From Halorussus gelatinilyticus (GTDB taxonomy: Archaea; Halobacteriota; Halobacteria; Halobacteriales; Haladaptataceae): DNA of 64,000 bases. Positions 1 to 64,000 of this stretch are shown in pieces. The position numbers and the translations under genes were made by a program. The notes under the pieces were generated by a model. It worked only from the letters and a program-made list of their open reading frames with translations. It made no database searches and was not told the origin of the DNA. The DNA lies in the NCBI RefSeq assembly GCF_023238445.1, contig NZ_CP096658.1:1240001-1304000 (forward strand). The letters run 5' to 3'. Each line of letters opens with the position of its first letter. The stretch's first letter is position 1.

Positions 1-923
1 TGACGACCACGCTCGGGATGGCCGCGGGCGCAATCGGCGCGAGCGCGGTCTCGCTGGTCAAGACCGAGAAGGTAGACACTCTGTACGTCGCCAACGGGAT
101 GCTCGCGGGGCTGGTCGGCATCACGAGCAACACGAACGCGATTACGTGGGTCGGCGCGCTGGTCGTCGGTCTCGTCGCCGGCGGACAGCTCCCGGTCGTC
201 TTCGAGTTCGTCGAGAAGAAGCTAAAGATAGACGACGTGTGCGCGGTCTTCCCGGTCCACGGTTCGGCGGGGGTCCTCGGGGCGCTGTTGTTCCCCTTCT
301 TCGCCGTGCCGGGCTACGGGGTCAGCTTCGTCGCGCAGGCCGTCGGCGTCGCCGTCATCGCGCTGTGGACCGTCGCCGGGACGGGCCTCGTCTTCGGCGT
401 CCTGAAGCTACTGGGACAGGCCCGCGTCAGCGCCGAACACGAGCGCGAGGGTCTCGACATCACGGAACACGGCGTGGACACTTACCCCGAGTTCGGCGGT
501 CCCGACGTGGAGGGGAGCGCAGTGCGGACCGACGGTGCCGGACTGCGGGCCGACGGCGCGGGCGACCGACCCAACGCGGGGAGAATCAAGATGGTCACGG
601 CCGTCGTCCGGCCCGACCGTCTCAGCAACGTCAAGACGGCCTTGGCGCAGGTCGGCGCGCCGAGTCTCACGGTGACGAACGTCTCGGGGCGCGGGAGCCA
701 ACCCGCCAAGACCGGCCAGTGGCGCGGCGAGGAGTACACCGTGGACCTCCACCAGAAGGTGAAAGTCGAGTGCGTCGTCGCCGACGTGCCCGCCGACGAA
801 GTGGTGGAAGCCGTCCGCGAAGCCGCCGACACGGGCGAACCCGGCGACGGCAAGATATTCGTCGTGCCGGTCGAGGACGCCTGTCAGGTCCGGACCGGCG
901 TTCGCGGACCGGAAGCGGTGTAG
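1..923 (+). CDS. Ammonium transporter C-terminus fused in frame to a PII (GlnK) signalling domain, 5' partial
   Basis: The frame is already open at the left edge (codons from base 3). The first ~150 residues have the hydrophobic helices of the AmtB/Rh family and end with the typical transporter tail [10 protein letters not shown] ~30-residue Gly/Asp/Arg linker leads into a complete PII domain starting near [11 protein letters not shown]. It has the T-loop with the tyrosine that is uridylylated in bacterial PII (RGEEYTVD) and the ATP-binding end [16 protein letters not shown] and RTGVRGPEA. Amt moves ammonium across the membrane, and PII normally blocks it when nitrogen is plentiful. In most haloarchaea amt and glnK are separate neighbouring genes, so one continuous frame is unusual. 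An internal GTG with a good ribosome binding site (509-524) could also make free PII. Confidence 0.9.
509..524 (+). promoter_or_regulatory. Internal Shine-Dalgarno plus GTG start, possible free PII start
   Basis: GGAGGGGAG lies 8 bases before an in-frame GTG at 522. Starting there gives a 133-residue protein with about 20 residues before IKMV, close to the N-terminal length of stand-alone haloarchaeal GlnK. It looks like a preserved glnK start inside the fused frame. Whether it is used is inference. Confidence 0.5.
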
Positions 924-1028
924 CGCGTTCGACCGCCGATTCGGTCCTCCTCTCCCTTCGACCGTCTCGCGCTCGATAGCCGCGCGGCGACGGCCAACAT
1001 ATATTCTCTCGGAGTAGTAAGACTCGGT

Positions 1029-1445
1029 ATGGCCGAACGAGAGACCACCGCCCGAACCGCGGACCGCCCTCCCACGACCGACGCGCGCCCGCCCGACGAC
1101 GACCCGAACACCCTGCTGAACGCCGTCGTCGGTGCCGTCGTCACCGTCGTCACCGCGCCCGCGCTCCCGTTCGCGGCCATCGCCGGCGGCGGCGTCGCGG
1201 GCTACCTGCAGGGCACCGACCTCAGAGAGGGCGCGACGGTCGGAGCCGTCTCGGGCGCGATAGCGACGATTCCGGCGTTCCTCTTCGCGTGGGTCGTCGC
1301 CGGGTTCCTGCTCATCGGGATGGACCCGTTCCTCGCGCTGTCGAGCCTCTTCGCGGTCTTCCTCTTCGTGCTGGTCGCGGGCTACCTCGTCGGTGCCGGG
1401 GCGGTCGGCGGCGCGCTCGGGGCGTACCTCCGCCGCGAACTGTGA
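1029..1445 (+). CDS. Small haloarchaeal membrane protein (DUF5518-like)
   Basis: 138 residues. A charged, disordered N-terminus (~25 residues) is followed by four hydrophobic segments rich in Gly and Ala (about residues 30-62, 65-82, 85-105 and 110-133), so it is an integral membrane protein. The Gly-rich helices resemble the haloarchaeal DUF5518 group, which is a family impression and not a search result. A TATA-like ACATATATTC about 27 bases before the ATG suggests a leaderless transcript. Function unknown. Confidence 0.75.
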   Translation: MAERETTARTADRPPTTDARPPDDDPNTLLNAVVGAVVTVVTAPALPFAAIAGGGVAGYLQGTDLREGATVGAVSGAIATIPAFLFAWVVAGFLLIGMDPFLALSSLFAVFLFVLVAGYLVGAGAVGGALGAYLRREL

Positions 1446-1488
1446 CCTCCCCGGACGTCTCGACCCGCCGTACGGACGCTTCGACCGC

Positions 1489-2508
1489 TCACCACGGGAA
1501 CAGCGGCGGGAGGACGCGTGACACCTCCGAGGCGGTGAGTTCCTCGCCGCCCTCGCCGTGGGTCATCGCCGGGTGCGGGCCGAACGAGGTGGCGTGGTCG
1601 AGGTACTGCTCGTATCCCGACTTCGCGCGCGGGGAGAACGGCGACCGCAGGTCCTGCTCCTCGAGCGCCCACTGGCCGAACCGCTCGTTGGCGTTCTCGT
1701 TCTGCCGCCACTCGCCGCCCGAGAGCCGACTTCCCTCCTCGAAATCGGTCTCGTCGCGCTTGCGTTCGTCGGCGTAGAGGTAGTGTTTCGGGTATCGGCT
1801 GGCGTCCCAGACCCGGACGAGCGTCGTCCCGTCGGCCATCGCCGCGAGTTCGAGGAAGGTGTACATGTTCGGCGGTTGGACGACGAACGCGGGCACCGTC
1901 TCCACGTCCATGCCGGTGGTTTCGAGGAACTCGACCGGGCCGAGTTCGTAGAACTTCTCGCGCATGATTTCGATGTACGTGTCGCTCCCGCCGAGCAGGA
2001 CCGAGGCGCGCACGCCCTCGACACCGCCGACCTCCTCGCGGACCGCGCCGCTCTCGAAGCGCTTGCCTTCGACGTCCGCCCGAAGCTTCGACTTCCCGCC
2101 GAACCAGTCGAGGTCGTCGCGCTCGATTATCTCCCGGACGAGGTTCTGCTCGCCGCGCTGGCCTTCGACGGCGACGTACGGCGGCTTCTCGTTCGCGTTC
2201 GTCCCGAGCGTCACGCTCGAATCCACGACGGTCCGGCCGTCGTCCGTGGAAAAGGAGAGTTCGATTTGGTTCTTCAGTCGGTACTGCCGCAGTCCCTCGT
2301 CGTACTCCGGGAGGTGCTTGCGCATCTCCTCGACCTCCCGCAAGTCGTCGGGGAGGTCGGTCACTTGGTCGGCGACGAACCACGCGTCGAGGCACTTGCC
2401 TCCGTAGTCTGGCATCGCGCTGTCGAGGTCGTCGCCGCCGTTCGCGCTGTCCTCGCTGTGGCCGGGAAGCAGGGTGACGGTCGTCGCCGAAGCGGCGCGT
2501 TCGACCAT
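1489..2508 (-). CDS. Conserved haloarchaeal protein of unknown function
   Basis: 339 residues, acidic, with no membrane segment and no motif that I recognise. The start is fixed by context: its ATG overlaps the TGA of the upstream gene (TGATG at 2506-2510), a typical translational-coupling arrangement, so the longer open frame to 3213 is not needed. The sequence looks globular, with a Trp/Tyr/Pro-rich C-terminus (VLPPLFPW at the end). It probably works with the exported protein encoded just upstream. Function not assigned. Confidence 0.7.
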   Translation of the reverse strand: MVERAASATTVTLLPGHSEDSANGGDDLDSAMPDYGGKCLDAWFVADQVTDLPDDLREVEEMRKHLPEYDEGLRQYRLKNQIELSFSTDDGRTVVDSSVTLGTNANEKPPYVAVEGQRGEQNLVREIIERDDLDWFGGKSKLRADVEGKRFESGAVREEVGGVEGVRASVLLGGSDTYIEIMREKFYELGPVEFLETTGMDVETVPAFVVQPPNMYTFLELAAMADGTTLVRVWDASRYPKHYLYADERKRDETDFEEGSRLSGGEWRQNENANERFGQWALEEQDLRSPFSPRAKSGYEQYLDHATSFGPHPAMTHGEGGEELTASEVSRVLPPLFPW

Positions 2509-3392
2509 CAGGACCACCCGCCTCCCAACTTCACTTCGGTCCCGGCGAGCGCGAGTCGGAACCGGTCGTCGCCCAGTTTCTCGAACCGGTAGTGTACGGT
2601 CGCACCGTCGGCGAAGACGAACTCGCCCTCCTCCCCGGTCTCGGACGCGGCGGTCACTTCGGTCCGCTCGTAGACGCCGTGGTCGAACTGGAGGTCCCGA
2701 AACGTCGCGGCGAGGCGCGCGCTCCCGACGGCGTCCACCGAATCGGTCGCCCGAATCGCGTCGAGAACGACCCCGCCGCGGTACGCGAGGTCGTCCCCGG
2801 AGTCGGGGTCGCGGTCGGCCGGGTACCACTCCAGTTCCAGCCGCGAGACCGCGTCGAGGAGGCTCCAATCCACGTCGCCGGCGTCCCAGAAGACTCGACC
2901 CGACGTCGCCTGCCGGACCGCGACCGGGTCGGACTCGGCGACCGGTTCGAGGTCCCCGTCGAGCGAGTCCGCCGGACGGTAGAGACGGAACCGGAACGCG
3001 ACGCGAGCGTCGGTTTCCTCCACTCGGCCGGGCGCGACGTCCGCGACGAAGTGCGGGGAAGCGGCGAGGTCGAAGGCCCCGACAGGCCGCGAAATCGCCG
3101 GGACCGACTCGCCGTCTGCCGACGCGTCGAGGCCGTACTCGCCTTCTGTGACGGCCACCGGGCGGTCGGTCCGTGCGGTCCGCGACAGTCGAACCTCGCC
3201 GTCGGCTTCCCACCCGTCCAGACCCGACTCGAACGTGCCGAGCGAGAGGGCGTCGGTCAGTCCGGAGTCGGTCGATTCGGCGTCGGCGGCGGTCGAGGTG
3301 ACCGAACCGAGCAGGGGCGAAACGCCGACGGCCGCGAGCGACGAGAGGACTCGCCGTCTCGACGCGCGACCGCTCGAAAGCTCTGGTGTCAT
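2508..3392 (-). CDS. Tat-exported protein of unknown function
   Basis: 294 residues from the ATG at 3392. The N-terminus [20 protein letters not shown] is a twin-arginine signal: RRR, a hydrophobic stretch, then small residues. There is no lipobox cysteine, so the mature protein is probably free outside the membrane. The rest is beta-rich, with phrases such as [15 protein letters not shown]. An ATG at 3434 is possible, but a TATA-like GATTAATCC about 30 bases before 3392 favours the shorter leaderless start. It is translationally coupled to the gene at 1489-2508. Role unknown. Confidence 0.7.
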
Positions 3393-3481
3393 TTCGGCTT
3401 TCCGTGCGTAGGGGGGTCGGATTAATCTTCTCACCGTTTCGGTCGGAACCTTTACCGTTTCACGCGGTCGCCGAGACAGAA
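3393..3481. promoter_or_regulatory. Divergent promoter region (exported protein / hemL)
   Basis: The 89 bases between divergent start codons hold a TATA-like GATTAATCC (minus strand, ~3419-3427) and CCTTTACCG (plus strand, ~3450-3458). Each lies about 25-30 bases before its ATG, as for leaderless haloarchaeal genes. Confidence 0.55.
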
Positions 3482-4855
3482 ATGGACTTCACGAAGGAGT
3501 CCGAAGTCCGGACCATGCACGACGCCAACTCCCGCGAGTTGTACGACCGGGCGCTCTCGGTCCTGCCCGGCGGGGTCAACTCCCCGGTTCGGGCCGTCAG
3601 ACCCTACCCCTTCTTCGTCGAGCGCGGCGACGGCGCGCACGTCGTCGATGCCGACGGGAACAAGTTCATCGACTACGTGATGGGCTACGGTCCCCTGCTT
3701 CTGGGCCACGACCTACCACAGGAAGTCGAGTCCCGGATTCAGTCCCAGCTCTCGGACGGGCCGATGTACGGCGCGCCCGCCGAGGTCGAGGTCGAACTCG
3801 CGGAGTTCATCGCGCGCCACGTCCAGAGCGTCGAGATGCTCCGGTTCGTCAACTCGGGCACCGAGGCGACCACCTCCGCGGTCCGCCTCGCGCGGGGCTA
3901 CACCGGCCGGGACAAGGTGGTCGTGATGCAGGGCGGCTACCACGGTGCCCAGGAATCGACGCTCGTGGAGGGGAAGTCGGGCGGCACCGGAACGCCGAGT
4001 TCGGCCGGGATTCCCCAATCTTTCGCCGAGGAGACTATCACCGTCCCGTTCAACGACGAGCGGGCCGTCCGCGAGGTGTTCGAGGCCCGCGGCGACGAAA
4101 TCGCGGCGGTCCTGACCGAACCGATTCTGGGCAACTGCGCGTCGGTCGGTCCGGTCGAGGAGTACCTCGATAGCCTGCGCGAAACCACCGAGGAACACGG
4201 CGCGCTCCTAATTTTCGACGAGGTGATGACCGGGTTCCGGGTCGGCGGTCTCCAGTGCGCCCAAGGCAAGTTCGGCGTCACGCCCGACCTGACGACGTTC
4301 GCCAAGGTCATCGGCGGCGGCTTCCCGGTGGGAGCCGTCGGCGGACCCGCCGAAATCATGGAGTCGTTCACGCCGACCGGCGACGTGTTCCAAGCGGGCA
4401 CCTACTCGGGCCACCCGCTCTCGCTGACCGCGGGGCTGGAGATGCTTCGCTACGCCGCCGAAAACGACGTGTACGACTACCTCGCGGACCTCGGCGACCA
4501 GTTGCGCTCGGGGCTGACGGACGTCCTCGAAGACCGCGCCCCGGAGTACACGGTCACGGGCTACGACAGCATGTTCAAGGTCGTCTTCACGCGCGACGGT
4601 CCGCGGGACCGCTCGGGGCAGTGCGAAGCCGGATGCCGACAGGACCCCGACTGCCCCCGGTTCGACTACTGCCCGAAGAACAAGGCCGACGTGGCTGCCG
4701 CCGAGACCGAGCGGTGGGAACGGCTGTTCTGGCCCGCGATGCGCGACGAGGGCGTCTTCCTCACCGCCAACCAGTACGAGTCGCAGTTCCTCAGCTACGC
4801 CCACACCGAGGAGGACGTCGAGGAGACGCTGGAAGCGTACAAGTCGGCGCTGTAG
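3482..4855 (+). CDS. hemL: Glutamate-1-semialdehyde 2,1-aminomutase
   Basis: 457 residues. It converts glutamate-1-semialdehyde to 5-aminolevulinate, the entry to tetrapyrrole synthesis. Family marks: [12 protein letters not shown] near the N-terminus, [20 protein letters not shown], and the PLP-binding lysine in [18 protein letters not shown] (K275). The start at 3482 fits a TATA-like CCTTTACCG about 30 bases upstream; an ATG at 3515 is the alternative. Between [10 protein letters not shown] and WERLFWPAM there is a cysteine-rich insertion with spacing CX3CX5CX5C (4622-4672) that the common bacterial enzyme lacks. hemC and hemD follow nearby, so this is a haem/cobamide/sirohaem block. Confidence 0.95.
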
Positions 4856-4891
4856 CGGGCCGGACGACCGCGTTCGTCCGCGTCCGCCGAT

Positions 4892-5098
4892 CTACGGCCC
4901 GGAGTAGTCCACTTTCCCCTCCTGTTCGGTCGTCTCTATCGAGTAGAGTCGCGAGTACGGGAGGTGGAGATACCGGCCGCCCGACCGCTGGACGCGGACT
5001 CCGTGGACCCTCCCGGAGTCCGAAATCTTCTCGGCGTCCACTTCGACCGTCTCGACTCCCTCGGGGGCGTCGTAGGTGACTGTAGCCACGACTCGCAC
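4892..5098 (-). CDS. Small haloarchaeal protein of unknown function
   Basis: 68 residues, GTG start. It begins RVVATVTYDAPEGVETVEVD and ends KVDYSGP. The alternating hydrophobic/acidic pattern suggests a small all-beta fold. No cysteine pairs, signal or membrane segment. It points towards hemL, and its 5' end faces the membrane gene at 5183. Codon usage matches the neighbours, which supports a real gene. Confidence 0.7.
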   Translation of the reverse strand: MRVVATVTYDAPEGVETVEVDAEKISDSGRVHGVRVQRSGGRYLHLPYSRLYSIETTEQEGKVDYSGP

Positions 5099-5182
5099 GT
5101 GAACCTCGATTTCGATAACTCCACTGGCGAGTTCCGAGAGCCAGACGACACGCGTTTAGGCACCGAGTCCGCAGTACCGACC

Positions 5183-5653
5183 ATGAGCAGCGAACGGACG
5201 AATCGGGGGCGGATACGACGCCGCCAGTCCCACCACTGGTACTGGGTGGCCGCCATCCCCGCGGGCTTTCTCCTCTGGATGCTGACGCTGGCGTGGCTGG
5301 CGATGGCCGCCTCGTGGGAGGCGTTCGGGTTCGGCGCGGACGTGGTGAACCTCTCGCTGGTCGCGCTCGGCGTTCCCTTCGCCTTCCTGACGGCGTACTT
5401 CCCGGTGGCGGTCTACCGGGACGCCGACTACGTGAACCGCACCAGCGGGCAGTGGGCACCCAATCCGATGCGTCAGGCGCTACTGGCCGCGCCCGGACTG
5501 GTCGTCCTCGTCGCCGTCGGGGTAGCCGCGTTCGTCGTCGGACTCCCGCCGACGTGGCCGGTCGTCGCCGGGTTCGCGGTCAGCGTCCCCTTCGCGGTCT
5601 ACTACCTGAAGGAGCGCCGCGAGCGCGTCGGGACGCCCGACGTGCCGTGGTGA
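5183..5653 (+). CDS. Four-helix membrane protein of unknown function
   Basis: 156 residues. After a basic N-terminus (RGRIRRRQSHH) there are four hydrophobic segments at about residues 20-42, 50-75, 95-115 and 118-138, ending in a short basic tail. The ATG at 5183 is preferred over upstream in-frame codons because the added upstream sequence is not hydrophobic and runs over the promoter of the opposite gene. Function unknown. It lies between hemL and hemC, but nothing in it points to haem metabolism. Confidence 0.7.
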   Translation: MSSERTNRGRIRRRQSHHWYWVAAIPAGFLLWMLTLAWLAMAASWEAFGFGADVVNLSLVALGVPFAFLTAYFPVAVYRDADYVNRTSGQWAPNPMRQALLAAPGLVVLVAVGVAAFVVGLPPTWPVVAGFAVSVPFAVYYLKERRERVGTPDVPW

Positions 5654-5747
5654 GTCCGGCGCGGCGACGTTCCCTTCTCGGTCGAATCGTCCGTATCCGC
5701 CCGCAAAAACGAACAAGTGTTTCAACCTCCGACGCCGACCCTCTCCT

Positions 5748-6890
5748 ATGAGCAACCACGGCACAGAGATACGCCTCGCCACGCGGGGGTCGGACCTCGC
5801 GCTCCGGCAGGCGGGCGAAGTGAAGACGGCGCTGGAGGACCGGCGGTTCTCGGTCGAACTGGTCGAAGTCGAGACCACCGGCGACGAGATTCAGGACGAA
5901 CTCATCCACCGACTCGGCAAGACGGGCGCGTTCGTCCGGAGCTTGGACGAGAAGGTGATGAACGGGGAGTTGGACGGCGCGATTCACTCGATGAAGGACA
6001 TGCCGACCGAGAGCCCCGAGGAGTTGGTCGTCGCGGCCATCCCCGAGCGCGCGAGCGCTAACGACGTACTCGTCACGCCCGACGGGAAGGAACTGGACGA
6101 ACTCCCGGAGGGCGCGACGGTCGGGACCTCCAGTCTGCGGCGGAAGGCCCAACTGCTCCACCGCCGACCCGACCTGAACGTCGAGCCGCTCCGGGGGAAC
6201 GTGGACACGCGCGCCGAGAAGTTGCTCGCGCCCGCGCTCCAAGACGAACACGAGCGCCGGACCGAGGCCGAGAAGGAGAAGCAGTCGGACAAGGCGATGG
6301 CCCAGAAGGGCCACAAGAAGGAGTACGAGGGCGAGTTCGACAGGACCGTCGAGGAGTGGTTCAACGACCTCGCGGAGATAGAGCGCCGGGCGCTGGAGCG
6401 AGAAGTCGAGACCGAATTCGAGGCCATCGTCCTCGCGCAGGCCGGACTGGAGCGGAGCGGTCTCGCGCACCACCTCGACTACGTGGAACTGCCGAAGGGC
6501 GAGTTCGTGCCCGCGCCGGGGCAGGGCGCGCTCGCGGTGACGGCGCTCGACGGCGACCTCGCGGGCGACCTGAACGCGGTGCTGGACCACCCGCGGACGC
6601 GGGTCGAGACGACCGTCGAGCGCACCATCCTCGCCGAGTTGGGCGGGGGTTGCGTCGCGCCGATGGGCGTCCACGGCCTGATTCAGGGCGAGAACGTCCA
6701 CGTGGACGTGCAGGTCTTCTCCCAAGACGGGACGGAAATCGTGGAGGTCAGCCGCGACGTGCCCGTCGAGAATCACGTCTCGGCCGCGAAGGACCTCGCC
6801 GGCGACCTCGCCGCGAGGGGGGCCGACGACCTGATCGCGGCCGCGAAACGCGACGAAACGCCCGACGCCAAGCGCGAAGCCGAAAAATGA
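5748..6890 (+). CDS. hemC: Hydroxymethylbilane synthase (porphobilinogen deaminase)
   Basis: 380 residues. It polymerises four porphobilinogens into hydroxymethylbilane. Seen: IRLATRGSDLALRQA, HSMKDMPTE, GTSSLRRKAQL, LRGNVDTR, and the dipyrromethane-cofactor cysteine C302 in GGGCVAPMGVHG. It is about 65 residues longer than bacterial HemC because of a highly charged insertion (about residues 165-225, rich in Glu/Lys) before AIVLAQAGLERSG; to my recollection other haloarchaeal enzymes carry a similar insertion. Its last codons overlap the start of hemD (ATGA), showing translational coupling. Confidence 0.96.
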   Translation: MSNHGTEIRLATRGSDLALRQAGEVKTALEDRRFSVELVEVETTGDEIQDELIHRLGKTGAFVRSLDEKVMNGELDGAIHSMKDMPTESPEELVVAAIPERASANDVLVTPDGKELDELPEGATVGTSSLRRKAQLLHRRPDLNVEPLRGNVDTRAEKLLAPALQDEHERRTEAEKEKQSDKAMAQKGHKKEYEGEFDRTVEEWFNDLAEIERRALEREVETEFEAIVLAQAGLERSGLAHHLDYVELPKGEFVPAPGQGALAVTALDGDLAGDLNAVLDHPRTRVETTVERTILAELGGGCVAPMGVHGLIQGENVHVDVQVFSQDGTEIVEVSRDVPVENHVSAAKDLAGDLAARGADDLIAAAKRDETPDAKREAEK

Positions 6891-7642
6891 CGACGCACGC
6901 CAACCGCGACGTGCGCGCGGCCGTCTTCCGCCCGGACGACGAGCGACTCGCTGAGGCGGTCGAACTGCTGGACTCGCTCGGTGCCGACCCGGTCGCCGAC
7001 CCGATGCTCGAAGTCCGACCGACCGGCGACGCGCCCGCCGACGGCGAGTACGTGATTCTGACGAGCAAGACCGGCGTGGAGTTGGCGGCCGACGCGGGGT
7101 GGGAACCGGGCGACGCCACCGTCTGCGCCATCGGCGAGAGTACCGCCGACGCGCTCCGCGACGCGGGCTATAGGGTGGACCTCGTGCCCGAGGAGTACTC
7201 CTCGTCGGGGCTGGTCGAAGCCCTCGACGGCGAGGTCGAAGGTGTGCGCGTCGAAGTCGCCCGGAGCGACCACGGGAGCGAGGTCCTGACCGACGGTCTC
7301 CGCGACGCCGGCGCGGTCGTAAATGAAACTACGCTATATGAATTAGTCCGGCCCGCAACCTCTGGCGAGTCCGCCGCGCTCGCCGCGGAGGGCGGTCTCG
7401 ACGCCGCGCTGTTCACGTCCTCGCTGACGGTGGCGCACTTCTTGGACGCCGCCGAGGAGCGAGGCGTCCGCGAGGAGGCGATAGCGAGGCTGAACGACGC
7501 CGTCGTCGGCGCTATCGGCGAGCCGACCCGCGAGACGGCCGAGGCGGAGGGCATCGCGGTGGACGTGGTCCCCGAGCGAGCCGACTTCGAGGAGTTGGCC
7601 TGCGAGGCCGTCGAGGCGGCCGCGCCGACCTACCACGAGTAA
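6887..7642 (+). CDS. hemD: Uroporphyrinogen-III synthase
   Basis: 251 residues; its ATG overlaps the hemC TGA (ATGA at 6887-6890). HemD closes and inverts ring D of hydroxymethylbilane. The family is poorly conserved, but the two-lobe pattern is visible: AVFRPDDERLAEAVELLDSLG, VILTSKTGVELAAD, VCAIGESTADALRDAG, then in the second lobe ALFTSSLTVAHFLDAAEE and VGAIGEPTRETAEAEG. Position after hemC is the strongest evidence. A short AT-rich stretch lies inside the gene around 7320-7345 (VNETTLYEL), with no frame disruption. Confidence 0.92.
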   Translation: MTTHANRDVRAAVFRPDDERLAEAVELLDSLGADPVADPMLEVRPTGDAPADGEYVILTSKTGVELAADAGWEPGDATVCAIGESTADALRDAGYRVDLVPEEYSSSGLVEALDGEVEGVRVEVARSDHGSEVLTDGLRDAGAVVNETTLYELVRPATSGESAALAAEGGLDAALFTSSLTVAHFLDAAEERGVREEAIARLNDAVVGAIGEPTRETAEAEGIAVDVVPERADFEELACEAVEAAAPTYHE

Positions 7643-7776
7643 CGGATTTTGGACGCCGCTGGCTTTTCGGGGACTCCGGGTACGTACGGCGACCGAGAAC
7701 CATTCTCGACTCGAAACGAAGGGCCGTCCCGCCTCGCCGAGCGACACTTCAGCGACGAGACCGAACTATCCGGACG

Positions 7777-8472
7777 GTGACCGACGCCATCAATCGCTGT
7801 CCGGACCACGGCTTCGTGACCGCATCCGAAACCGAGGGCGAGGAGAGTTCCGGCGACGAGACCTGCCCCGAGTGCGGAGGCAACGTCGAGCGAGTCCTCT
7901 CGGGCGAGCGCAGACGCCGCCTCTCGACGTTCGTCAGCGGTGCGCTCCGGCACTTCCCCGCGGACGCGGGTCTCGAACTCGACGCGCAGGGGTTGACCGA
8001 CCGGGCCGCCCTCGAAGCGGCAGTGGGTCGGAAATACGACTGGGCCGACGAAGACGCTCTCGCGGCCGTGATTGCCACCGACCCGAAAGGCCGGTTCGAG
8101 CGCCGCGAGACGGCCTCGGGAACGGAGGTTCGGGCGGCCTACGGCCACTCGGTGGCGGTGACGCTGGACGACGAGGGAAGCGACGCGGACGACGACGGCG
8201 ACGTGCCCGACCGCCTCTACCACGGGACGGACCCCGCGAATCTGGGCGCGATTCGCGCCGAGGGACTGCGGCCGATGGACCGCCAATCGGTGCATCTCTC
8301 GGGGAGTCGCGCGACCGCCCGCGAGGTCGGGCGGCGGCACGCGCCCGAGCCGGTGGTGCTGGAGATCGACGCCGCCGAGTTGGTCGCGGACGGGTTCGGA
8401 GTCTCGAAGCGAGGGACCGAGACGTACATCGTCGGGCGGGTGCCGCCGGAGTATCTGACCGTTCTTAGCTAA
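7777..8472 (+). CDS. kptA: RNA 2'-phosphotransferase (Tpt1/KptA family)
   Basis: 231 residues, GTG start. It transfers the splice-junction 2'-phosphate of RNA to NAD+, giving ADP-ribose 1'',2''-cyclic phosphate. An N-terminal zinc ribbon (RCPDHGF, then CPECGGNV) precedes the catalytic core: RRLSTFVSGALRHFP, the histidine in AAYGHSVAV, the lobe-2 motif LYHGTDPANLGAIRAEGL, VHLSGSRATAREVGRRH, and VSKRGTETYIVGRVPPEYL. All four R/H/R/R-type elements look present, so it should be active. The zinc ribbon extension is common in haloarchaeal versions. Confidence 0.93.
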   Translation: MTDAINRCPDHGFVTASETEGEESSGDETCPECGGNVERVLSGERRRRLSTFVSGALRHFPADAGLELDAQGLTDRAALEAAVGRKYDWADEDALAAVIATDPKGRFERRETASGTEVRAAYGHSVAVTLDDEGSDADDDGDVPDRLYHGTDPANLGAIRAEGLRPMDRQSVHLSGSRATAREVGRRHAPEPVVLEIDAAELVADGFGVSKRGTETYIVGRVPPEYLTVLS

Positions 8473-8853
8473 CTATAGAGTTGTTTCGTGATTGTCTATG
8501 CTCGTTTAGAGTGTGAGATTCTGTTTCTAGAAAATATTTGCGTGTGTTTAAGGACTCGGGGAAGTCGGCTTCGACGACGGGAGAACCGTTCGAGACAGCT
8601 AGCTTCAGGCTCGACCCACAGAGTTACCGCGACGGCACCGCGTCAGCCTCACACCTCCCCAGCCTCGAGGCCCCGTTCGCGGCCGCTCCCTCGCGTGATG
8701 GGCGTGGCGCGCGAACGCGCCACGCCCGCACGCGCCGGTCGGAAGCGTCGAGGACGCGACGGAGTGGAGAGAGAAAATCCCGCGAGACCTCCGAAAGCCC
8801 GAAGCGAGCGAGACGCGGAACTTTATAAGTAATAGCGACTTACCTCTCTCCGA
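8473..8853. other. Intergenic region with AT-rich part, strong hairpin and promoter
   Basis: 381 bases without a convincing gene. The first ~85 bases are AT-rich for this genome and include the 10-base palindrome TTTCTAGAAA. The middle is GC-rich and holds a 12-bp hairpin (8700-8727). The end carries the promoter of the DHH nuclease gene: ACTTTATAAG at 8821-8830, about 27 bases before the ATG. A 96-codon open frame (8538-8828) has a composition unlike acidic halophile proteins. Confidence 0.6.
8700..8727. repeat. 12-bp perfect hairpin
   Basis: GGGCGTGGCGCG, loop CGAA, then the exact complement. It is not followed by a T-run, so it is not a classic terminator. It may be a structural element or a remnant repeat. 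Confidence 0.6.
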
Positions 8854-10326
8854 ATGGCTTCCGCTGGTCCCGTTCCCGCCCTCGCCGACCGCGCCGCTCT
8901 ATGCGCCGACCGACTGCGGGACGCCGACGAGGTGTTGCTCGCGTCCCACATCGACGCCGACGGCCTGACGAGCGCCGCGATAGCGTCCTCGGCGCTCGAA
9001 CGCGCGGGCATCCCGTTCGAGACCGTCTTCAGCAAGCAGTTGGACGCCGAGGAGGTCGCCGCCATCGCGGCGACCGACTACGAGACGGTGCTGTTCACCG
9101 ACTTCGGGAGCGGCCAGTTGGACGTTATCTCGGACCACGAAGCGGCGGGCGATTTCACGCCGGTCATCGCCGACCACCACCAGCCGGCCGACTCGGACAC
9201 CGAGTTCCACCTGAATCCGCTTCTATTCGACGTAGACGGTTCGTCGGAGCTATCGGGCGCTGGCGCGGCGTACGTCCTCGCACGCGCGTTGGAACCGAGA
9301 GGCACCGACAACCGCGACTTGGCCGGACTCGCGGTCGTGGGCGCGGTCGGCGACATGCAGACCACCGACGGCGAGTTGGTCGGCGCGAATCAAAACATCG
9401 TCGCGGAGGGCGAGGAAGCGGGCGTCGTGGAGTCCCGAACCGACTTGGCGATGTACGGCAAGCAGACCCGGCCGCTCCCGAAGATGCTGGAGTACTCCAG
9501 TGACACCCGGATTCCCGGCATCACGAACAACGAGAACGGCGTCCTCCGGTTCTTGGACGGACTCGACGTCGCGCTCAAGGACGACGACGGCGAGTGGCGC
9601 TGTTGGGTGGACCTGACCGAGAGCGAGCGGAGTACCGTCTCGAACGCGCTCATCCAGCGCGCCCTCTCGAAGGGGGTCGCTCCCGACAAAATCGACCGAC
9701 TCGTCGGCACGGCCTACACGCTCACCGACGAACCCGAGGGGACCGAACTCCGGGACGTGAGCGAGTTCTCGACGCTGTTGAACGCGACGGCCAGATACGA
9801 GCGCGCCGACGTGGGACTCGCAGTGTGTCTGGGCAACCGCGACGGCGCGCTCGACTGCGCCAGAGAACTCCTACGGAATCACCGCCGCAACCTCTCGGAG
9901 GGACTCCAACTCGTCAAGCGCGAGGGCGTCATCAGGGAGGAGAACGTCCAGTGGTTCCACGCCGAGGACCGCATCCGCGAGACCATCGTCGGCATCGTCG
10001 CCGGGATGGCGGTCGGTTCCGAGGGAATCGACCGCGGGACGCCCATCGTCGCCTTCGCCGAGAAGACCGACGAGAGCGACGGCGACGACGAGAGCGGCGC
10101 AAACGGTGACGAGAACCAAGTGACCGAGGTCAAGGTCTCGGCGCGCGGCACGCCCGCCCTCACCCGACGAGGACTCGACCTCTCGGTCGTGATGCGCGAG
10201 GCCTCCCAAGCCGTCGGCGGCGACGGCGGCGGCCACAACGTCGCCGCGGGCGCGACGGTGCCGAAGGGGACCGAAGAGGAGTTCGTCGCGCTGGCCGACG
10301 AATTGGTCGGCGAGCAGTTGGGCTAA
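8854..10326 (+). CDS. DHH-family single-strand nuclease (RecJ-like)
   Basis: 490 residues. DHH/DHHA1 phosphoesterase of the archaeal RecJ-like group, which includes nucleases that work with the GINS-MCM replication helicase or in repair. Metal-binding motifs seen in order: SHIDADGLTSAAI, FTDFGSGQ, IADHHQP (DHH motif proper), VGAVGDMQ, and the DHHA1 motif GGGHNVAAGATV near the end. An acidic, low-complexity stretch (DESDGDDESGANGDEN) precedes the C-terminal domain. The gene follows its own TATA box (8821-8830) and appears leaderless. Which of several archaeal RecJ paralogues it is cannot be decided here. Confidence 0.9.
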   Translation: MASAGPVPALADRAALCADRLRDADEVLLASHIDADGLTSAAIASSALERAGIPFETVFSKQLDAEEVAAIAATDYETVLFTDFGSGQLDVISDHEAAGDFTPVIADHHQPADSDTEFHLNPLLFDVDGSSELSGAGAAYVLARALEPRGTDNRDLAGLAVVGAVGDMQTTDGELVGANQNIVAEGEEAGVVESRTDLAMYGKQTRPLPKMLEYSSDTRIPGITNNENGVLRFLDGLDVALKDDDGEWRCWVDLTESERSTVSNALIQRALSKGVAPDKIDRLVGTAYTLTDEPEGTELRDVSEFSTLLNATARYERADVGLAVCLGNRDGALDCARELLRNHRRNLSEGLQLVKREGVIREENVQWFHAEDRIRETIVGIVAGMAVGSEGIDRGTPIVAFAEKTDESDGDDESGANGDENQVTEVKVSARGTPALTRRGLDLSVVMREASQAVGGDGGGHNVAAGATVPKGTEEEFVALADELVGEQLG

Positions 10327-10343
10327 TCTCCGAGCGGCCCGGA

Positions 10344-11120
10344 CTACTCGACGTACTCGGTGAGAACGTCCTTCGCGGTATCGCCGAGTTTCTGCACGTC
10401 CTCGCTCGTGAGGTGGAACTTCGGCTCCCAGTCCGAGAGACCGAGGTAGTCGCTGACGACGAACATCGCGCCGGCGTCCACGCCGCGGTAGTCGGCGACC
10501 GCGAACACCGCCGACGCCTCCATTTCGACGGTGAGGACGCCCTCCGCGGCGTACCGCTCGATTTCTCGCTTCGTCTCGCGGTAGATGGCGTCGGTCGTCC
10601 ACGTCGGCCCCACGTGGAAGGGCTCTCCTCGCTCGTCCAGCAGTTCCGTGGTCGCGTCGAGCAACTCGTCGCTCGGGTAGGCGTACGTCTCGGACTCGAC
10701 GTAGTGGTGCGAGGTCCCCTCGTCGCGGATGGCCCGGTCGGGAACCACGAACTCGCCCATCTCGACCGACTCGTCGAGACACCCCGCGATGCCGACCGAG
10801 AGGAACGCCTCGACGTCGTCCGCGATTAGCTCGTCCAGTAGCATCACCGCGGTCGGTGCCCCGATGCCGAAGTTCCCCATGACGCCCACGGAGTAGTCGG
10901 TGTCCTCGAAGCAGTAGAGTTGGCCGTAGTAGTGGTCCACCGTCTCGCCAGCGTAGGTCTCCATCAGGTAGTCCATCAGCCCGCGACTGTAGCAGAGGAC
11001 GACCGCTTCCGGCGGTTCCGCCACGTCGCCGTCGGCCTGCGAGGCGCGGTAGTCGGCGTGTTCCTCGGGCGTGACGAGCGGTTCCGCGCCGTGTTTGTCC
11101 GGCAGGTTGGGGAACGTCAT
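10344..11120 (-). CDS. Nucleoside phosphorylase (uridine phosphorylase-like)
   Basis: 258 residues. PNP/UDP phosphorylase family: it splits a nucleoside with phosphate to base and ribose-1-phosphate. Seen: GNFGIGAPTAVMLLDELI (phosphate/ribose site), FLSVGIAGCLDESVEMGEFVV, the family signature VLTVEMEASAVFAVADYRG, and FVVSDYLG. The glutamate in VEMEAS binds ribose hydroxyls. Substrate preference (uridine, guanosine or adenosine) cannot be read from sequence. In archaea such enzymes also feed the AMP/ribose-1,5-bisphosphate nucleoside degradation route. Convergent with the DHH nuclease gene. Confidence 0.9.
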   Translation of the reverse strand: MTFPNLPDKHGAEPLVTPEEHADYRASQADGDVAEPPEAVVLCYSRGLMDYLMETYAGETVDHYYGQLYCFEDTDYSVGVMGNFGIGAPTAVMLLDELIADDVEAFLSVGIAGCLDESVEMGEFVVPDRAIRDEGTSHHYVESETYAYPSDELLDATTELLDERGEPFHVGPTWTTDAIYRETKREIERYAAEGVLTVEMEASAVFAVADYRGVDAGAMFVVSDYLGLSDWEPKFHLTSEDVQKLGDTAKDVLTEYVE

Positions 11121-11488
11121 CGCTCGGCAGTACCGAGACCGCGGTGAAATGGCTTGCGTCGGACCGATATCTGGTATCGATGCGCACGATTCGGGCGTTC
11201 CGGCTCGTTCGGTAGCGAGGCGTCGGTTTTCTGGGGAGTCGAAGCGGGCCGTCCGAGTTGCCGGAACTAGATTCTGTATAGCAGTATGGAGTTTACGTTA
11301 ACATTCCACCACCACGGCGCGGTTCCCGTTGCGGCGGAAAACGACCGCCCCGAGCGCCGACCGGAGACCAGCGGTTCGGCCGAACGACCCGACGAATCGG
11401 CCGTATCGGAGTCCTCCGGCCGTCCTGTAGTCGGAGAGAATAAATACGTGTGGGAGAGACTGGGCAAATACTGTAGCAACCGCGAGCC
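11121..11488. other. Divergent intergenic region upstream of aspS
   Basis: 368 bases. It should carry the promoter of the phosphorylase gene (minus strand) and of aspS (plus strand; GAGAATAAATACG at ~11436-11448 and CAAATACTG at ~11465-11473 are TATA candidates). An AT-rich patch with TTTACGTTAACATTCC lies near 11291. A 68-codon plus-strand frame at 11286-11492 overlaps the aspS ATG but looks unconvincing. Confidence 0.5.
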
Positions 11489-12799
11489 ATGATAGACCGA
11501 ACGTATTCCGACGAGATTACTGCCGAACAGGACGGCGAGACTGTCTCTATCGCTGGGCACGTCCACGAGATTCGAGACTTGGGCGGACTGACCTTCGTCA
11601 TCGTGCGCGACCGCGAGGGCCAGACCCAAGTCGTGTTCAAGGAGGAGAACGACGAGGACCTCTTCGAGGCCGTCCAAGACCTCCACAAGGAGGACGTCGT
11701 CCAAATTTCCGGGCGCGTGAAGGCCAGCGACCAAGCACCCGGCGGCGTCGAACTCGCCCCGACCCGACTGGAGGTCATCAGCGAGTCCGACACGCCCCTG
11801 CCGATGGAGGTCGCCAAGGACGTCGAGGCGGACCTCTCGACGCGACTCGACAACCGGGCCATCGACCTCCGGAAGCCCGAGAACTACGCGATCTTCTCGC
11901 TGCGCTCGAAGCTGATGTCTGCGATGGAAGAGTGGTTCGACGACGAGGGCTACGTCGACGTGGACACGCCACTCATCTCCCAGGAGGGTGCGGAAGGCGG
12001 TGCGGAGCTATTCCCGGTCGTCTACTACGGCGACGAAGTCTTCCTCTCTCAGAGTCCGCAACTCTACAAGCAGATGCTGATGGCCGCCGGGTTCGACAAG
12101 ATCTACGAGACCGGCACCGCGTTCCGCGCTGAAGCGTTCGCCACCTCCCGGCACGTCTCGGAAATCGCGATGTTCGACGTGGAGTTGGCCTACATCGAAG
12201 ACCACCACGACGTGATGGACGTCCAGGAGGAGTCCCTGCGCTACGCGCTGGAGCAGGTCGCGGAGAACGCACAGGACGAGTTGGACGTTCTCGACGTGGA
12301 CCTCGACGTCCCGACCGAGGACTTCCCGCGCATCACCTTCGAGGAGGCCCGCGACATCCTCGCCACCGAGTTCGACCACGTTCCGGACGACAGCGACGAC
12401 CTCGACACCAAGGGCGAGAAGTTGCTCGGCGAGTACTTCGAGGAGCAGGGCCACCCCGCGTTCTTCGTCGTCGGCTACCCCAACGAGAAGTTCTACTACC
12501 GGCAGGACGTGTCGGGCGACGACATCGCCTCCCGGAAGTTCGACCTCATCTACAAGGGCCAGGAACTCTCGTCGGGCGGCCAGCGCGAACACGACATCGA
12601 GACGATGGAGCAGTTGATGGACGAGCAGGGAGCCGACCCCGAGAACTTCAAGTTCTACCTCGAAGCGTTCCGGTTCGGCATCCCGCCCCACGGCGGCTAC
12701 GGACTCGGTATCGACCGTCTCGTCCAGAAGGTCGCGGACCTCGAAAACATCAAGGAAGCCATCCTGTTCCCGCGAGACCCCGACCGCGTGACGCCCTGA
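11489..12799 (+). CDS. aspS: Aspartyl-tRNA synthetase, divergent archaeal type (probably non-discriminating)
   Basis: 436 residues. N-terminal OB-fold anticodon domain ([23 protein letters not shown]), then a class II core: motif 1 region ([15 protein letters not shown]), [22 protein letters not shown], motif 2 with the catalytic arginine ([14 protein letters not shown]) and motif 3 [20 protein letters not shown] and [14 protein letters not shown] are typical of archaeal AspRS. The motif 2 loop departs from the usual haloarchaeal [21 protein letters not shown]. Archaeal enzymes of this length often charge both tRNA-Asp and tRNA-Asn; whether this one does, and whether it is the only AspRS in the genome, is not visible here. 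Confidence 0.88.
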
Positions 12800-12903
12800 C
12801 CGGAGACCGATACTCCGGCGCTCCCGACCTCGACACGCCGTCGGTCGCGGCGCGAATCGACCAATCGTCTCACTTTTAGTCGTCGTGGCCCAACCGTCCG
12901 GGC

Positions 12904-13233
12904 ATGGCCGACTTCGACCCCGAGAAGTTCGAGGACAAGTACGTTCACTACTTCAACGAGTTGCAGAAGGCGTACAAGAACGCGTTCAACCGACTCAACG
13001 ACCGATACGACTCGGAGCTAATCCACGCAATCGACCAGCAGATCCTCAACGAGAGCGAACCCTTCTACGAGGGCGACGGCGAGTTCCGCGTCGAGTTGCC
13101 CGAGAATCCGGTCGAGCGCGTGCAGGGCATCGTCGTCAAAGACGAGAAAGTCGAGGAGATGCTCGACATCTACGTCGAGGAGATAGAGACCGAACTCCGG
13201 CGCGTGTTCGGGTTCGAGTCCGAGAGCGAGTAG
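12904..13233 (+). CDS. Conserved haloarchaeal protein (DUF5783-like)
   Basis: 109 residues, strongly acidic, cytoplasmic. It begins ADFDPEKFEDKYVHYFNELQKAYKNAF, predicted helical, followed by IDQQILNESEPFY and an acidic C-terminus. I recognise it as a widespread haloarchaeal family (DUF5783 from memory) of unknown function. A TATA-like CACTTTTAG about 30 bases before the ATG indicates a leaderless monocistronic gene. Confidence 0.8.
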   Translation: MADFDPEKFEDKYVHYFNELQKAYKNAFNRLNDRYDSELIHAIDQQILNESEPFYEGDGEFRVELPENPVERVQGIVVKDEKVEEMLDIYVEEIETELRRVFGFESESE

Positions 13234-13431
13234 CGCCCCGTCCGGTAGATCTCCGTTTTTCGGCCGTTTCGAGCTTCGTCCCGCGCGCTCGACGCTCGTC
13301 CGGCGTTTTCCGTGGAGACACGAGAGCGAGGCGTCTCACCCTGGTTCGGGTCGATAAACCCTTTGGAGCTATATCGAATCCGCGGGCATTCCCCCGAAGC
13401 GAACCCGAACGTGGTTCGCAGGCGACAGGAG

Positions 13432-13477
13432 TTTAGGCATACCAAAATATCTAAGTCGGAGTTTAGGGCAGCCTAAA
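13432..13477 (+). promoter_or_regulatory. Promoter with two iron-box (DtxR/SirR/Idr-type) operators
   Basis: Box 1 is TTTAGGCATACCAAAA (13432-13447). Box 2 is TTTAGGGCAGCCTAAA (13462-13477), a perfect TTTAGG-N4-CCTAAA palindrome. The TATA-like AAAATATC (13444-13451) overlaps box 1, and box 2 ends 3 bases before the ATG over the expected transcription start. Iron-bound DtxR-family regulators of haloarchaea bind sites of this type, so bound repressor would cover both the TATA box and the start site. Confidence 0.75.
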
Positions 13478-13480
13478 GAT

Positions 13481-14728
13481 ATGCGAGAACCATCGGCTTC
13501 GAGACTGACGCGGCGGAGTTTGCTAAAGGGCACGGGCGCGGCCGGCGTTGGCGCGTTCCTCGCCGGATGTACGGGCGACGGAGCGAGCGACGGAACGCAG
13601 ACGAGTGAGACCGGAGGGTCGGGGACGACGACCGAGACGACCGCGGCCGAGTCCACCGCGACGGAGACCGGCGGCGGCCACTCGGTGTCGATGTCCCCGG
13701 TGGGCACCGTCGTGTTCGACGCCGTGCCCGAGGAGGTCTTCACCGTCTTCCCCCAGTACGCGGACATGGCGGTCGCGCTCGGCCACGGCGACGCGGTGAA
13801 CTCGGTGTACGTGCCGGAGATGTCGGGCACGACGATGAACCACTACAACCACCACCTCGACGGCGTCTCGTTCGACTGGAAAGGGCTTCACGACCCGCTG
13901 AGTAACGGGTTCTCGAAGGAGTTGCTGTACAAACTCGGTAGCGACGTCCACCTGACCGACCCCGCGTGGGCGACCACTCAGAGCAACTGGGACCGGTCGG
14001 ACGTGGAGGAGATCGGCTCCCAAATCGCGCCGTGGTTCGGCAACTTCTACAGCGGCACGCACTCCCCGGCCCCGGACGGGTACGGCAACTACCAGTACTA
14101 CGACCTCTGGGAACTGTTCGGGAAAGTCGCGGCGGTGTTCCGCGAGCGCGAGCGGTACGAGGCGCTCGCGGAGGTCCACTCGAACCTCGTCTCCTCGATT
14201 CGAGAGAAACTTCCGCCGAAGGAGGAGCGCCCGAGCGTCGTCCGGGTCACGCTCGCGCAGGACGGCCAGTCGTTCTACACCTATCACCTCAACAAACCGG
14301 GGTACTGGCTGGCCGACACCCGGCCGCTCGGTGCGAACGACGCCTTCGCCGACGAGGACTGGCAGAACCTCTGGGGCACCGTCGATTACGAGACGATGCT
14401 GAAGGCGGACCCCGACGTCATCCTCCACCTGTGGGGCATCACGCCGAGATACAGCATGGCCGACACGCGCTCGAAGCTCGAAAACCACTCCAGCGGGAGC
14501 CAACTGACCGCGGTGCAGAACGACCGCGTGTACGCCGCGGGGATGCGGTATCAAGGTCCAATCATGAACCTGTTCCAGATAGAGATGGGTGCCAAACAGC
14601 TCTACCCCGACCTGTTCGGCGAGTGGCCCCGCTACGAGGACGGCGACCACTACCCGGAGATTCCCGAAGACGAGTGGCTGTTCGACCGGAACGAGGTCGC
14701 CGACATCGTGACCGGAGGCGGCCGGTAG
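13481..14728 (+). CDS. Iron-siderophore ABC transporter substrate-binding lipoprotein
   Basis: 415 residues. Tat lipoprotein signal: TRRSLLKGTGAAGVGAFLAGC with the lipobox cysteine, then a Thr/Ser/Glu-rich tether (to ~residue 65). The mature part is a FecB/BtuF-like binding protein with one long helix region between two lobes (LWELFGKVAAVFRERERYEALAEVHSNLV) and the closing pattern LKADPDVILHLWG and VYAAGMRYQGPIMNLFQIEMGAKQLYPDLFG. The twin iron boxes upstream strongly suggest ferric-siderophore uptake. No permease or ATPase follows, so it may be a solitary binding protein using another transporter. Confidence 0.85.
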   Translation: MREPSASRLTRRSLLKGTGAAGVGAFLAGCTGDGASDGTQTSETGGSGTTTETTAAESTATETGGGHSVSMSPVGTVVFDAVPEEVFTVFPQYADMAVALGHGDAVNSVYVPEMSGTTMNHYNHHLDGVSFDWKGLHDPLSNGFSKELLYKLGSDVHLTDPAWATTQSNWDRSDVEEIGSQIAPWFGNFYSGTHSPAPDGYGNYQYYDLWELFGKVAAVFRERERYEALAEVHSNLVSSIREKLPPKEERPSVVRVTLAQDGQSFYTYHLNKPGYWLADTRPLGANDAFADEDWQNLWGTVDYETMLKADPDVILHLWGITPRYSMADTRSKLENHSSGSQLTAVQNDRVYAAGMRYQGPIMNLFQIEMGAKQLYPDLFGEWPRYEDGDHYPEIPEDEWLFDRNEVADIVTGGGR

Positions 14729-14782
14729 CGACGAACCGCGGTGAACCAAAGGTCTAAGAACGCACGAACCCTACCCCGCCGT

Positions 14783-15148
14783 ATGAGCACCGAGACTCAG
14801 GACGACGGGGACGACCTCGAAGAGCGCGTCAGCAACTTCCTGCGGCGCAACTTCCCCCAGATTCAGATGCACGGCGGGAGCGCGGCCATCCAGAACATCG
14901 ACCGCGAGACCGGGTCTGTCCACATCCAGTTGGGCGGCGCGTGCAGCGGTTGCGGCATCTCGCCGATGACGATTCAGGCCATCAAGAGCCGGATGGTCAA
15001 GGAGATTCCCGAGATCGAGAAAGTCAACGCCGAGACCGGAATGGGCGGCGACGGCGGCCACGGCGGCGGTGGCGGCATGAGTCCCTCGTTCCCCGGCGAG
15101 ACCAGCGACGACGGCGACGACGACGAAGGACCGCAGGCTCCGTTCTAA
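14783..15148 (+). CDS. NifU C-terminal domain protein (iron-sulphur cluster carrier)
   Basis: 121 residues. NfuA-like domain: EERVSNFLRRNFPQIQMHGG, then the cluster-binding CXXC in GACSGCGISPMTIQAIKSRM. It binds and passes on [4Fe-4S] clusters. A Gly/His-rich stretch (GGDGGHGGGGGMS) and an acidic tail follow. The ATG at 14783 is chosen over one at 14741 because the domain begins soon after it and the upstream part is basic, unlike halophile proteins. Its place after an iron-uptake gene fits iron-sulphur supply. Confidence 0.9.
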   Translation: MSTETQDDGDDLEERVSNFLRRNFPQIQMHGGSAAIQNIDRETGSVHIQLGGACSGCGISPMTIQAIKSRMVKEIPEIEKVNAETGMGGDGGHGGGGGMSPSFPGETSDDGDDDEGPQAPF

Positions 15149-15241
15149 GCCTCGATTTCCGGCCGCGAAACGTCCCAATTCTTCCCGTAGAACGCGGCTA
15201 ACATCAGGATATTTATCCCGCCGGGAGTTGGACGCTACGGT

Positions 15242-16729
15242 ATGACTGACGACGACGCTCCGGGGAACGTCGTGTTCGTGGTCATGGACACGGTTCGCAA
15301 GAGCCACCTCTCCGTCTATGGCTACGACCGACCGACGACGCCAGGCTTGGAGCGGTTCGCCGACGAAGCGGCCGTCTTCGAGCAGGCGGTCTCCCCCGCA
15401 CCGTGGACGCTTCCCGTTCACGCCTCGCTGTTCACGGGCATGTATCCGAGCGAACACGGCGCGAGCCAAGAGAACCCGTATCTGGAGGGCGCGACGACGC
15501 TCGCCGAGACGCTCTCGGGCGCGGGCTACGACACCGCCTGCTACTCCTCGAACGCGTGGATTACGCCCTACACCCACCTCACCGACGGATTCGACGACCA
15601 GGACAACTTCTTCGAGGTGATGCCCGGCGACTTCCTCTCGGGACCGCTGGCGAAGGCGTGGAAGACGATGAACGACAACGAGACGCTCCGGAAGGCCGCC
15701 GACTACCTCGTCAGCGTCGGCAACAAGATTCACGAGTACACGGCGTCGAGCGAGGGCGCGGACTCGAAGACGCCGCAGGTCATCGACCGGACGATGGAGT
15801 TCATCGACGACGCCGACGACGACTACTTCGCGTTCATCAACCTGATGGACGCCCACCTCCCGTACCACCCGCCCGAGGAGTACAAGCAGGAGTTCGCGCC
15901 GAACGTGGATTCCACGAAGGTCTGCCAGAACTCCAAGGAGTACAACTGCGGCGCGCGCGACATCAGCGACGGCGAGTGGGAGGCCATCGAAGGACTCTAC
16001 GACGCCGAGATTCGCCACATCGACGCGCAACTCCAGCGCCTGTTCTCGTGGATGCAGGACAACGGCGAGTGGGAGGACACGATGGTCGTCGTCTGCGCCG
16101 ACCACGGCGAACTCCACGGCGAACACGACCTGTACGGCCACGAGTTCTGCATCTACGACCCGCTGGTGAACGTCCCGCTGATGGTCAAACACCCCGAGGT
16201 GGAGTCGGGCCGCCGCGAGGACGAGCAGGTCGAACTCGTGGACCTCTATCACACCGTGCTGGACCACGCCGGCGTCGAGGCAGAGCGCTCGACCAAGCCG
16301 CTCGACCGGACGCGCTCGCTCCTCGACGCCGATTATCGCGACTTCGCCGAGGGAGAGTACGCCTTCGTGGAGTACTATCGGCCGGTCGTGGAGCTGAAGC
16401 AGCTGGAGCAGAAGGCCGCCGACGCGAACATCGAGTTGGACACCGACTCGCGATTCTACTCGCGGATGCGGGCCGCGCGTCGCCCCGACGCCAAGTACAT
16501 CCGCAACGAGCGCATCGCCGACGAGTTCTACCACCTCGACGAGGACCCCGAAGAGACGGACAACGTGCGCGGGGAGGGAAGCGACGAGGAGGCCGAACTC
16601 GAAGGCGCGCTCTCGGAGTTCGAGGAGAGCGTCGGCGGCGAGTGGAAGGAAGTCGAGGACGACGACGTGCTGGACGACATGAGCGACGACGCGAAGGACC
16701 GGCTACAGGACCTCGGGTACATCGACTGA
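15242..16729 (+). CDS. Sulfatase-family hydrolase (alkaline phosphatase superfamily)
   Basis: 495 residues. N-terminal metal site NVVFVVMDTVRKSHLSVYGY; nucleophile region APWTLPVHASLFTGMYPSEHGA, where the nucleophile position appears to be Thr rather than the Cys/Ser that becomes formylglycine; second metal site VVCADHGELHGEHDLYGHE. The Thr form resembles phosphoglycerol/phosphoethanolamine transferases, so the true substrate may be a phosphodiester. No signal peptide or membrane anchor is seen. The TATA-like GATATTTATCC (15207-15217) makes the gene leaderless. Neighbouring flippase-like membrane protein suggests surface-polymer or lipid work, by inference. Confidence 0.88.
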   Translation: MTDDDAPGNVVFVVMDTVRKSHLSVYGYDRPTTPGLERFADEAAVFEQAVSPAPWTLPVHASLFTGMYPSEHGASQENPYLEGATTLAETLSGAGYDTACYSSNAWITPYTHLTDGFDDQDNFFEVMPGDFLSGPLAKAWKTMNDNETLRKAADYLVSVGNKIHEYTASSEGADSKTPQVIDRTMEFIDDADDDYFAFINLMDAHLPYHPPEEYKQEFAPNVDSTKVCQNSKEYNCGARDISDGEWEAIEGLYDAEIRHIDAQLQRLFSWMQDNGEWEDTMVVVCADHGELHGEHDLYGHEFCIYDPLVNVPLMVKHPEVESGRREDEQVELVDLYHTVLDHAGVEAERSTKPLDRTRSLLDADYRDFAEGEYAFVEYYRPVVELKQLEQKAADANIELDTDSRFYSRMRAARRPDAKYIRNERIADEFYHLDEDPEETDNVRGEGSDEEAELEGALSEFEESVGGEWKEVEDDDVLDDMSDDAKDRLQDLGYID

Positions 16730-16747
16730 GTGGACGACCCGCGGTAA

Positions 16748-16788
16748 ATTCGGCCGCGGCGATTCGTCCCGAATCGCCGCGGCCGAAT
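16748..16788. terminator. 19-bp perfect hairpin between convergent genes
   Basis: Left arm 16748-16766 (ATTCGGCCGCGGCGATTCG), 3-base loop TCC, exact complementary arm 16770-16788. It lies just after the sulfatase gene. Its symmetry would act on both strands. There is no long T-run, so the terminator role is inferred from position. Confidence 0.55.
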
Positions 16789-16798
16789 GCGGTTTCGG

Positions 16799-16835
16799 GC
16801 GTTTCGGCGCGACTCGGCGAGTCGCGCCGAAACGC
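16799..16835. terminator. 17-bp perfect hairpin between convergent genes
   Basis: Left arm GCGTTTCGGCGCGACTC (16799-16815), loop GGC, exact complement 16819-16835. It is the second of two adjacent long hairpins. On the minus strand it lies after the flippase-like gene ending at 16895. Confidence 0.55.
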
Positions 16836-16894
16836 GCCGAATCGAATCGGAAATCGGGACGTGCCGAATCAAAAGTCGGAACGGCCGCCTCTTT

Positions 16895-17920
16895 TCACAC
16901 CGAATCGACGCCGACGATGCTCACGACGCTGCCGCCGATGGTGATGGGCACCCAGTAGATAGCTCCGCGGAAGATGGCGACCGCGGCGAGCGCGGTGCCG
17001 GACTCGACCCCCGCACCGGGGAGACTCGCCAGCAGGCCGACTAACACCAGTTCGATGCCGCCCGCACCGCCCGGCAGCGGCGTGATGCCCGCGATAGCGC
17101 CGACGGGAACGACGAACAGGAGGACCGAGAACGGAATCGGCGAGCCGATGGCCGCGAACGCCAGCCAGAGCGCGACCATCTGGCACACCCAGCCGGCGGT
17201 CGAGGCCGCGAGCGCGAGCGTCAGGCCGCGTCGGTTGGTCGCCACGCGCTCTATCGACTCGAAGAACTCGCCGACGCGCGCTTCGAGCGTCTCGCGGCTG
17301 AGCGCCACGTCCACGGGCGCGACGCGCGTGACGAACCGGAGTATCGGCGCGAGGAGCCGCGCGATGGCGCGCCGGAGCGCGTCGCGGTTGCGCCAGCCGA
17401 AGATGCCGGCGACGGGGACGGCGACAGAGAGGACGACGATGACCATCGTGGCGAGTCGGAGGCGGCGACCGAAGTCGGTCTGGGTGGCGTAGAAGCCCGC
17501 ACCGCCGAGCGCCAGCACGATGGAGGGCACGAAGTTGAGCGAATCGACGCTGGCGATGGCCGCGAGTCCGCGCTCGTACTCGGTGTCCGCGACCTTCGAG
17601 ATGAGCAGGGCCGTCACCGGCTCGCCGCCGGCCTGTCCGAAGGGCGTGATGTTGTTCGAGAACATCGCGCCGTTCAGGATGAAGAAGGACTTGAGGAACG
17701 AGACGTCCACCCCGAGGACGTCGAGAACCGTTCGGAGACCGAATCCCCACGCTGCGAGCCAGCCGAGCGTGACCACGACGATGAGCGCCACTAGCTCGGT
17801 GTCGGCATGTCGAAGCTCCTGGACGAACCCCTCGACGCCGACCAGATAGAGGAGGAGCCCGAGAATCGCAAACGTCCCGAGAAACCCGAGAATCGTCGTT
17901 CGCAACTGCGCACCGTTCAT
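16895..17920 (-). CDS. Flippase-like integral membrane protein (UPF0104/LPG-synthase TM family)
   Basis: 341 residues with about eight hydrophobic segments. Family marks: FSNNITPFGQAGGEPVTALL, the corresponding pattern near the C-terminus ITPLPGGAGGIELVLVGLL, and a final segment AIFRGAIYWVPITIGG. The family includes the membrane half of bacterial lysyl-phosphatidylglycerol synthase and proposed lipid or polyprenyl-glycan flippases. Substrate unknown. It converges on the sulfatase gene across two long hairpins. Confidence 0.85.
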   Translation of the reverse strand: MNGAQLRTTILGFLGTFAILGLLLYLVGVEGFVQELRHADTELVALIVVVTLGWLAAWGFGLRTVLDVLGVDVSFLKSFFILNGAMFSNNITPFGQAGGEPVTALLISKVADTEYERGLAAIASVDSLNFVPSIVLALGGAGFYATQTDFGRRLRLATMVIVVLSVAVPVAGIFGWRNRDALRRAIARLLAPILRFVTRVAPVDVALSRETLEARVGEFFESIERVATNRRGLTLALAASTAGWVCQMVALWLAFAAIGSPIPFSVLLFVVPVGAIAGITPLPGGAGGIELVLVGLLASLPGAGVESGTALAAVAIFRGAIYWVPITIGGSVVSIVGVDSV

Positions 17921-18037
17921 GGACGAAGCTTGCTTTCTGCGGTAATCAGTATGTCGAAATCCGCACTCGACGTTCGACGGTGGACCGAGAGGTAAGTCGG
18001 CATGACTTCTCGCATCTATCAGCGTCGCCGGGGCAAT

Positions 18038-18937
18038 TCAATCCTGCGGGCGCTCGCGCTCCCAAGCTCGGAGCAATTTCGTTAAGGTGCGATTGACCGG
18101 CACCGAGACGCCTCGCTCGCGCGCGCACGAGAAAACGTATCCGTTGATGGCTTCGACTTCGGTCCGTCTACCCGCCTGCACGTCCTGTCTCATCGAAGAG
18201 GTATTCGCGGCGGTCGCCTCGGCGACGCGCTCGACCGCTCGGACGGCCTCGCTCTCGCCCAGTTCGACGCCCTCGGCGCGAGCGACGCGAGCGGTCTCGC
18301 GGGCCGCGTCGCCCGCGACCTCGCGGGCCGGACCGTCCAGTAGCGCGCCGTTCTCGACGCGGGCCAGCGCCGTCGTCGCGTTGATGCCCGCGTTGACCGC
18401 CAGTTTCTCCCAGAGGCGGCGGGGCATGTCGTCGGCGACGGTGGTCTCGATTCCGGCCGCGGCGAGGGCTCGGCCCGCCCCGTCGGCCGTCTCGGAGGTC
18501 CCGCCCTCGCGCGGGCCGAGGACGACTTCGCCGCGACCGGTACACTCGACCGCGCCCGGTTCCCGCCGGACCGCGCCGTACGTCGCGGTGCCCGCGAGGA
18601 CCGGACAGTCGAGCGGTCGGGCCAGCGTCTCCTCGTTTCCCATGCCGTTCTGGAGAGAGAGCACAGCGTCGATTCGGCCCGTGGCGAGCGTCTCGGCGGC
18701 GTCTTCGGTGTCGAACGCCTTGACCGTCACCACCGCGAGGTCGGCGTCGAGGTCGGTCCCGTCGGTGGTCGCCTCGGGGGCGACCGTGAAGTCGTACTCC
18801 CCGCTCACGCGCAGGCCCGACTCCCGGACCGCCGCGACGTGCGGGTCGCGTCCGACCAACGTGACCGCGTGTTCGCGGGCGAGGAGTCCGCCGACGAGAC
18901 TCCCGAGGCTTCCCGCGCCGAACACGACGATGTCCAT
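18038..18937 (-). CDS. panE: 2-dehydropantoate 2-reductase (ketopantoate reductase)
   Basis: 299 residues. NADPH-dependent reduction of ketopantoate to pantoate for coenzyme A synthesis. N-terminal Rossmann glycine motif VVFGAGSLGSLVGGLLA; VTVKAFDTEDAAE; LQNGMGNEETLA; the catalytic-lysine helix WEKLAVNAGINATTALARVENGALLD; and C-terminal SMRQDVQAGRRTEVEAINGYV, where the ketopantoate-binding Ser/Asp/Glu lie. All expected motifs are present. Whether it acts on ketopantoate or a related 2-oxo acid is not proven by sequence. Confidence 0.92.
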   Translation of the reverse strand: MDIVVFGAGSLGSLVGGLLAREHAVTLVGRDPHVAAVRESGLRVSGEYDFTVAPEATTDGTDLDADLAVVTVKAFDTEDAAETLATGRIDAVLSLQNGMGNEETLARPLDCPVLAGTATYGAVRREPGAVECTGRGEVVLGPREGGTSETADGAGRALAAAGIETTVADDMPRRLWEKLAVNAGINATTALARVENGALLDGPAREVAGDAARETARVARAEGVELGESEAVRAVERVAEATAANTSSMRQDVQAGRRTEVEAINGYVFSCARERGVSVPVNRTLTKLLRAWERERPQD

Positions 18938-18985
18938 GTCCTCTCGTCGGGACCGCGGGTAGAAAAATCGGTCCGTCTCGCCGCG

Positions 18986-19327
18986 TCAGTCCTCAGTCCA
19001 GTACATCAGCGCCTCTTTCGGCTCGCCGCAGTTCGGGCACTCGTCCGGGATGCCGTCGTCTATCTCGCCCATCTCGCCGCAGTTGGTACACCGCCACATC
19101 AGCTCGGCCTCGCCGAAGTCGTGGCCCGAGCGGGCGTGTTCGATGCTCATGCTCTCGACGCCCTCTCTGGTCGAGACGAAGAAGCCGCCGTTCTCCAGTC
19201 CCCGGACGTTGCCGAGTTCGTTGCCGTCCTCGTCGTAGACGGTCTGGCCGAAGCTCACTTCGAGCGCATCTTCGACCGCTTTCGTGTCCCCGTCGTCCTC
19301 CGCGGGTTGCTCCCCGTGTCCACTCAT
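18986..19327 (-). CDS. Small rubredoxin-like zinc-ribbon protein (DUF7130-like)
   Basis: 113 residues from the ATG at 19327 (an ATG at 19414 is less likely). The N-terminal half is acidic with a beta-like domain (VSFGQTVYDEDGNELGNVRGLENGGFFVSTREG), resembling PRC-barrel-type folds. The C-terminal half is a metal ribbon with WRCTNCGEMGEID and ECPNCGEPKEAL. It probably binds one zinc or iron. I recall a haloarchaeal family DUF7130 of this layout. Function unknown. Confidence 0.8.
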   Translation of the reverse strand: MSGHGEQPAEDDGDTKAVEDALEVSFGQTVYDEDGNELGNVRGLENGGFFVSTREGVESMSIEHARSGHDFGEAELMWRCTNCGEMGEIDDGIPDECPNCGEPKEALMYWTED

Positions 19328-19563
19328 ATGCGGGGATACGCCGTCATTCCTGATAAAGCCGGTCGCCGATTCGGACGAGCAGTCGAAACGAGAAGCCGAA
19401 CTGTCCACCAGCAAGCACGCAGAGACACCGACGAGAATAGGCTAGCAATTCGACCGCGAGCGAGGGAACGGAGTGACCGAGCGAGCGGACCAAGGGAGGA
19501 TCAAAGTGAGCGAAGCGAACGGCGGGACGACCGCCGTGTTTTTCATGAAAGTTTTGCTAGGGA

Positions 19564-19588
19564 GAAATCGCGGCGAAGCCGCGATTTC
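19564..19588. terminator. 11-bp hairpin downstream of polD2
   Basis: GAAATCGCGGC, loop GAA, exact complement GCCGCGATTTC. It lies 17 bases after the polD2 stop on the minus strand. The sequence beyond on that strand is rich in A/T (CTAGCAAAACTTTCATG). A terminator is likely from position only. Confidence 0.5.
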
Positions 19589-19604
19589 GACCGCAGCAAA
19601 AGTT

Positions 19605-22600
19605 TCACATGAAGTCCGCGATGCTCCCCTGCTTGTTCTTGTCGTTCTCGAAGATGGACTCCAGCCTGCGGTCCATAATTTCGAGGCGCTGTTTCGTGTA
19701 CTCCCGGCAGTCGTACTTGTCGGCGACCTGAATCGCGGTCTCCATGTACTTGTTCACCGACCCCTGATGCACCGTCAGGTTGACCTGCCCGCCGCAGTCC
19801 CGACACTCCTTGGTCAGGGGCATCCGGCGGTACTTCTGACCGCAGTCGAGACATCTGGTCTCCTGGCGGGAGAACGCCCGGAGGTTGCCGATGAGGTCCG
19901 GCAGGAAGTGGTACTCGATGACGCGCTCGGCCACGTCGGTCTCGTCCACCGAGCGCAGTTTCCGGGCGAGCTCCAACTGGGCGTCCATCTTGTCCATCAT
20001 CGAACCCAGCGTCTTGTACGCCGAGAGGTCCGGCCCCAACGCGAGGTCCGAGGTGTCGTGGCTGTGGTGGAAGTCGGTGTACTCGCGGTCGGTGCCGAGG
20101 GTCTCCTCGGCGATGGTCATCACGTCCTCGACCGCCTCGGGGTCGGCCATCTCGCGGGTCGCCTCGTAGAACTCGCGGGGGTACTGGCGCACGATGTCCA
20201 TGTTGTGCGCCTCGTCGTCGATTTCGGAGGGGTCGATACGCGAGGACATGACGAGGGGCGCGTCCATCTGACCGCCGCGCTTGTCGGGGAGGAACTCCTT
20301 GCTGAAGTTCAAAAGCCCGTCCATCAGGAGCATCACGCAGTCCTCGTCGCCGTCGCAATTACGTCTTTTTGCTGCGTGGAAATAAGGGTGGGCGTACCCG
20401 ACGGCCGCGGACGTGAACCCCACGATTCGACCGACCACGGCCGCGGAGGTGTGGGGAGCCATCCCGAAGACCAACTCGCCGACGAGGTCGTCGCGCTCGT
20501 CGAGTTCGTAGAAGGGGTCGAGACCGTAATACTGCTCCAGCAGGTCGTCCACGAAGTCGGCGGTCTGCAGGAGGTGTTCGGCCGCGCCGTCCGAGAGGAC
20601 GATGTCCTGCACCTTGAGTTCGACCAGTTGGTCGTCGTGGCGGAGCGGGTCGCCGTGAACGTCCTCGTCGTAGCCCAGCGACCGGAAGTGGTCGGCGGTC
20701 ACGTCGAGTTCCGCGGGCCGGACGCTCGTGACCGGCAGGTCGGTCATGTCGTAGCGGACCGTCCCGTCCTTGAACGCCGACACGTCGTGCTTGGCTCTGA
20801 GAACGCCCTTCTCGATGGGTTCGGGCGTCTTGTACGACGACGACAGTCCTTTGACGCCTTTGAGCGTGTCGAAGGCGTTCTCGCGCTCGCCGACCGATTC
20901 GAGCGCCGAGCGGAACTCGTCGTTCACGTCGATGGTCCGGCGCTCGACCGGCGTGGCCTCGACCTCGCAGCGGTCGCAGACCGCCCGCCCCGACTCGTCT
21001 AACTCGACCACTGAACCGCACTCGGGGCATTCGAAGTGGGCGAAGGTGTTGCCGCCGCACTCGGGACACTTACACTCGAAGGTGTGTTCGCCGCAGTCCT
21101 CGCACTCCCGGCGACCGACCTGCGCGTCGACCAGTCCGGGCGTGCTCTCCATATCGGGGGCGTGTTTCGCGGCGGCGGCCACGTCGCGCTGACTGCCGCC
21201 CGCCTCGCCGATGGGGAAGAGGGTGTGGACCGCGGGCGAGAGTTCGCGCTCCTCGGACTTCTCGGGGCGACCCATCCGGTTGCCGATGCGGGTCGGGGCG
21301 CGCTCCCGGACCTCGAAGGGCGCGACCTCGTTGACGGCGCGGACCGCGTTGTCGCCGTCCTCGTCCTCGCCCCAGTTTCGAGCCTCCGCGGAGAGGTCGT
21401 CCCACGTCTTTTCGAGGTCGTCGGTGACTCCGAGCGACCGGGCGAGCGGTCGCCACTCCGGGATGCGAATCTCGGTCTCCTCCTGCTTGTGCGGGACGAG
21501 GAGACATTCGAGCGCAGTCCGGACGGCTTCCTCGGTGAACTCGACGTAGAGGTCGCCGCCCACGACCTCGCCGTCGGCGACCGTCTCGGCGAGCGCCTCG
21601 AACTGCTCGACGGTGGCGTCGTGCCAGAGGTAGGTGTACTTCGGATGGAGCGGGCAGTCGTAGTCGGTGGCCCATTCCAGCGCCTCGTCGGGGGTCGGGT
21701 CCGAGAGGTTGACGCTCGGAGAGTCCCGAAGCGCCTGTACGTCCGCGCCCGCCGCCTCGAAGTCCTGTTCCCACCACTCGACGGTGTAGGAGGCGGGCGC
21801 GAGCGGGTGGTTGTTCTCCACGAACTCGCCGTAGTTGACCAGATATTCCCCGAGGTCCAGAATCTTCTCGACGCCGTTCCGGAGTTCCAGCGCCTCGTCG
21901 GGGTCGTCGATGCGCCGCACGTCGCCGTTGGCGAGTCGCACCGTGGGGCCTTCGATGGAGTCCACGGGCACGACGCCCGCGGCCTTGCCGGGGCGCTCGG
22001 TCTTGATCTGCGTTCCGGTAGCGAGGAAATCGTCCACGAGGTGCATCGTCGCGGGGTGGACGCCCGCGGTCGCGAAGCCGTGGTTACGCGCCCGGCCGTA
22101 GCGCAGGCGGAATCCCCCGGACTCGCTCGGGTGCCCGAAGACCGGGCGTCCGGCGATGAGGTCCCGGAGGAACTTCGTGGCGGGTTCGACGCGGGGCGGG
22201 CCGGAGGCGTCCTCGATTTCGTCCTCGGCGTCCGCTTCGGCGGCGTCGGTCTCGGACTCGTCGCCCTCGTCGGCGTCTTCGTCGTCGCTCTCGCCTTCGT
22301 CGGCGTCGTCCTTCCCGATGGTGCCGTCGATGAGGTCCTGCAACCACGGCCAGTCGATTTCGTCGAGATTCCGGGTGTAGCGCTGAATCTTGGGTGCCTT
22401 GAGCGCGATGCCCTCCGCGAGGACCAGACACATGCCACCGCGGGCGTTGTTGGTATCGACCCGTTCGAGGTCCCGAAAGCCCGAGACCTCCTCGTCGCCG
22501 GTCGATTCCCCGTCGAGCATGATGGGCATGTGTTCGGCGATGAACTTGGTCTCCTTGTCCTTCGGCGAGTACTGAAGCCCGGTCTCCTTGTCGTAGAGGT

Positions 22601-23153
22601 TAATCTCCTCGGCGTAGCGTTCTATCTCGTCGTCGCGGGCCTCGTACTCCGACATGCCGACCAGCGCGCGGGTGTAGTCGGCCACGAGGACCGACAGGGC
22701 CTGAGCGGTCCCGCCGGCCGAGCGAATCGGCCCGGCGTAGTAGACGTTGACGAACTCGGTGCCGTCGTCGTTTTCGAGGACTTCCACCATGTCGATGCCC
22801 TCGATGGGCGCGGCGACGACGCCCTCGGTCAAGAGCGCCACCGCGGTCCGGACCGCACCCTCGACCTTTCCGGCCTTGCTCTCGTAGTCGCCGACGCGAC
22901 CCTCCGCGAAGTCCTCGGCGAGTTCGAGCGCGGCCTCCTCGCGACTCATCTCGCCTTCCAACTCGCGGACGCGCTCGGCCACCCCGTCGATGCCGAGGAT
23001 GTTCTCGACGCGGTCGGCCATGTCCTTGGCGACCGGAATCTCGACCTCGGGTTTGGGGTCGCCGCTGTTTTCGCGCGCCTCGCGGGCCACGTCGAACGCC
23101 TCGTCTAAGTCTGCCTCCAGGTCCTCGAAGTATCGCTCGTCCTCGGCCCGCAT
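19605..23153 (-). CDS. polD2: DNA polymerase D large (catalytic) subunit
   Basis: 1182 residues; replicative DNA polymerase D catalytic chain DP2. Seen: N-terminal IRSAGGTAQALSVLVADYTRALVG; an acidic linker (about residues 280-315); a zinc region (CEDCGEHTFECKCPECGG, then CPECG and CDRCEVEA); the catalytic aspartates in NCDGDEDCVMLLMDGLLNFS; PDKRGGQMDAPLVM; a second zinc module (RCLDCGQKYRR, CRDCGGQVNL); and a C-terminal PCNA-binding peptide QGSIADF. No intein is present, yet the codons next to the Asn-Cys of NCDGDED are unusually AT-rich (20358-20387). The ATG follows the stop of the PPC gene by one base, so both form an operon. The partner small subunit gene is at 60398. Confidence 0.97.
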   Translation of the reverse strand: MRAEDERYFEDLEADLDEAFDVAREARENSGDPKPEVEIPVAKDMADRVENILGIDGVAERVRELEGEMSREEAALELAEDFAEGRVGDYESKAGKVEGAVRTAVALLTEGVVAAPIEGIDMVEVLENDDGTEFVNVYYAGPIRSAGGTAQALSVLVADYTRALVGMSEYEARDDEIERYAEEINLYDKETGLQYSPKDKETKFIAEHMPIMLDGESTGDEEVSGFRDLERVDTNNARGGMCLVLAEGIALKAPKIQRYTRNLDEIDWPWLQDLIDGTIGKDDADEGESDDEDADEGDESETDAAEADAEDEIEDASGPPRVEPATKFLRDLIAGRPVFGHPSESGGFRLRYGRARNHGFATAGVHPATMHLVDDFLATGTQIKTERPGKAAGVVPVDSIEGPTVRLANGDVRRIDDPDEALELRNGVEKILDLGEYLVNYGEFVENNHPLAPASYTVEWWEQDFEAAGADVQALRDSPSVNLSDPTPDEALEWATDYDCPLHPKYTYLWHDATVEQFEALAETVADGEVVGGDLYVEFTEEAVRTALECLLVPHKQEETEIRIPEWRPLARSLGVTDDLEKTWDDLSAEARNWGEDEDGDNAVRAVNEVAPFEVRERAPTRIGNRMGRPEKSEERELSPAVHTLFPIGEAGGSQRDVAAAAKHAPDMESTPGLVDAQVGRRECEDCGEHTFECKCPECGGNTFAHFECPECGSVVELDESGRAVCDRCEVEATPVERRTIDVNDEFRSALESVGERENAFDTLKGVKGLSSSYKTPEPIEKGVLRAKHDVSAFKDGTVRYDMTDLPVTSVRPAELDVTADHFRSLGYDEDVHGDPLRHDDQLVELKVQDIVLSDGAAEHLLQTADFVDDLLEQYYGLDPFYELDERDDLVGELVFGMAPHTSAAVVGRIVGFTSAAVGYAHPYFHAAKRRNCDGDEDCVMLLMDGLLNFSKEFLPDKRGGQMDAPLVMSSRIDPSEIDDEAHNMDIVRQYPREFYEATREMADPEAVEDVMTIAEETLGTDREYTDFHHSHDTSDLALGPDLSAYKTLGSMMDKMDAQLELARKLRSVDETDVAERVIEYHFLPDLIGNLRAFSRQETRCLDCGQKYRRMPLTKECRDCGGQVNLTVHQGSVNKYMETAIQVADKYDCREYTKQRLEIMDRRLESIFENDKNKQGSIADFM
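20358..20387 (-). other. AT-rich codon run at a known polD2 intein insertion point
   Basis: The codons for P-Y-F-H-A-A-K-R-R-N just before Cys-Asp-Gly-Asp read CCT TAT TTC CAC GCA GCA AAA AGA CGT AAT, eight of ten ending in A or T in a gene that otherwise uses C/G endings. Inteins of archaeal DP2 proteins are known to sit before the Cys of this block. The run may be the scar or target of a lost intein. This is inference. Confidence 0.5.
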
Positions 23154-23154
23154 G

Positions 23155-23574
23155 TTAGAGCCAGAGGTCGAGGTCGGTGGGTTCGTCGGGTTCGCGCTCC
23201 AGTTCCTCCTCGAAGGTACGCACGTAGAGTTCCCCGGCGAAGACGGTGGCCGAATCGAGGTGTCCCGCGAGCGTCTGGCCGCTCTCGCGCGAGAGAACGG
23301 CGTGGGTGTGGGCGAACCGCTCTCCGTCCAGCCACGAGATGTTGCCGACGCACGCGGCGACTTCGAGCGGTTCGTCGAACTCGACTTCGCGGTACTCCAG
23401 TTCCGACTGGTCGTAGAACCAGACGGTCGCGTCCTGAACTGCGCCCATGGCGACGAACCACGCGGCGTCTACGTCTTCGTCGACGGCGAGCGACTCGATC
23501 TCCTCGCGCCAGTCTTCGCCGTGGCCGAGTCTAGCGACGAACTCGCGGTCCCCTGAGACCTCCCGGTAGTTCAT
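23155..23574 (-). CDS. PPC/DUF296-domain protein
   Basis: 139 residues from the ATG at 23574. The fold marks are FVARLGHGEDWREEIESLA, VDAAWFVAMGAVQDATVWFY, VGNISWLDGERFAHTHAVLS and VFAGELYVRTFEEEL. The PPC domain, found in AT-hook plant proteins and stand-alone prokaryotic proteins, forms trimers; the conserved histidines (AHTHA) suggest a metal site. The prokaryotic function is unknown. Its TAA is one base before the polD2 ATG, so it is transcribed with the polymerase subunit. Confidence 0.88.
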   Translation of the reverse strand: MNYREVSGDREFVARLGHGEDWREEIESLAVDEDVDAAWFVAMGAVQDATVWFYDQSELEYREVEFDEPLEVAACVGNISWLDGERFAHTHAVLSRESGQTLAGHLDSATVFAGELYVRTFEEELEREPDEPTDLDLWL

Positions 23575-23673
23575 GGTAGATGGAATGGACAGCGGCGGCA
23601 AAAAGGTTGAGTATTGGCTCGTTACCGAGATTCGACGGAACCGCGAAGAACGGAGAGTCGGGGGGAGGGACCG

Positions 23674-23844
23674 CTACTGCCAGCTCTGGAGGTCTACGCT
23701 TCCGGAAACGGGGACCGAAAGCCACGCGCCGTCGGCGGTCGTGTCGGCGATGATGAGTCGCTCCGTGCGACCATCGTCGTCTAACGAGGCCATAACCTCG
23801 TTCTGTGCGACCGAATTCGACGGAGTGGCCGTGTTGTGGGCCAT
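23674..23844 (-). CDS. Haloarchaeal microprotein (DUF7556-like), 56 residues
   Basis: Read directly from the sequence: it begins MAHNTATPSNSVAQNEVMAS and ends SVDLQSWQ. The core RLIIADTTADGAWLSVP matches a haloarchaeal small-protein family I know as DUF7556. A TATA-like TTTATTAAC (23867-23875, minus strand) about 27 bases before the ATG makes a leaderless transcript. Function unknown. Confidence 0.75.
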   Translation of the reverse strand: MAHNTATPSNSVAQNEVMASLDDDGRTERLIIADTTADGAWLSVPVSGSVDLQSWQ

Positions 23845-24137
23845 ACGTGACACATGGTATCATGGGTTAATAAACGCTCCGAAACGGCAGACCAGTGGGA
23901 GGAATCGAAGGCTTCAAATACTGGTAACTGATACCACGGCGCAATACTCCCAGATTTCGTTCACGAGCGGCGAGCGCGGGACCACCGTCGCACGGTCTAC
24001 TTCGAACGTTTCGGCGCGAAACTAAGAAAATAACGGCCAAAAGCTCCTAGATACAAAGCAATTCAGGAGGTTAAGACGGCCTTTCCCTAAGTAACAAACG
24101 GTAAGTTTATCCGGTCTGGTTTACAATGAGCGGTTGG

Positions 24138-26003
24138 ATGACAGATACTGACAATCTCAACCGGCGTCGTTTCCTGCAGGCGACCGGTGGTGCGGCATCG
24201 GCCGTAGCTCTCGCTGGCTGTACTGGTGGTAACAACGATTCCCAAGATACTGCGACGACGACGGCCGACGAGACGACGACGGCCGACAGCACGGAGACGA
24301 CGACGACGGAGGAGGCTAACACGCCGAGCGACGACTCGAACGTCCTCCGCCTCATCAACTCCACGATGACCACGCTGGACCCCATCAAGGCGACCGACAC
24401 CGCCTCCGGGACGGTCATCCAGCAGGTCTTCGACGCCCTGATGAACTACCCCAACGCGGAGATCGAGGTCAAGAGCCAACTCGCGAAGAGCCACACGGTC
24501 TCCGACGACTTCAAGACCTACACCTTCAAACTGAAGGAAGGCGCGAAGTTCCACAACGGGACGGAAGTCACTGCACAGGACTTCGTGTACTCGTTCGAGC
24601 GCCTCGCGGCCTCGGACAACTCCCGGCGCGCGTACTTCATCCTCGACTCCATCGGTGTCAAACACGAGACCGACAGCGAGGGCAACTACAAGCCCGGTAG
24701 CATGGCCGTCACGGCCGAGGACGACTACACGCTCAAGATGGAGCTCTCCGAGCCGTTCCACGCGGTGCTGGAGATGCTCGCGTACACCTCGTTCGCCGCC
24801 CTGCCGAAGGGCATCGTCGGCGACATCAAGGGCCACGAGGGCGAGATGAGCCACAAGAAGTTCTCGACCAAGAGTCCCGTCGGTGCGGGTCCCTTCACCT
24901 TCGACACGTGGAGCACCAACACCGAGGCGCGAGTCTCGAAGTTCGAGAACTATCACGGGAGCGCCGCCGACGTGGACGGCGTCCACTGGAACATCATGTC
25001 CGACCCGCAGGCGATGTACACCTACGGGACCGTCAACCAGAACGCGGACATGCTTCACGCCGGTCAGCTCCCCACTAGTCAGTACAACCGAAACAAGGTC
25101 AACGTCAAGAAGACCGACAAGCTCGGGCGGAAGGTCGGTACCTACGGGAAGACGACGAGCGGCGCGACGATGAAGTACACCGGGGTCCCGACCATCGGTT
25201 CCTACTACATCGGCTTCAACGCGGAGGCAGTTCCGAAGGCCGTCCGTCAGGCCGCCGCCTACGCGCTGAATCAGGGTCAGGCGGTGAACAAGGTGTTCAA
25301 GGGCCGCGGCGAGAGTTCGTATCACTTCACGCCGCCGTCCATCTACCCCGGCGGACCCGACGCGTACAAGAAGCACGCGAAGGAGAACTACCCCTACGGC
25401 TACAACGAGACGAAGCTCGCCGAGGCCCGGAAGGTCATGAAGGAGGCTGGCTACGGCAAGGACAACAAGTTCAGCTTCGAGTTCACGGTCTACCAGTCGT
25501 CGAGCACGTGGCCCGAACTCGGCAAGCTCCTGCGGGACAAGCTCGCCAGCGCCTACATCGACATGAGCATCAACACCGCGCCGTTCTCGACGCTCCTCAA
25601 GCGCGGTCGGAAGGGCAACCTCGAAGCCTACTCGCTGGGGTGGATTATGGACTACCCGGCACCGGACAACTTCCTGCAACTCATTCACCCGCCGAAGACC
25701 GACACGTCGAAGAGCAACGAGCTGTCGTACTTCAACTGGTCCGGAACGGAAGCCGCCAAGAAGGCGACCAAAGCGTGGGAGAAGGTCCAGAACAACCCCA
25801 AGCCGACCGACGCGGCCAAGAAGAAGCGCAACGAGGCCTACGTCGCGATGGAAGAGGCCAACTGGGAGGACGTCGTTCTCCTGCCGGCCTACCACGACTT
25901 CAGTGAGCGCTTCACCTACGACTGGATCGACGCACCGCGCTTCGGTGCGGCCGACTACAGCCGTCAGATGTACAACAACGTCAAAATCGGCGAGCGCAAG
26001 TAA
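24138..26003 (+). CDS. dppA: Dipeptide/oligopeptide ABC transporter substrate-binding lipoprotein
   Basis: 621 residues from the ATG at 24138. Tat lipoprotein signal NRRRFLQATGGAASAVALAGC, then a Thr/Glu/Asp tether. SBP_bac_5 family marks: LRLINSTMTTLDPIKATD, DALMNYPNAEIEVKSQLAKS, YTFKLKEGAKFHNGTEVTAQDFVYSFERL, and GWIMDYPAPDNFLQLIHPP. It captures peptides (or a similar solute) outside the cell for the permeases that follow. An ATG at 24126 is in frame, but the TATA-like GTTTATCC (24105-24112) is only ~17 bases from it and ~29 from 24138, so 24138 fits a leaderless start better. Confidence 0.92.
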   Translation: MTDTDNLNRRRFLQATGGAASAVALAGCTGGNNDSQDTATTTADETTTADSTETTTTEEANTPSDDSNVLRLINSTMTTLDPIKATDTASGTVIQQVFDALMNYPNAEIEVKSQLAKSHTVSDDFKTYTFKLKEGAKFHNGTEVTAQDFVYSFERLAASDNSRRAYFILDSIGVKHETDSEGNYKPGSMAVTAEDDYTLKMELSEPFHAVLEMLAYTSFAALPKGIVGDIKGHEGEMSHKKFSTKSPVGAGPFTFDTWSTNTEARVSKFENYHGSAADVDGVHWNIMSDPQAMYTYGTVNQNADMLHAGQLPTSQYNRNKVNVKKTDKLGRKVGTYGKTTSGATMKYTGVPTIGSYYIGFNAEAVPKAVRQAAAYALNQGQAVNKVFKGRGESSYHFTPPSIYPGGPDAYKKHAKENYPYGYNETKLAEARKVMKEAGYGKDNKFSFEFTVYQSSSTWPELGKLLRDKLASAYIDMSINTAPFSTLLKRGRKGNLEAYSLGWIMDYPAPDNFLQLIHPPKTDTSKSNELSYFNWSGTEAAKKATKAWEKVQNNPKPTDAAKKKRNEAYVAMEEANWEDVVLLPAYHDFSERFTYDWIDAPRFGAADYSRQMYNNVKIGERK

Positions 26004-26012
26004 CGACGCGAC

Positions 26013-26025
26013 GTTTTTTCTTTTC
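26013..26025 (+). terminator. T-rich terminator after dppA
   Basis: GTTTTTTCTTTTC starts 10 bases after the dppA stop, the usual form of an archaeal intrinsic terminator. It would let the abundant binding protein be made in excess over the permeases, which follow after a 218-base gap. Confidence 0.6.
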
Positions 26026-26221
26026 TACGACTGCACCCCTGATAGCCATAGCTCAAGTGCGCCGAACGGCGGCGAGCGTCCTTCGGCTTGCGTTTCTCGG
26101 GATAGTGTACGAAAACGCAAGACATAATGAGAGGACCCTCAAATTCATCACCTATGTGCGCGGTCCAGTTTGGGTACGTACGGTTCGACGGGAGTAGCCG
26201 CTGTCGCGGCGGTGGTTCGCC

Positions 26222-27238
26222 GTGAGCAGGTGGCAATACTTCGGAAAGCGGGTACTGCTTTCGATCCCTGTGTTGTTGTTCGGGGCTTCGATAACCTTTC
26301 TCGTGATTCGCGCCGGGCCGCTCGACCCGGTGTCCGCGATTCTGGGGCCGCAGGGAGACCCGCAGGCGTACAACGATATCAAGCAACAGCTCGGTCTCAA
26401 CCAGCCGCTCTGGGAGCAGTACATCGACTACATGATAAACATGTTCACCCTCGACTTGGGCGAGTCGTGGGTCCTCCAGCCCGACACGAGCGTCTACACG
26501 CTCGTGCTGAACTACGCACCGCGGACCATCTGGCTGGGCTTCTGGTCGGTGCTCATCGCGGTCTTCATCGGCATCCCGCTCGGGTTCTACGCGGGGCTGA
26601 ACCCCAACACGTTCAGCGACTACGTGGCGTCGTTCGGCGGTATCGTCTGGCGCGCCATGCCGAACTTCTGGCTGGCGGTCATCCTGATGAGCGTCCTCTC
26701 GCAGTCCGAGAAGCTCCTGTTCGGCTTCGACTGGGAGACGTTCCTCTACTCGACGAACGTGACGGGACCGCCGCCGCTCGGCAACCTCGCGTCGGTCAGT
26801 GGCTTCACGAAGGCGCTGAAGAAGATCGCCCCGGCCGCGCTCGTGCTGGGGTCGGCGTCGATGGGTAACGAGATGCGCATCGGCCGGACCGCGGTGCTGG
26901 AGACTATCAACGCCAACTTCATCGAGACCGCGAAGGCGAAGGGCGTCCGGCCGCGGTCGCTGGTCTGGAAACACATCTTCCGGAATGCACTCATCCCGCT
27001 GGTCCCGATTATCACGGGCGAGGCGTTCATCCTCATCGGCGGGTCGGTGCTGGTCGAGACGGTGTTCGACATCAGCGGTATCGGGTTCCTCTTCTTCCAA
27101 GCGGTCAAGAACGGGGACATGCCGCTCGTCGGCTCGCTGATGTTCATCTTCATCCTGCTCGTCGTCCTCATCAACATCATGCAAGACTTCCTGTACACGA
27201 TTATCGACCCCCGCGTGGGGTACGACGGAGGTACCTGA
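26222..27238 (+). CDS. dppB: Peptide ABC transporter permease
   Basis: 338 residues, GTG start. DppB/OppB type: first helix VLLSIPVLLFGASITFLVIRA, then the periplasmic loop with GPQGDPQAYNDIKQQLGLNQPLWEQYIDYM, and six membrane segments in total. The EAA loop that contacts the ATPases is NFIETAKAKGVRPRSLVWKHIFRNALIPL. The last helices include ILIGGSVLVETVFDISGIG. A single base separates it from dppC, so the pair is cotranscribed. Confidence 0.93.
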   Translation: MSRWQYFGKRVLLSIPVLLFGASITFLVIRAGPLDPVSAILGPQGDPQAYNDIKQQLGLNQPLWEQYIDYMINMFTLDLGESWVLQPDTSVYTLVLNYAPRTIWLGFWSVLIAVFIGIPLGFYAGLNPNTFSDYVASFGGIVWRAMPNFWLAVILMSVLSQSEKLLFGFDWETFLYSTNVTGPPPLGNLASVSGFTKALKKIAPAALVLGSASMGNEMRIGRTAVLETINANFIETAKAKGVRPRSLVWKHIFRNALIPLVPIITGEAFILIGGSVLVETVFDISGIGFLFFQAVKNGDMPLVGSLMFIFILLVVLINIMQDFLYTIIDPRVGYDGGT

Positions 27239-27239
27239 T

Positions 27240-28634
27240 ATGAGCGCAGACAGAGACGCAGACGCCTCCCTCGTCGAGAGAGTCAAGGAGAACCCCGGCC
27301 CGGCACTCGGTTGGTTAGCCGGGGCGCTGATACTGTTCGCGCTGGAAGCCGGCGCGGTCGTCCACTTCGTGACCGGTCTCTTCGGTCCCGGCGTCGAACT
27401 ACCGACGCTACTGACGCGGGACCTCATCCCGAACGGCGGGTACCAGACGGCGAGTGGCGGGTGGGAGAAGACCTTCCTCGGCCTCGCCCCCGCCTACGCG
27501 TGGGCGCTTCGCGTCGTCCTCATCTACGCCTACGCCTTCCTCTGGCTGGTCTGGCTCTGGCGGGGCTACGTCGTCTTCCGGGAGAACTACCGCCACGCCG
27601 ACTGGACGCCGCGCGACGACATGGTGGACCGCCTCCGCGGCCACCGGTGGGGTCAGTTCGGCGCGGTCGTCGTCTTCGCGTTCGTCGTGATGGCGATGTT
27701 CGCGCCCGCACTCGGCCCGACGACCGTCGAGAAGAACATCTCGAACCCCTACTCGCACTACATCGAGCACTACAACGACGAGGGACAACTCGAGAACATC
27801 ACGGTCGGGACGGCCAACCTCGGGTCGCGCTCGCAGGGGACGCCCGAACGCAACGTCGGGCCGATGCAGTACGACAAGTTCGGTCGGTGGCACCCCTTCG
27901 GGACGTTACCATCTGGGAAGGACATGTTCACGTTCATGGCCGCGGGAGCGCGGATATCGCTGTTCATCGGGCTGATATCCATCGGCGCGAGCGGACTCAT
28001 CGCGGCGGCGTTCGCGCTGTTGACGGCTTACTACAAGGGGCTGGTAGACCTCGCGGTGGTCATCGTCGGTGACTCGATAATGTCGTTACCGAGACTGCTG
28101 TTCGTCATGCTCCTGTCGGTGGTGTTGGGCGGGACGTGGATAGCCGAAATCTACAGCGGCGCGCTCGTCTTGGCGCTCATCTTCGCCGGGACCGGGTGGC
28201 CGTTCCTGTGGCGGTCCGTGCGCGGACCGGCGATGCAGGTCTCCGAGCAGGAGTGGATCGACGCCGCCAAGAGCTTCGGACAGCGACCGACCGTCACGAT
28301 GCGCAAGCATATGGCGCCGTACATCCTCGGCTATCTGCTGGTGTACGCCTCGATGTCGCTCGGCGGCGTCATCATCGCCGTCGCAGGCCTCTCGTTCCTC
28401 GGGTTGGGCATCAACCCGCCGACGCCCGAGTGGGGCCGCGCGGTGGACATCGGCCAGTCGTACGTCACCACGTCGTCGTGGCACATCTCGTTCATCCCCG
28501 GCGTGATGATCGTGCTGGTCGTGACGGCGTTCAACGCCTTGGGCGACGGTATCCGCGACGCCATCGACCCGCAGAGCGGGAGCGGTGAAGGCGAAGGCTC
28601 CGAGGCCGCCGCGGCCACCGGAGGTGGTGCCTGA
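27240..28634 (+). CDS. dppC: Peptide ABC transporter permease with extra N-terminal helices
   Basis: 464 residues, clearly longer than the ~300 usual for DppC. About 130 extra N-terminal residues carry two hydrophobic segments (LGWLAGALILFALEAGAVVHF and ALRVVLIYAYAFLWLVWLW), then the ordinary DppC begins near WGQFGAVVVFAFVVMAMF. The EAA loop reads EWIDAAKSFGQRPTVTMRKHMAPYI, followed by SFLGLGINPPTPEWG, typical of the family. The TGA overlaps the dppD ATG (TGATG). The extra helices occur in other haloarchaeal DppC proteins as I recall; their purpose is unknown. Confidence 0.92.
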   Translation: MSADRDADASLVERVKENPGPALGWLAGALILFALEAGAVVHFVTGLFGPGVELPTLLTRDLIPNGGYQTASGGWEKTFLGLAPAYAWALRVVLIYAYAFLWLVWLWRGYVVFRENYRHADWTPRDDMVDRLRGHRWGQFGAVVVFAFVVMAMFAPALGPTTVEKNISNPYSHYIEHYNDEGQLENITVGTANLGSRSQGTPERNVGPMQYDKFGRWHPFGTLPSGKDMFTFMAAGARISLFIGLISIGASGLIAAAFALLTAYYKGLVDLAVVIVGDSIMSLPRLLFVMLLSVVLGGTWIAEIYSGALVLALIFAGTGWPFLWRSVRGPAMQVSEQEWIDAAKSFGQRPTVTMRKHMAPYILGYLLVYASMSLGGVIIAVAGLSFLGLGINPPTPEWGRAVDIGQSYVTTSSWHISFIPGVMIVLVVTAFNALGDGIRDAIDPQSGSGEGEGSEAAAATGGGA

Positions 28635-29712
28635 TGGCGCAGCGCGAAACCTCTGCCGTCCGCGGAGACGACGAGCCGCTGCTGTCGGTCGAAAACCTCC
28701 AGACGGCCTTCTTCACGGACAAGGAGACCATCCGCGCGGTGGACGGCGTGAGCTTCGACATCCACCGCGGCGAGACGGTCGGCATCGTCGGCGAGTCCGG
28801 GTCGGGCAAGAGCGTCACCGCCCGGTCCATCATGGGACTCGTAGACTCGCCCGGTCGAGTACTGGAGGGCAGTAGCATCCGGTTCGACGGCGAGGAACTG
28901 ACCGAGAAGACCGAAAAGCAGTACCGGAACCTCCGGGGCAGCGAGATCGCCATGGTGTTCCAAGACCCGCTGACCTCGCTGAATCCGGTGTACACGGTCG
29001 GCAACCAGATCAAGGAAGCGCTTCGGCTCCACCAGGACCTGCGCGGGTCGGAAGCGACCGAGGAGGCCATCGAGTTGCTCGAAGCGGTCGGAATTCCGGA
29101 CGCCGCCCGGCGCGTGCGGGAGTACCCCCACGAGTTCTCGGGCGGGATGCGCCAGCGCGCGGTCATCGCGATGGCGCTGGCCTGCGACCCCGAACTGCTC
29201 ATCTGCGACGAGCCGACCACCGCGCTCGACGTGACGATTCAGGCCCAGATTCTGGAACTGCTCGAGGAGTTGCAGGAGGAGCGCGATTTGGCCATCATGT
29301 TCATCACTCACGACATGGGCGTCATCGCGGAGATCTCCGACCGCGTGAACGTGATGTACGCGGGCGAAATCGTCGAGAGCGCGCCGGTCGAAGCGCTATA
29401 CGAGAATCCGCGCCACCCCTACACCAAGGGGCTGCTCCAGTCGATTCCGGGCAACCAACCCGGTGCGGACCGGCTCTCGACCATCGAGGGCGACGTGCCG
29501 ACGCCGAACGAACCCGCGAGCTACTGCCGATTCGAGCCGCGGTGTCCGAAGGCGTTCGAGGAGTGTACGCGAGTCCACCCCGCGTCGATCGAAGTGAACG
29601 CGGACGCGGAGGACCACACCGCGGCCTGTCTGCTGTATCCCGAAGACGTCTCGCAGATGGAGGCCGTCGAGTTACACGAACAGCGCGAGAGCCAGCGCGA
29701 GGTGAGCGAACG

Positions 29713-29716
<4 letters not shown>
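28634..29716 (+). CDS. dppD: Peptide ABC transporter ATP-binding protein
   Basis: 360 residues. Walker [10 protein letters not shown]-loop [15 protein letters not shown] signature [16 protein letters not shown], Walker [14 protein letters not shown]-loop FITHD. The oligopeptide-type C-terminal domain has four cysteines ([16 protein letters not shown] and AACLLYP), which in DppD-like proteins can hold an iron-sulphur cluster. Start overlaps the dppC stop and its own stop overlaps the dppF start (ATGA), so translation is coupled along the operon. Confidence 0.95.
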
Positions 29717-31044
<1,328 letters not shown>

Positions 31045-31506
31045 ATGTCCCGGACGCCCTCCCAGTCCGCGAACGCTAGTCGAGCGCGGCAAGCCGTGGA
31101 CGGCGTCGTCTACGCCGTCGCCGTCGCCGCCGTAGTGTTCGTCATCGGGGCGGCCATCGGACTGCTCGTCGGCGGCGGACTCGTCACCGCGAAGTACGTC
31201 ATGTTCGTCCTCGGCATCCTGCTGTTCGGCTACGCGACGTTCCAACTCCGACCGGACCCGCCGTGGGACACGACCGAGACCGAGGACGGCGAACTCAAGG
31301 TGACGAAGAACGAACCCAGTGGCCGGGTCGTCGGCGGGCGCGACGAGACGAAGTTTCAGGCCGCGGTCCAGCGGATTCCGCCGCTTCCGTGGTACTCGCT
31401 CCCGCCGAATCAGCGGTTCTCGGCGGCGTTCAAGCTGTTCCTCGCCAGTCTGGCGACGCTGGCGTGGTCGTTCGTGCTGGAGACGGTGTTCGGCGTCGCG
31501 GCGTAG
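31045..31506 (+). CDS. Small membrane protein of the dpp operon (DUF7555-like)
   Basis: 153 residues, ATG directly abutting the dppF stop. Two close hydrophobic segments (about residues 20-46 and 50-66) and a third at the C-terminus (LFLASLATLAWSFVLETVFGV). Between them a soluble loop with FQLRPDPPWDTTETED and PPLPWYSLPPNQRF. The position right behind dppF recurs in haloarchaea as I recall (DUF7555), so it may stabilise or regulate the transporter, an inference. Confidence 0.8.
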   Translation: MSRTPSQSANASRARQAVDGVVYAVAVAAVVFVIGAAIGLLVGGGLVTAKYVMFVLGILLFGYATFQLRPDPPWDTTETEDGELKVTKNEPSGRVVGGRDETKFQAAVQRIPPLPWYSLPPNQRFSAAFKLFLASLATLAWSFVLETVFGVAA

Positions 31507-31628
31507 GGCTTCGTGCTGTCGGACTGCCCTCTCGTCGTTCGCCTCGGCGGAACCCGAGTTTCTCGCGTCGCGTCCTCGTTGGTTCCCAAACAACAGGTTT
31601 TACCGGTAGAAGAGCGTCAGACGCACAC

Positions 31629-32213
31629 ATGCCAGAAGCAGGGGACGGAGAAGACCCCGACTACGCCGAGCAGATCGCCGCGAACGCGGAGGTCCAGAAG
31701 GGCGCGTGGCAGCGCACCATCGACGACATGCGGGCGATGGAGGAGGACCTCGAAGCCGAAGGGTGGGACGTCGTCGCCATCGGCGCGGGTCACACCGCGC
31801 CGACGAACCCCGACGCCGGCGAGAGCGACCGGTGGGGGTTCGTCCACGTCGTCCCCGACAACCATGCCGAGGAGTTCTCCGAGGCGGTCGCGACCGGGAA
31901 GTTCCCCCAGTACCGGGTGTTCCGAAACGAGATGGACGGTCGCATCTTCATGCTGACCCAACTGCTCGACCCCGACTCGGAGACCGCGATTCTCGTCGCG
32001 GGCAACTTCGAGATTCGCCACGCGCCCGGTCTCGTCAAGACCGCGCTGGAGGAAGACGAGATGTACACCCACGTCCAGACGCTCGACGGGACCCACCTCG
32101 GGTCGTTCCGCCACGACGACCTGAAGAAGTTCTTCCCCGACCCGTACAAGTACGCGGGCTACGACGTGCCCTTCGACGACGTGATGGACGACGAGGACGC
32201 CGCCGACGAGTAA
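31629..32213 (+). CDS. Conserved haloarchaeal protein (DUF7529-like)
   Basis: 194 residues, very acidic and soluble. Starts PEAGDGEDPDYAEQIAANAEVQ, then KGAWQRTIDDMRAMEEDLEAEGWDVVAIGAGHTAPT and WGFVHVVPDNHAEEF; the C-terminal half has MLTQLLDPDSETAILVAGNFE and HLGSFRHDDLKKFFPDPYKY. The TATA-like TTTTACCGG about 33 bases upstream marks a separate transcript. I recall a haloarchaeal family of this type; function unknown. Confidence 0.8.
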   Translation: MPEAGDGEDPDYAEQIAANAEVQKGAWQRTIDDMRAMEEDLEAEGWDVVAIGAGHTAPTNPDAGESDRWGFVHVVPDNHAEEFSEAVATGKFPQYRVFRNEMDGRIFMLTQLLDPDSETAILVAGNFEIRHAPGLVKTALEEDEMYTHVQTLDGTHLGSFRHDDLKKFFPDPYKYAGYDVPFDDVMDDEDAADE

Positions 32214-32308
32214 GCTGACGAGTTTCGCTCGGAGCGCCGCCGTCGCGTCCGGTCGCTCCGTCGGCGCTCCCCTAACCTATTTCTTATAGTTAATCGAACA
32301 TCTATCCG

Positions 32309-32842
32309 ATGGACGAGACTCCGATAACGATTCGCGACTACGACCCGACGTGGCCGGAGACGTTCGAGGCCGAACAGGACCGACTGGAGACGTTCCTCGA
32401 CGCGTACACCTCTCGCATCGAGCACATCGGAAGCACGGCCGTCGAGGGACTCGGCGCGAAACCGGTTATCGACGTGTTGGCGGTCGTGACCGGCCTGCCG
32501 GGCGTCTGGGGCGACCTCGACAACCTCGCCACGTTCTACGGCTACGAACTGAGCCACGTTCCCATGGACTGGCTGTTCGTGCAACGCACCGACGACTCGG
32601 GACAACTGTACAACCTCCACCTGATTCCGGAGTCCGACGACCAGTGGCGGGACGACCTGCTGTTCAGGGAGTACCTGCGGGCCAACCCGGACGCTCGCGA
32701 CGAGTACGAGGCCGTCAAGCGGGACGCCGCCGAGTCGCACCCCGACGACATCAGCGCTTACAACGCCGCGAAAGCGGATTTCTGTCGGTCCGTGTTGTCG
32801 CGGGCCGAGGCCGACGAGTCGGTCACGGTGCCCGACGAGTGA
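32309..32842 (+). CDS. GrpB-like nucleotidyltransferase-fold protein (UPF0157)
   Basis: 177 residues. Family marks: ITIRDYDPTWPETFEAEQDRL near the start, IEHIGSTAVEGLGAKPVIDVLAVV (the nucleotidyltransferase-like GST...D motif) and LYNLHLIPESDDQWRDDLLFREYLRANPD. The GrpB family is related to nucleotidyltransferases, including some dephospho-CoA-kinase fusions; the actual reaction is unknown. TATA-like CTTATAGTTAA (~32282-32292) about 22 bases before the ATG. Confidence 0.9.
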   Translation: MDETPITIRDYDPTWPETFEAEQDRLETFLDAYTSRIEHIGSTAVEGLGAKPVIDVLAVVTGLPGVWGDLDNLATFYGYELSHVPMDWLFVQRTDDSGQLYNLHLIPESDDQWRDDLLFREYLRANPDARDEYEAVKRDAAESHPDDISAYNAAKADFCRSVLSRAEADESVTVPDE

Positions 32843-32953
32843 CCGACGGAGGCGAGACCGGAACGGAAACGTCTGGAAATCGGGGGCGAAACGGACGAAA
32901 CGTCAACCACCGGTTCGTAGACTACAAGACGCACCAACCCGTATCGCGCGAAC

Positions 32954-33802
32954 ATGAACGTAGGCGAAGCCATGACGCCACGCTCGGAGGTCGTCACCGT
33001 GGAGCTTCCGGGCACCCGCGACGATGTACTAGAGTATCTACAGGAGCGGTCGTTCTCGTCCGTTCCCGTGGTCAAGAACAGCGAGGGCACCGAGGAGTTC
33101 CGCGGTCTCATCTCGCGTGACGACCTCATCGAGAACCCCGACGAGGACCAACTCGCCATGCTGATGCGCGACGTCCCGACCACCACGCAGGACACGACCA
33201 TCGAGGAGGTCGCGGCCCTGATGGTCGAGGAGCGCGCGCGCCGCGTCCCCGTGGTGGACGGCGAACTGGAGGGCATCGTCACCGTGACCGACGTAGTTCG
33301 GGCGGTCGCCGACGGCGAGGCCGTCGGGGACGCCGAAGTCGGCGACATCGCCTCCCGCGACGTGAACACCACCTACGAGGAGGTTCCCCTGACCGTCGCC
33401 GAGCGAGAACTCTACTACGCGAACCTGCCCTACGCCGTGGTCTTGGACGAGGAAGGCGAGATGAACGGCGTGCTGACCGAGGTGGACATCATCGAGGTCG
33501 CCCGCGTGGTCGAGGGCGAGGACGACACCGGCGACTCCATCGCCGACGAGGACGACGACTGGAAGTGGGAGTCCATCAAGGCGGTCGGCAAGCGCTACCT
33601 GCCGACCCGGAACGTCGAGATTCCGGCCGCGCCGGTCCACGAGTTCATGACCGATAGCGTGGTGACCGTCTCGGGCGAGAAGACCGCCAAGGAGGTCGCG
33701 CAGATGATGCTCCGCAACGACGTCGAGCAGATTCCGCTCGTGAACGGCGACCGACTCACCGGCATCGTCCGCGACATCAACCTGCTGGAGGCGCTACAGT
33801 GA
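32954..33802 (+). CDS. CBS-domain regulatory protein (four CBS motifs)
   Basis: 282 residues made of two CBS pairs: residues ~1-125 (VGEAMTPRSEVVTVELP; SFSSVPVVKNSEGTEEFRGLISRDDL; RARRVPVVDGELEGIVTVTDVVRAV) and ~130-282 (PYAVVLDEEGEMNGVLTEVDII; VHEFMTDSVVTV; VEQIPLVNGDRLTGIVRDINLL). CBS pairs bind adenosine compounds and act as energy or redox sensors. There is no fused enzyme domain. Its TGA overlaps the GTG of glyS, so it is translated with glycyl-tRNA synthetase and might tune it; that link is inferred. Confidence 0.92.
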   Translation: MNVGEAMTPRSEVVTVELPGTRDDVLEYLQERSFSSVPVVKNSEGTEEFRGLISRDDLIENPDEDQLAMLMRDVPTTTQDTTIEEVAALMVEERARRVPVVDGELEGIVTVTDVVRAVADGEAVGDAEVGDIASRDVNTTYEEVPLTVAERELYYANLPYAVVLDEEGEMNGVLTEVDIIEVARVVEGEDDTGDSIADEDDDWKWESIKAVGKRYLPTRNVEIPAAPVHEFMTDSVVTVSGEKTAKEVAQMMLRNDVEQIPLVNGDRLTGIVRDINLLEALQ

Positions 33803-35550
33803 GCCGAAACGACCTCGTGGAACTGGCCAAGCGCCGAGGCTACTTCTTCCAGTCGGCGGGCGCGTACGGCGGCGTCTCGGGCTTCTACACCTACGGCCCG
33901 CAGGGCGCGACCCTCAAGCAGAACGTCGAGAATACGTGGCGCGAGCGGTTCCAGATTCGGGAGGGCCACCGCGAGATAGACTCCCCGACCGTGATGCCCG
34001 AACCCGTCTTCGAGGCGTCGGGCCACCTCGACACCTTCGACGACATGCTCGTGGAGTGCCCCGAGTGCGGCGAGAGCCACCGCGCCGACCACCTCGTGGA
34101 GGACAACACCGACATCGAAGAGGCCGAGAGCATCTCGATTCCGGACATCGAGGACCTCATCGCGGAACACGAGTTGGTCTGTCCGAACTGCGGCACCGAG
34201 TTGGGCGGCGTTCCGGTCGAGGACTTCAACCTGATGTTCGAGACGAACATCGGTCCGGGCGACTCCTCGCCGGGCTACCTCCGGCCCGAGACCGCGCAGG
34301 GCATCTTCGTGGAGTTCCCGCAACTCGCCGAGTACGCCAGAAATCAGCTCCCGTTCGGCATCACCCAGATCGGCAAGGCCTACCGCAACGAGATTAGCCC
34401 CCGGAAGTCCATCGTTCGCGTCCGGGAGTTCACGCAGGCCGAGTTGGAACACTTCATCGACCCGACCGAAGACGTTCCCGACCTCGACCGCGTGGCCGAC
34501 GTGGAACTCAAACTGTACCCCGCCGACGAACAGGAGAAGGACGACGGCGATTACGTCTACAAGACCGTCGAGGAGGCGGTCGAGGAGGACATCGTCCACG
34601 AGTGGGTCGCCTACTATCTAGGCGTGGGCAAGCAGTGGTACGAGTCCATCGGCGTGGACATGGACCGGTTCCGGTACCGCCAGCACCTCGCGGGCGAGCG
34701 CGCTCACTACGCCGCGGACTGCTGGGACGCCGAGTCGGAGGTAGACGGCGACTGGATAGAGATCACCGGCTTCGCCTACCGGAGCGACTACGACCTGAGC
34801 AAACACGACGAGTACTCCGACGACGACTTTACCATCTTCAAGCAGTACGACGAACCGAAGGTGGTCGAGCGCGCCACGGTAGACCCCGACATGAGCTACC
34901 TCGGTCCGGAGTTCGGCGGTGAGGCCGGCGACGTCGCCGCGGAACTCGAACTGCTCGCGGAGCGCGACCGCGCGGCCTTCGAAGACGATGAAGTGACCGT
35001 CGAGGTCGGCGGCGAGGAGTACGCCATCCCGACCGAGAAGACCGGCTTCAGCGTCGAGGAGCAGAAGGAGACCGGCGAACACGTCATGCCACACGTCGTG
35101 GAGCCGTCCATCGGTATCGACCGCGTGGTCTACACGGTCCTCGCCCACGCCTACGGCGAGGACGAAATCGAGGGCGAGACGCGCAAGCGACTCTCGCTCG
35201 AACCCGAGGTCGCGCCCACCTTCGTCGGCGTCTTCCCGCTGATGGAGAAAGACGGCATGGGCGAGACCGCCCGCGAAATCACGGAGGACCTCCGCGCGGC
35301 GGGCTTCGACGTGACCTACGACGACTCGGGGAACATCGGTCGGCGCTACCGGCGACAGGACGAGGTCGGTACGCCGTTCTGCGTGACGGTGGACTACGAG
35401 GCCTTGGAGGACGACACCGTCACCCTCCGCGAGCGTGACTCGACCGAACAGATCCGGGTGCCCATCGCGGACCTGCCGGACCTCCTCGGGGACCTCCGCG
35501 AGGGCGAGACCACCTTCGCGGAACTGGACGCGCCCGCACCCGAACAGTAA
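33799..35550 (+). CDS. glyS: Glycyl-tRNA synthetase (dimeric class II)
   Basis: 583 residues, GTG start overlapping the CBS gene stop (GTGA). Eukaryote/archaeal-type GlyRS: RRGYFFQSAGAYGGVSGFYTYGPQG, a zinc-binding insertion (VECPECGESHRAD and VCPNCGTELGG), LRPETAQGIFVEF, motif 2 AYRNEISPRKSIVRVREFTQAE, motif 3 EPSIGIDRVVY, and a C-terminal anticodon domain starting near VAPTFVGVFPL. It charges tRNA-Gly. Complete and in the expected length range. A dolichol-kinase-like gene starts two bases after its stop. Confidence 0.97.
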   Translation: MSRNDLVELAKRRGYFFQSAGAYGGVSGFYTYGPQGATLKQNVENTWRERFQIREGHREIDSPTVMPEPVFEASGHLDTFDDMLVECPECGESHRADHLVEDNTDIEEAESISIPDIEDLIAEHELVCPNCGTELGGVPVEDFNLMFETNIGPGDSSPGYLRPETAQGIFVEFPQLAEYARNQLPFGITQIGKAYRNEISPRKSIVRVREFTQAELEHFIDPTEDVPDLDRVADVELKLYPADEQEKDDGDYVYKTVEEAVEEDIVHEWVAYYLGVGKQWYESIGVDMDRFRYRQHLAGERAHYAADCWDAESEVDGDWIEITGFAYRSDYDLSKHDEYSDDDFTIFKQYDEPKVVERATVDPDMSYLGPEFGGEAGDVAAELELLAERDRAAFEDDEVTVEVGGEEYAIPTEKTGFSVEEQKETGEHVMPHVVEPSIGIDRVVYTVLAHAYGEDEIEGETRKRLSLEPEVAPTFVGVFPLMEKDGMGETAREITEDLRAAGFDVTYDDSGNIGRRYRRQDEVGTPFCVTVDYEALEDDTVTLRERDSTEQIRVPIADLPDLLGDLREGETTFAELDAPAPEQ

Positions 35551-35552
35551 CC

Positions 35553-36137
35553 GTGTCGATACCCAGCGAGGTCAAGCGCCGTCTCGTCCACGTCTCGGGG
35601 ACGGGCTATCCGGCGCTGTACTTGCTCGGGCTTGCGCGCTACGAGCAGTTGCGACTCCTGCTCGTGGCGAGTTCGCTCGCCACGCTCGTGTTGGAGGTAG
35701 TTCGCCTGTTCGTCGGGTTGGACTGGCGCATCTTCGACGAACTGACCCGCGAGTACGAGCAGGACAACCTCGCTGGCTACGCGCTCTACATCTTCGGGAT
35801 GACCGTAGCGGTACTCGCCTTCCAGCCCCGCGTCGCCGTCCCCGCGATGCTGATGCTGACCATCGCCGACCCCATCAGCGGACTGGCGGGGTCGGGCGAG
35901 TTGGGCGTGAAGGCGACCCACACGCTCCTGCTCACGTTCGGCGTCTGTCTGCTCATCACGAGTCTGTCGGGCCTCCCGCTGGTCGCGGCAGTGTTGGGGG
36001 CGCTGGCCGCGACGCTGGCCGACGGTATGAAGCCCATCATCGCGGGCTACGTCATCGACGACAACATCACGATTCCGGTCGTCTCGGCGGTCGTGATGTA
36101 TCTGGCGTTGCGGTATCTGCCGACCGTGACGCTGTGA
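35553..36137 (+). CDS. Dolichol kinase / phosphatidate cytidylyltransferase-like membrane protein
   Basis: 194 residues, GTG start two bases after glyS. About six hydrophobic segments. Starts EVKRRLVHVSGTGYPALYLLG; family-type motifs LEVVRLF, ADPISGLAG and ADGMKPIIAGYVIDDNITIPV resemble the CTP-dependent dolichol kinase/SEC59 and CDP-lipid synthase superfamily. It probably phosphorylates or activates a polyprenol or archaeal lipid at the membrane. Several haloarchaeal paralogues exist, so substrate is uncertain. Confidence 0.75.
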   Translation: MSIPSEVKRRLVHVSGTGYPALYLLGLARYEQLRLLLVASSLATLVLEVVRLFVGLDWRIFDELTREYEQDNLAGYALYIFGMTVAVLAFQPRVAVPAMLMLTIADPISGLAGSGELGVKATHTLLLTFGVCLLITSLSGLPLVAAVLGALAATLADGMKPIIAGYVIDDNITIPVVSAVVMYLALRYLPTVTL

Positions 36138-36207
36138 CGCCGACCGAGTTCTACTTTCACCCCGCAACGCGAACGCTTTAACCGGAGGGCGACTAACCCT
36201 GCCACGA

Positions 36208-38664
36208 ATGGCGACGACCGGGGACCAGCAGTACGTGGACCACGAACTCCTCGTCCCGGAGTTCATCGAGCGCCGGATGTACCAGTTGCAACTCGCGGGG
36301 TCGGCGAAGGACCGCAACACCTTGGTCTGTCTGCCGACCGGACTCGGGAAGACCACGGTGAGCCTGCTCGTGACGGCCGAGCGACTGGCCGACGTGGGCG
36401 GCAAGAGCCTCCTGCTCGCGCCGACGAAACCGCTCGTCCAGCAGCACGCCGACTTCTACCGCGAGGCCCTCGATATTCCGGACGACGACATCGTGGTGTT
36501 CACCGGCGAGGTCCGCCCCGACGAGCGCACGGAACTCTGGCAGAGCGCGTCGGTGGTCATCGCCACCCCGCAGGTCGTGGAGAACGACCTCGTGGGGAGC
36601 CGAATCGACCTCCGCGGCGTGACCCACGTCACCTTCGACGAGTGCCACCGCGCGACCGGCGACTACGCCTACAACTACATCGCCGAGCGATACCATCAGG
36701 ACGCCGAGGACCCCCTCGTCACGGGAATGAGCGCGTCGCCCGGCGGCGACGAGGAGGAGATTCTGGAGGTCTGCGAGAACCTCGGCATCGACAACGTGGA
36801 GGTGATGACCGAGGAGGACTCCGACGTCGAGGAGTACACCCACGACACCGACGTCGAGTGGGAGCGCGTCGAGTTGCCCGACGAGGTGCTGGAGATTCGG
36901 GACGCCCTCAACGAGGTCGTCGAGGACCGACTGGCGAAGCTGAAGGAACTCGGTATCACCCGCAAGACCAGCGCCGACCTCTCGGAGACGGACATCAAGA
37001 AGATGCGGGCGGAACTCCAGCAACTCATCGACAACGACCAGTCGGAGGGGTACCAAGGCATGTCGGCGCTCGCCGAGATTCGGAAGCTCCGAACAGCCGT
37101 GACGTACGTCGAGACCCAGAGCGTCGAAGCCCTCCGCAGATACTTCGAGCGCCAGCGCAACGCCGCCAAGTCCTCGGGCGCGTCGAAGGCCAGCCAGCGG
37201 TTCGTCTCCGAACCCAAAGTCAAGGAGGCGATGCGCAGGGCCGAAAAGTACGACAGTCTCCACCCGAAGTACTCCCGTGCCCGGATGCGCATCGCCGAGA
37301 CGCTCGGCATCGAGAACGGCGAGCGCGTCATCGTGTTCACCGAGTCGCGCGACACCGCCGAGGCCCTGACCGACTTCCTCGGCCAGCACTTCGACGCCCA
37401 GCGGTTCGTCGGGCAGGGCGACAAGGAGGGCAGCGACGGGATGACCCAGAAACAGCAACAGGAGGTTTTGGACCGCTTCCGAGGCGGCGACTTCGAGGTG
37501 CTGGTCTCGACCTCGGTCGCCGAGGAGGGACTCGACGTGCCCGAGGTGGACCTCGTGCTGTTCTACGAACCGGTGCCGACCGCCATCCGGTCCATCCAGC
37601 GCAAGGGCCGGACCGGGCGACAGGCCAAGGGCCGGGTCGCGGTTCTCCTCGCGGAAGACACCCGCGACGAGGCTTACTTCTGGATTTCCAAGCGCCGCGA
37701 GGACGAGATGGAAGAGGAGATGCGGAAGCTGAAGGGCGTCGCCGACGAGGTCGAGGAAGAATTGGACGACTCTCAGCGCCAACTGGGGGACTTCGATTCG
37801 GGGTCCGGCGGCGCGAGCGACGAAGACGACTCCCGAAGCGACGTGGAACCCGGACTGCAAGCGTTCGACGCGAGCGGGGAAGACGACGAAGAGACCGCAG
37901 ACGACGGAGAACTGGAAGACGCCGAGGAACCGGAGGACGCCAAGGCGACCGACGCCGAGGAGACCGAAGACCCCGAAGAAGGCGTCGTCGCCACCGCGAA
38001 ACCCGACGACGAGACGGTCGAAATCGTGGCCGACCAGCGCGAACTCGACTCGACCATCGCGCGGGACCTCTCGACGCGCGAGGGAATCGAGACCCGTCTC
38101 GAGACCCTCTCGGTCGGCGACTACGTGCTGAGCGACCGCGTGGTGGTCGAGCGCAAGTCGGTCGGCGACTTCCTCGACACGCTGACCGGCGGCGACCGCT
38201 CGATGTTCGAGCAGTTGGGCGACGCGACGCGCCACTACGCCCGTCCGGTCGTGATTCTGGAGGGCGACGGTCTCTACGAGGAGCGCAACGTCCACCCGAA
38301 CGCGATTCGGGGCGCGCTCTCGTCGCTGGCGGTGGACTTCGGCGCGAGCGTCCTCCGGACGACCGGCGAGGACGACACCGCCGACCTACTGGAGGTCATC
38401 GCGACCCGCGAACAGGAGTCCGACGACCGCGAGGTGTCGGTCCACGGCGAGAAGGCGAGCAAGACGCTGGCCGAACAGCAGGAGTACGTCGTCTCGTCCA
38501 TCGCGGACATCGGTCCCGTGACCGCGCGGTCACTGTTGGAGGAGTTCAAGACCGTCGAAGCGGTCATGACGGCCCGAGAAGACGACCTGCTGGAGGTTCA
38601 AGGCGTCGGTGAAGTCACCGCCGAGCGAATCCGCGAGGTCGTCGGGAGCGATTACGAGCGGTAG
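36208..38664 (+). CDS. hef: Hef: XPF/FANCM-like helicase-nuclease
   Basis: 818 residues, for stalled-fork processing. Helicase part: Walker A LPTGLGKTTVSLL, motif II FDECHRA (DECH), SMSA-type MSASPGG, a helical insert (about residues 225-330), and motif VI IQRKGRTGRQ. An acidic linker (about 540-600) carries QRQLGDF (37774-37794), a PCNA-binding peptide. Nuclease part: VERKSVGDFLDTL (ERKX3D active site), LEGDGLYEERNVHPNAIRGAL, then helix-hairpin-helix repeats IADIGPVTARSLLEEF and VQGVGEVTAERIREVV. Both activities look intact. A TATA-like GCTTTAACC lies ~33 bases before the ATG. Confidence 0.96.
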   Translation: MATTGDQQYVDHELLVPEFIERRMYQLQLAGSAKDRNTLVCLPTGLGKTTVSLLVTAERLADVGGKSLLLAPTKPLVQQHADFYREALDIPDDDIVVFTGEVRPDERTELWQSASVVIATPQVVENDLVGSRIDLRGVTHVTFDECHRATGDYAYNYIAERYHQDAEDPLVTGMSASPGGDEEEILEVCENLGIDNVEVMTEEDSDVEEYTHDTDVEWERVELPDEVLEIRDALNEVVEDRLAKLKELGITRKTSADLSETDIKKMRAELQQLIDNDQSEGYQGMSALAEIRKLRTAVTYVETQSVEALRRYFERQRNAAKSSGASKASQRFVSEPKVKEAMRRAEKYDSLHPKYSRARMRIAETLGIENGERVIVFTESRDTAEALTDFLGQHFDAQRFVGQGDKEGSDGMTQKQQQEVLDRFRGGDFEVLVSTSVAEEGLDVPEVDLVLFYEPVPTAIRSIQRKGRTGRQAKGRVAVLLAEDTRDEAYFWISKRREDEMEEEMRKLKGVADEVEEELDDSQRQLGDFDSGSGGASDEDDSRSDVEPGLQAFDASGEDDEETADDGELEDAEEPEDAKATDAEETEDPEEGVVATAKPDDETVEIVADQRELDSTIARDLSTREGIETRLETLSVGDYVLSDRVVVERKSVGDFLDTLTGGDRSMFEQLGDATRHYARPVVILEGDGLYEERNVHPNAIRGALSSLAVDFGASVLRTTGEDDTADLLEVIATREQESDDREVSVHGEKASKTLAEQQEYVVSSIADIGPVTARSLLEEFKTVEAVMTAREDDLLEVQGVGEVTAERIREVVGSDYER

Positions 38665-38872
38665 CGACCGCTGGTGGTACCACCGAGTTGTGAACGGCCG
38701 CGAACGGTTCCGGTAATTTCGGCGTTGTTCCGGTCGGTCCCGACGCTCCCGTGCGGGAAATCGCGGCTTACTCGGTCGTAGGTGGCGTGTAAGACGTGGT
38801 TTTCGGGCGAAACTCGATAGAACGGCCGTGACGACTTATGCCGACTCGCATTCTTGAGTAGATACTGAGTAA

Positions 38873-39178
38873 ATGAGGTACGAACGGCCTTCCACGGACG
38901 ACGACACGGGAAGCGTCGATTCGCTCTACGGTGAATCGAACTACGAGACCGCTGACGGGCCGGACGAGCGGACGCTCTACGGCGAGCCGTGTCACGAGAC
39001 CGGTTCGGACTACGACGAGCAAACGCTCTACGGCGAACCCCAGCACGAGACCCGTGACGAGGACCGGGACCTGCCGGACCTCGACCTCCTGTTCGCTCGG
39101 CTGCGGGTGGAGACCTCCACGGGGCCGACCGTGCTACCGGCCCGCTCGGACACTCCCCGAGCGACTACGGAACAATAG
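38873..39178 (+). CDS. Small acidic protein with three 17-residue tandem repeats
   Basis: 101 residues. Residues 17-33, 34-50 and 51-67 are repeats with consensus [S/T]LYGEPxHET followed by five or six mostly acidic residues and DE[R/Q]. The remainder is acidic with LPDLDLLFARLRVE before a short basic tail. No known domain recognised. Its 3' end overlaps uspA by 14 bases in convergent orientation. A TATA-like CTTATGCC about 33 bases before the ATG supports expression. The repeat may bind a partner repeatedly; unknown function. Confidence 0.65.
   Translation: MRYERPSTDDDTGSVDSLYGESNYETADGPDERTLYGEPCHETGSDYDEQTLYGEPQHETRDEDRDLPDLDLLFARLRVETSTGPTVLPARSDTPRATTEQ
38921..39073 (+). repeat. Three 51-bp tandem repeats inside the small acidic gene
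   Basis: Each unit has the core CTCTACGGYGA plus ACGAGACC seven bases or so later; the units are in frame and encode the 17-residue repeats. Confidence 0.75.
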
Positions 39179-39557
39179 TTACTGCGACCGACTCTTCTTC
39201 GATGACGGTGTGCGCCGCGCTGCCTAGCATCATCCGGTCCACAGCGCCGCTGCCGTGGTGGCCCATCACCACGTGGTCGTAGCCCCGTTCTTCGACCAGC
39301 GCGAGGATGTCCTCGCCGACACGGTCGGCCGGCCGGAACGCGAGGTCCACGTCGGTCGAGACTTCGGGTTCGTCGGTGACGCCTTCCTCGGCGAGTCGCT
39401 CGCGGGCGCGGGCGAGGATTTCGTCGGTCGCGTCGGTCTCGCTGTCGCTGACGTGGACCACGTGGAGCGACGCCTCGAACCGGCGGGCGAACTCGATGGC
39501 GAAGTCGAGCGCGTGGAAACTGCACTCCGAACCGTCGATGGGGACGAGGATTTCCAT
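39165..39557 (-). CDS. Universal stress protein (UspA family)
   Basis: 130 residues, single Usp domain. ILVPIDGSECSFHALDFAIEFA at the N-terminus, and the ATP-binding signature VVMGHHGSGAVDRMMLGSAAHTVIEEESVAV (G-2X-G-9X-G-S/T type), so it is likely the nucleotide-binding kind. Haloarchaea carry many paralogues, so no specific stress can be named. It overlaps the convergent repeat-protein gene by 14 bases. Confidence 0.93.
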   Translation of the reverse strand: MEILVPIDGSECSFHALDFAIEFARRFEASLHVVHVSDSETDATDEILARARERLAEEGVTDEPEVSTDVDLAFRPADRVGEDILALVEERGYDHVVMGHHGSGAVDRMMLGSAAHTVIEEESVAVTIVP

Positions 39558-39581
39558 GCGCGAACGTCGGTCGGAATCGAG

Positions 39582-40385
39582 TTAACGGTTTGCCCGGTCG
39601 AGCGCGTCGAGCGCCTCGGCGGCCTCGCGGGTCGCCGCGAGGAGTTCGCGGGCGCGGGCCACGTCGTCGGTCTCCTCGGCCCGGCGCGCGAGGTCCGAGA
39701 GGTTGCGGACGAGCGCCTCGCGGGCGGTAGCGAGGTCGCCGGTCTCGCCGGTCGGAGGTCGAGCGGTCGCGTCGCGGTCCTCCGAGTTCCGCGCGTGACG
39801 ACGGGAGTCCTGCGCGTGCTGGTGGTCGTGCGCGTGCTGGCGGTCCTCCACGCGGTGGGCGTGGTCGTGCGCTCGCTCCCCGCTCCGCGTGCGGTCGGTG
39901 CTTCGACGTTCCGTCCGCGTGCGGTCGCGTTCCTGCCCTCGATGTCCGGACTGGGAGGGCGGAGCGCGCACGTCCGACCGGTCGGCGTGGCGGTCCGCGA
40001 CCCGGACGTCGTTGATTTCGACGCGGGGTTCGTCGTCCGCGCTTGCGGCGTCGGGATTCGCGGCGTCGGCCGCGTCCGCGGATTCGCCCGCGTCCCCGGT
40101 CTCGGCGGCGTCCGGAGTTTCGGCGGCGTCCGGGCGGCGAGCCTGTTGGGTTTGCTGGGCCTGCTGGGCCTCGTGTTGGCAGGTCGGGCAGAACTCCTGT
40201 CCGTCGTGGCGGAAGATGGGGTCGCCGCAGTTGTCGCAGTGTTTGCCCGTCATCGTCGCACCTTGAAGGAGAAGTTCGCTCATCCGACGAGTGTTCTCGC
40301 GGTCGTTCTCTTCGTCGCCGTACTTTTCGCGCAACTTCTCGCGCTCGGCCTCTTTGTCGAATCCCGAGTCGTCGTCGCTGCTCAT
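39582..40385 (-). CDS. Zinc-ribbon protein of the Sjogren/scleroderma autoantigen 1 (ZNRD2) family
   Basis: 267 residues from the ATG at 40385; longer starts add a cysteine-containing, non-acidic stretch. Family core: REKYGDEENDRENTRRMSELLLQGATMTGKHCDNCGDPIFRHDGQEFCPTCQHE. Then a long disordered part: Ala/Asp-rich repeats (DAAETPDAAETGDAGE) and a histidine/arginine-rich stretch (HDHAHRVEDRQHAHDHQHA, coded near 39800-39880). A C-terminal helix (ATAREALVRNLSDLARRAEE and onwards) may be a coiled coil. Function unknown in archaea. The His-rich part could bind metal. Confidence 0.85.
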   Translation of the reverse strand: MSSDDDSGFDKEAEREKLREKYGDEENDRENTRRMSELLLQGATMTGKHCDNCGDPIFRHDGQEFCPTCQHEAQQAQQTQQARRPDAAETPDAAETGDAGESADAADAANPDAASADDEPRVEINDVRVADRHADRSDVRAPPSQSGHRGQERDRTRTERRSTDRTRSGERAHDHAHRVEDRQHAHDHQHAQDSRRHARNSEDRDATARPPTGETGDLATAREALVRNLSDLARRAEETDDVARARELLAATREAAEALDALDRANR

Positions 40386-40475
40386 GTGCCAAGAGAGGAA
40401 CGCCAGCGTTTTCCGGTTTACGCAACCCTCCGGGTCGGTACCAGCCACGAGTCAGGGGCACCGGCGAGTCGCAGG

Positions 40476-42506
40476 TCACCGGCGCGTTCCAAGCACCAGC
40501 ACCGCAGCGACGACGAGCGCCGCGGCGGCGACGAGCGGGCCGAAGCCCGGTATCCCCACGCCTGTCACGTCGGAGTGAGTGGTGGAGCCGCCGTCGGACG
40601 CGGTCGAGGGAGTCGACGTTGACTCGACCGTTCCGGAAGTTCCGGTGGACTCGACGGTCGAGTCCGTCGTGGTCGTTTCGGGGGTGGTCGTCGTCGTGGC
40701 AGGGTCGGTCGTCGTAGTGTCGGGGTCGGCAGTCGTCGCTTCCGCCGTCGGAGTCACCACTCGGTCGGCGTCGAACGTCGCCGACGGTTCGGTTCCGTTC
40801 GGTTCGACCCCATCGACGGTGACGCCGAGCCAGTCGCTCACCGCTCGGCCATCGACGCGGTACGGCGAGTCTGTCGCCGGGCCGTCGAACGCCCGGTTTC
40901 CGTTGGAGTCTCGATGGGCAACGACGAGGAGGTAGCCCGGTTCGGTTCGGGAGTCCACCAGGAGGTCCTCGTCGCTCGGGGTCGCCGAGCCGACCGGTCG
41001 GAACCGGTCGGTCGAGGAGTCGTACTCGTAGGCGACGAGGAGGCCGCCCTCCGGAAGCGCGAGTCGCCGGACGTTTAGGTCGGTGACTCGTGGGCGATGT
41101 CCGTATTCGGATAGTTCCCAGTAGACGCCCGGCGGTTCGCCGATTTCTCCGGGGAACTGGTCGGGGCCGACGTGGACCGCAAACAGCCCCGGAGCCGAGG
41201 CGTTCGAGAGGTCTACCGTCGCGGCGAACGTACCGTTGGCCGCGACCGTCGCGGTCGTCCGTCGCTCGAACGTCGAACCGACCCGCGACTCGACGCGGAC
41301 GGGGATGCGCGACCCGGCGAGCAGGTTCGTTTCGCCCGAAACCGTCGCCCGGTCGTCGGCGGTCAGTCGAACTGTCTCGGTTCCGGCCGGTCGAATCGCG
41401 GTCTGACGGGGAGCGATTCGGAACGACGCGGTCAGTTCTCGCCCGGCATCTCCGAGACGGCTCTCCGAAGAGACTTCGACGTAGACGGTCTGTCCTCCGG
41501 CGTTCGTCCCTTCGAGATTTGTCGTGTCAAGGAGGACGTACGCCGCGCCAACGTGGTAGTCGAGTAGGACGCGAGCGCCCCCCTCGGTGACGGTCTCGTG
41601 GAACAGGATGCCACCGCACGGACCACTGATTTCGAACGTCTCGTCGGTATCCGGTTCCGTTTCGTCGTGAAGCGCGAGGAATCGTTCGGTCGTCGTGTTT
41701 CCGGGCTGTGCGGCAATCGCGCCGAGGAGGCTCGAGGCGTCGATTCGGAGCAAGAGCGTCTCGCCCTCGACGACTTCAGGTTCGTGCTCCCCCGACTGGA
41801 GCGAGGCCGTCAACGCGCTTCTGTTCGCCGACCGAATCTCGCTGGCGTTCGCCGCGTCGAACAGTCGGGGGACGGCGCGACGGGCAGTCGCCGACTCGAA
41901 CGAGGGTTCGGTCACGGTCAGTTCGCGCTCCGCGACGAGGGTCCCGTTTCGAGTGGCCGTCACGGGGTACGTTCCGGGTTCTAGCGGTTCGGCCGGGGTT
42001 CCGCCGGTGACGGTCACGGCGTCGTCGCCTGCGGCACGGTACGTGCCGGGTGCGACGGTCGTCCGATTCCCGGCGAGGTACGTGTTGACGAGGAGTCGAA
42101 CTCGGCCGTCGCCGTCGTCCCGAACGTCGAGGCGAGCGCTGTACCCGTCTCCGGACCCGACCGAGACGGTCGCGTTCGCGCCCGACGGAACCGATAGCGG
42201 AACGACCGCGACGTCACCGCGGGCGACGGTCAGGTCGGCGGACTCGTTCGGGGTCGGCGACCGAGAAGAGTTCGAGGAGGTCGGCGGAACGGCGTCGGTC
42301 GGGCCTCCGACCGTGTCGGACGGTCGGGCGTCTCGCGGACACGTCGCTCTGTCGCCGACGGGTCCGGTGACGGTCGCGTCGACGCTACCGCCACCGGCGG
42401 GGGCCGCGAGTGCGGTCGGCGGAAGCGAGGCGACGAGGACCGCGGCGACCGCGAGGACGGCGGCCGTTCTCGGACCGGAACGGCCTGAGAGCGTTCTGGA
42501 GGGCAT
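40476..42506 (-). CDS. Secreted surface protein anchored by PGF-CTERM
   Basis: 676 residues. Sec signal (TAAVLAVAAVLVASLPPTALAAPAG), then beta-rich Ig-like regions with many N-glycosylation sequons (for example NRTTVAPG, GNTTTE, NASAPG), a Thr-rich stalk near the C-terminus (TTADPDTTTTDPATTTTTPE), and the sorting tail GIPGFGPLVAAAALVVAAVL ending in GTRR. PGF-CTERM tails are cut by archaeosortase A and replaced by a lipid anchor. It is therefore an outer-surface glycoprotein next to the S-layer. No enzymatic domain recognised. Confidence 0.85.
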   Translation of the reverse strand: MPSRTLSGRSGPRTAAVLAVAAVLVASLPPTALAAPAGGGSVDATVTGPVGDRATCPRDARPSDTVGGPTDAVPPTSSNSSRSPTPNESADLTVARGDVAVVPLSVPSGANATVSVGSGDGYSARLDVRDDGDGRVRLLVNTYLAGNRTTVAPGTYRAAGDDAVTVTGGTPAEPLEPGTYPVTATRNGTLVAERELTVTEPSFESATARRAVPRLFDAANASEIRSANRSALTASLQSGEHEPEVVEGETLLLRIDASSLLGAIAAQPGNTTTERFLALHDETEPDTDETFEISGPCGGILFHETVTEGGARVLLDYHVGAAYVLLDTTNLEGTNAGGQTVYVEVSSESRLGDAGRELTASFRIAPRQTAIRPAGTETVRLTADDRATVSGETNLLAGSRIPVRVESRVGSTFERRTTATVAANGTFAATVDLSNASAPGLFAVHVGPDQFPGEIGEPPGVYWELSEYGHRPRVTDLNVRRLALPEGGLLVAYEYDSSTDRFRPVGSATPSDEDLLVDSRTEPGYLLVVAHRDSNGNRAFDGPATDSPYRVDGRAVSDWLGVTVDGVEPNGTEPSATFDADRVVTPTAEATTADPDTTTTDPATTTTTPETTTTDSTVESTGTSGTVESTSTPSTASDGGSTTHSDVTGVGIPGFGPLVAAAALVVAAVLVLGTRR

Positions 42507-42670
42507 CGGGCGGACAACGCGTCGCCGAACGTATCAGTCTTCCGGGGGGCTGTTCGGTTGCCTGAGTTACGTCGATAGTCGAATTTTATAACGTCGTCTG
42601 ACGACCCTCTCGGCCGTTTTCCGGGCGTTCCGAAGCGCTTAACGGTTTTGCGGGCGGCGTTTTACGTGGT

Positions 42671-43585
42671 ATGACGAAAATCAGCGTGGTCGGCGCGGCC
42701 GGAACCGTCGGCGCCGCGGCGGCGTACAACATCGCGCTTCGGGACATCGCGGACGAACTGGTACTCGTAGATATCCCGGACAAGGAAGAGGACACCGTCG
42801 GGCAGGCCGCCGACGTGAACCACGGGGCCGCCTACGACGCGAACACCACGGTCCGACAGGGCGGTTACGAGGAGACCGAAGGCTCGGACGTGGTCGTCAT
42901 CACGGCCGGGATTCCGCGCCAGCCCGGCCAGACCCGCATCGACCTCGCGGGCGACAACGCGCCCATCATGGAGGACATCGGCTCCTCGCTCGCGGAGTAC
43001 AACGACGACTTCGTGACCGTCACGACCTCCAACCCGGTGGACCTGCTGAACCGCCACCTCTACGAGACCGGCGAGCGGTCGCGCGAGAAGGTCGTCGGCT
43101 TCGGCGGCCGACTCGACTCCGCGCGCTTCCGCTACGTCCTGAGCCAGCGGTTCGACGAACCGGTCCAGAACGTCGAGGCGACGATTCTGGGCGAACACGG
43201 CGACGCGCAGGTGCCGGTCTTCTCGAAGGTTCGGGCCAACGGCAAGGACCCCGAGTTCAGCGACGACGAGAAGGAGGAGATTCTGGAGGAACTCAAGCAG
43301 AGCGCGATGAACGTCATCGAGAAGAAGGGAGCGACCCAGTGGGGTCCCGCGACGGGCGTCGGCCACATGGTCGAGGCCATCGTCCGCGACACCGGCGAAG
43401 TCCTGCCCGGTTCCGTCAAACTCGACGGCGAGTACGGTCACGACGACGTGGCGCTCGGCGTCCCCGTCAAGTTGGGCGAGGGCGGCGTGCAGGAAGTCGT
43501 GGAGTGGGACCTGACCGAGTTCGAGCGCGAGCAGTTGGGCGAGGCCGCGGACAAGCTCTCCGAGCAGTACGACGAAATCGCGTAA
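42671..43585 (+). CDS. mdh: Malate dehydrogenase (LDH-like type)
   Basis: 304 residues. NAD-binding motif [20 protein letters not shown], acidic cofactor site LVLVDIPD, the substrate loop with the malate-selecting arginine [26 protein letters not shown], and the catalytic histidine in [16 protein letters not shown]. The second Gln-to-Arg position (RQPGQTR) marks malate rather than lactate specificity. It interconverts malate and oxaloacetate in the TCA cycle. TATA-like GCTTAACGG about 27-30 bases before the ATG; leaderless. Confidence 0.96.
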
Positions 43586-43723
43586 TCCGGCCTCCGACGC
43601 CGATCCACGAGTCTGCGATTCTTTTCCACTGCGAGAAGCAAAGACGTGGTTTCGTCTCGTAGAGAGCAATCTATAGTGATGTTTAGAACAGGTGTGTATT
43701 CCTCGAAGTCGAGAGGCGAGGCG

Positions 43724-44383
43724 CTACTTCCCGTACTTCAACCGAGAGCCGATTTTCTCCGGCAGGCCAGCCTCCCGGACCGCGTTCTGCACGGCCGCCA
43801 CGTCGTACTCGACGCGGCGCTCCTCGACGGACAGGTCGTCCAAGTCGAGGAGCGCGTAGGCCGCCTTCGGGTCGCCGTCGCGCGGTTGGCCGACGCTGCC
43901 GGGGTTCATCACGACGCCCTCGGCGTACTCCTCGTGGTACTGGACGTGGGTGTGACCCATGACCAGCACCTCCTCGTCGTCGAGCAGGTCGGCCGAGAAC
44001 TCGTCGGGCATCGTGTAGTGGTCGGGGTCGTCGGGGTGGCCGTGGACGATTTTGACCCGGCCGTCGAACTCCCGGCGCTCGGTCGGGAGACCGTCGAGCC
44101 ACTCCAACTGCTCGTCGGTGAGTCGCTCGCGGGCGTGTTCGACGCCGGCCTTCGCCATCCGGTTGAACCTGAAGGCGGTGCCCGAGGCGACCGCCCGGTC
44201 GTGGTTGCCCATAACGGTCGGAATCTCGCGCTCGCGGACCAACTCGACGCACTCGGCGGGCCACGGATTGTACCCCACCACGTCGCCCGCACAAATCAGT
44301 GCGTCCACGTCCGGCATGTCGTCCAAGACCGTCTCGAAGGCCACCCTGTTCGAGTGAACGTCGGAGAGAACGCCGACTCGCAT
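43724..44383 (-). CDS. Metallophosphoesterase (YfcE/MJ0936-like)
   Basis: 219 residues; the ATG at 44383 begins exactly at the first catalytic block. Calcineurin-like motifs in order: VGVLSDVHSNRVAFETVL, ICAGDVVGYNPWP, VMGNHDRAVASG, IVHGHPDDPDHY and VMGHTHVQYHEEY, followed by VMNPGSVGQPRDGD. All metal ligands are present. Likely a phosphodiesterase with two metal ions; natural substrate unknown. The long open frame continuing upstream into purO is spurious. Confidence 0.92.
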   Translation of the reverse strand: MRVGVLSDVHSNRVAFETVLDDMPDVDALICAGDVVGYNPWPAECVELVREREIPTVMGNHDRAVASGTAFRFNRMAKAGVEHARERLTDEQLEWLDGLPTERREFDGRVKIVHGHPDDPDHYTMPDEFSADLLDDEEVLVMGHTHVQYHEEYAEGVVMNPGSVGQPRDGDPKAAYALLDLDDLSVEERRVEYDVAAVQNAVREAGLPEKIGSRLKYGK

Positions 44384-44469
44384 GGGATAGCGTTGGAGGT
44401 CGCGGGACTTAGTTTCGGTCCCGGTCGCGCTCCCGCCGACGAACTCCGACTCGGTATCGACTGGGAGAG

Positions 44470-45084
44470 TTACTCCCCGTTCTCGACGGCGAACTCGAAC
44501 CCGCCGTCGGTGCGCGCGACCCCGGCCGCACAGACGGCGTGCTCGAAGTCGAGGTCGTAGGCCTCGCTCGCGGCCTCGCCCGCCGTGTCTGCCCCGAAGT
44601 CGAACGCCTCGGGCGCGTCCTTCTCGTAGGTCGCCACGAGGGTCGGTTCGGACACCTCGCGGACGACGAGCGCGTCCTTTCGGACGGTGCCGACGAAGGC
44701 CGACTCGTCGGTCAGGACGCCCGCGATTCGGGGCGTGTCGTAGTCGTCCTTCTCGTAGTCGAGCGCGAGCAGGCTCTCGGCCAGCGCGTCGCGCGCGGGG
44801 TAGCCCAGTTCCATCTTCTCGGTGACGGGGTCTACGTGCGAGCCGTTGCCGACGACCGCCGCGTCCGCGGCGGTCGGACCGCTCGCGGAATCCGCCGACT
44901 CGGTGCCGACCGTCCGCGCGCAGTTGTACGAGATGTAGGGGTTGTCCGTCTCGGGTGCGTCTTCGGTCGGCCCGACGGTCAGCGCGGCGTCGCGCTCGAT
45001 TATCTGCCGGTTCGGGAACGACCGCGACGAGACGCGGTAGGCCGCTATCTCCGGGCCGACGACGACGAATCGTCCGACGTACAT
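44470..45084 (-). CDS. purO: Archaeal IMP cyclohydrolase
   Basis: 204 residues. It closes the ring of FAICAR to give IMP, the last step of de novo purine synthesis in archaea that lack the cyclohydrolase domain of PurH. Seen: [76 protein letters not shown]. The ATG at 45084 matches the family N-terminus [11 protein letters not shown] perfect palindrome (45096-45116) and a TATA-like GCATAAACC (minus strand, ~45120-45128) lie upstream. Confidence 0.93.
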
Positions 45085-45095
45085 ACACGAACGTG

Positions 45096-45116
45096 CGTAC
45101 TTGTTGGGCAAGTACG
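45096..45116. promoter_or_regulatory. Candidate purO operator, 8-bp inverted repeat
   Basis: CGTACTTG-TTGGG-CAAGTACG, a perfect 8+8 palindrome with a 5-base spacer, between the TATA-like element and the purO ATG (12-32 bases before the start). Its place is typical of a repressor site. The regulator is unknown. Confidence 0.5.
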
Positions 45117-45268
45117 TGTTGGTTTATGCACGGGCGACGAACTCGGACGGCGAGTCCGCGAGTAAATCCGGCGTGGCAGGAGAATCGACTGCGAGGAGTG
45201 CGAAGCGTTATCAAATCCGGACGAACGCGCAACGCTTACATTCCCCCGGCGAGTACCGTGGAATGCGC

Positions 45269-45341
45269 AGTCCCATGGGGTAGTGGCCAATCCTGAAGCC
45301 TTCTGGGGGCTTCGACCCAGGTTCGAATCCTGGTGGGACTA
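45269..45341 (+). tRNA. tRNA-Gln, anticodon CTG
   Basis: 73 bases, no intron, no encoded CCA. Acceptor AGTCCCA/TGGGACT with discriminator A; D-arm with GGGGTAGTGG; anticodon stem AAGCC/GGCTT around loop TTCTGGG (anticodon CTG); T-arm CCAGG-TTCGAAT-CCTGG. Upstream TATA candidates GTTATCAAAT (~45206) and CGCTTACATTC (~45232). A T-rich stretch follows the gene. In archaea this tRNA is charged through Glu-tRNA-Gln and GatDE. Confidence 0.95.
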
Positions 45342-45515
45342 TCCGGCCGTTTCATTTCGTCTACTGACCGAATTCGAGTCTCGACTCTCCAACGATTGAA
45401 TTGTCGTTATCGTACGTAAAAGCTAGCGACCGAAACGGGAGCCAGACGGACTCGAAAGACGGTCGGTCCACAGCAATGCTTATGTAGCCTGCATCGTCAG
45501 CTACGCTGATTACAC

Positions 45516-45674
45516 GTGAAAGAAAGATCAGTGCGACGACCGAAGTCAGTGTACGACAGTGCAGACGAAGCGTGGGGCGATATCGTGAGCAAGACGCCGA
45601 AGTTCGAACACGCGAAGCGGACGGCCCGTCGCCTTCCCGACCACTGGTGTTGGCGGGTGCGGTACGACGAGTAA
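45516..45674 (+). CDS. Candidate 52-residue protein, GTG start
   Basis: Begins MKERSVRRPKSVYDSADEAW and ends HWCWRVRYDE. A TGA precedes the GTG in frame, so the frame is closed exactly there. TATA-like GCTTATGTA about 33 bases upstream. Third codon positions are mixed, and it is basic for a halophile protein. Tryptophan-rich end; possibly nucleic-acid binding, inference. No family recognised. Confidence 0.45.
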   Translation: MKERSVRRPKSVYDSADEAWGDIVSKTPKFEHAKRTARRLPDHWCWRVRYDE

Positions 45675-45763
45675 CGCCGACTCTCACGGTTCGATTGGAA
45701 TCGGGCTCCACCGGCTTCCGTCTTTCAATTGAAACTAAATAACGTTCGTGCGTCGATTCGTCC

Positions 45764-46879
45764 ATGAGACGAGGAGTGGCCCACATCGTAACGAAGAGTG
45801 CCCCGTGGGTCCTGGCGTTCGCCGGAACGACGTACGTCGGCCTCGCCGTCGGACTCGCCGTCCTCGTCGTCGTCGGTAACGGAGGCGGTGTGGTTGGCAT
45901 TCTCGACTTCATCATCGTCGGCGGTCCCGGTCTCGTCCTGCTCTACGGCGGGTATCGACTCCCCAGGTCCGACATCGACCCCGACGCCTACTCTCGCGTC
46001 GTCGCGTGGTGTCTCGCCGGTTTCGCGATAATTCTGGGGTTTCTGGGGCTGCTCGACCTCGAACCGCTGAACCCGTTTCGCATCACGGTGTGGTCGGCGA
46101 CGTTCTCGACGGCCATCGGAACCGCGAGCGGGTTCCTCGTCGGCATGTACGACGCGCGAGCGACGACGCAAGCCCGGCAGTTGCAGGAACAGCACAGGCA
46201 GTTACGGGAGCAACGAGAGAAGTTAGAGCGACGGCAACAACAACTCCAGCGACAGAACCGGCGTTTGGACAGTTTTGCGAGTCTCCTCGCCCACGAACTC
46301 CGTAATCCACTAAGCATCGCCCAGATATACCACGAACAGGCAGCAGACGGCGACCCGGACGCCGCCGAAGAGGTCGAGTCGGCGCTCGACCGCATCGAGG
46401 AGATGGTCGAAGTGATACTGTTCATCGCCCGCGGCCAGAGCGAGCAGATCGACCAGGAGGCGGTCGAACTCGGAGCGGTGGCCGAGGAAGTGTGGGACGA
46501 CATCGATAGCTCCCGCACGAGTTTGGTCGTCGAGTCCGACCAGACGTTGCTCTCGGACGCGATTCACCTCCGGCATCTCCTCGAAAACCTCTTCGAGAAC
46601 GCCGTCAAACACGCCGAGGAGGACGTCACGATTCGAGTCGGACGACTCCCCTCGGGGTTCTACGTCGCCGACGACGGGCCGGGCATCCCCGAGGACGAGC
46701 GCGAGGCCGTCTTCGAAGCCGGATACACCACCGACGGCACCGGGTTCGGACTGCTGTTCGTCGCCGAATTGGCCGAGGCCTACGGCTGGGACTACGCGAT
46801 AACTACGGGGACGGACGGCGGCGCGCGCTTCGAGTTCACGAACGTCGCTCTCGGCGACGTAGCCGAGCAGCGGCAGTGA
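45764..46879 (+). CDS. Membrane sensor histidine kinase
   Basis: 371 residues. Four N-terminal hydrophobic segments (about residues 10-38, 42-62, 72-95 and 100-125) form the membrane sensor with almost no outside loops. A Gln/Arg-rich coiled coil follows (QLQEQHRQLREQREKLERRQ). Kinase core: H-box SFASLLAHELRNPLSIAQIY with the phosphorylated His, N-box HLLENLFENAVKHA, G1 VADDGPGIPEDE, and G2 TDGTGFGLLFVAELAEAYG. No receiver or output domain and no response regulator beside it. TATA-like CTAAATAAC 28 bases upstream. Confidence 0.93.
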   Translation: MRRGVAHIVTKSAPWVLAFAGTTYVGLAVGLAVLVVVGNGGGVVGILDFIIVGGPGLVLLYGGYRLPRSDIDPDAYSRVVAWCLAGFAIILGFLGLLDLEPLNPFRITVWSATFSTAIGTASGFLVGMYDARATTQARQLQEQHRQLREQREKLERRQQQLQRQNRRLDSFASLLAHELRNPLSIAQIYHEQAADGDPDAAEEVESALDRIEEMVEVILFIARGQSEQIDQEAVELGAVAEEVWDDIDSSRTSLVVESDQTLLSDAIHLRHLLENLFENAVKHAEEDVTIRVGRLPSGFYVADDGPGIPEDEREAVFEAGYTTDGTGFGLLFVAELAEAYGWDYAITTGTDGGARFEFTNVALGDVAEQRQ

Positions 46880-46928
46880 CGGCGCTCGAAAGCAAAGAAT
46901 GTGGTGAGTCGTGTCGATTCGAGGCAGG

Positions 46929-47075
46929 TCAGTCCTCGGGACCGTACGCCGAGACTTCGTATTCGGAGCAACCGCACTCCGGGCAGTCGTCCCGAACGGG
47001 CCGGATACCGTCGTCGGTTTCCCTGCCGACGCGCGACTCTCCGCAATCTACGCATTCCAACCGATAGACCACCAC
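46929..47075 (-). CDS. Small zinc-ribbon microprotein, 48 residues
   Basis: Starts at GTG 47075 (or 47072). Reads VYRLECVDCGESRVG near the start, then DDCPECGCSEYEVSAYGPED to the end: one zinc ribbon and an acidic tail. A TATA-like GGATTTACT (47099-47107, minus strand) is about 26 bases upstream of the expected start, so it appears leaderless. The longer open frame to 47336 has no halophile character. Such tiny zinc-ribbon proteins are common in haloarchaea. Confidence 0.7.
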   Translation of the reverse strand: MVVYRLECVDCGESRVGRETDDGIRPVRDDCPECGCSEYEVSAYGPED

Positions 47076-47388
47076 GACTCTGGGGACGCACTCCGGCGAG
47101 TAAATCCCCGAGACAGTTGCAACCGTTTCACGCCGGTTCGACCGATTCTCTGCAGATGAACCGTCACCGTCGAGCGGTCGATTTCGCCGGTCGTCGCCCG
47201 CGAGAGACCCGCCGAACCGAACGTCGAGAAGAGACCGGAAGAACGAAGTTCCGAGGTCGGATACCGTGGAAGGCGACACCCGAACCGAATCCCCGTGTTT
47301 TAAATCGATTCGCCGACCCGACAGCCGTCTTCGCATTTAACCCCTTCGTTTCAACTGGAGCGTCCGGCGCGGGCCGGGCACGGACCCG
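47073..47388. other. Intergenic region with one isolated ORB-like element
   Basis: About 310 bases between two minus-strand genes. It holds the promoter of the zinc-ribbon gene, the AT-rich TTTTAAATCGATTCG near 47298-47312, and an ORB-like sequence at 47339-47360. No credible gene seen. Confidence 0.55.
47339..47360 (-). repeat. Orphan ORB-like element
   Basis: Minus strand reads CTCCAGTTGAAACGAAGGGGTT, the same core as the origin elements, about 9 kb left of the origin. Confidence 0.6.
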
Positions 47389-47769
47389 TCAGTTCGAGTT
47401 GACGTTCGACTCGTCGTCGGTCACGTTCGCGTCGAGTTCGCCGACGGCGCGCTCGTCGTTGTACTCTTCGGGACCGGCCGCTTCGCCGGTTATCTCGTCG
47501 TAGATCGCCTCGCGGGCCTCGTCGGCGGACTCGAATCGCTCGTCCACGAGTCGGTCGAAGACGCTCCCCAGCGACTCCGTCTCGTTCTGGAGGTCGAGCG
47601 GCTGGTCGCCGTACTCGGTCGCCAACTCCTCGCTGGTCGCGGGGTACTTGTGTTCGCCGAGCATCCGCCCGGCCTCGCCGAGTATGTCCTCGACGCTCTC
47701 GGTTCGCTCGTGTTGGCGCTCGCGGGCGTGCTGTTGCTCGTCTCCGGCGTCCGGGTCGTAGTCGGCCAT
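47389..47769 (-). CDS. Conserved haloarchaeal protein (DUF5789-like)
   Basis: 126 residues, acidic, soluble. Core: ESVEDILGEAGRMLGEHKYPATSEELATEYGDQPLDLQNETESLGSVFDRL; this phrase is characteristic of a widespread haloarchaeal family (DUF5789 from memory). The C-terminus is a short acidic tail. No catalytic motif. It lies downstream of Cgi121 on the same strand with a 70-base gap, so cotranscription is possible. Confidence 0.8.
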   Translation of the reverse strand: MADYDPDAGDEQQHARERQHERTESVEDILGEAGRMLGEHKYPATSEELATEYGDQPLDLQNETESLGSVFDRLVDERFESADEAREAIYDEITGEAAGPEEYNDERAVGELDANVTDDESNVNSN

Positions 47770-47839
47770 GTCTTCCGATACGGTCGTGAAATCCGTAACC
47801 CTGCTGGCTGATTGCTTCGCTTCGTCGCGCGGGAGGCCA

Positions 47840-48379
47840 TCACTTCTCGACGTCCAGCAGTGCTACCCGCTCGCGGACGAGGTCCGCGAGCGTCGCGTCG
47901 GTGGCGGCGAGTTCGGTCTCGCTCACGTCGAAGAAGTCCCGGACCGCCTCGGCGTCGATTCGGTCGGCTGCGAGCGGGTCGTCGTCTGCGCCTGCGTCCG
48001 CGGAGGCGGACGCAGGCACAAGCAGGTCTCCGACCGCTTCGGCCGCGGCTCGCTCGGTCTCGTCGTCACCGTCGGGCGAGTGGACCACGACCACCGCGTC
48101 GGTCTCGCCCACGCCGACGCCCATCCGGAGCGCGCGGTCGATCTGCCTGCGGCCCGCGGCGTAGAGCAGGATTTCGACCGCGCGCTCGCGGGCGACGTTC
48201 TCGCCGCGCTCGAAGGCGCGGTCGGCGCGTTCGACCGCCGTCCGGAGGTGGTCCTCGCCGAGAACGTAGTCGGCGTCGAAGGCCTGAATCGCACAGTCGA
48301 ACTCGTCGCCGATGTGCCCGATATCCCCGAGGAAGGCGTCGAGGTCCTCGATGTCGGCGCTGCCCTCGACCAGTTTCAT
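47840..48379 (-). CDS. cgi121: KEOPS complex subunit Cgi121
   Basis: 179 residues from the ATG at 48379; the upstream in-frame part is Arg-rich and not part of the family. Core: LVEGSADIEDLDAFLGDIGHIG, CAIQAFDADYVLGEDHLRTAVE, EILLYAAGRRQIDRALRMGVGVGETDAVVVV. Cgi121 binds Bud32 and the tRNA 3' end in the complex that makes threonylcarbamoyl-A37 on tRNA. An acidic insertion (DAGADDDPLAADR) precedes the final helix. It follows hel308 closely on the same strand. Confidence 0.9.
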   Translation of the reverse strand: MKLVEGSADIEDLDAFLGDIGHIGDEFDCAIQAFDADYVLGEDHLRTAVERADRAFERGENVARERAVEILLYAAGRRQIDRALRMGVGVGETDAVVVVHSPDGDDETERAAAEAVGDLLVPASASADAGADDDPLAADRIDAEAVRDFFDVSETELAATDATLADLVRERVALLDVEK

Positions 48380-48437
48380 CGGTTCGGACCTCCGCGTCGG
48401 TCGGCGGCGCTTCCGCGCCCGTCTCGTTCCCGCCGCA

Positions 48438-50693
48438 TCATTTGAAGTCACCGAGGCTCTGCTGGCCGTCGTCTCCGGATTCCGTCCCGGTCGCCGTCGC
48501 GTCCGCGACGCTCACCTCGCCGTCGGCCTCGACGCCCTCCATGTCGGGGTCCTTCCGGCCGACGTTTTCGAGGATGGTCTCGGCGGTCTTGCGGCGGCCG
48601 CGGAGCGCGCCGAGGACGACCGACTTGTCGGCCTCCCGGAGGTCCGACCGGTTCTCGATGCCCGCGTCGTAGAGTCGCCGGGCGCGCTTGCGGCCGACGT
48701 TCCGGACGCCGGCGAGGTCGAGCAGTTCCTCGGCGACGCCGTACTCGACGCGCTTTTTCGCCTCGCGGACGGCCGGGCCGGAGTCGAGACCCAGTTCGCC
48801 CGCGAGTCGCTCCGCGGCGTTGAGCAACCACTCGGCGGTCTCGACCTTGCCGCGGATGTCGCCGGGTCCGACGCCGTACTCCTCGGCCATGTCGTCCTCG
48901 TCCCTCTCGGAGGCCCAGTCTTCGAGGAGTCGGGCGGTCTTGAGCGCCGAGAGCCAGTCCTCGAAGGCGTTGTCCTCGAACTCCGAGGGCATCGACCCGA
49001 GGAACTCCGACTCCCGCTCGTAGGCGAGTTCGGTCAACTCCTCGCGGTCGCCCGACCGCAGGTAGAGTTCGTACATGTCGGGGGTCCGTGAGACGAGGTG
49101 GTACAGCCCCATCGCGGTCGGTCGGTCGTCGGCCGACCGAAGCCCGTCGATTATCTCGGCCGCGCTCATGGGGTCGATGTAGAGTTGCGAGACGCGGTGG
49201 CCGAGTCCGGTCGCGCGCAGGTTGCCCTCGTCGCGTTCGAGGAACTCGTTGCGTTCGAGGTATTCGAGGACGTTCTGGGTGACGGTTTCGAGCCGACCGG
49301 TCTCGTCGGTTTGGGTCGCGTAGAGGGTGCGTTCGAGGAACGAGACGAGTTCGTCCTCCGAGTCGGCGAACCCCGAGGCGACGGTTGCGAGGATGTGGGT
49401 CCGGAGCGCGGGTTCGGCCGCGAGCTTCGACCGGACGGGTTCGGGGTCGGCCCAGACGTAGCGGTCGAACAGCTCGTCCAGTTCGTCGTGGCTGTTGGCG
49501 ATGAGGACCGCCTCGCCGTAGGGGTCGAGTCCGGGCCGGCCTGCCCGACCGAACATCTGGTGTACCTCCAGCACGTCGAGCGGTTTCATCCCGCCCACGT
49601 CGCCGTCGTAGCGTCGCCAGTCGCGGACGATGACCCTGCGCGAGGGCGTGTTGACCCCCGCGGCGAGCGTCGGCGTCGCTGAGATGACCTTCACGAGTCG
49701 GTCCCGGAAGGCGTCCTCGACGAGTTCGCGGCTCTCGCTGGAGAGACCGGCGTGGTGGAACGCCGACCCCTTCTCGACGGCGTCGGCCAAATCGTCGCTG
49801 GTCTGGGTGTCGCTGGCGTCTCGAATCCGGTCGGCGATGTCCCGGAGTTCGGTTTGCTCTTCCGGGGTGAGGTAGTCGCGGGTCACGTCGCCGAGGCGTC
49901 GCGCGGCCGCCTCGGCGTTCCGTCGGGAGTTGACGAACACGAGCGACGAGCCGTCGTCGGTCAGGGTGTCCTCGACCAGCGCGGCGGTGGCCTTCTCGTT
50001 GCCTCGGGAAATCTGTTTCTTCGACCCGTCGTCCAAGTGGAGGGCCTGGCCGTAGAGGACGCCCTTCTGGAGGTCGATGGGTCGCCACGTCGAGTCCACG
50101 AGCGTCGCGTCGAGCCACTCCGCGATTTCGTCGGCGTTGCCGACCGTCGCGGAGAGCGCGACCGTCTGGAGGTCGTGGTTTATCTTCCGGAGTTTGGCGA
50201 GGGTGACTTCGAGGGTGGGACCGCGGTTCTTCGAGTCCACGAGGTGAACCTCGTCGGCGACCACGCAGGTCAGGTCGTCCACCCACTGCGCGCCGTTCCG
50301 AACGAGCGAGTCCACCTTCTCGCTGGTGGCGACGATGATGTCCTTCTGGGCGAGCCAGTCGCCGTCGCTGTCGTAGTTGCCCGTCGAGACGCCCACGTCC
50401 ACGCCGTACTGCTCGAACTCCTCGAACTCGGCCTTCTTCTCGCTGGCCAGCGCGCGGAGCGGGACGATGTAGAGCGCCTTGCCGCCGCGGGCGACGCTCG
50501 TGAGCATCGCCAGCTCGGCGACGAGCGTCTTCCCGCTGGCGGTCGGCACGCTGGCGACCACGCTCTCGCCCTCGGCGACGCCGGCCTCGACGGCCTCGCC
50601 TTGGGGCGGGTACAGTTCTTCGATGCCCTGCTCGCGGAAGTGCTCGGGGACCCCTTCGGGGAGGTCGGGGATGTCTCCGATTTCGACGGTCAC
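48438..50693 (-). CDS. hel308: Hel308-type ATP-dependent DNA helicase
   Basis: 751 residues from the GTG at 50693. Motifs: Q-region [19 protein letters not shown], Walker [32 protein letters not shown] box [11 protein letters not shown] motif [10 protein letters not shown], motif [17 protein letters not shown], then winged-helix and ratchet domains and an HhH ([16 protein letters not shown]). The C-terminus QQSLGDFK is a PCNA-binding peptide (48444-48464). It unwinds lagging strands at blocked forks. The start is supported by GGAGGTG just before the GTG and a TATA-like GTTTAAAC (~50752). The open frame runs further up to 50849 but is Arg-rich. Confidence 0.95.
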
Positions 50694-50889
50694 GCCGCCC
50701 ACCTCCGCAGGGAGACGAAAGTAGCCATTACTCCGTCTTGGCGCGTCTTCTGGTTTAAACTGTCGGGTCGGGCGGGGCGGTCGGTGGCGGTTTCTCGGAG
50801 ACGAACGCTCGCTTCGGTGGCGCGTCCTCGACCGGTCGGTATCTCCCAACTCCGGCAGGGATTAGGCGGTCCCCGTCCAACCCGGAGCC

Positions 50890-51132
50890 ATGAGAGTCGA
50901 GTTCGACCGCGACACTTGCACGGGGATGTTCCAGTGTACCGCCGAGTGGGACGCCTTCGAGGAGAACCGCGAGGACGGGAAGGCCGACCTCCGGGACGCC
51001 GCCGAGGAGGACGAAGACGTGTTCGTCCGCGAAGTCCCGGAAGACGCCGAGTTCGACGCCAAGATGGCCGCGCGCGTCTGCCCCGTGGACGCGATTCGCG
51101 TCTACGACGACGACGGCGAGCAGATCGTGTGA
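50890..51132 (+). CDS. Small single-cluster ferredoxin
   Basis: 80 residues. RDTCTGMFQCTAEWDAF and, near the end, ARVCPVDAIRVYDDDGEQIV. Three cysteines (CX5C ... CP) suggest a [3Fe-4S] or incomplete [4Fe-4S] cluster, as in small haloarchaeal ferredoxins. The central part is a very acidic insertion. Electron carrier with unknown partner. A TATA-like GGATTAGGC about 30 bases before the ATG shares the intergenic region with the divergent hel308 promoter. Confidence 0.88.
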   Translation: MRVEFDRDTCTGMFQCTAEWDAFEENREDGKADLRDAAEEDEDVFVREVPEDAEFDAKMAARVCPVDAIRVYDDDGEQIV

Positions 51133-51331
51133 GCGGCGTCGGAAGCGCTGGACTCCGCCGCGCTCGCGTCGGGTTCTCGGACGGATTACGTTCTCAAATA
51201 TGGATATTTTCCGACGTATAGACGCCTCCAGACGAAATAGAGGGGTAACTACGGAACAGTAGCATCAAGCAGATAATTTCGGCGGAAAAACGAGTCGGCT
51301 CGCTTCGCAATCGCCACTCGCTCGATGGTCC

Positions 51332-51439
51332 TCACTCGGTCGTCGGCCCCTCGGCGGTCTCCTCGTCGTCGTCGCCGTCGGGGTAAAGCTGTTCCTCCCA
51401 GCCGTGTGCGTCGCCGCGCACGTCCCAGTGGTCACCCAT
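51332..51439 (-). CDS. Candidate acidic microprotein, 35 residues
   Basis: ATG at 51439. Begins MGDHWDVRGDAHGWEEQLYP and ends in an acidic tail EETAEGPTTE. Codons end in C/G like the real genes, and the composition is typical of halophiles. No domain is recognised and no clear promoter is seen. The rest of the gap 51133-51331 holds only AT-rich sequence near 51190-51290. Confidence 0.45.
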   Translation of the reverse strand: MGDHWDVRGDAHGWEEQLYPDGDDDEETAEGPTTE

Positions 51440-51571
51440 GACTACTCGTTCTAGGGCTAGCTACGGAGGGTCAAAATCGTTACGGGAAACGCGATTTTCG
51501 TGTGCTAGAGCGACTCACACCGCCGTTCGTCGGCCGAGACGTACCGCCGATTCGATAGGTCTCGGCCGTCC

Positions 51572-51708
51572 GCATCGCCGACCTGTGTCTCCGTCCGCGT
51601 CCTCGGCCGCATCTCCACCCGTGCCTCCGCCAGCATTTCTCACCTGTGCCTTCGTCAGCATTCCTCACTCACGCCTCTGCCAGCATCTCTCACCTGCGTT
51701 TCCTGCTT
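51572..51708. repeat. Degenerate ~25-bp tandem repeats, five units
   Basis: Units begin GCATCGCC (51572), GCATCTCC (51609), GCATTTCT (51633), GCATTCCT (51658) and GCATCTCT (51683), each with CACCTGTG- or CACGCCTC-like middles and ending near GYCA. No open frame of note runs through them. Origin unknown; not a CRISPR (no constant repeat plus variable spacer). Confidence 0.55.
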
Positions 51709-51721
51709 GCGTCGTCCGTTT

Positions 51722-52522
51722 TCACTCGAAGGTCTTCTCGGCCCACTTGACCGCGTACTCCGCGCCGTGGTCTCGGTACGCCGTCGTGTCGAGCGCCGCG
51801 AACGGGGCGGGGAGTTCGAGACCGTGCTTCACCGCCGCGCAGGCGAACTCCGCGGCGTCCGCGAAGTCGGTCTCGTCGCGGGCCATCGAGGAGGGGAGCG
51901 TTTCGAGTCGAGGTTCGATGCGCTCGCCCGCGTCCTGCCACGCCGCGAAGAGTCGCGGGTGGTCGTCCCCGGACGCGCCGCCCGCCTCCGACTGCCCGCC
52001 CCACGACGCGAAGACCTCGCGGGTGTGGAGTCCGAGGTAGGCGTCGTACAGCGCCGCCGCGATCTGATAGACGCTTCCCGAGTCGAAGGGGAGCGCGGCG
52101 TCGAGTTCGACGTAGCCGTCCTCGAAGAACCCGAGGAAGTGTTCGGGGAGACCGGTGCCGATTTCGACGAGCGCCTCCGCGACGAGGAAGTCCACGAACT
52201 CGTCGGGCGACCCCTGCACGCGGGGCTTGACGAACGCGACCGGCGGGTCGGTCTGGCGCGTCCACGCGACGCTCCCGTCGCCGGGCATCCCGACCGTGAA
52301 GTCCGACGAGGCGAAGCGGGCGAGGAGTTCGGGCGCGTCCTCGGGAAGCCACTCGGCGGGGTACGCGATGGGGTCCAGCGCGTCCACGAGCAGGCCGAGG
52401 TCCTCGGCGCGCGCGGGGTCGAGCGTCTCGAAGTCCGACCCCGAGTCGAGGACCAGCGCGTCTGGCGCGTGGGCTTCGCGGACCGCCGCGACCTCGCCGG
52501 AGAGCGACCGTTCTTCGAACAT
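51722..52522 (-). CDS. Conserved haloarchaeal protein (DUF7089-like)
   Basis: 266 residues, acidic, soluble. Begins MFEERSLSGEVAAVREAHAPDAL, then LDPIAYPAEWLPEDAPELLARFASSDFTVGMPGDGSVAW, FVKPRVQGSPDEFVDFLVAEALVE, and a mainly helical C-terminal half (YQIAAALYDAYLGLHTREVFASWG). No catalytic motif recognised. Its ATG overlaps the stop of a 30-residue membrane peptide (TGATG at 52520-52524), fixing the start. I recall this as a haloarchaeal family of unknown function. Confidence 0.78.
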   Translation of the reverse strand: MFEERSLSGEVAAVREAHAPDALVLDSGSDFETLDPARAEDLGLLVDALDPIAYPAEWLPEDAPELLARFASSDFTVGMPGDGSVAWTRQTDPPVAFVKPRVQGSPDEFVDFLVAEALVEIGTGLPEHFLGFFEDGYVELDAALPFDSGSVYQIAAALYDAYLGLHTREVFASWGGQSEAGGASGDDHPRLFAAWQDAGERIEPRLETLPSSMARDETDFADAAEFACAAVKHGLELPAPFAALDTTAYRDHGAEYAVKWAEKTFE

Positions 52523-52614
52523 CACGCCGCGAGCCAGAGGTTCGCCAACACTGCGACGGACAGTATCGCCACGATGCCGATGGTTCCGACCGTAATCTTG
52601 GTTGCCGTGCTCAT
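52522..52614 (-). CDS. 30-residue single-span membrane peptide coupled to the DUF7089-like gene
   Basis: Starts MSTATKITVGT and continues with one hydrophobic span (IGIVAILSVAVLANLWLAA) to the end. TATA-like GTTTTAAACG (~52637-52646, minus strand) lies about 25 bases before the ATG: leaderless. The stop overlaps the next start (TGATG). The clean promoter and coupling make it a likely real microprotein. Confidence 0.7.
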   Translation of the reverse strand: MSTATKITVGTIGIVAILSVAVLANLWLAA

Positions 52615-52664
52615 GGTGGTGGCTTCGAGCGCGAGCGTTTAAAACTATCAGGAATCGAGTCGCG

Positions 52665-54143
52665 TCAGTCCGCGCCGGACCCCGCCCCGACGTCAGACTC
52701 GCGGGCGACGCGCTTCCACTCGCCGGTCCAGAACCGGAAGACGTTGACGCCCGCGCGGAGGTACATGTCTCCGAGAATGGAGACGTACACCGCCAGCAGG
52801 CCGAAGCCCATCCCCGGCGCGAACTGCCACCCCGCGACCTCGAAGAGGACGACACCGGGCGCGACCGCGAGGAAGGCGACGGGGAGCTTGAAGAAGTACG
52901 TCCCGACGAACGCGCCGTAGAAGGGCCAGCGCGTGTCGCCGGCCCCTCGCAAGCCGCCGCGCATGGTCCGGGAGACGCTGAACGCCGCGACGCCGAGACC
53001 GAACACGCGGACGAAGGTGACGGTTAAATCGACGTGTTCGGTGCCGAACGCGACCGCGACGGGTCGGGCCGCCGCGAACAGCACCGCGCCGATGAGCAGT
53101 TGCGTGACCAGCGCGATGCGGAGCGTCTGCCAGCCGTACGCCGTGGCCTCGTCGTCGTCGCCCGCACCGATGGACTGGCCGACCAACGTGGAGGAAGCCG
53201 TCGAGTACCCCCACGCGGGCATCAGCGCCAGCAGCATCACCCGGCGGCCGATGGCGTAGGCCGCGACGACGGGCGTGCCCAGCGTCGTGAGGACCAGCAG
53301 GAAGGGGAACCGACCGAGCGTCCGCGAGAGTCGCGTTCCGGCGAGCGGCAGCCCGACCCGGACGATTTCCCCTGCAATCGACCAATCCCACTGCTTGCCG
53401 CCGAGCGGGAGGCGGACCGAGTACCGGCCCGAGAGGAGCGCGCCCGTGAAGATGGTCGCCGCGAGGACGTTGGCGACGGCGGTACCCCACGCCGCGCCCG
53501 CGACGCCCAACTCGGGGAACGGACCCCAGCCGAAGATGAGGACCGCGTTGAGGAAGATGTTGGTCGGGAGCGTGAGCAGGCGGACGTACATCGGCGTCCG
53601 GGTGTCGCCGACCCCGGCCAGCGCGCGGGCGGCTATCATGCTCCAGAACCGGAACGACACCGAGAGCATGATGATCTTGAGGTAGATGGCCCCGAGTCGG
53701 ATGGTGTCGGAGTCGTCTGTCAGCACGTCTATCATCGGTTCGGCGTAGAGCCACGTCGCCGCGGTGATGGGCACCGCGAGGGCGAGCGCGAGCCAGAGCG
53801 ACTGCTTGATGGCGAAGTTGGCCTTCTCGTGTTCGTCTGCGCCCTCGAACCGCGAAACGACGCTGATGGTCCCGCTGGTCAGCGCCAGCGAGAGACCGAA
53901 GGGAATGAAGAAGTACTGGAAGCCGAGTTCGAGCGCGGCGACCGCCTCCGCGCCGAGCGCCCGCCCGACCATGAAGAAGTCCGCGACCCGGAGCAGAGTC
54001 CGCATGCCCCCCGTGACCATCACGGGAACCGCGAGGTCGAACGCCTCCTCGCCCTTCTCGCGGTCGAGCAGGCCGAGGCGAGCCAGCGCGGCCGGAAAGA
54101 GGAACGCGACGCGCTGGACTCGGCGCTTGGCGTCGTCCAACAT
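52665..54143 (-). CDS. MATE-family multidrug/cation antiporter
   Basis: 492 residues with about twelve hydrophobic segments in two halves. N-half: FDLAVPVMVTGGMRTLLRVADFFMVGRALGAEAVAALELG, ending with RALAGVGDTRTPMYV. C-half: LPLAGTRLSRTLGRFPFLLVL, STASSTLVGQSIGAGDDDEA and MRGGLRGAGDTRWPFYG. Exports organic cations or drugs using Na+ or H+. An acidic cytoplasmic start precedes the first helix. TATA-like GTTTAGTTCG upstream of the ATG. No regulator beside it. Confidence 0.93.
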   Translation of the reverse strand: MLDDAKRRVQRVAFLFPAALARLGLLDREKGEEAFDLAVPVMVTGGMRTLLRVADFFMVGRALGAEAVAALELGFQYFFIPFGLSLALTSGTISVVSRFEGADEHEKANFAIKQSLWLALALAVPITAATWLYAEPMIDVLTDDSDTIRLGAIYLKIIMLSVSFRFWSMIAARALAGVGDTRTPMYVRLLTLPTNIFLNAVLIFGWGPFPELGVAGAAWGTAVANVLAATIFTGALLSGRYSVRLPLGGKQWDWSIAGEIVRVGLPLAGTRLSRTLGRFPFLLVLTTLGTPVVAAYAIGRRVMLLALMPAWGYSTASSTLVGQSIGAGDDDEATAYGWQTLRIALVTQLLIGAVLFAAARPVAVAFGTEHVDLTVTFVRVFGLGVAAFSVSRTMRGGLRGAGDTRWPFYGAFVGTYFFKLPVAFLAVAPGVVLFEVAGWQFAPGMGFGLLAVYVSILGDMYLRAGVNVFRFWTGEWKRVARESDVGAGSGAD

Positions 54144-54241
54144 CAGATACCGGACTTTGCGGAGCGCGAACTAAACAGTTTTGCGAAGCCGTCGGCCTTG
54201 CTGGAAGAACGAGACGGTGACAGAAGCGGCGTCCCTACGTC

Positions 54242-54333
54242 GTCAGTGCTCCGGCGCGACTCGGTTCGTCAGCGCCCCGGTTCGACTCGGTTCGTCAGTG
54301 CGACCCCATTCGACCCGATTCGTCAGCGTTCCG
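54242..54333. repeat. Tandem repeats of ~26-28 bp at the 3' end of oapC
   Basis: Units start at 54242, 54268, 54294 and 54322 with GTCAGYG, and each full unit ends CGACTCGGTTC or CGACCCGATTC. On the minus strand each unit begins with a TGA-CGAAYC block equal to the oapC stop region, so the repeats are successive copies of the gene's end. Confidence 0.65.
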
Positions 54334-55111
54334 TAGCGTCCCACGCGTCGGGGACCTCGATGACGTACTTGCCGTCCTCTTGGAGCGAGATGATGTACTC
54401 CTCGCGTTCGTACAGTTCCATCAGGTTGAGTTCGTACTGGCCCGGATTGACGATGCGGATGCTCTCGAACTGACTGTTGAGTTCCTCGCGGAGTTCCTTC
54501 AGACCGGGGTTCTCGTCGTCGGGTGCGCCGACGACGTTCTCGTCGTCCGCGTCGGCCGGAGCGGGACCGACCTGCGCGGCGTCGTCCGGTGGTTCGGGGA
54601 GTTCCGAGTCGCTGACCACGTCGGAGCGCGCGCTCGCCTGCGCCGAGTCCTCGGCGCTCGGTGCGTCCGGGGCCGGAGTGTTTCGAGTGGAACCGCCGCG
54701 GTCGCGTTTGGTGGCGGAACCACCCTCGGGGGCGGAAGCGGTCTCGGTGTCGTCTCGCGTGCTCACCCAGTCGCGGACGGTCGCGGCCGCGCGGTTGACC
54801 GCGCCCGAAGCGGCACCGCCGTCCGCCGAGTCGTCGCGTCGCATCGATTCGGTCGCGCCGCGGTTCCCGTTCGCACCACTTCGACCCCCGGTTTCGGGTG
54901 CGTCGCGGGCGGACCGAGCGTTCTCCGGCGTCTTCTTCGGTTCGGTCGCCGGGGAGGCGGTCCCCGCGCCGACGCCGCCGCCAGCGTTCCCATCTGCGGC
55001 GCTCGCAGGTTTGAACTGGAACTTGTTCCCGCCACAGTCCGGACAGCCCGACAGCATCTCCTTCGAGCCGTCCTCGAACGTCCGACCGCAGTTGGTACAC
55101 TGGTGTGGCAT
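54323..55111 (-). CDS. oapC: Origin-associated zinc-ribbon protein OapC
   Basis: 262 residues. N-terminal zinc ribbon HQCTNCGRTFEDGSKEMLSGC and CPDCGGNKFQF, then ~150 residues of disordered Ala/Gly/Asp/Ser sequence, and a C-terminal conserved domain FESIRIVNPGQYELNLMELYEREEYIISLQEDGKYVIEVP. The two conserved ends with a long variable middle are typical of the haloarchaeal OapC protein, found next to the replication origin. Role unknown. Last of the oapA-oapB-oapC series, 13 bases after oapB. Confidence 0.88.
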   Translation of the reverse strand: MPHQCTNCGRTFEDGSKEMLSGCPDCGGNKFQFKPASAADGNAGGGVGAGTASPATEPKKTPENARSARDAPETGGRSGANGNRGATESMRRDDSADGGAASGAVNRAAATVRDWVSTRDDTETASAPEGGSATKRDRGGSTRNTPAPDAPSAEDSAQASARSDVVSDSELPEPPDDAAQVGPAPADADDENVVGAPDDENPGLKELREELNSQFESIRIVNPGQYELNLMELYEREEYIISLQEDGKYVIEVPDAWDATER

Positions 55112-55124
55112 TATTGGTATGACA

Positions 55125-55514
55125 TTATTTCCGGGAGACGAGCGCGCTGATGAGGTTCTCGTCCTTGTGGAGCGTCTCGATTTGGTTCGCCGGGCCGATG
55201 ACCGTCAACTTCTGGGTCGATTCCTTGCCCATCAGTCGGTCGAGGAAGCTCTGGTCGGCGGTCTCCGAACGAGGGTACGTCTCGATTTCGATGCCGTTGA
55301 ACTCGTCGGGACTTATCTCGGTCATCGTCACCTCGATAAGTTTGCTCTCCTCGTCGGGCGAGAGGCCGGTTTCGAGGATGACGATGTTGCCGTCGCGGAC
55401 GCCGTCGAGTATCATCCGAATCTTCTCCATCGACGCCATCTCGGCCATCCGGTCGGCTCCGATGAGGTCGATCTGGACGCCGTCGTTCGGGCCGTTCTCT
55501 GTCACTTCCGGCAT
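55125..55514 (-). CDS. oapB: Origin-associated protein OapB (DUF2073)
   Basis: 129 residues, no membrane segment. Core: GVQIDLIGADRMAEMASMEKIRMILDGVRDGNIVILETGLSPDEESKLIEVTMTEI and FLDRLMGKESTQKLTVIGP. DUF2073 proteins occur across Euryarchaeota next to the Era-like GTPase gene. In haloarchaea the pair lies beside the origin. Four bases separate its ATG from the oapA stop, so the two are made together. Biochemical role unknown; GTPase partner is a reasonable inference. Confidence 0.9.
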   Translation of the reverse strand: MPEVTENGPNDGVQIDLIGADRMAEMASMEKIRMILDGVRDGNIVILETGLSPDEESKLIEVTMTEISPDEFNGIEIETYPRSETADQSFLDRLMGKESTQKLTVIGPANQIETLHKDENLISALVSRK

Positions 55515-55518
55515 GATA

Positions 55519-56160
55519 TCACCCGAAGTACTCCGCGATTTTGTCGTACACTTCGTCCATGTTCTCGCCTTCGAGCGCCGAGAGCGGAATCGTCTCGTGC
55601 TGCGGGAAGGCGTTGCGAATGCGCTGGACGCTCGAATCTTCGAGGTCCGTCTTGTTGGCCAGAATCAGGACCGGCAGGTCTTGGCTCTCGATGATGCCGA
55701 TGAGCATCGTGTTGACCTGCGTGAAGGGGTCGGTCGTGCTGTCCAGCACGTAGATGACGCCATCCACGTCTTCGCGGAGCCAGTGCATCGCTTCGGCGAC
55801 GCCTTCGGTGGCTTCGCGGGAGCGACGCACGGCGTCGTCTTTCTCCATGTCGTGGTCGAGGAACTCCTCGTAATCCACCTTGGTCGTCACGCCGGGCGTG
55901 TCCACGATGTCGATAGACACCGTCTTGCCGTCGCGCTCGATTTCGACGTTCTCCTTGCGACGTGCGCGTCGCGTCTCGTGCGGAATGTGGCTTTCTGGAC
56001 CGATTGCGTCACCGGTCCAATCGCGGGCGATACGATTTGCGAGGGTCGTTTTTCCGGCGTTCGGCGGGCCGTAGATACCGATGCGCTTCGGCTCTTGGGC
56101 CGAGAAGAGCTTGTCCGTAACGCGGGAAATGCTGTCTTTCAGGTCCGTAAACAATCCCAT
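55519..56160 (-). CDS. oapA: Origin-associated Era-like GTPase OapA
   Basis: 213 residues. G1 GPPNAGKTTLANRI, G3 DIVDTPGVTT, G4 ILANKTDL, G5 PLSALEGENMDEVY. Era/Obg-like small GTPase without extra domains. First gene left of the origin, transcribed away from it. Unlike most genes here it has a strong Shine-Dalgarno (GGAGG at 56166-56170, 5 bases before the ATG) and a long 5' leader, with a TATA-like CTTTAAGTAGG ~80 bases upstream. It may couple ribosome or cell status to replication; this is only suggested by location. Confidence 0.92.
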   Translation of the reverse strand: MGLFTDLKDSISRVTDKLFSAQEPKRIGIYGPPNAGKTTLANRIARDWTGDAIGPESHIPHETRRARRKENVEIERDGKTVSIDIVDTPGVTTKVDYEEFLDHDMEKDDAVRRSREATEGVAEAMHWLREDVDGVIYVLDSTTDPFTQVNTMLIGIIESQDLPVLILANKTDLEDSSVQRIRNAFPQHETIPLSALEGENMDEVYDKIAEYFG

Positions 56161-56389
56161 CCTTTCCTCCTAGTCCCCACTATCGGCGTACGCAACCGTC
56201 ACGGGGGCTGTTGCGCGAACAACTCTATCCCACCTACTTAAAGCTATGTCAGACACCACTCCGGAAAATACGGGTTTAGCTACCCGAAACGAACTCGGCG
56301 GGCGTTTCGAGTCAAGCAGAAAGCGATGGAAGCGAGCGGATGACGACTCGGCGAAGAAGGCCACCGTTTCGACTCGAACTCGGTCGTAC

Positions 56390-56900
56390 GGCGTCTTCGA
56401 GGGAGTTCGGGAGAGACCAGAGAGAGGAGACGAGACTCGGAGGAACGCCGCGTGTTCCAGTTGAAACGGTGGGGTTGTGGGGAGAAAAGCCGAAGAGAGA
56501 ACCTGAGAACGGCAGAACGGGAGACGCAAATTTGGACCGAGAGTAAGGAGACGACTCGAAGACGGAAGCGTGAGACGAGTGTTGGGAGACAGGAGACGGA
56601 AGATAGGTGCTGGGAGACGAGTGTTGGGAGATTGGAGACGAGAGATGAGAGACGAGAAAGGGGAAATTGGAGAAGGGAATTGGAAACGAGTGACTAGAGA
56701 GTAACTGGAGGCGGTGAGCCGGAGAAGATTATCTATGAGCGTGAACTGGAGTAGTCGAATAGAGAGATTGAGCAGAGCGGTCGGGTGAGGGGTTGGACGG
56801 AGAGGTTGAGTGGAGAAATCGAGGCGAGGCTGAGCAGAAAGGAGCAGGAGTAGTAACGAAATGGCAAAGCGGAGGCGACTCGGACGGATTCGACCCGACA
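56390..56900 (+). repeat. Purine-rich (GA) tract with 18-base direct repeats
   Basis: About 500 bases where the plus strand is dominated by G and A (GAGACGAG/GGAGA words). GAGACGAGTGTTGGGAGA occurs exactly at 56572-56589 and 56614-56631. Such strand asymmetry is not explained by coding. Confidence 0.65.
56454..56477 (+). repeat. ORB-like element (variant)
   Basis: GTTCCAGTTGAAACGGTGGGG: matches the ORB except GGTG for GAAG. Left arm of the origin. Confidence 0.55.
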
Positions 56901-56934
56901 CATGTCGGGTCTCCCGTGGATAGTCGCCCACCCT

Positions 56935-56957
56935 CACCCCTTCGTTTCAAGTGGAAC
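56935..56957 (-). repeat. ORB element, left side of the AT-rich segment
   Basis: Minus strand reads GTTCCACTTGAAACGAAGGG then GTG. Full-length element, facing the opposite way to those on the right. Confidence 0.85.
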
Positions 56958-57017
56958 TGGGAGAGACGGTGGGCCGGTAGTGTGGCAGCTGGTTCATTTC
57001 CACGAACACCAAAGAGA

Positions 57018-57095
57018 AACGAAGAAGAATGACTAGGATAGACTAGTTTGCAGATATTGTTTTACCTTTACTGTGATAAAGGTTTCCGTCCAAAA
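57018..57095. other. AT-rich duplex-unwinding candidate
   Basis: Clearly the most AT-rich stretch between the ORBs, including GATATTGTTTTACC and the inverted repeat CCTTTA-CTGTGA-TAAAGG (57065-57082). Its place between oppositely oriented ORBs fits the initial melting site. Confidence 0.65.
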
Positions 57096-57125
57096 GTCAC
57101 CCCTCCCCACCCTCTCCGTTTCCTC

Positions 57126-57148
57126 GCTCCACCTGAAACGAAGGGGTG
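57126..57148 (+). repeat. ORB element, right side of the AT-rich segment
   Basis: GCTCCACCTGAAACGAAGGG then GTG, followed by a further G-run (GTGGGGGAGG). It is the best consensus copy. Confidence 0.85.
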
Positions 57149-57180
57149 GGGGAGGGCCAACGTCTACTCACCCACTGAGA

Positions 57181-57200
57181 GTTCCACCCGAAAAGACCGA
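57181..57200 (+). repeat. Half-ORB element
   Basis: GTTCCACCCGAAAAGACC keeps the left half of the ORB but lacks the GAAGGGGT half. Confidence 0.35.
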
Positions 57201-57326
57201 CAACGATTCGGCTACGTACTACAACGACTCGACCGTGGGCTACGACGACCGTCGAGTCCTGGTTGGTCGAACTACCGAAACGAGGTAGAGAAGACCAATT
57301 AGCGCGTTCCACCCACACTCTCTGCC

Positions 57327-57350
57327 GTTCGACCGGAAACCAAGGGGTAG
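57327..57350 (+). repeat. ORB element
   Basis: GTTCGACCGGAAACCAAGGG then GTAG; one base change in the core, with the G-run after it. Confidence 0.75.
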
Positions 57351-57530
57351 GGGAGGGACGACGCAATGCCTTTCTCTCTTGCACTCGATCGCGGTCGGTT
57401 TCGGCCTCGGCTTTCAACCAAACGCTGCTTCACCTCTCAATCGAGCTCTGCCTCGACTCTCGACTGGTTTGGCTTCGGCCTCGGTCTCTTCGACCCGGTA
57501 CTCCCCCGTCACGACGTCGATTCGACCGCG

Positions 57531-57555
57531 GTTACACCCGAAACGAGGGGGTTCG
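57531..57555 (+). repeat. ORB element
   Basis: GTTACACCCGAAACGAGGGG then GTTCG. Confidence 0.75.
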
Positions 57556-57639
57556 ACGGCGGGAAATCAGTGCCTGAAATCCAATGTGGGTCTCGTTTTA
57601 CTCGCCGTTATCGTGCCTTTTGGACGCTCTCCTGGGCAT

Positions 57640-57663
57640 TTCCCTGAGTTGAAACGAAAGAAG
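57640..57663 (+). repeat. Degenerate ORB-like element
   Basis: TTCCCTGAGTTGAAACGAAAG keeps GTTGAAACGAA but not the G-run. Confidence 0.4.
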
Positions 57664-57789
57664 AAAGAGTTTAATACCCTGCTGGACCTTTAGTTCTCCT
57701 GCATCAACTGGACGCGCTCGCAACTTCTCGACCTCGGCATCCCGGCGCTTTCGGTCGGTTTCGCCGAAATCCGCTCTCGCGTTGCGCGT

Positions 57790-57812
57790 CTTCCACCTGA
57801 AACAGAGGGGTC
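57790..57812 (+). repeat. ORB element at the orc1 start
   Basis: CTTCCACCTGAAACAGAGGG then GTCG, ending 11 bases before the orc1 ATG, in the place expected for promoter or start-site binding. Orc1 could control its own gene here. Confidence 0.75.
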
Positions 57813-57823
57813 GGCACGAACGT

Positions 57824-59314
57824 ATGTCAGACGAAAACAGCCAACCGACGGACGACGCGGTCGATGTGAGCCCCGACCGGAGCTTCGACAACGTCGATCT
57901 CGACGACGTGGTCTTCGACGACGAGGACGACGACCAAGGGCTCTTCGACGACCTGTTGTCCGGCGAACCGATATTCGAGAACAAGGAGGTCCTCCGGCCG
58001 TCCTACACGCCGCACGAGTTACCTCACCGGAAGGACCAGATCAACAACATGGCGACGATTCTGGTCGCCGCGCTCCGCGGGGAAACGCCCTCGAACATCC
58101 TGATATACGGCAAGACCGGGACTGGCAAGACGGCGAGCGCGAAGTTCGTCAGCAAGGAACTGGAGAGTACCTCTCAGAAGTACGACGTACCCTGCAACGT
58201 CGAGTACATCAACTGCGAGGTGACCGACACCCAGTACCGCGTCCTCGCCCAACTCGCCAACAAGTTCATCGAGAGCAACCGCGAGTGGGTCTCCGACCGC
58301 GTCGAGGAACTCGACGCGCTCCGTGAGGAGGCCGCGGCCGACCCCGACCGGCTCGCCGACACCGACTTCGACTCGCCCGAGGCCGTGGACGCGCGCATCG
58401 AGGAGTTGGAGGACGACCGCGAGGAGATGGAGTCGGTCCCCATGACCGGGTGGCCGACCGACCGCGTGTACAACACGTTCTTCGAGGCCGTGGACTACGA
58501 GGAGCGCGTGGTGGTCATCATGCTCGACGAGATCGACAAGCTGGTCGAGAAGTCGGGCGACGACACTCTCTACAACCTCTCGCGGATGAACTCCGAACTG
58601 GAGAACTCCCGAGTATCCATCATCGGCATCAGCAACGACCTGAAGTTCACCGACTTTCTCGACCCGCGAGTCAAGTCCTCGCTCGGCGAAGAGGAGATCG
58701 TCTTTCCGCCGTACGACGCCAACCAGTTACGTGACATCCTCCAGCACCGCGCAGAGGTCGCGTTCAAGGCCGACGCGCTGTCGGACGACGTGATCCCGCT
58801 CTGTGCCGCCTTCGCCGCACAGGAACACGGCGACGCGCGGCGCGCGTTAGACCTCCTGCGGACCGCGGGCGAACTCGCCGAGCGCGACCAGGCCGAGGGC
58901 GTCAACGAGAAGCACGTCCGGAAGGCCCAAGAGAAGATAGAACTCGACCGCGTTGTCGAGGTCGTCCGTACCCTGCCCACCCAGTCGAAACTCGTCCTCT
59001 TCTCCATCATCTCGCTGGAGAAGAACGGCGTCCACAACGTCAACACGGGCGAGGTGTACAACATCTACAAGCGCCTCTGCGAGGAGATCGACGCCGACGT
59101 GCTGACCCAGCGCCGCGTCACCGACCTCATTAGCGAACTCGACATGCTCGGCATCGTCAACGCGGTGGTCGTCAGCAAGGGCCGCTACGGCCGGACGAAG
59201 GAGATCAGCCTCTCGGTACCCATCGACGAGACCGAGGCGGTCCTGATGTCGGACTCCCGACTCGGTGACATCGAGAGCGTCCAGCCGTTCGTGCAGGCCC
59301 GGTTCGACAACTGA
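57824..59314 (+). CDS. orc1: Origin recognition protein Orc1/Cdc6
   Basis: 496 residues from the ATG at 57824; the frame is open further upstream through the ORB, but the upstream residues are not family-like. Very acidic N-terminus, then AAA+ domain: Walker A YGKTGTGKTASAKFV, Walker B VVIMLDEIDKLVEK, sensor 1 IIGISNDLKFTDFLDPRV, sensor 2 GDARRALDLLRTAGELAE. C-terminal winged helix (LPTQSKLVLFSIISLEKNG; TQRRVTDLISELDMLGIVNAVVVSKGRYGRTKEI) binds the ORB. It is the cognate initiator of the adjacent origin. Confidence 0.97.
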   Translation: MSDENSQPTDDAVDVSPDRSFDNVDLDDVVFDDEDDDQGLFDDLLSGEPIFENKEVLRPSYTPHELPHRKDQINNMATILVAALRGETPSNILIYGKTGTGKTASAKFVSKELESTSQKYDVPCNVEYINCEVTDTQYRVLAQLANKFIESNREWVSDRVEELDALREEAAADPDRLADTDFDSPEAVDARIEELEDDREEMESVPMTGWPTDRVYNTFFEAVDYEERVVVIMLDEIDKLVEKSGDDTLYNLSRMNSELENSRVSIIGISNDLKFTDFLDPRVKSSLGEEEIVFPPYDANQLRDILQHRAEVAFKADALSDDVIPLCAAFAAQEHGDARRALDLLRTAGELAERDQAEGVNEKHVRKAQEKIELDRVVEVVRTLPTQSKLVLFSIISLEKNGVHNVNTGEVYNIYKRLCEEIDADVLTQRRVTDLISELDMLGIVNAVVVSKGRYGRTKEISLSVPIDETEAVLMSDSRLGDIESVQPFVQARFDN

Positions 59315-59383
59315 GCGGTCCCGGCGACTCCTAACTCGTTTTGGTAATTCGGCGAAAAGAGCAGTTCGCAGGCTTCCCGAGAG

Positions 59384-60175
59384 CTACGCCGCGCCGGAGA
59401 ACTGGAGGCGGACCCAGCCGAGCCACGGGATGCGGACCTCCGCGGTACCCCGAATCCAACTCGGCTTCACGGGGTCGCTTATCTCCATGCCGTTCGACTG
59501 GTCGTAGTAGGGGTTCGCGTCGCCCTTGGTGATGAACCCGGCGTTGGGCGCGGGGCAGTTGGTCAACTGTTCGCAGTTCTCGGCTTGGACGTACTTCTTG
59601 TTCGCCTCGTCGTACCAGTTTTCGCCCTTCTCGACCCAGAATCTGGCGCGATGGATTATCGGCGTCGCGTACTCGCTACCGTCGGGTTTGTAGACGATGA
59701 CGTCACCGTAGCTGTTGAACGTCTTGTATCCCGCCTCCTTTCCAGCTTGGTAGCCGACGACGCCGGTGCCCTGCTGGGCGGCCGCGGGCGCGAGACGACC
59801 CTCCTCCATGATGAACACGAGGTCGCCCTTCTCCATGTGTGGCTCCATGCTACCGCTCTCGATGGCGACCATCGGCGGCCAGACGCCGCTGATGGCGAAC
59901 AGCAGGAGACCGATGGCCAACACGATGCCTGCGCTACTCAACACCTCGCGGACGAACACCACCACTTCGTTGTCGCTGCTGCGGAACCGACGAACGAGCG
60001 CGAGCGGGCCGGTGCCCTTCTCGCGCTCGCCGCCGTCGAACCGGGCGTCGCGCTCGGCGCGCGAGCGGTCGGTCCCGGTCGCGGCCGCGTCGTCGGAGCG
60101 CCCGCCGGACGAGGAGCGCGGGCCGTCGGCCCGTCCCTCCTCGTCGGAAGAGGGGTCGTCTCGGGAAGAACTCAT
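59384..60175 (-). CDS. sec11: Signal peptidase I, archaeal Sec11-like
   Basis: 263 residues from the ATG at 60175 (a GTG at 60184 is possible). A disordered acidic/Ser/Arg N-terminus (~70 residues), a membrane anchor (VLSSAGIVLAIGLLLFAISGVW), then the catalytic serine in IESGSMEPHMEKGDLVFIM, the second box NSYGDVIVYKPDG, TPIIHRARFWVEKG (the Lys/His site is His, as in Sec11) and FITKGDANPYYDQ. It removes Sec signal peptides outside the membrane. The order orc1-sec11-polD1 is a known haloarchaeal origin neighbourhood. Confidence 0.94.
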   Translation of the reverse strand: MSSSRDDPSSDEEGRADGPRSSSGGRSDDAAATGTDRSRAERDARFDGGEREKGTGPLALVRRFRSSDNEVVVFVREVLSSAGIVLAIGLLLFAISGVWPPMVAIESGSMEPHMEKGDLVFIMEEGRLAPAAAQQGTGVVGYQAGKEAGYKTFNSYGDVIVYKPDGSEYATPIIHRARFWVEKGENWYDEANKKYVQAENCEQLTNCPAPNAGFITKGDANPYYDQSNGMEISDPVKPSWIRGTAEVRIPWLGWVRLQFSGAA

Positions 60176-60397
60176 CGCACCCACCTTACCGTTCCGAGGT
60201 TGTCAATTTTCCGGGTCGGGGCCGCGGTCGAACGCGACGGCATGGCCGACGCCGGAACGAACGCCGGGAGTACAGAATCGTCGAAGATGCGACGAGCCAC
60301 CGCCGACCCGACCCACCCGATTGCTCACCCTGTCGCCGGTTGCCGTACCGTGGTGCGCTCCGCTATCCTTTTGACGAACCCCCGCAATCGAGTGAAC

Positions 60398-62095
60398 GTG
60401 CCGCTTGAGACGCCCGCTCGTATCGTCAGCGAACTCACTAGTCGCGGGTACAACGCCGACCGCGAGGCCGTGACGCTCCTCTCAGGGGCCGACGACCCGG
60501 ACGCTGCGCTCGACGCGGCCGTCGAGCGCGCCCCCGACGACGCGCTGAAAATTTCTGCGGACCACGTCGAGACGGTCCTCGCAGAGTTCGAGCGGGCCGA
60601 CACCTCTGTTTCGAATGGAAACGAATATGAGAATAACCCAGTGGGGGAGACGAGCCCTCCACAGGAAACGAAGGGGGTTCGCGGGAACAGGAACACCGGC
60701 GAAGTCGCGCAGGCGAGTAAAGCGACGGACGCAGGTGGAGTGACGGACGCAGGCGAAGTGACGGACGCGGGCGAATCGACGAACGCGGGCGAATCGACGA
60801 ACGCGGGCGACGGCGTCGGCGAGAACGTCAGCGACGTTTCGCGGCCCGACGAGTCGATCAGAGACCCCGACTTGGACGAACGGTCGCTCGAAATCGAGGG
60901 CGACGTGACCGGTGAGAGTACCGGCACGGGCGAGTACGCCGACTTCGTGTCGGTGTTCCGCGACCGGTTCAAGCGTCTCAGCAAGCAGTTGCGCTCGCGG
61001 GTCAACGCGCGGCCGACCACCGCGGTCCAGAAGATGCCCGGCGGCGGCGAGACCGCCATCGTCGGGATGGTCAGCGACATCCGCTCGACCACGAGCGGCC
61101 ACTGGCTCATCGAGTTGGAAGACACGAGCGGGACCTACCCCTGTCTCGTCATGAAGGACCGGGAGTTCGCCGACGCGGTGGACGAACTCCTCCACGACGA
61201 GGTCATCGCGGTCGAGGGCACGCTCTCGGACGACAACGACGACGGCGACGGCATCCTCTTCGTTGACTCGCTGTACTTCCCCGACGTGCCCCGGACCTAC
61301 CAGCCTTCGACCGCCGACCGCCACGTACAGGCCGCGCTCATCAGCGACGTCCACGTCGGCAGCCAAGAGTTCATGGCCGACGCGTGGTCGCGGTTCGCCG
61401 ACTGGCTCCACACCGAGGAGGCCGAACACGTCGAGTATCTGCTGGTCGCGGGCGACATGGTGGAGGGCGTCGGCGTCTATCCGAATCAGGACGACGAGTT
61501 GGACATCGTGGACATCTACGACCAGTACGAGCAGTTCTCGGAGTACCTGAAGGAGGTGCCCGGCGACCTCGAAATCCTGATGATTCCGGGCAACCACGAC
61601 GCGGTCCGCCTCGCGGAACCGCAACCCGGTTTCGACGAGGAGCTACGGGACATCATGTCGGTCCACGACGCCCGAATCTCGGGCAATCCCTCGACCGTCA
61701 CCGTCGAGGGCGTGGACATCCTGATGTACCACGGCGTCTCGCTGGACGAGGTCATCGCGGAACTCCCCGACGACAAAGCGAGCTACGACGACCCCCACAA
61801 GGCGATGTACCAACTCCTGAAGAAGCGCCACGTCGCGCCCCAGTTCGGCGGGAAGACCCGTCTCGCGCCCGAGGAGGAGGACTACCTCGTGATGGACACG
61901 GTGCCGGACGTGTTCCACACCGGCCACGTCCACAAACTCGGGTGGGGCAAGTACCACAACGTCCTCGCGGTCAACTCCGGGTGCTGGCAGGAACAGACCG
62001 CGTTCCAGAAGTCGGTGAACATCGACCCGGACGCCGGGTTCGCGCCAATTCTCGACCTCGACACGCTGGACATGACCGTCCGGCAGTTCAGTTAA
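60398..62095 (+). CDS. polD1: DNA polymerase D small (exonuclease) subunit
   Basis: 565 residues from the GTG at 60398, whose N-terminus PLETPARIVSELTSRGYNADREAVTLL is family-like. A disordered linker (about 65-185) holds 6-residue repeats (DAGGVT, DAGEVT, DAGEST, NAGEST, NAGDGV). Then an OB fold (AIVGMVSDIRSTTSGHWLIELED) and an Mre11-like phosphoesterase: ALISDVHVGSQEF, VAGDMVEGVGVYP, IPGNHDAVRLAEP, LMYHGVSLDEV and VFHTGHVHKLGWG. All metal ligands look present, so the 3'-5' proofreading exonuclease should work. Partner of polD2 (19605-23153). Confidence 0.96.
   Translation: MPLETPARIVSELTSRGYNADREAVTLLSGADDPDAALDAAVERAPDDALKISADHVETVLAEFERADTSVSNGNEYENNPVGETSPPQETKGVRGNRNTGEVAQASKATDAGGVTDAGEVTDAGESTNAGESTNAGDGVGENVSDVSRPDESIRDPDLDERSLEIEGDVTGESTGTGEYADFVSVFRDRFKRLSKQLRSRVNARPTTAVQKMPGGGETAIVGMVSDIRSTTSGHWLIELEDTSGTYPCLVMKDREFADAVDELLHDEVIAVEGTLSDDNDDGDGILFVDSLYFPDVPRTYQPSTADRHVQAALISDVHVGSQEFMADAWSRFADWLHTEEAEHVEYLLVAGDMVEGVGVYPNQDDELDIVDIYDQYEQFSEYLKEVPGDLEILMIPGNHDAVRLAEPQPGFDEELRDIMSVHDARISGNPSTVTVEGVDILMYHGVSLDEVIAELPDDKASYDDPHKAMYQLLKKRHVAPQFGGKTRLAPEEEDYLVMDTVPDVFHTGHVHKLGWGKYHNVLAVNSGCWQEQTAFQKSVNIDPDAGFAPILDLDTLDMTVRQFS
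60656..60681 (+). repeat. ORB element inside the polD1 coding sequence
   Basis: CCTCCACAGGAAACGAAGGG then GGTTCG, in the linker part. A weaker match TTTCGAATGGAAACGAATAT lies 47 bases upstream (60609-60628). Confidence 0.65.
60724..60813 (+). repeat. Five 18-bp tandem repeats in the polD1 linker
   Basis: Units at 60724, 60742, 60760, 60778 and 60796, consensus ACGRACGCRGGYGAAKYG, in frame and encoding the 6-residue TDAGEx repeats. Confidence 0.8.
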
Positions 62096-62127
62096 CCGCT
62101 CGTTTCTCGCGCCGGTTCCTGTCTCAC

Positions 62128-62152
62128 GCTCCACCTGAAATGAAGGGGTTCG
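62128..62152 (+). repeat. ORB element downstream of polD1
   Basis: GCTCCACCTGAAATGAAGGG then GTTCG, one change from the origin copy at 57126. It lies between polD1 and the convergent GNAT gene. Confidence 0.75.
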
Positions 62153-62202
62153 AGCGTTCGGTCTCCCTACCGACGGACGACGCCGGGCCGTCCCGCACAG
62201 AT

Positions 62203-62754
62203 TCAGCGCCGCGCTGAGTCGGCGCGTCCCGACGGTTCGAGGCGGTATTCGAGCGTCTGACCGCCCTCGAACCGCGGGCCGGTCCCGGCCCGTTGGAACC
62301 CCGCGGCTTCGACTACCTCTTTGGTCTCGGTCTCGCCCTCGGGGACCAGCGCCTCCACGGCCATCCCCTCCTTCCGGGCGAACCGAACCGGTTCTTCGAG
62401 CAGGCGCTCGCGGGCCTCGGGCGTCCCCCGGAGGTAGGTCACGCGGACCGTGCCGGGCATCGCGTCGAACCCGACGAACCCGACGACCGCCGTGCCGTCG
62501 GAGTTCGAGTCGTCGGAGTCCGCACCGCCGGCGTTCGCGCTGGCGGAACCCCCGCCGGAACCCTCTCCGCCGGAGTCTTCCCCGTTGGAGTCCCCGCTGG
62601 CGTCGCTTCCGTTGGACGAATCGCCGTTTTCGGAGGGTCGTTCGGCGACGCGGACCGTTCGGTCGTGGACCACGTTTCGCATCACCTCGGCGGGGGCGTC
62701 GGCGAGTTCGCCGAGAACCTCCCCGTCCTCTTCGACAGCATCTCGCACGCGCAT
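62203..62754 (-). CDS. GNAT-fold acetyltransferase-like protein with acidic Gly/Ser insertion
   Basis: 183 residues. VRDAVEEDGEVLGELADAPAEVMRNVVHDRTVRVAE at the start, and the GNAT-type C-terminal part VVGFVGFDAMPGTVRVTYLRGTPEARERLLEEPVRFARKEGM with EVVEAAGFQRAGTGPRF. Between them ~50 residues of Gly/Ser/Asn/Asp (coded 62494-62643) break the domain. The acetyl-CoA P-loop is degenerate (RGTPEARERLL), so activity is uncertain. It converges on polD1. A family member sits near the origin in other haloarchaea as I recall. Confidence 0.75.
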   Translation of the reverse strand: MRVRDAVEEDGEVLGELADAPAEVMRNVVHDRTVRVAERPSENGDSSNGSDASGDSNGEDSGGEGSGGGSASANAGGADSDDSNSDGTAVVGFVGFDAMPGTVRVTYLRGTPEARERLLEEPVRFARKEGMAVEALVPEGETETKEVVEAAGFQRAGTGPRFEGGQTLEYRLEPSGRADSARR

Positions 62755-62909
62755 TGTTCACGTATCTGGCGTCTACGAAGTTAAATCCCTTTGGAACCCT
62801 CGGGTGGTCGTCGGCGTCGGACGACGCCGGCGACCGCACGCTTCTCCGGACGTCGCTCGACTCGGGGACGCGCAGGTCTTTTTCGCTCGCGCCACCTATT
62901 CGTGGGTAT

Positions 62910-64000
62910 GGATACCACGGACGACGCCGAACTCTGCGACTTCTGTCGGCTCCCGTGCCCGACCGACCCGGTTTCGACGGAGTGCGACTCGACCGTCTAC
63001 GAGTTCTGCACCGAGGCGTGCCGGGACGCGATGGCCGAGAGCGACCGCGTGTTCACGGAGTACCACGGTTTCCGGCGAATCCGGACCGACGTGTCGGGCC
63101 TGGACAAGTTCCTCCCGCAGGGGTTCCCCCGGAACTCGTTCGTCCTGATGGCCAACGACGAGGGCGCGCGCGACGACGCGCTCCGGGCCGAACTCGTCTG
63201 GCGGGCCTTGGAGCGCGACGAACCCGCCGCCATCGTCACGTTCACCGAACCGCCCATCTCCGTGGTCGAGAGCTTCCTCTCGCTCGACTGGAACGTCCTG
63301 CCGTACCTCGAATCGGGCCAACTCCACATCGTGGACTGTTTCACCTATCGGATGGACGACCGGGACCGCGAGCGCATGTTCGAGCGCATGGACGAGTGGA
63401 ACCGCCACATCTACGACATCACCAAGTCGGTGACCCAGACCGTCCGCGACCCGACCGACGTGAGCGAACTCCACAACAAGATAGACAACTGCCTCGAAGG
63501 CCTGTCGATGAGCGACTGCGGCGTCGTCGCTATCGACTCGCTGACCGAATTCGGCACGCTCGTCCAACCCGTGCAGGCGTACAACTTCGTCAAGGACCTC
63601 CGGGCCGACATCTGCAAGGGCCGGTTCGTTCCCATCTTCGCGGGCGCGACGTTCACCGTCGAGGAGGGCGAGTTCCCCCACGACCTCGGCTACGCCGTTG
63701 ACGGCATCGTGGACATGCAGGTCAACGCCAACATCGTCGAGGACACGCTCATCAAGCGCATCCGCATCCGGAAGATGAACGGCGTGCTGGCGATTCCCGA
63801 GTGGGTCGCCTACGAGTTCACCGCCGGGAAGGGACTGGTCACGTTCGACCCGCTGGCCGAGATGCGCGAGACCTACGAGGGCGGCGAGCGCGACGACGGC
63901 GACCCGCGAGGAGAAGACGACGCGTCGGGAGCGGACGACCCGCGAGCGAGAGACCCCGGAAGCGGGAAGATGGGACTGGGCGAACGCGCCGAGACCAACC
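62910..64000 (+). CDS. TRASH-type zinc finger plus RecA/KaiC-like ATPase-like protein (HTR-like), 3' partial
   Basis: At least 363 residues; it runs off the window. N-terminal cysteine module ELCDFCRLPCPTDPV and EFCTEACRDAMAESDRVF resembles a TRASH zinc domain. Next comes a KaiC/RecA-like core: VSGLDKFLPQGFPRNSFVLMANDEG, where the Walker A glycine/lysine pattern is lost, and a fairly intact Walker B CGVVAIDSLTEFGTL. Later VPIFAGATF and VDGIVDMQVN, then a disordered acidic tail. Loss of the P-loop suggests a regulatory or scaffold protein. Ends within the tail; stop not seen. Confidence 0.75.

Follow-up and report, generated by a model that had tools for sequence, protein, structure and literature searches.

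In the haloarchaeon Halorussus gelatinilyticus, PII is encoded solely as a domain of the ammonium transporter, and by analogy with known Amt-GlnK complexes it probably serves as a dedicated, built-in 1:1 gate that plugs its own ammonium channel in cis. The window, the whole 64,000-nucleotide stretch of DNA analysed here, opens inside one Amt-PII gene, whose single reading frame gives a protein of 556 to 620 amino acids depending on the choice of start. In the window sequence, frame 3-923 of the plus strand runs without a stop from the Amt tail through the whole of a PII domain. The frame in the whole genome comprises 620 codons and includes both domains in full, while the 556-aa version begins with MLDAPLQVD. 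Hence the uninterrupted passage from an AmtB tail into a complete PII, which the first-pass annotation had read at the start of the window, was borne out by the open frame 3-923 and by two Pfam domains that are complete at the genome level. The fusion is the sole Amt and also the sole PII of this genome, which was covered as one 3.67-Mb contig, and a whole-genome search gave no second, free PII elsewhere.

According to Pfam, Ammonium_transp (PF00909) spans residues 21-411 of the 556-aa protein with an E value of 1e-92. The match covers model positions 1-399 with 311 bits against a cut-off of 23.2, and the transporter domain is thus full-length. Similarly, P-II (PF00543) spans residues 446-549 of the same protein with an E value of 1.7e-27, covering model positions 2-101 with 96 bits against a cut-off of 25, which marks the P-II domain as complete. 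The features of the fused gene are listed in Table 1.

Table 1. Features of the fused Amt-PII gene at the start of the window (window positions unless stated otherwise).
Feature	Position	Strand	Basis
Start of the fused gene	upstream of the window, about genome position 1239253		
Amt domain, C-terminal part, ending with the conserved cytoplasmic tail	3..494	+	PF00909; PDB and Foldseek matches to Amt/AmtB
31-residue linker: Amt tail plus former GlnK N-extension (RPNAGRI)	495..587	+	halves match separate genes in unfused haloarchaea
GGAGGGG, Shine-Dalgarno-like, at chance level	509..515	+	direct reading; frequency inside window ORFs
In-frame GTG, proposed internal start, not conserved	522..524	+	codons in congeners and in 116 fused genes
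Complete GlnK-type PII domain, T-loop intact	588..920	+	PF00543 E 1.7e-27; phmmer to H. mediterranei GlnK2 (4ozj) E 2.6e-52
In-frame ATG in PII strand 1, GGGGAG at 578-583 before it	591..593	+	structural Met/Leu position, unsupported as a start
Stop codon TAG of the fused gene	921..923	+	

The residues on which channel and plug depend were then compared. In an alignment of 45 fusions, Amt D160, H168 and the second pore histidine H336 (VHG) are invariant, so that the twin-His pore and the conserved Asp (D160, H168 and H318 of E. coli) are retained in the fused proteins. Equivalents of GlnK R47, Q39 and K58 are present in 100% of the fused PII domains and are also invariant in free haloarchaeal PII, and the equivalent of Tyr51 is present in 95% of the fused domains. 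The PII of the window itself carries the equivalents of all four T-loop residues, Gln39, Arg47, Tyr51 and Lys58. Since fused and free PII show equal conservation of the T-loop, degeneration of the tethered PII was ruled out. The AlphaFold2 monomer model gave a confident Amt and a PII fold, with a confidence below 50 over linker residues 400-437; elsewhere, confidence was low only in the T-loop (476-500) and in a few further short segments. Both the linker and the T-loop are thus predicted to be disordered. When the model was searched with Foldseek, the Amt part matched Amt/AmtB structures and the PII part matched H. mediterranei GlnK2.

The distribution of the fusion was assessed in 106 evenly sampled haloarchaeal genomes and in a larger sample of 392, and 116 distinct fused genes were read in detail. 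A search of haloarchaeal genomes for Amt-PII proteins in one frame had been suggested along with the first reading of this DNA; once run, it found PII in 97 of the 106 genomes, 60 of which carry Amt and PII in one frame. The fusion is the sole PII and the sole Amt in 58 of the 97 PII-bearing genomes, and the pattern in the 392-genome sample was the same. Outside the haloarchaea, none of the 58 PII-bearing genomes among 77 other genomes of the phylum had a one-frame Amt-PII. In all 116 fused genes the conserved Amt tail is followed by a linker, 21-64 residues long (median 31), and then by PII. Some genomes carry, besides a fused Amt-PII, a separate free PII frame, either nearby or in a second amt-glnK pair (L048 (G181), L043 (G116), L085, L094, L105 and L122). 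Therefore, both forms are made from separate genes there.

PII and Amt are strictly associated in the haloarchaea. They were present together in 97 of the 106 genomes and absent together in the other 9, and all 18 PII-less genomes within the 392-genome sample were devoid of Amt. This exact co-occurrence holds for fused and free forms alike. Thus, haloarchaeal PII appears to serve Amt alone, with no sign of a separate requirement for a free PII. Broken remnants of Amt-PII were also observed at two loci. In L195 (G162, same genus) an internal deletion joins Amt to the end of PII, while L194 (G123, same family) is without the Amt tail and its PII is interrupted by a break in the frame. In both genomes the two parts decayed together at one place, and PII was lost along with the transporter.

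Amt and PII are both homotrimers. In the AmtB-GlnK complex one trimer sits on the other with Arg47 in the pore, and release is brought about by ATP and 2-oxoglutarate. Since both partners are homotrimers, three fusion chains are expected to assemble as one channel trimer with one PII trimer below it. The product would be a single membrane protein, an Amt/AmtB-type ammonium channel with its own PII on a flexible cytoplasmic linker. At low 2-oxoglutarate, that is, with plentiful ammonium, the T-loops of PII would plug all three pores of the complex to which they belong. Binding of ATP and 2-oxoglutarate would make the T-loops withdraw while PII stays tethered, and switching between the docked and undocked states would take place without PII leaving the membrane. 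Because PII is tethered to the channel, the plug would always be present at 1:1 and in cis, with no capture from the cytosol. We infer the trimer-on-trimer assembly, the cis plugging and the ligand logic from the Amt-GlnK pairs of E. coli, A. fulgidus and Haloferax. The first-pass suggestion of an altered transport block gains support as far as the tether is concerned, since a true one-frame fusion would be expected to alter the blocking. After ammonium shock, Haloferax GlnK is bound to AmtB (PMC3831643).

The chief evidence against a PII devoted to Amt is that Haloferax GlnK activates glutamine synthetase in vitro (PMC3831643). If PII is a built-in gate, activation of this cytosolic enzyme would either be done from the membrane or have been given up by the tethered PII. 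It is also conceivable, though rather unlikely, that PII in most haloarchaea no longer integrates signals across the cytosol but is a membrane-bound channel domain only and that its remaining targets, for example glutamine synthetase, are recruited to the channel mouth; if true, ammonium entry and assimilation would be sensed and controlled in one complex at that place.

A free PII might nevertheless be released from the fusion after translation, if a protease cut the disordered, acidic linker of the single chain in some conditions. Such release would explain how a PII that exists only in fused form could still serve cytosolic targets, and the linker is Asp/Gly-rich, variable in length (21-64 aa) and predicted to be disordered. 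However, the linkers differ greatly in both length and sequence, no obvious conserved cleavage motif was seen in them, and PII is lost whenever Amt is lost, so that no Amt-independent need for PII is visible. Protease release is hence considered improbable.

The first-pass annotation had proposed another source of free PII, namely that one mRNA gives both a tethered and a free form through an internal start at GTG522. The motif is indeed present, as GGAGGGG precedes the in-frame GTG at a distance of 6 nt from the G run and 8 nt from the GGAGG core. Two more in-frame candidates beyond that proposal were found, GTG507 and ATG591, the latter with GGGGAG 7 nt upstream. A protein started at GTG522 would have 133 aa; the length of free haloarchaeal GlnKs is about 118-132 aa. 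In further favor of an internal start, the genome has no other PII, and glutamine synthetase, a target of Haloferax GlnK, lies in the cytosol (PMC3831643).

Comparison with related genes nevertheless argued against it. Among nine Halorussus-group homologues, the codon at the position of GTG522 is GTG in three, GTC in three, GTT in one, CTC in one and ATT in one; it therefore differs in six of the nine, is GTC in two of the three closest homologues, and is not kept within the genus. No in-frame ATG, GTG or TTG was found in the linkers of 72 of the 116 fused genes. ATG was found in 9 of the 116, and a linker start codon with GGAG or GAGG upstream was found in 3. GTG is not enriched among linker Val codons: it accounts for 20% of them (33/163), against 18.5% (789/4262) of those in the Amt core (Fisher p = 0.61). 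In this window, GGAGG lies upstream of 12 of the 609 internal in-frame start codons, and 9 of the 36 ORFs contain such a pair. The combination of GGAGG and GTG522 is thus expected by chance and does not rise above the background.

Other observations pointed in the same direction. In Haloferax volcanii, initiation at 5'-UTRs is not driven by the Shine-Dalgarno (SD) sequence and SD motifs are frequent inside ORFs; for distal genes, SD has been proposed to support re-initiation following an upstream stop (PMC3986360). Such a role is inapplicable to the fused gene because there is no upstream stop. At the position of ATG591, Met and Leu occur in a ratio of 87:29 in fused PII and 30:16 in free PII, Leu thus occupying it in a quarter of the fused genes and equally often in free PII. 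Since Met or Leu occurs alike in fused and free PII, the residue is kept for structure. By sequence reading, no TATA-like sequence was seen at about -25 of 522 or 591, and a leaderless internal transcript is therefore not suggested. Taken together, internal starts at GTG522, GTG507 and ATG591 were rejected as a conserved feature on the basis of the codon, motif-frequency and 116-gene comparisons. So, the one-frame fusion of the first-pass annotation stands while its internal start is not supported, and there is only a very small chance that the same mRNA also gives free PII and that both forms coexist. An internal start private to this one species might still exist, beyond the reach of cross-species comparison. 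We infer that the tethered PII is not accompanied by a free form.

There is next to no chance that amt and glnK are two genes joined by an annotation or assembly artefact, since, although an ATGA overlap or a spacing of one codon in unfused relatives means that a short indel or a misread stop would be enough to join them, the same fusion recurs in congeners, in dozens of other genera and overall in 60 of the 97 genomes, with varied linker lengths and no glnK start codon left, which rules out chance, an assembly accident and the sequencing error that might have hidden a stop or frameshift in the linker.

PII is commonly portrayed as a soluble hub that interacts with many targets. A whole lineage appears here to have hard-wired PII to one target, as 58 of the 97 PII-bearing sampled genomes have no other PII; that PII and Amt always occur together fits this view. 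The fusion should moderately surprise PII specialists, because most sampled haloarchaea have no PII besides it. The fused lineage is a clean natural experiment on which functions of PII are dispensable, and raises the question of how glutamine synthetase is controlled in haloarchaea without a free PII. Meanwhile, an Amt-PII complex of fixed stoichiometry would be suited to structure work.

Signalling domains added to Amt are represented by Ks-Amt5 and Sd-Amt1, where we take the added domain to signal outward from Amt, whereas the domain added in Amt-PII is an inhibitor of the channel itself. Like the fusion, Ks-Amt5 (PDB 6EU6) and Sd-Amt1 (PDB 8QJ3, 8QJ4) carry this domain at the cytoplasmic C-terminus of Amt. 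The same two proteins with the same Amt C-terminal tail are found in E. coli AmtB-GlnK (PDB 2NUU, 2NS1) and in Haloferax mediterranei AmtB1-GlnK. The gene order of the amtB-glnK pair is as in haloarchaea, and the same T-loop Arg is expected to plug the pore. In contrast to this pair, the Halorussus fusion is one polypeptide with a PII unable to leave the membrane and with no separate PII gene. The nearest solved PII is Haloferax mediterranei GlnK2 (PDB 4OZJ, 4OZL, 4OZN), whose alignment reaches the PN-G-I-K N-extension; unlike the fused domain, GlnK2 is free and is translated from a start of its own (MSDxDLPNDGGIK...). In the split amt-glnK operons of haloarchaea (Haloferax, Haloarcula-type), the Amt tail (RTDGG) and PII are homologous and the genes overlap or lie one codon apart, but stop and start codons are still there.

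The Amt and PII components, their pairing, and other Amt C-terminal signalling fusions (PDB 6EU6, 8QJ3) are already known, and domain databases very probably list the Amt-PII architecture already. No paper describing an Amt-PII fusion was found in a literature search with poor coverage of subscription journals, and an earlier description is possible.

The origin of the linker can be traced in unfused haloarchaea. There, amt ends and glnK begins either in an ATGA overlap or with a single in-frame codon between stop and ATG, as in the Haloferax junction, which reads GAC TGA GTC ATG. Unfused Amt tails end with ...RTDGG... and GlnKs begin with MSDxDLPNDGGIKMV..., while the fused linkers read ...RTDGG...PNDG-IKMV and have lost the original glnK ATG of their unfused relatives. 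Because RTDGG and PNDG match the unfused genes, the linker consists of the old Amt tail and the old GlnK N-extension, with the stop and start gone. The alignment with H. mediterranei GlnK2 begins at the PN of the linker. As the best explanation, we propose that the fusion arose in haloarchaea from an adjacent, translationally coupled amt-glnK pair when the stop codon of amt and the start codon of glnK were lost.

A quick unrooted tree of Amt and PII required 11 changes between fused and free forms, 8 of which were forced by well-supported branches. Thus fusion or splitting happened more than once, and with at least 8-11 switches between the two forms on the tree, selection for the fusion is not absolute. 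L174 and L176 (family f2, genus g5) are long fused frames, while other sampled members of the genus have free PII. The position of L174, within a second Amt paralogue clade whose other members are free, suggests that it was fused independently. With 11 changes needed and L174 placed in that clade, a single clean origin was not borne out, and repeated fusion or fission of Amt-PII is likely from this tree.

A motif search for a recurring linker peptide, entered as SSSELRSDGG, returned no match. By reading, the peptide R/E-SRSSSELRSDGG and its variants were seen to recur in linkers of different genera, sometimes twice per linker (L016, L030, L053, L074, L091, L114, L176 and L190), and may represent a recurring in-frame insertion.
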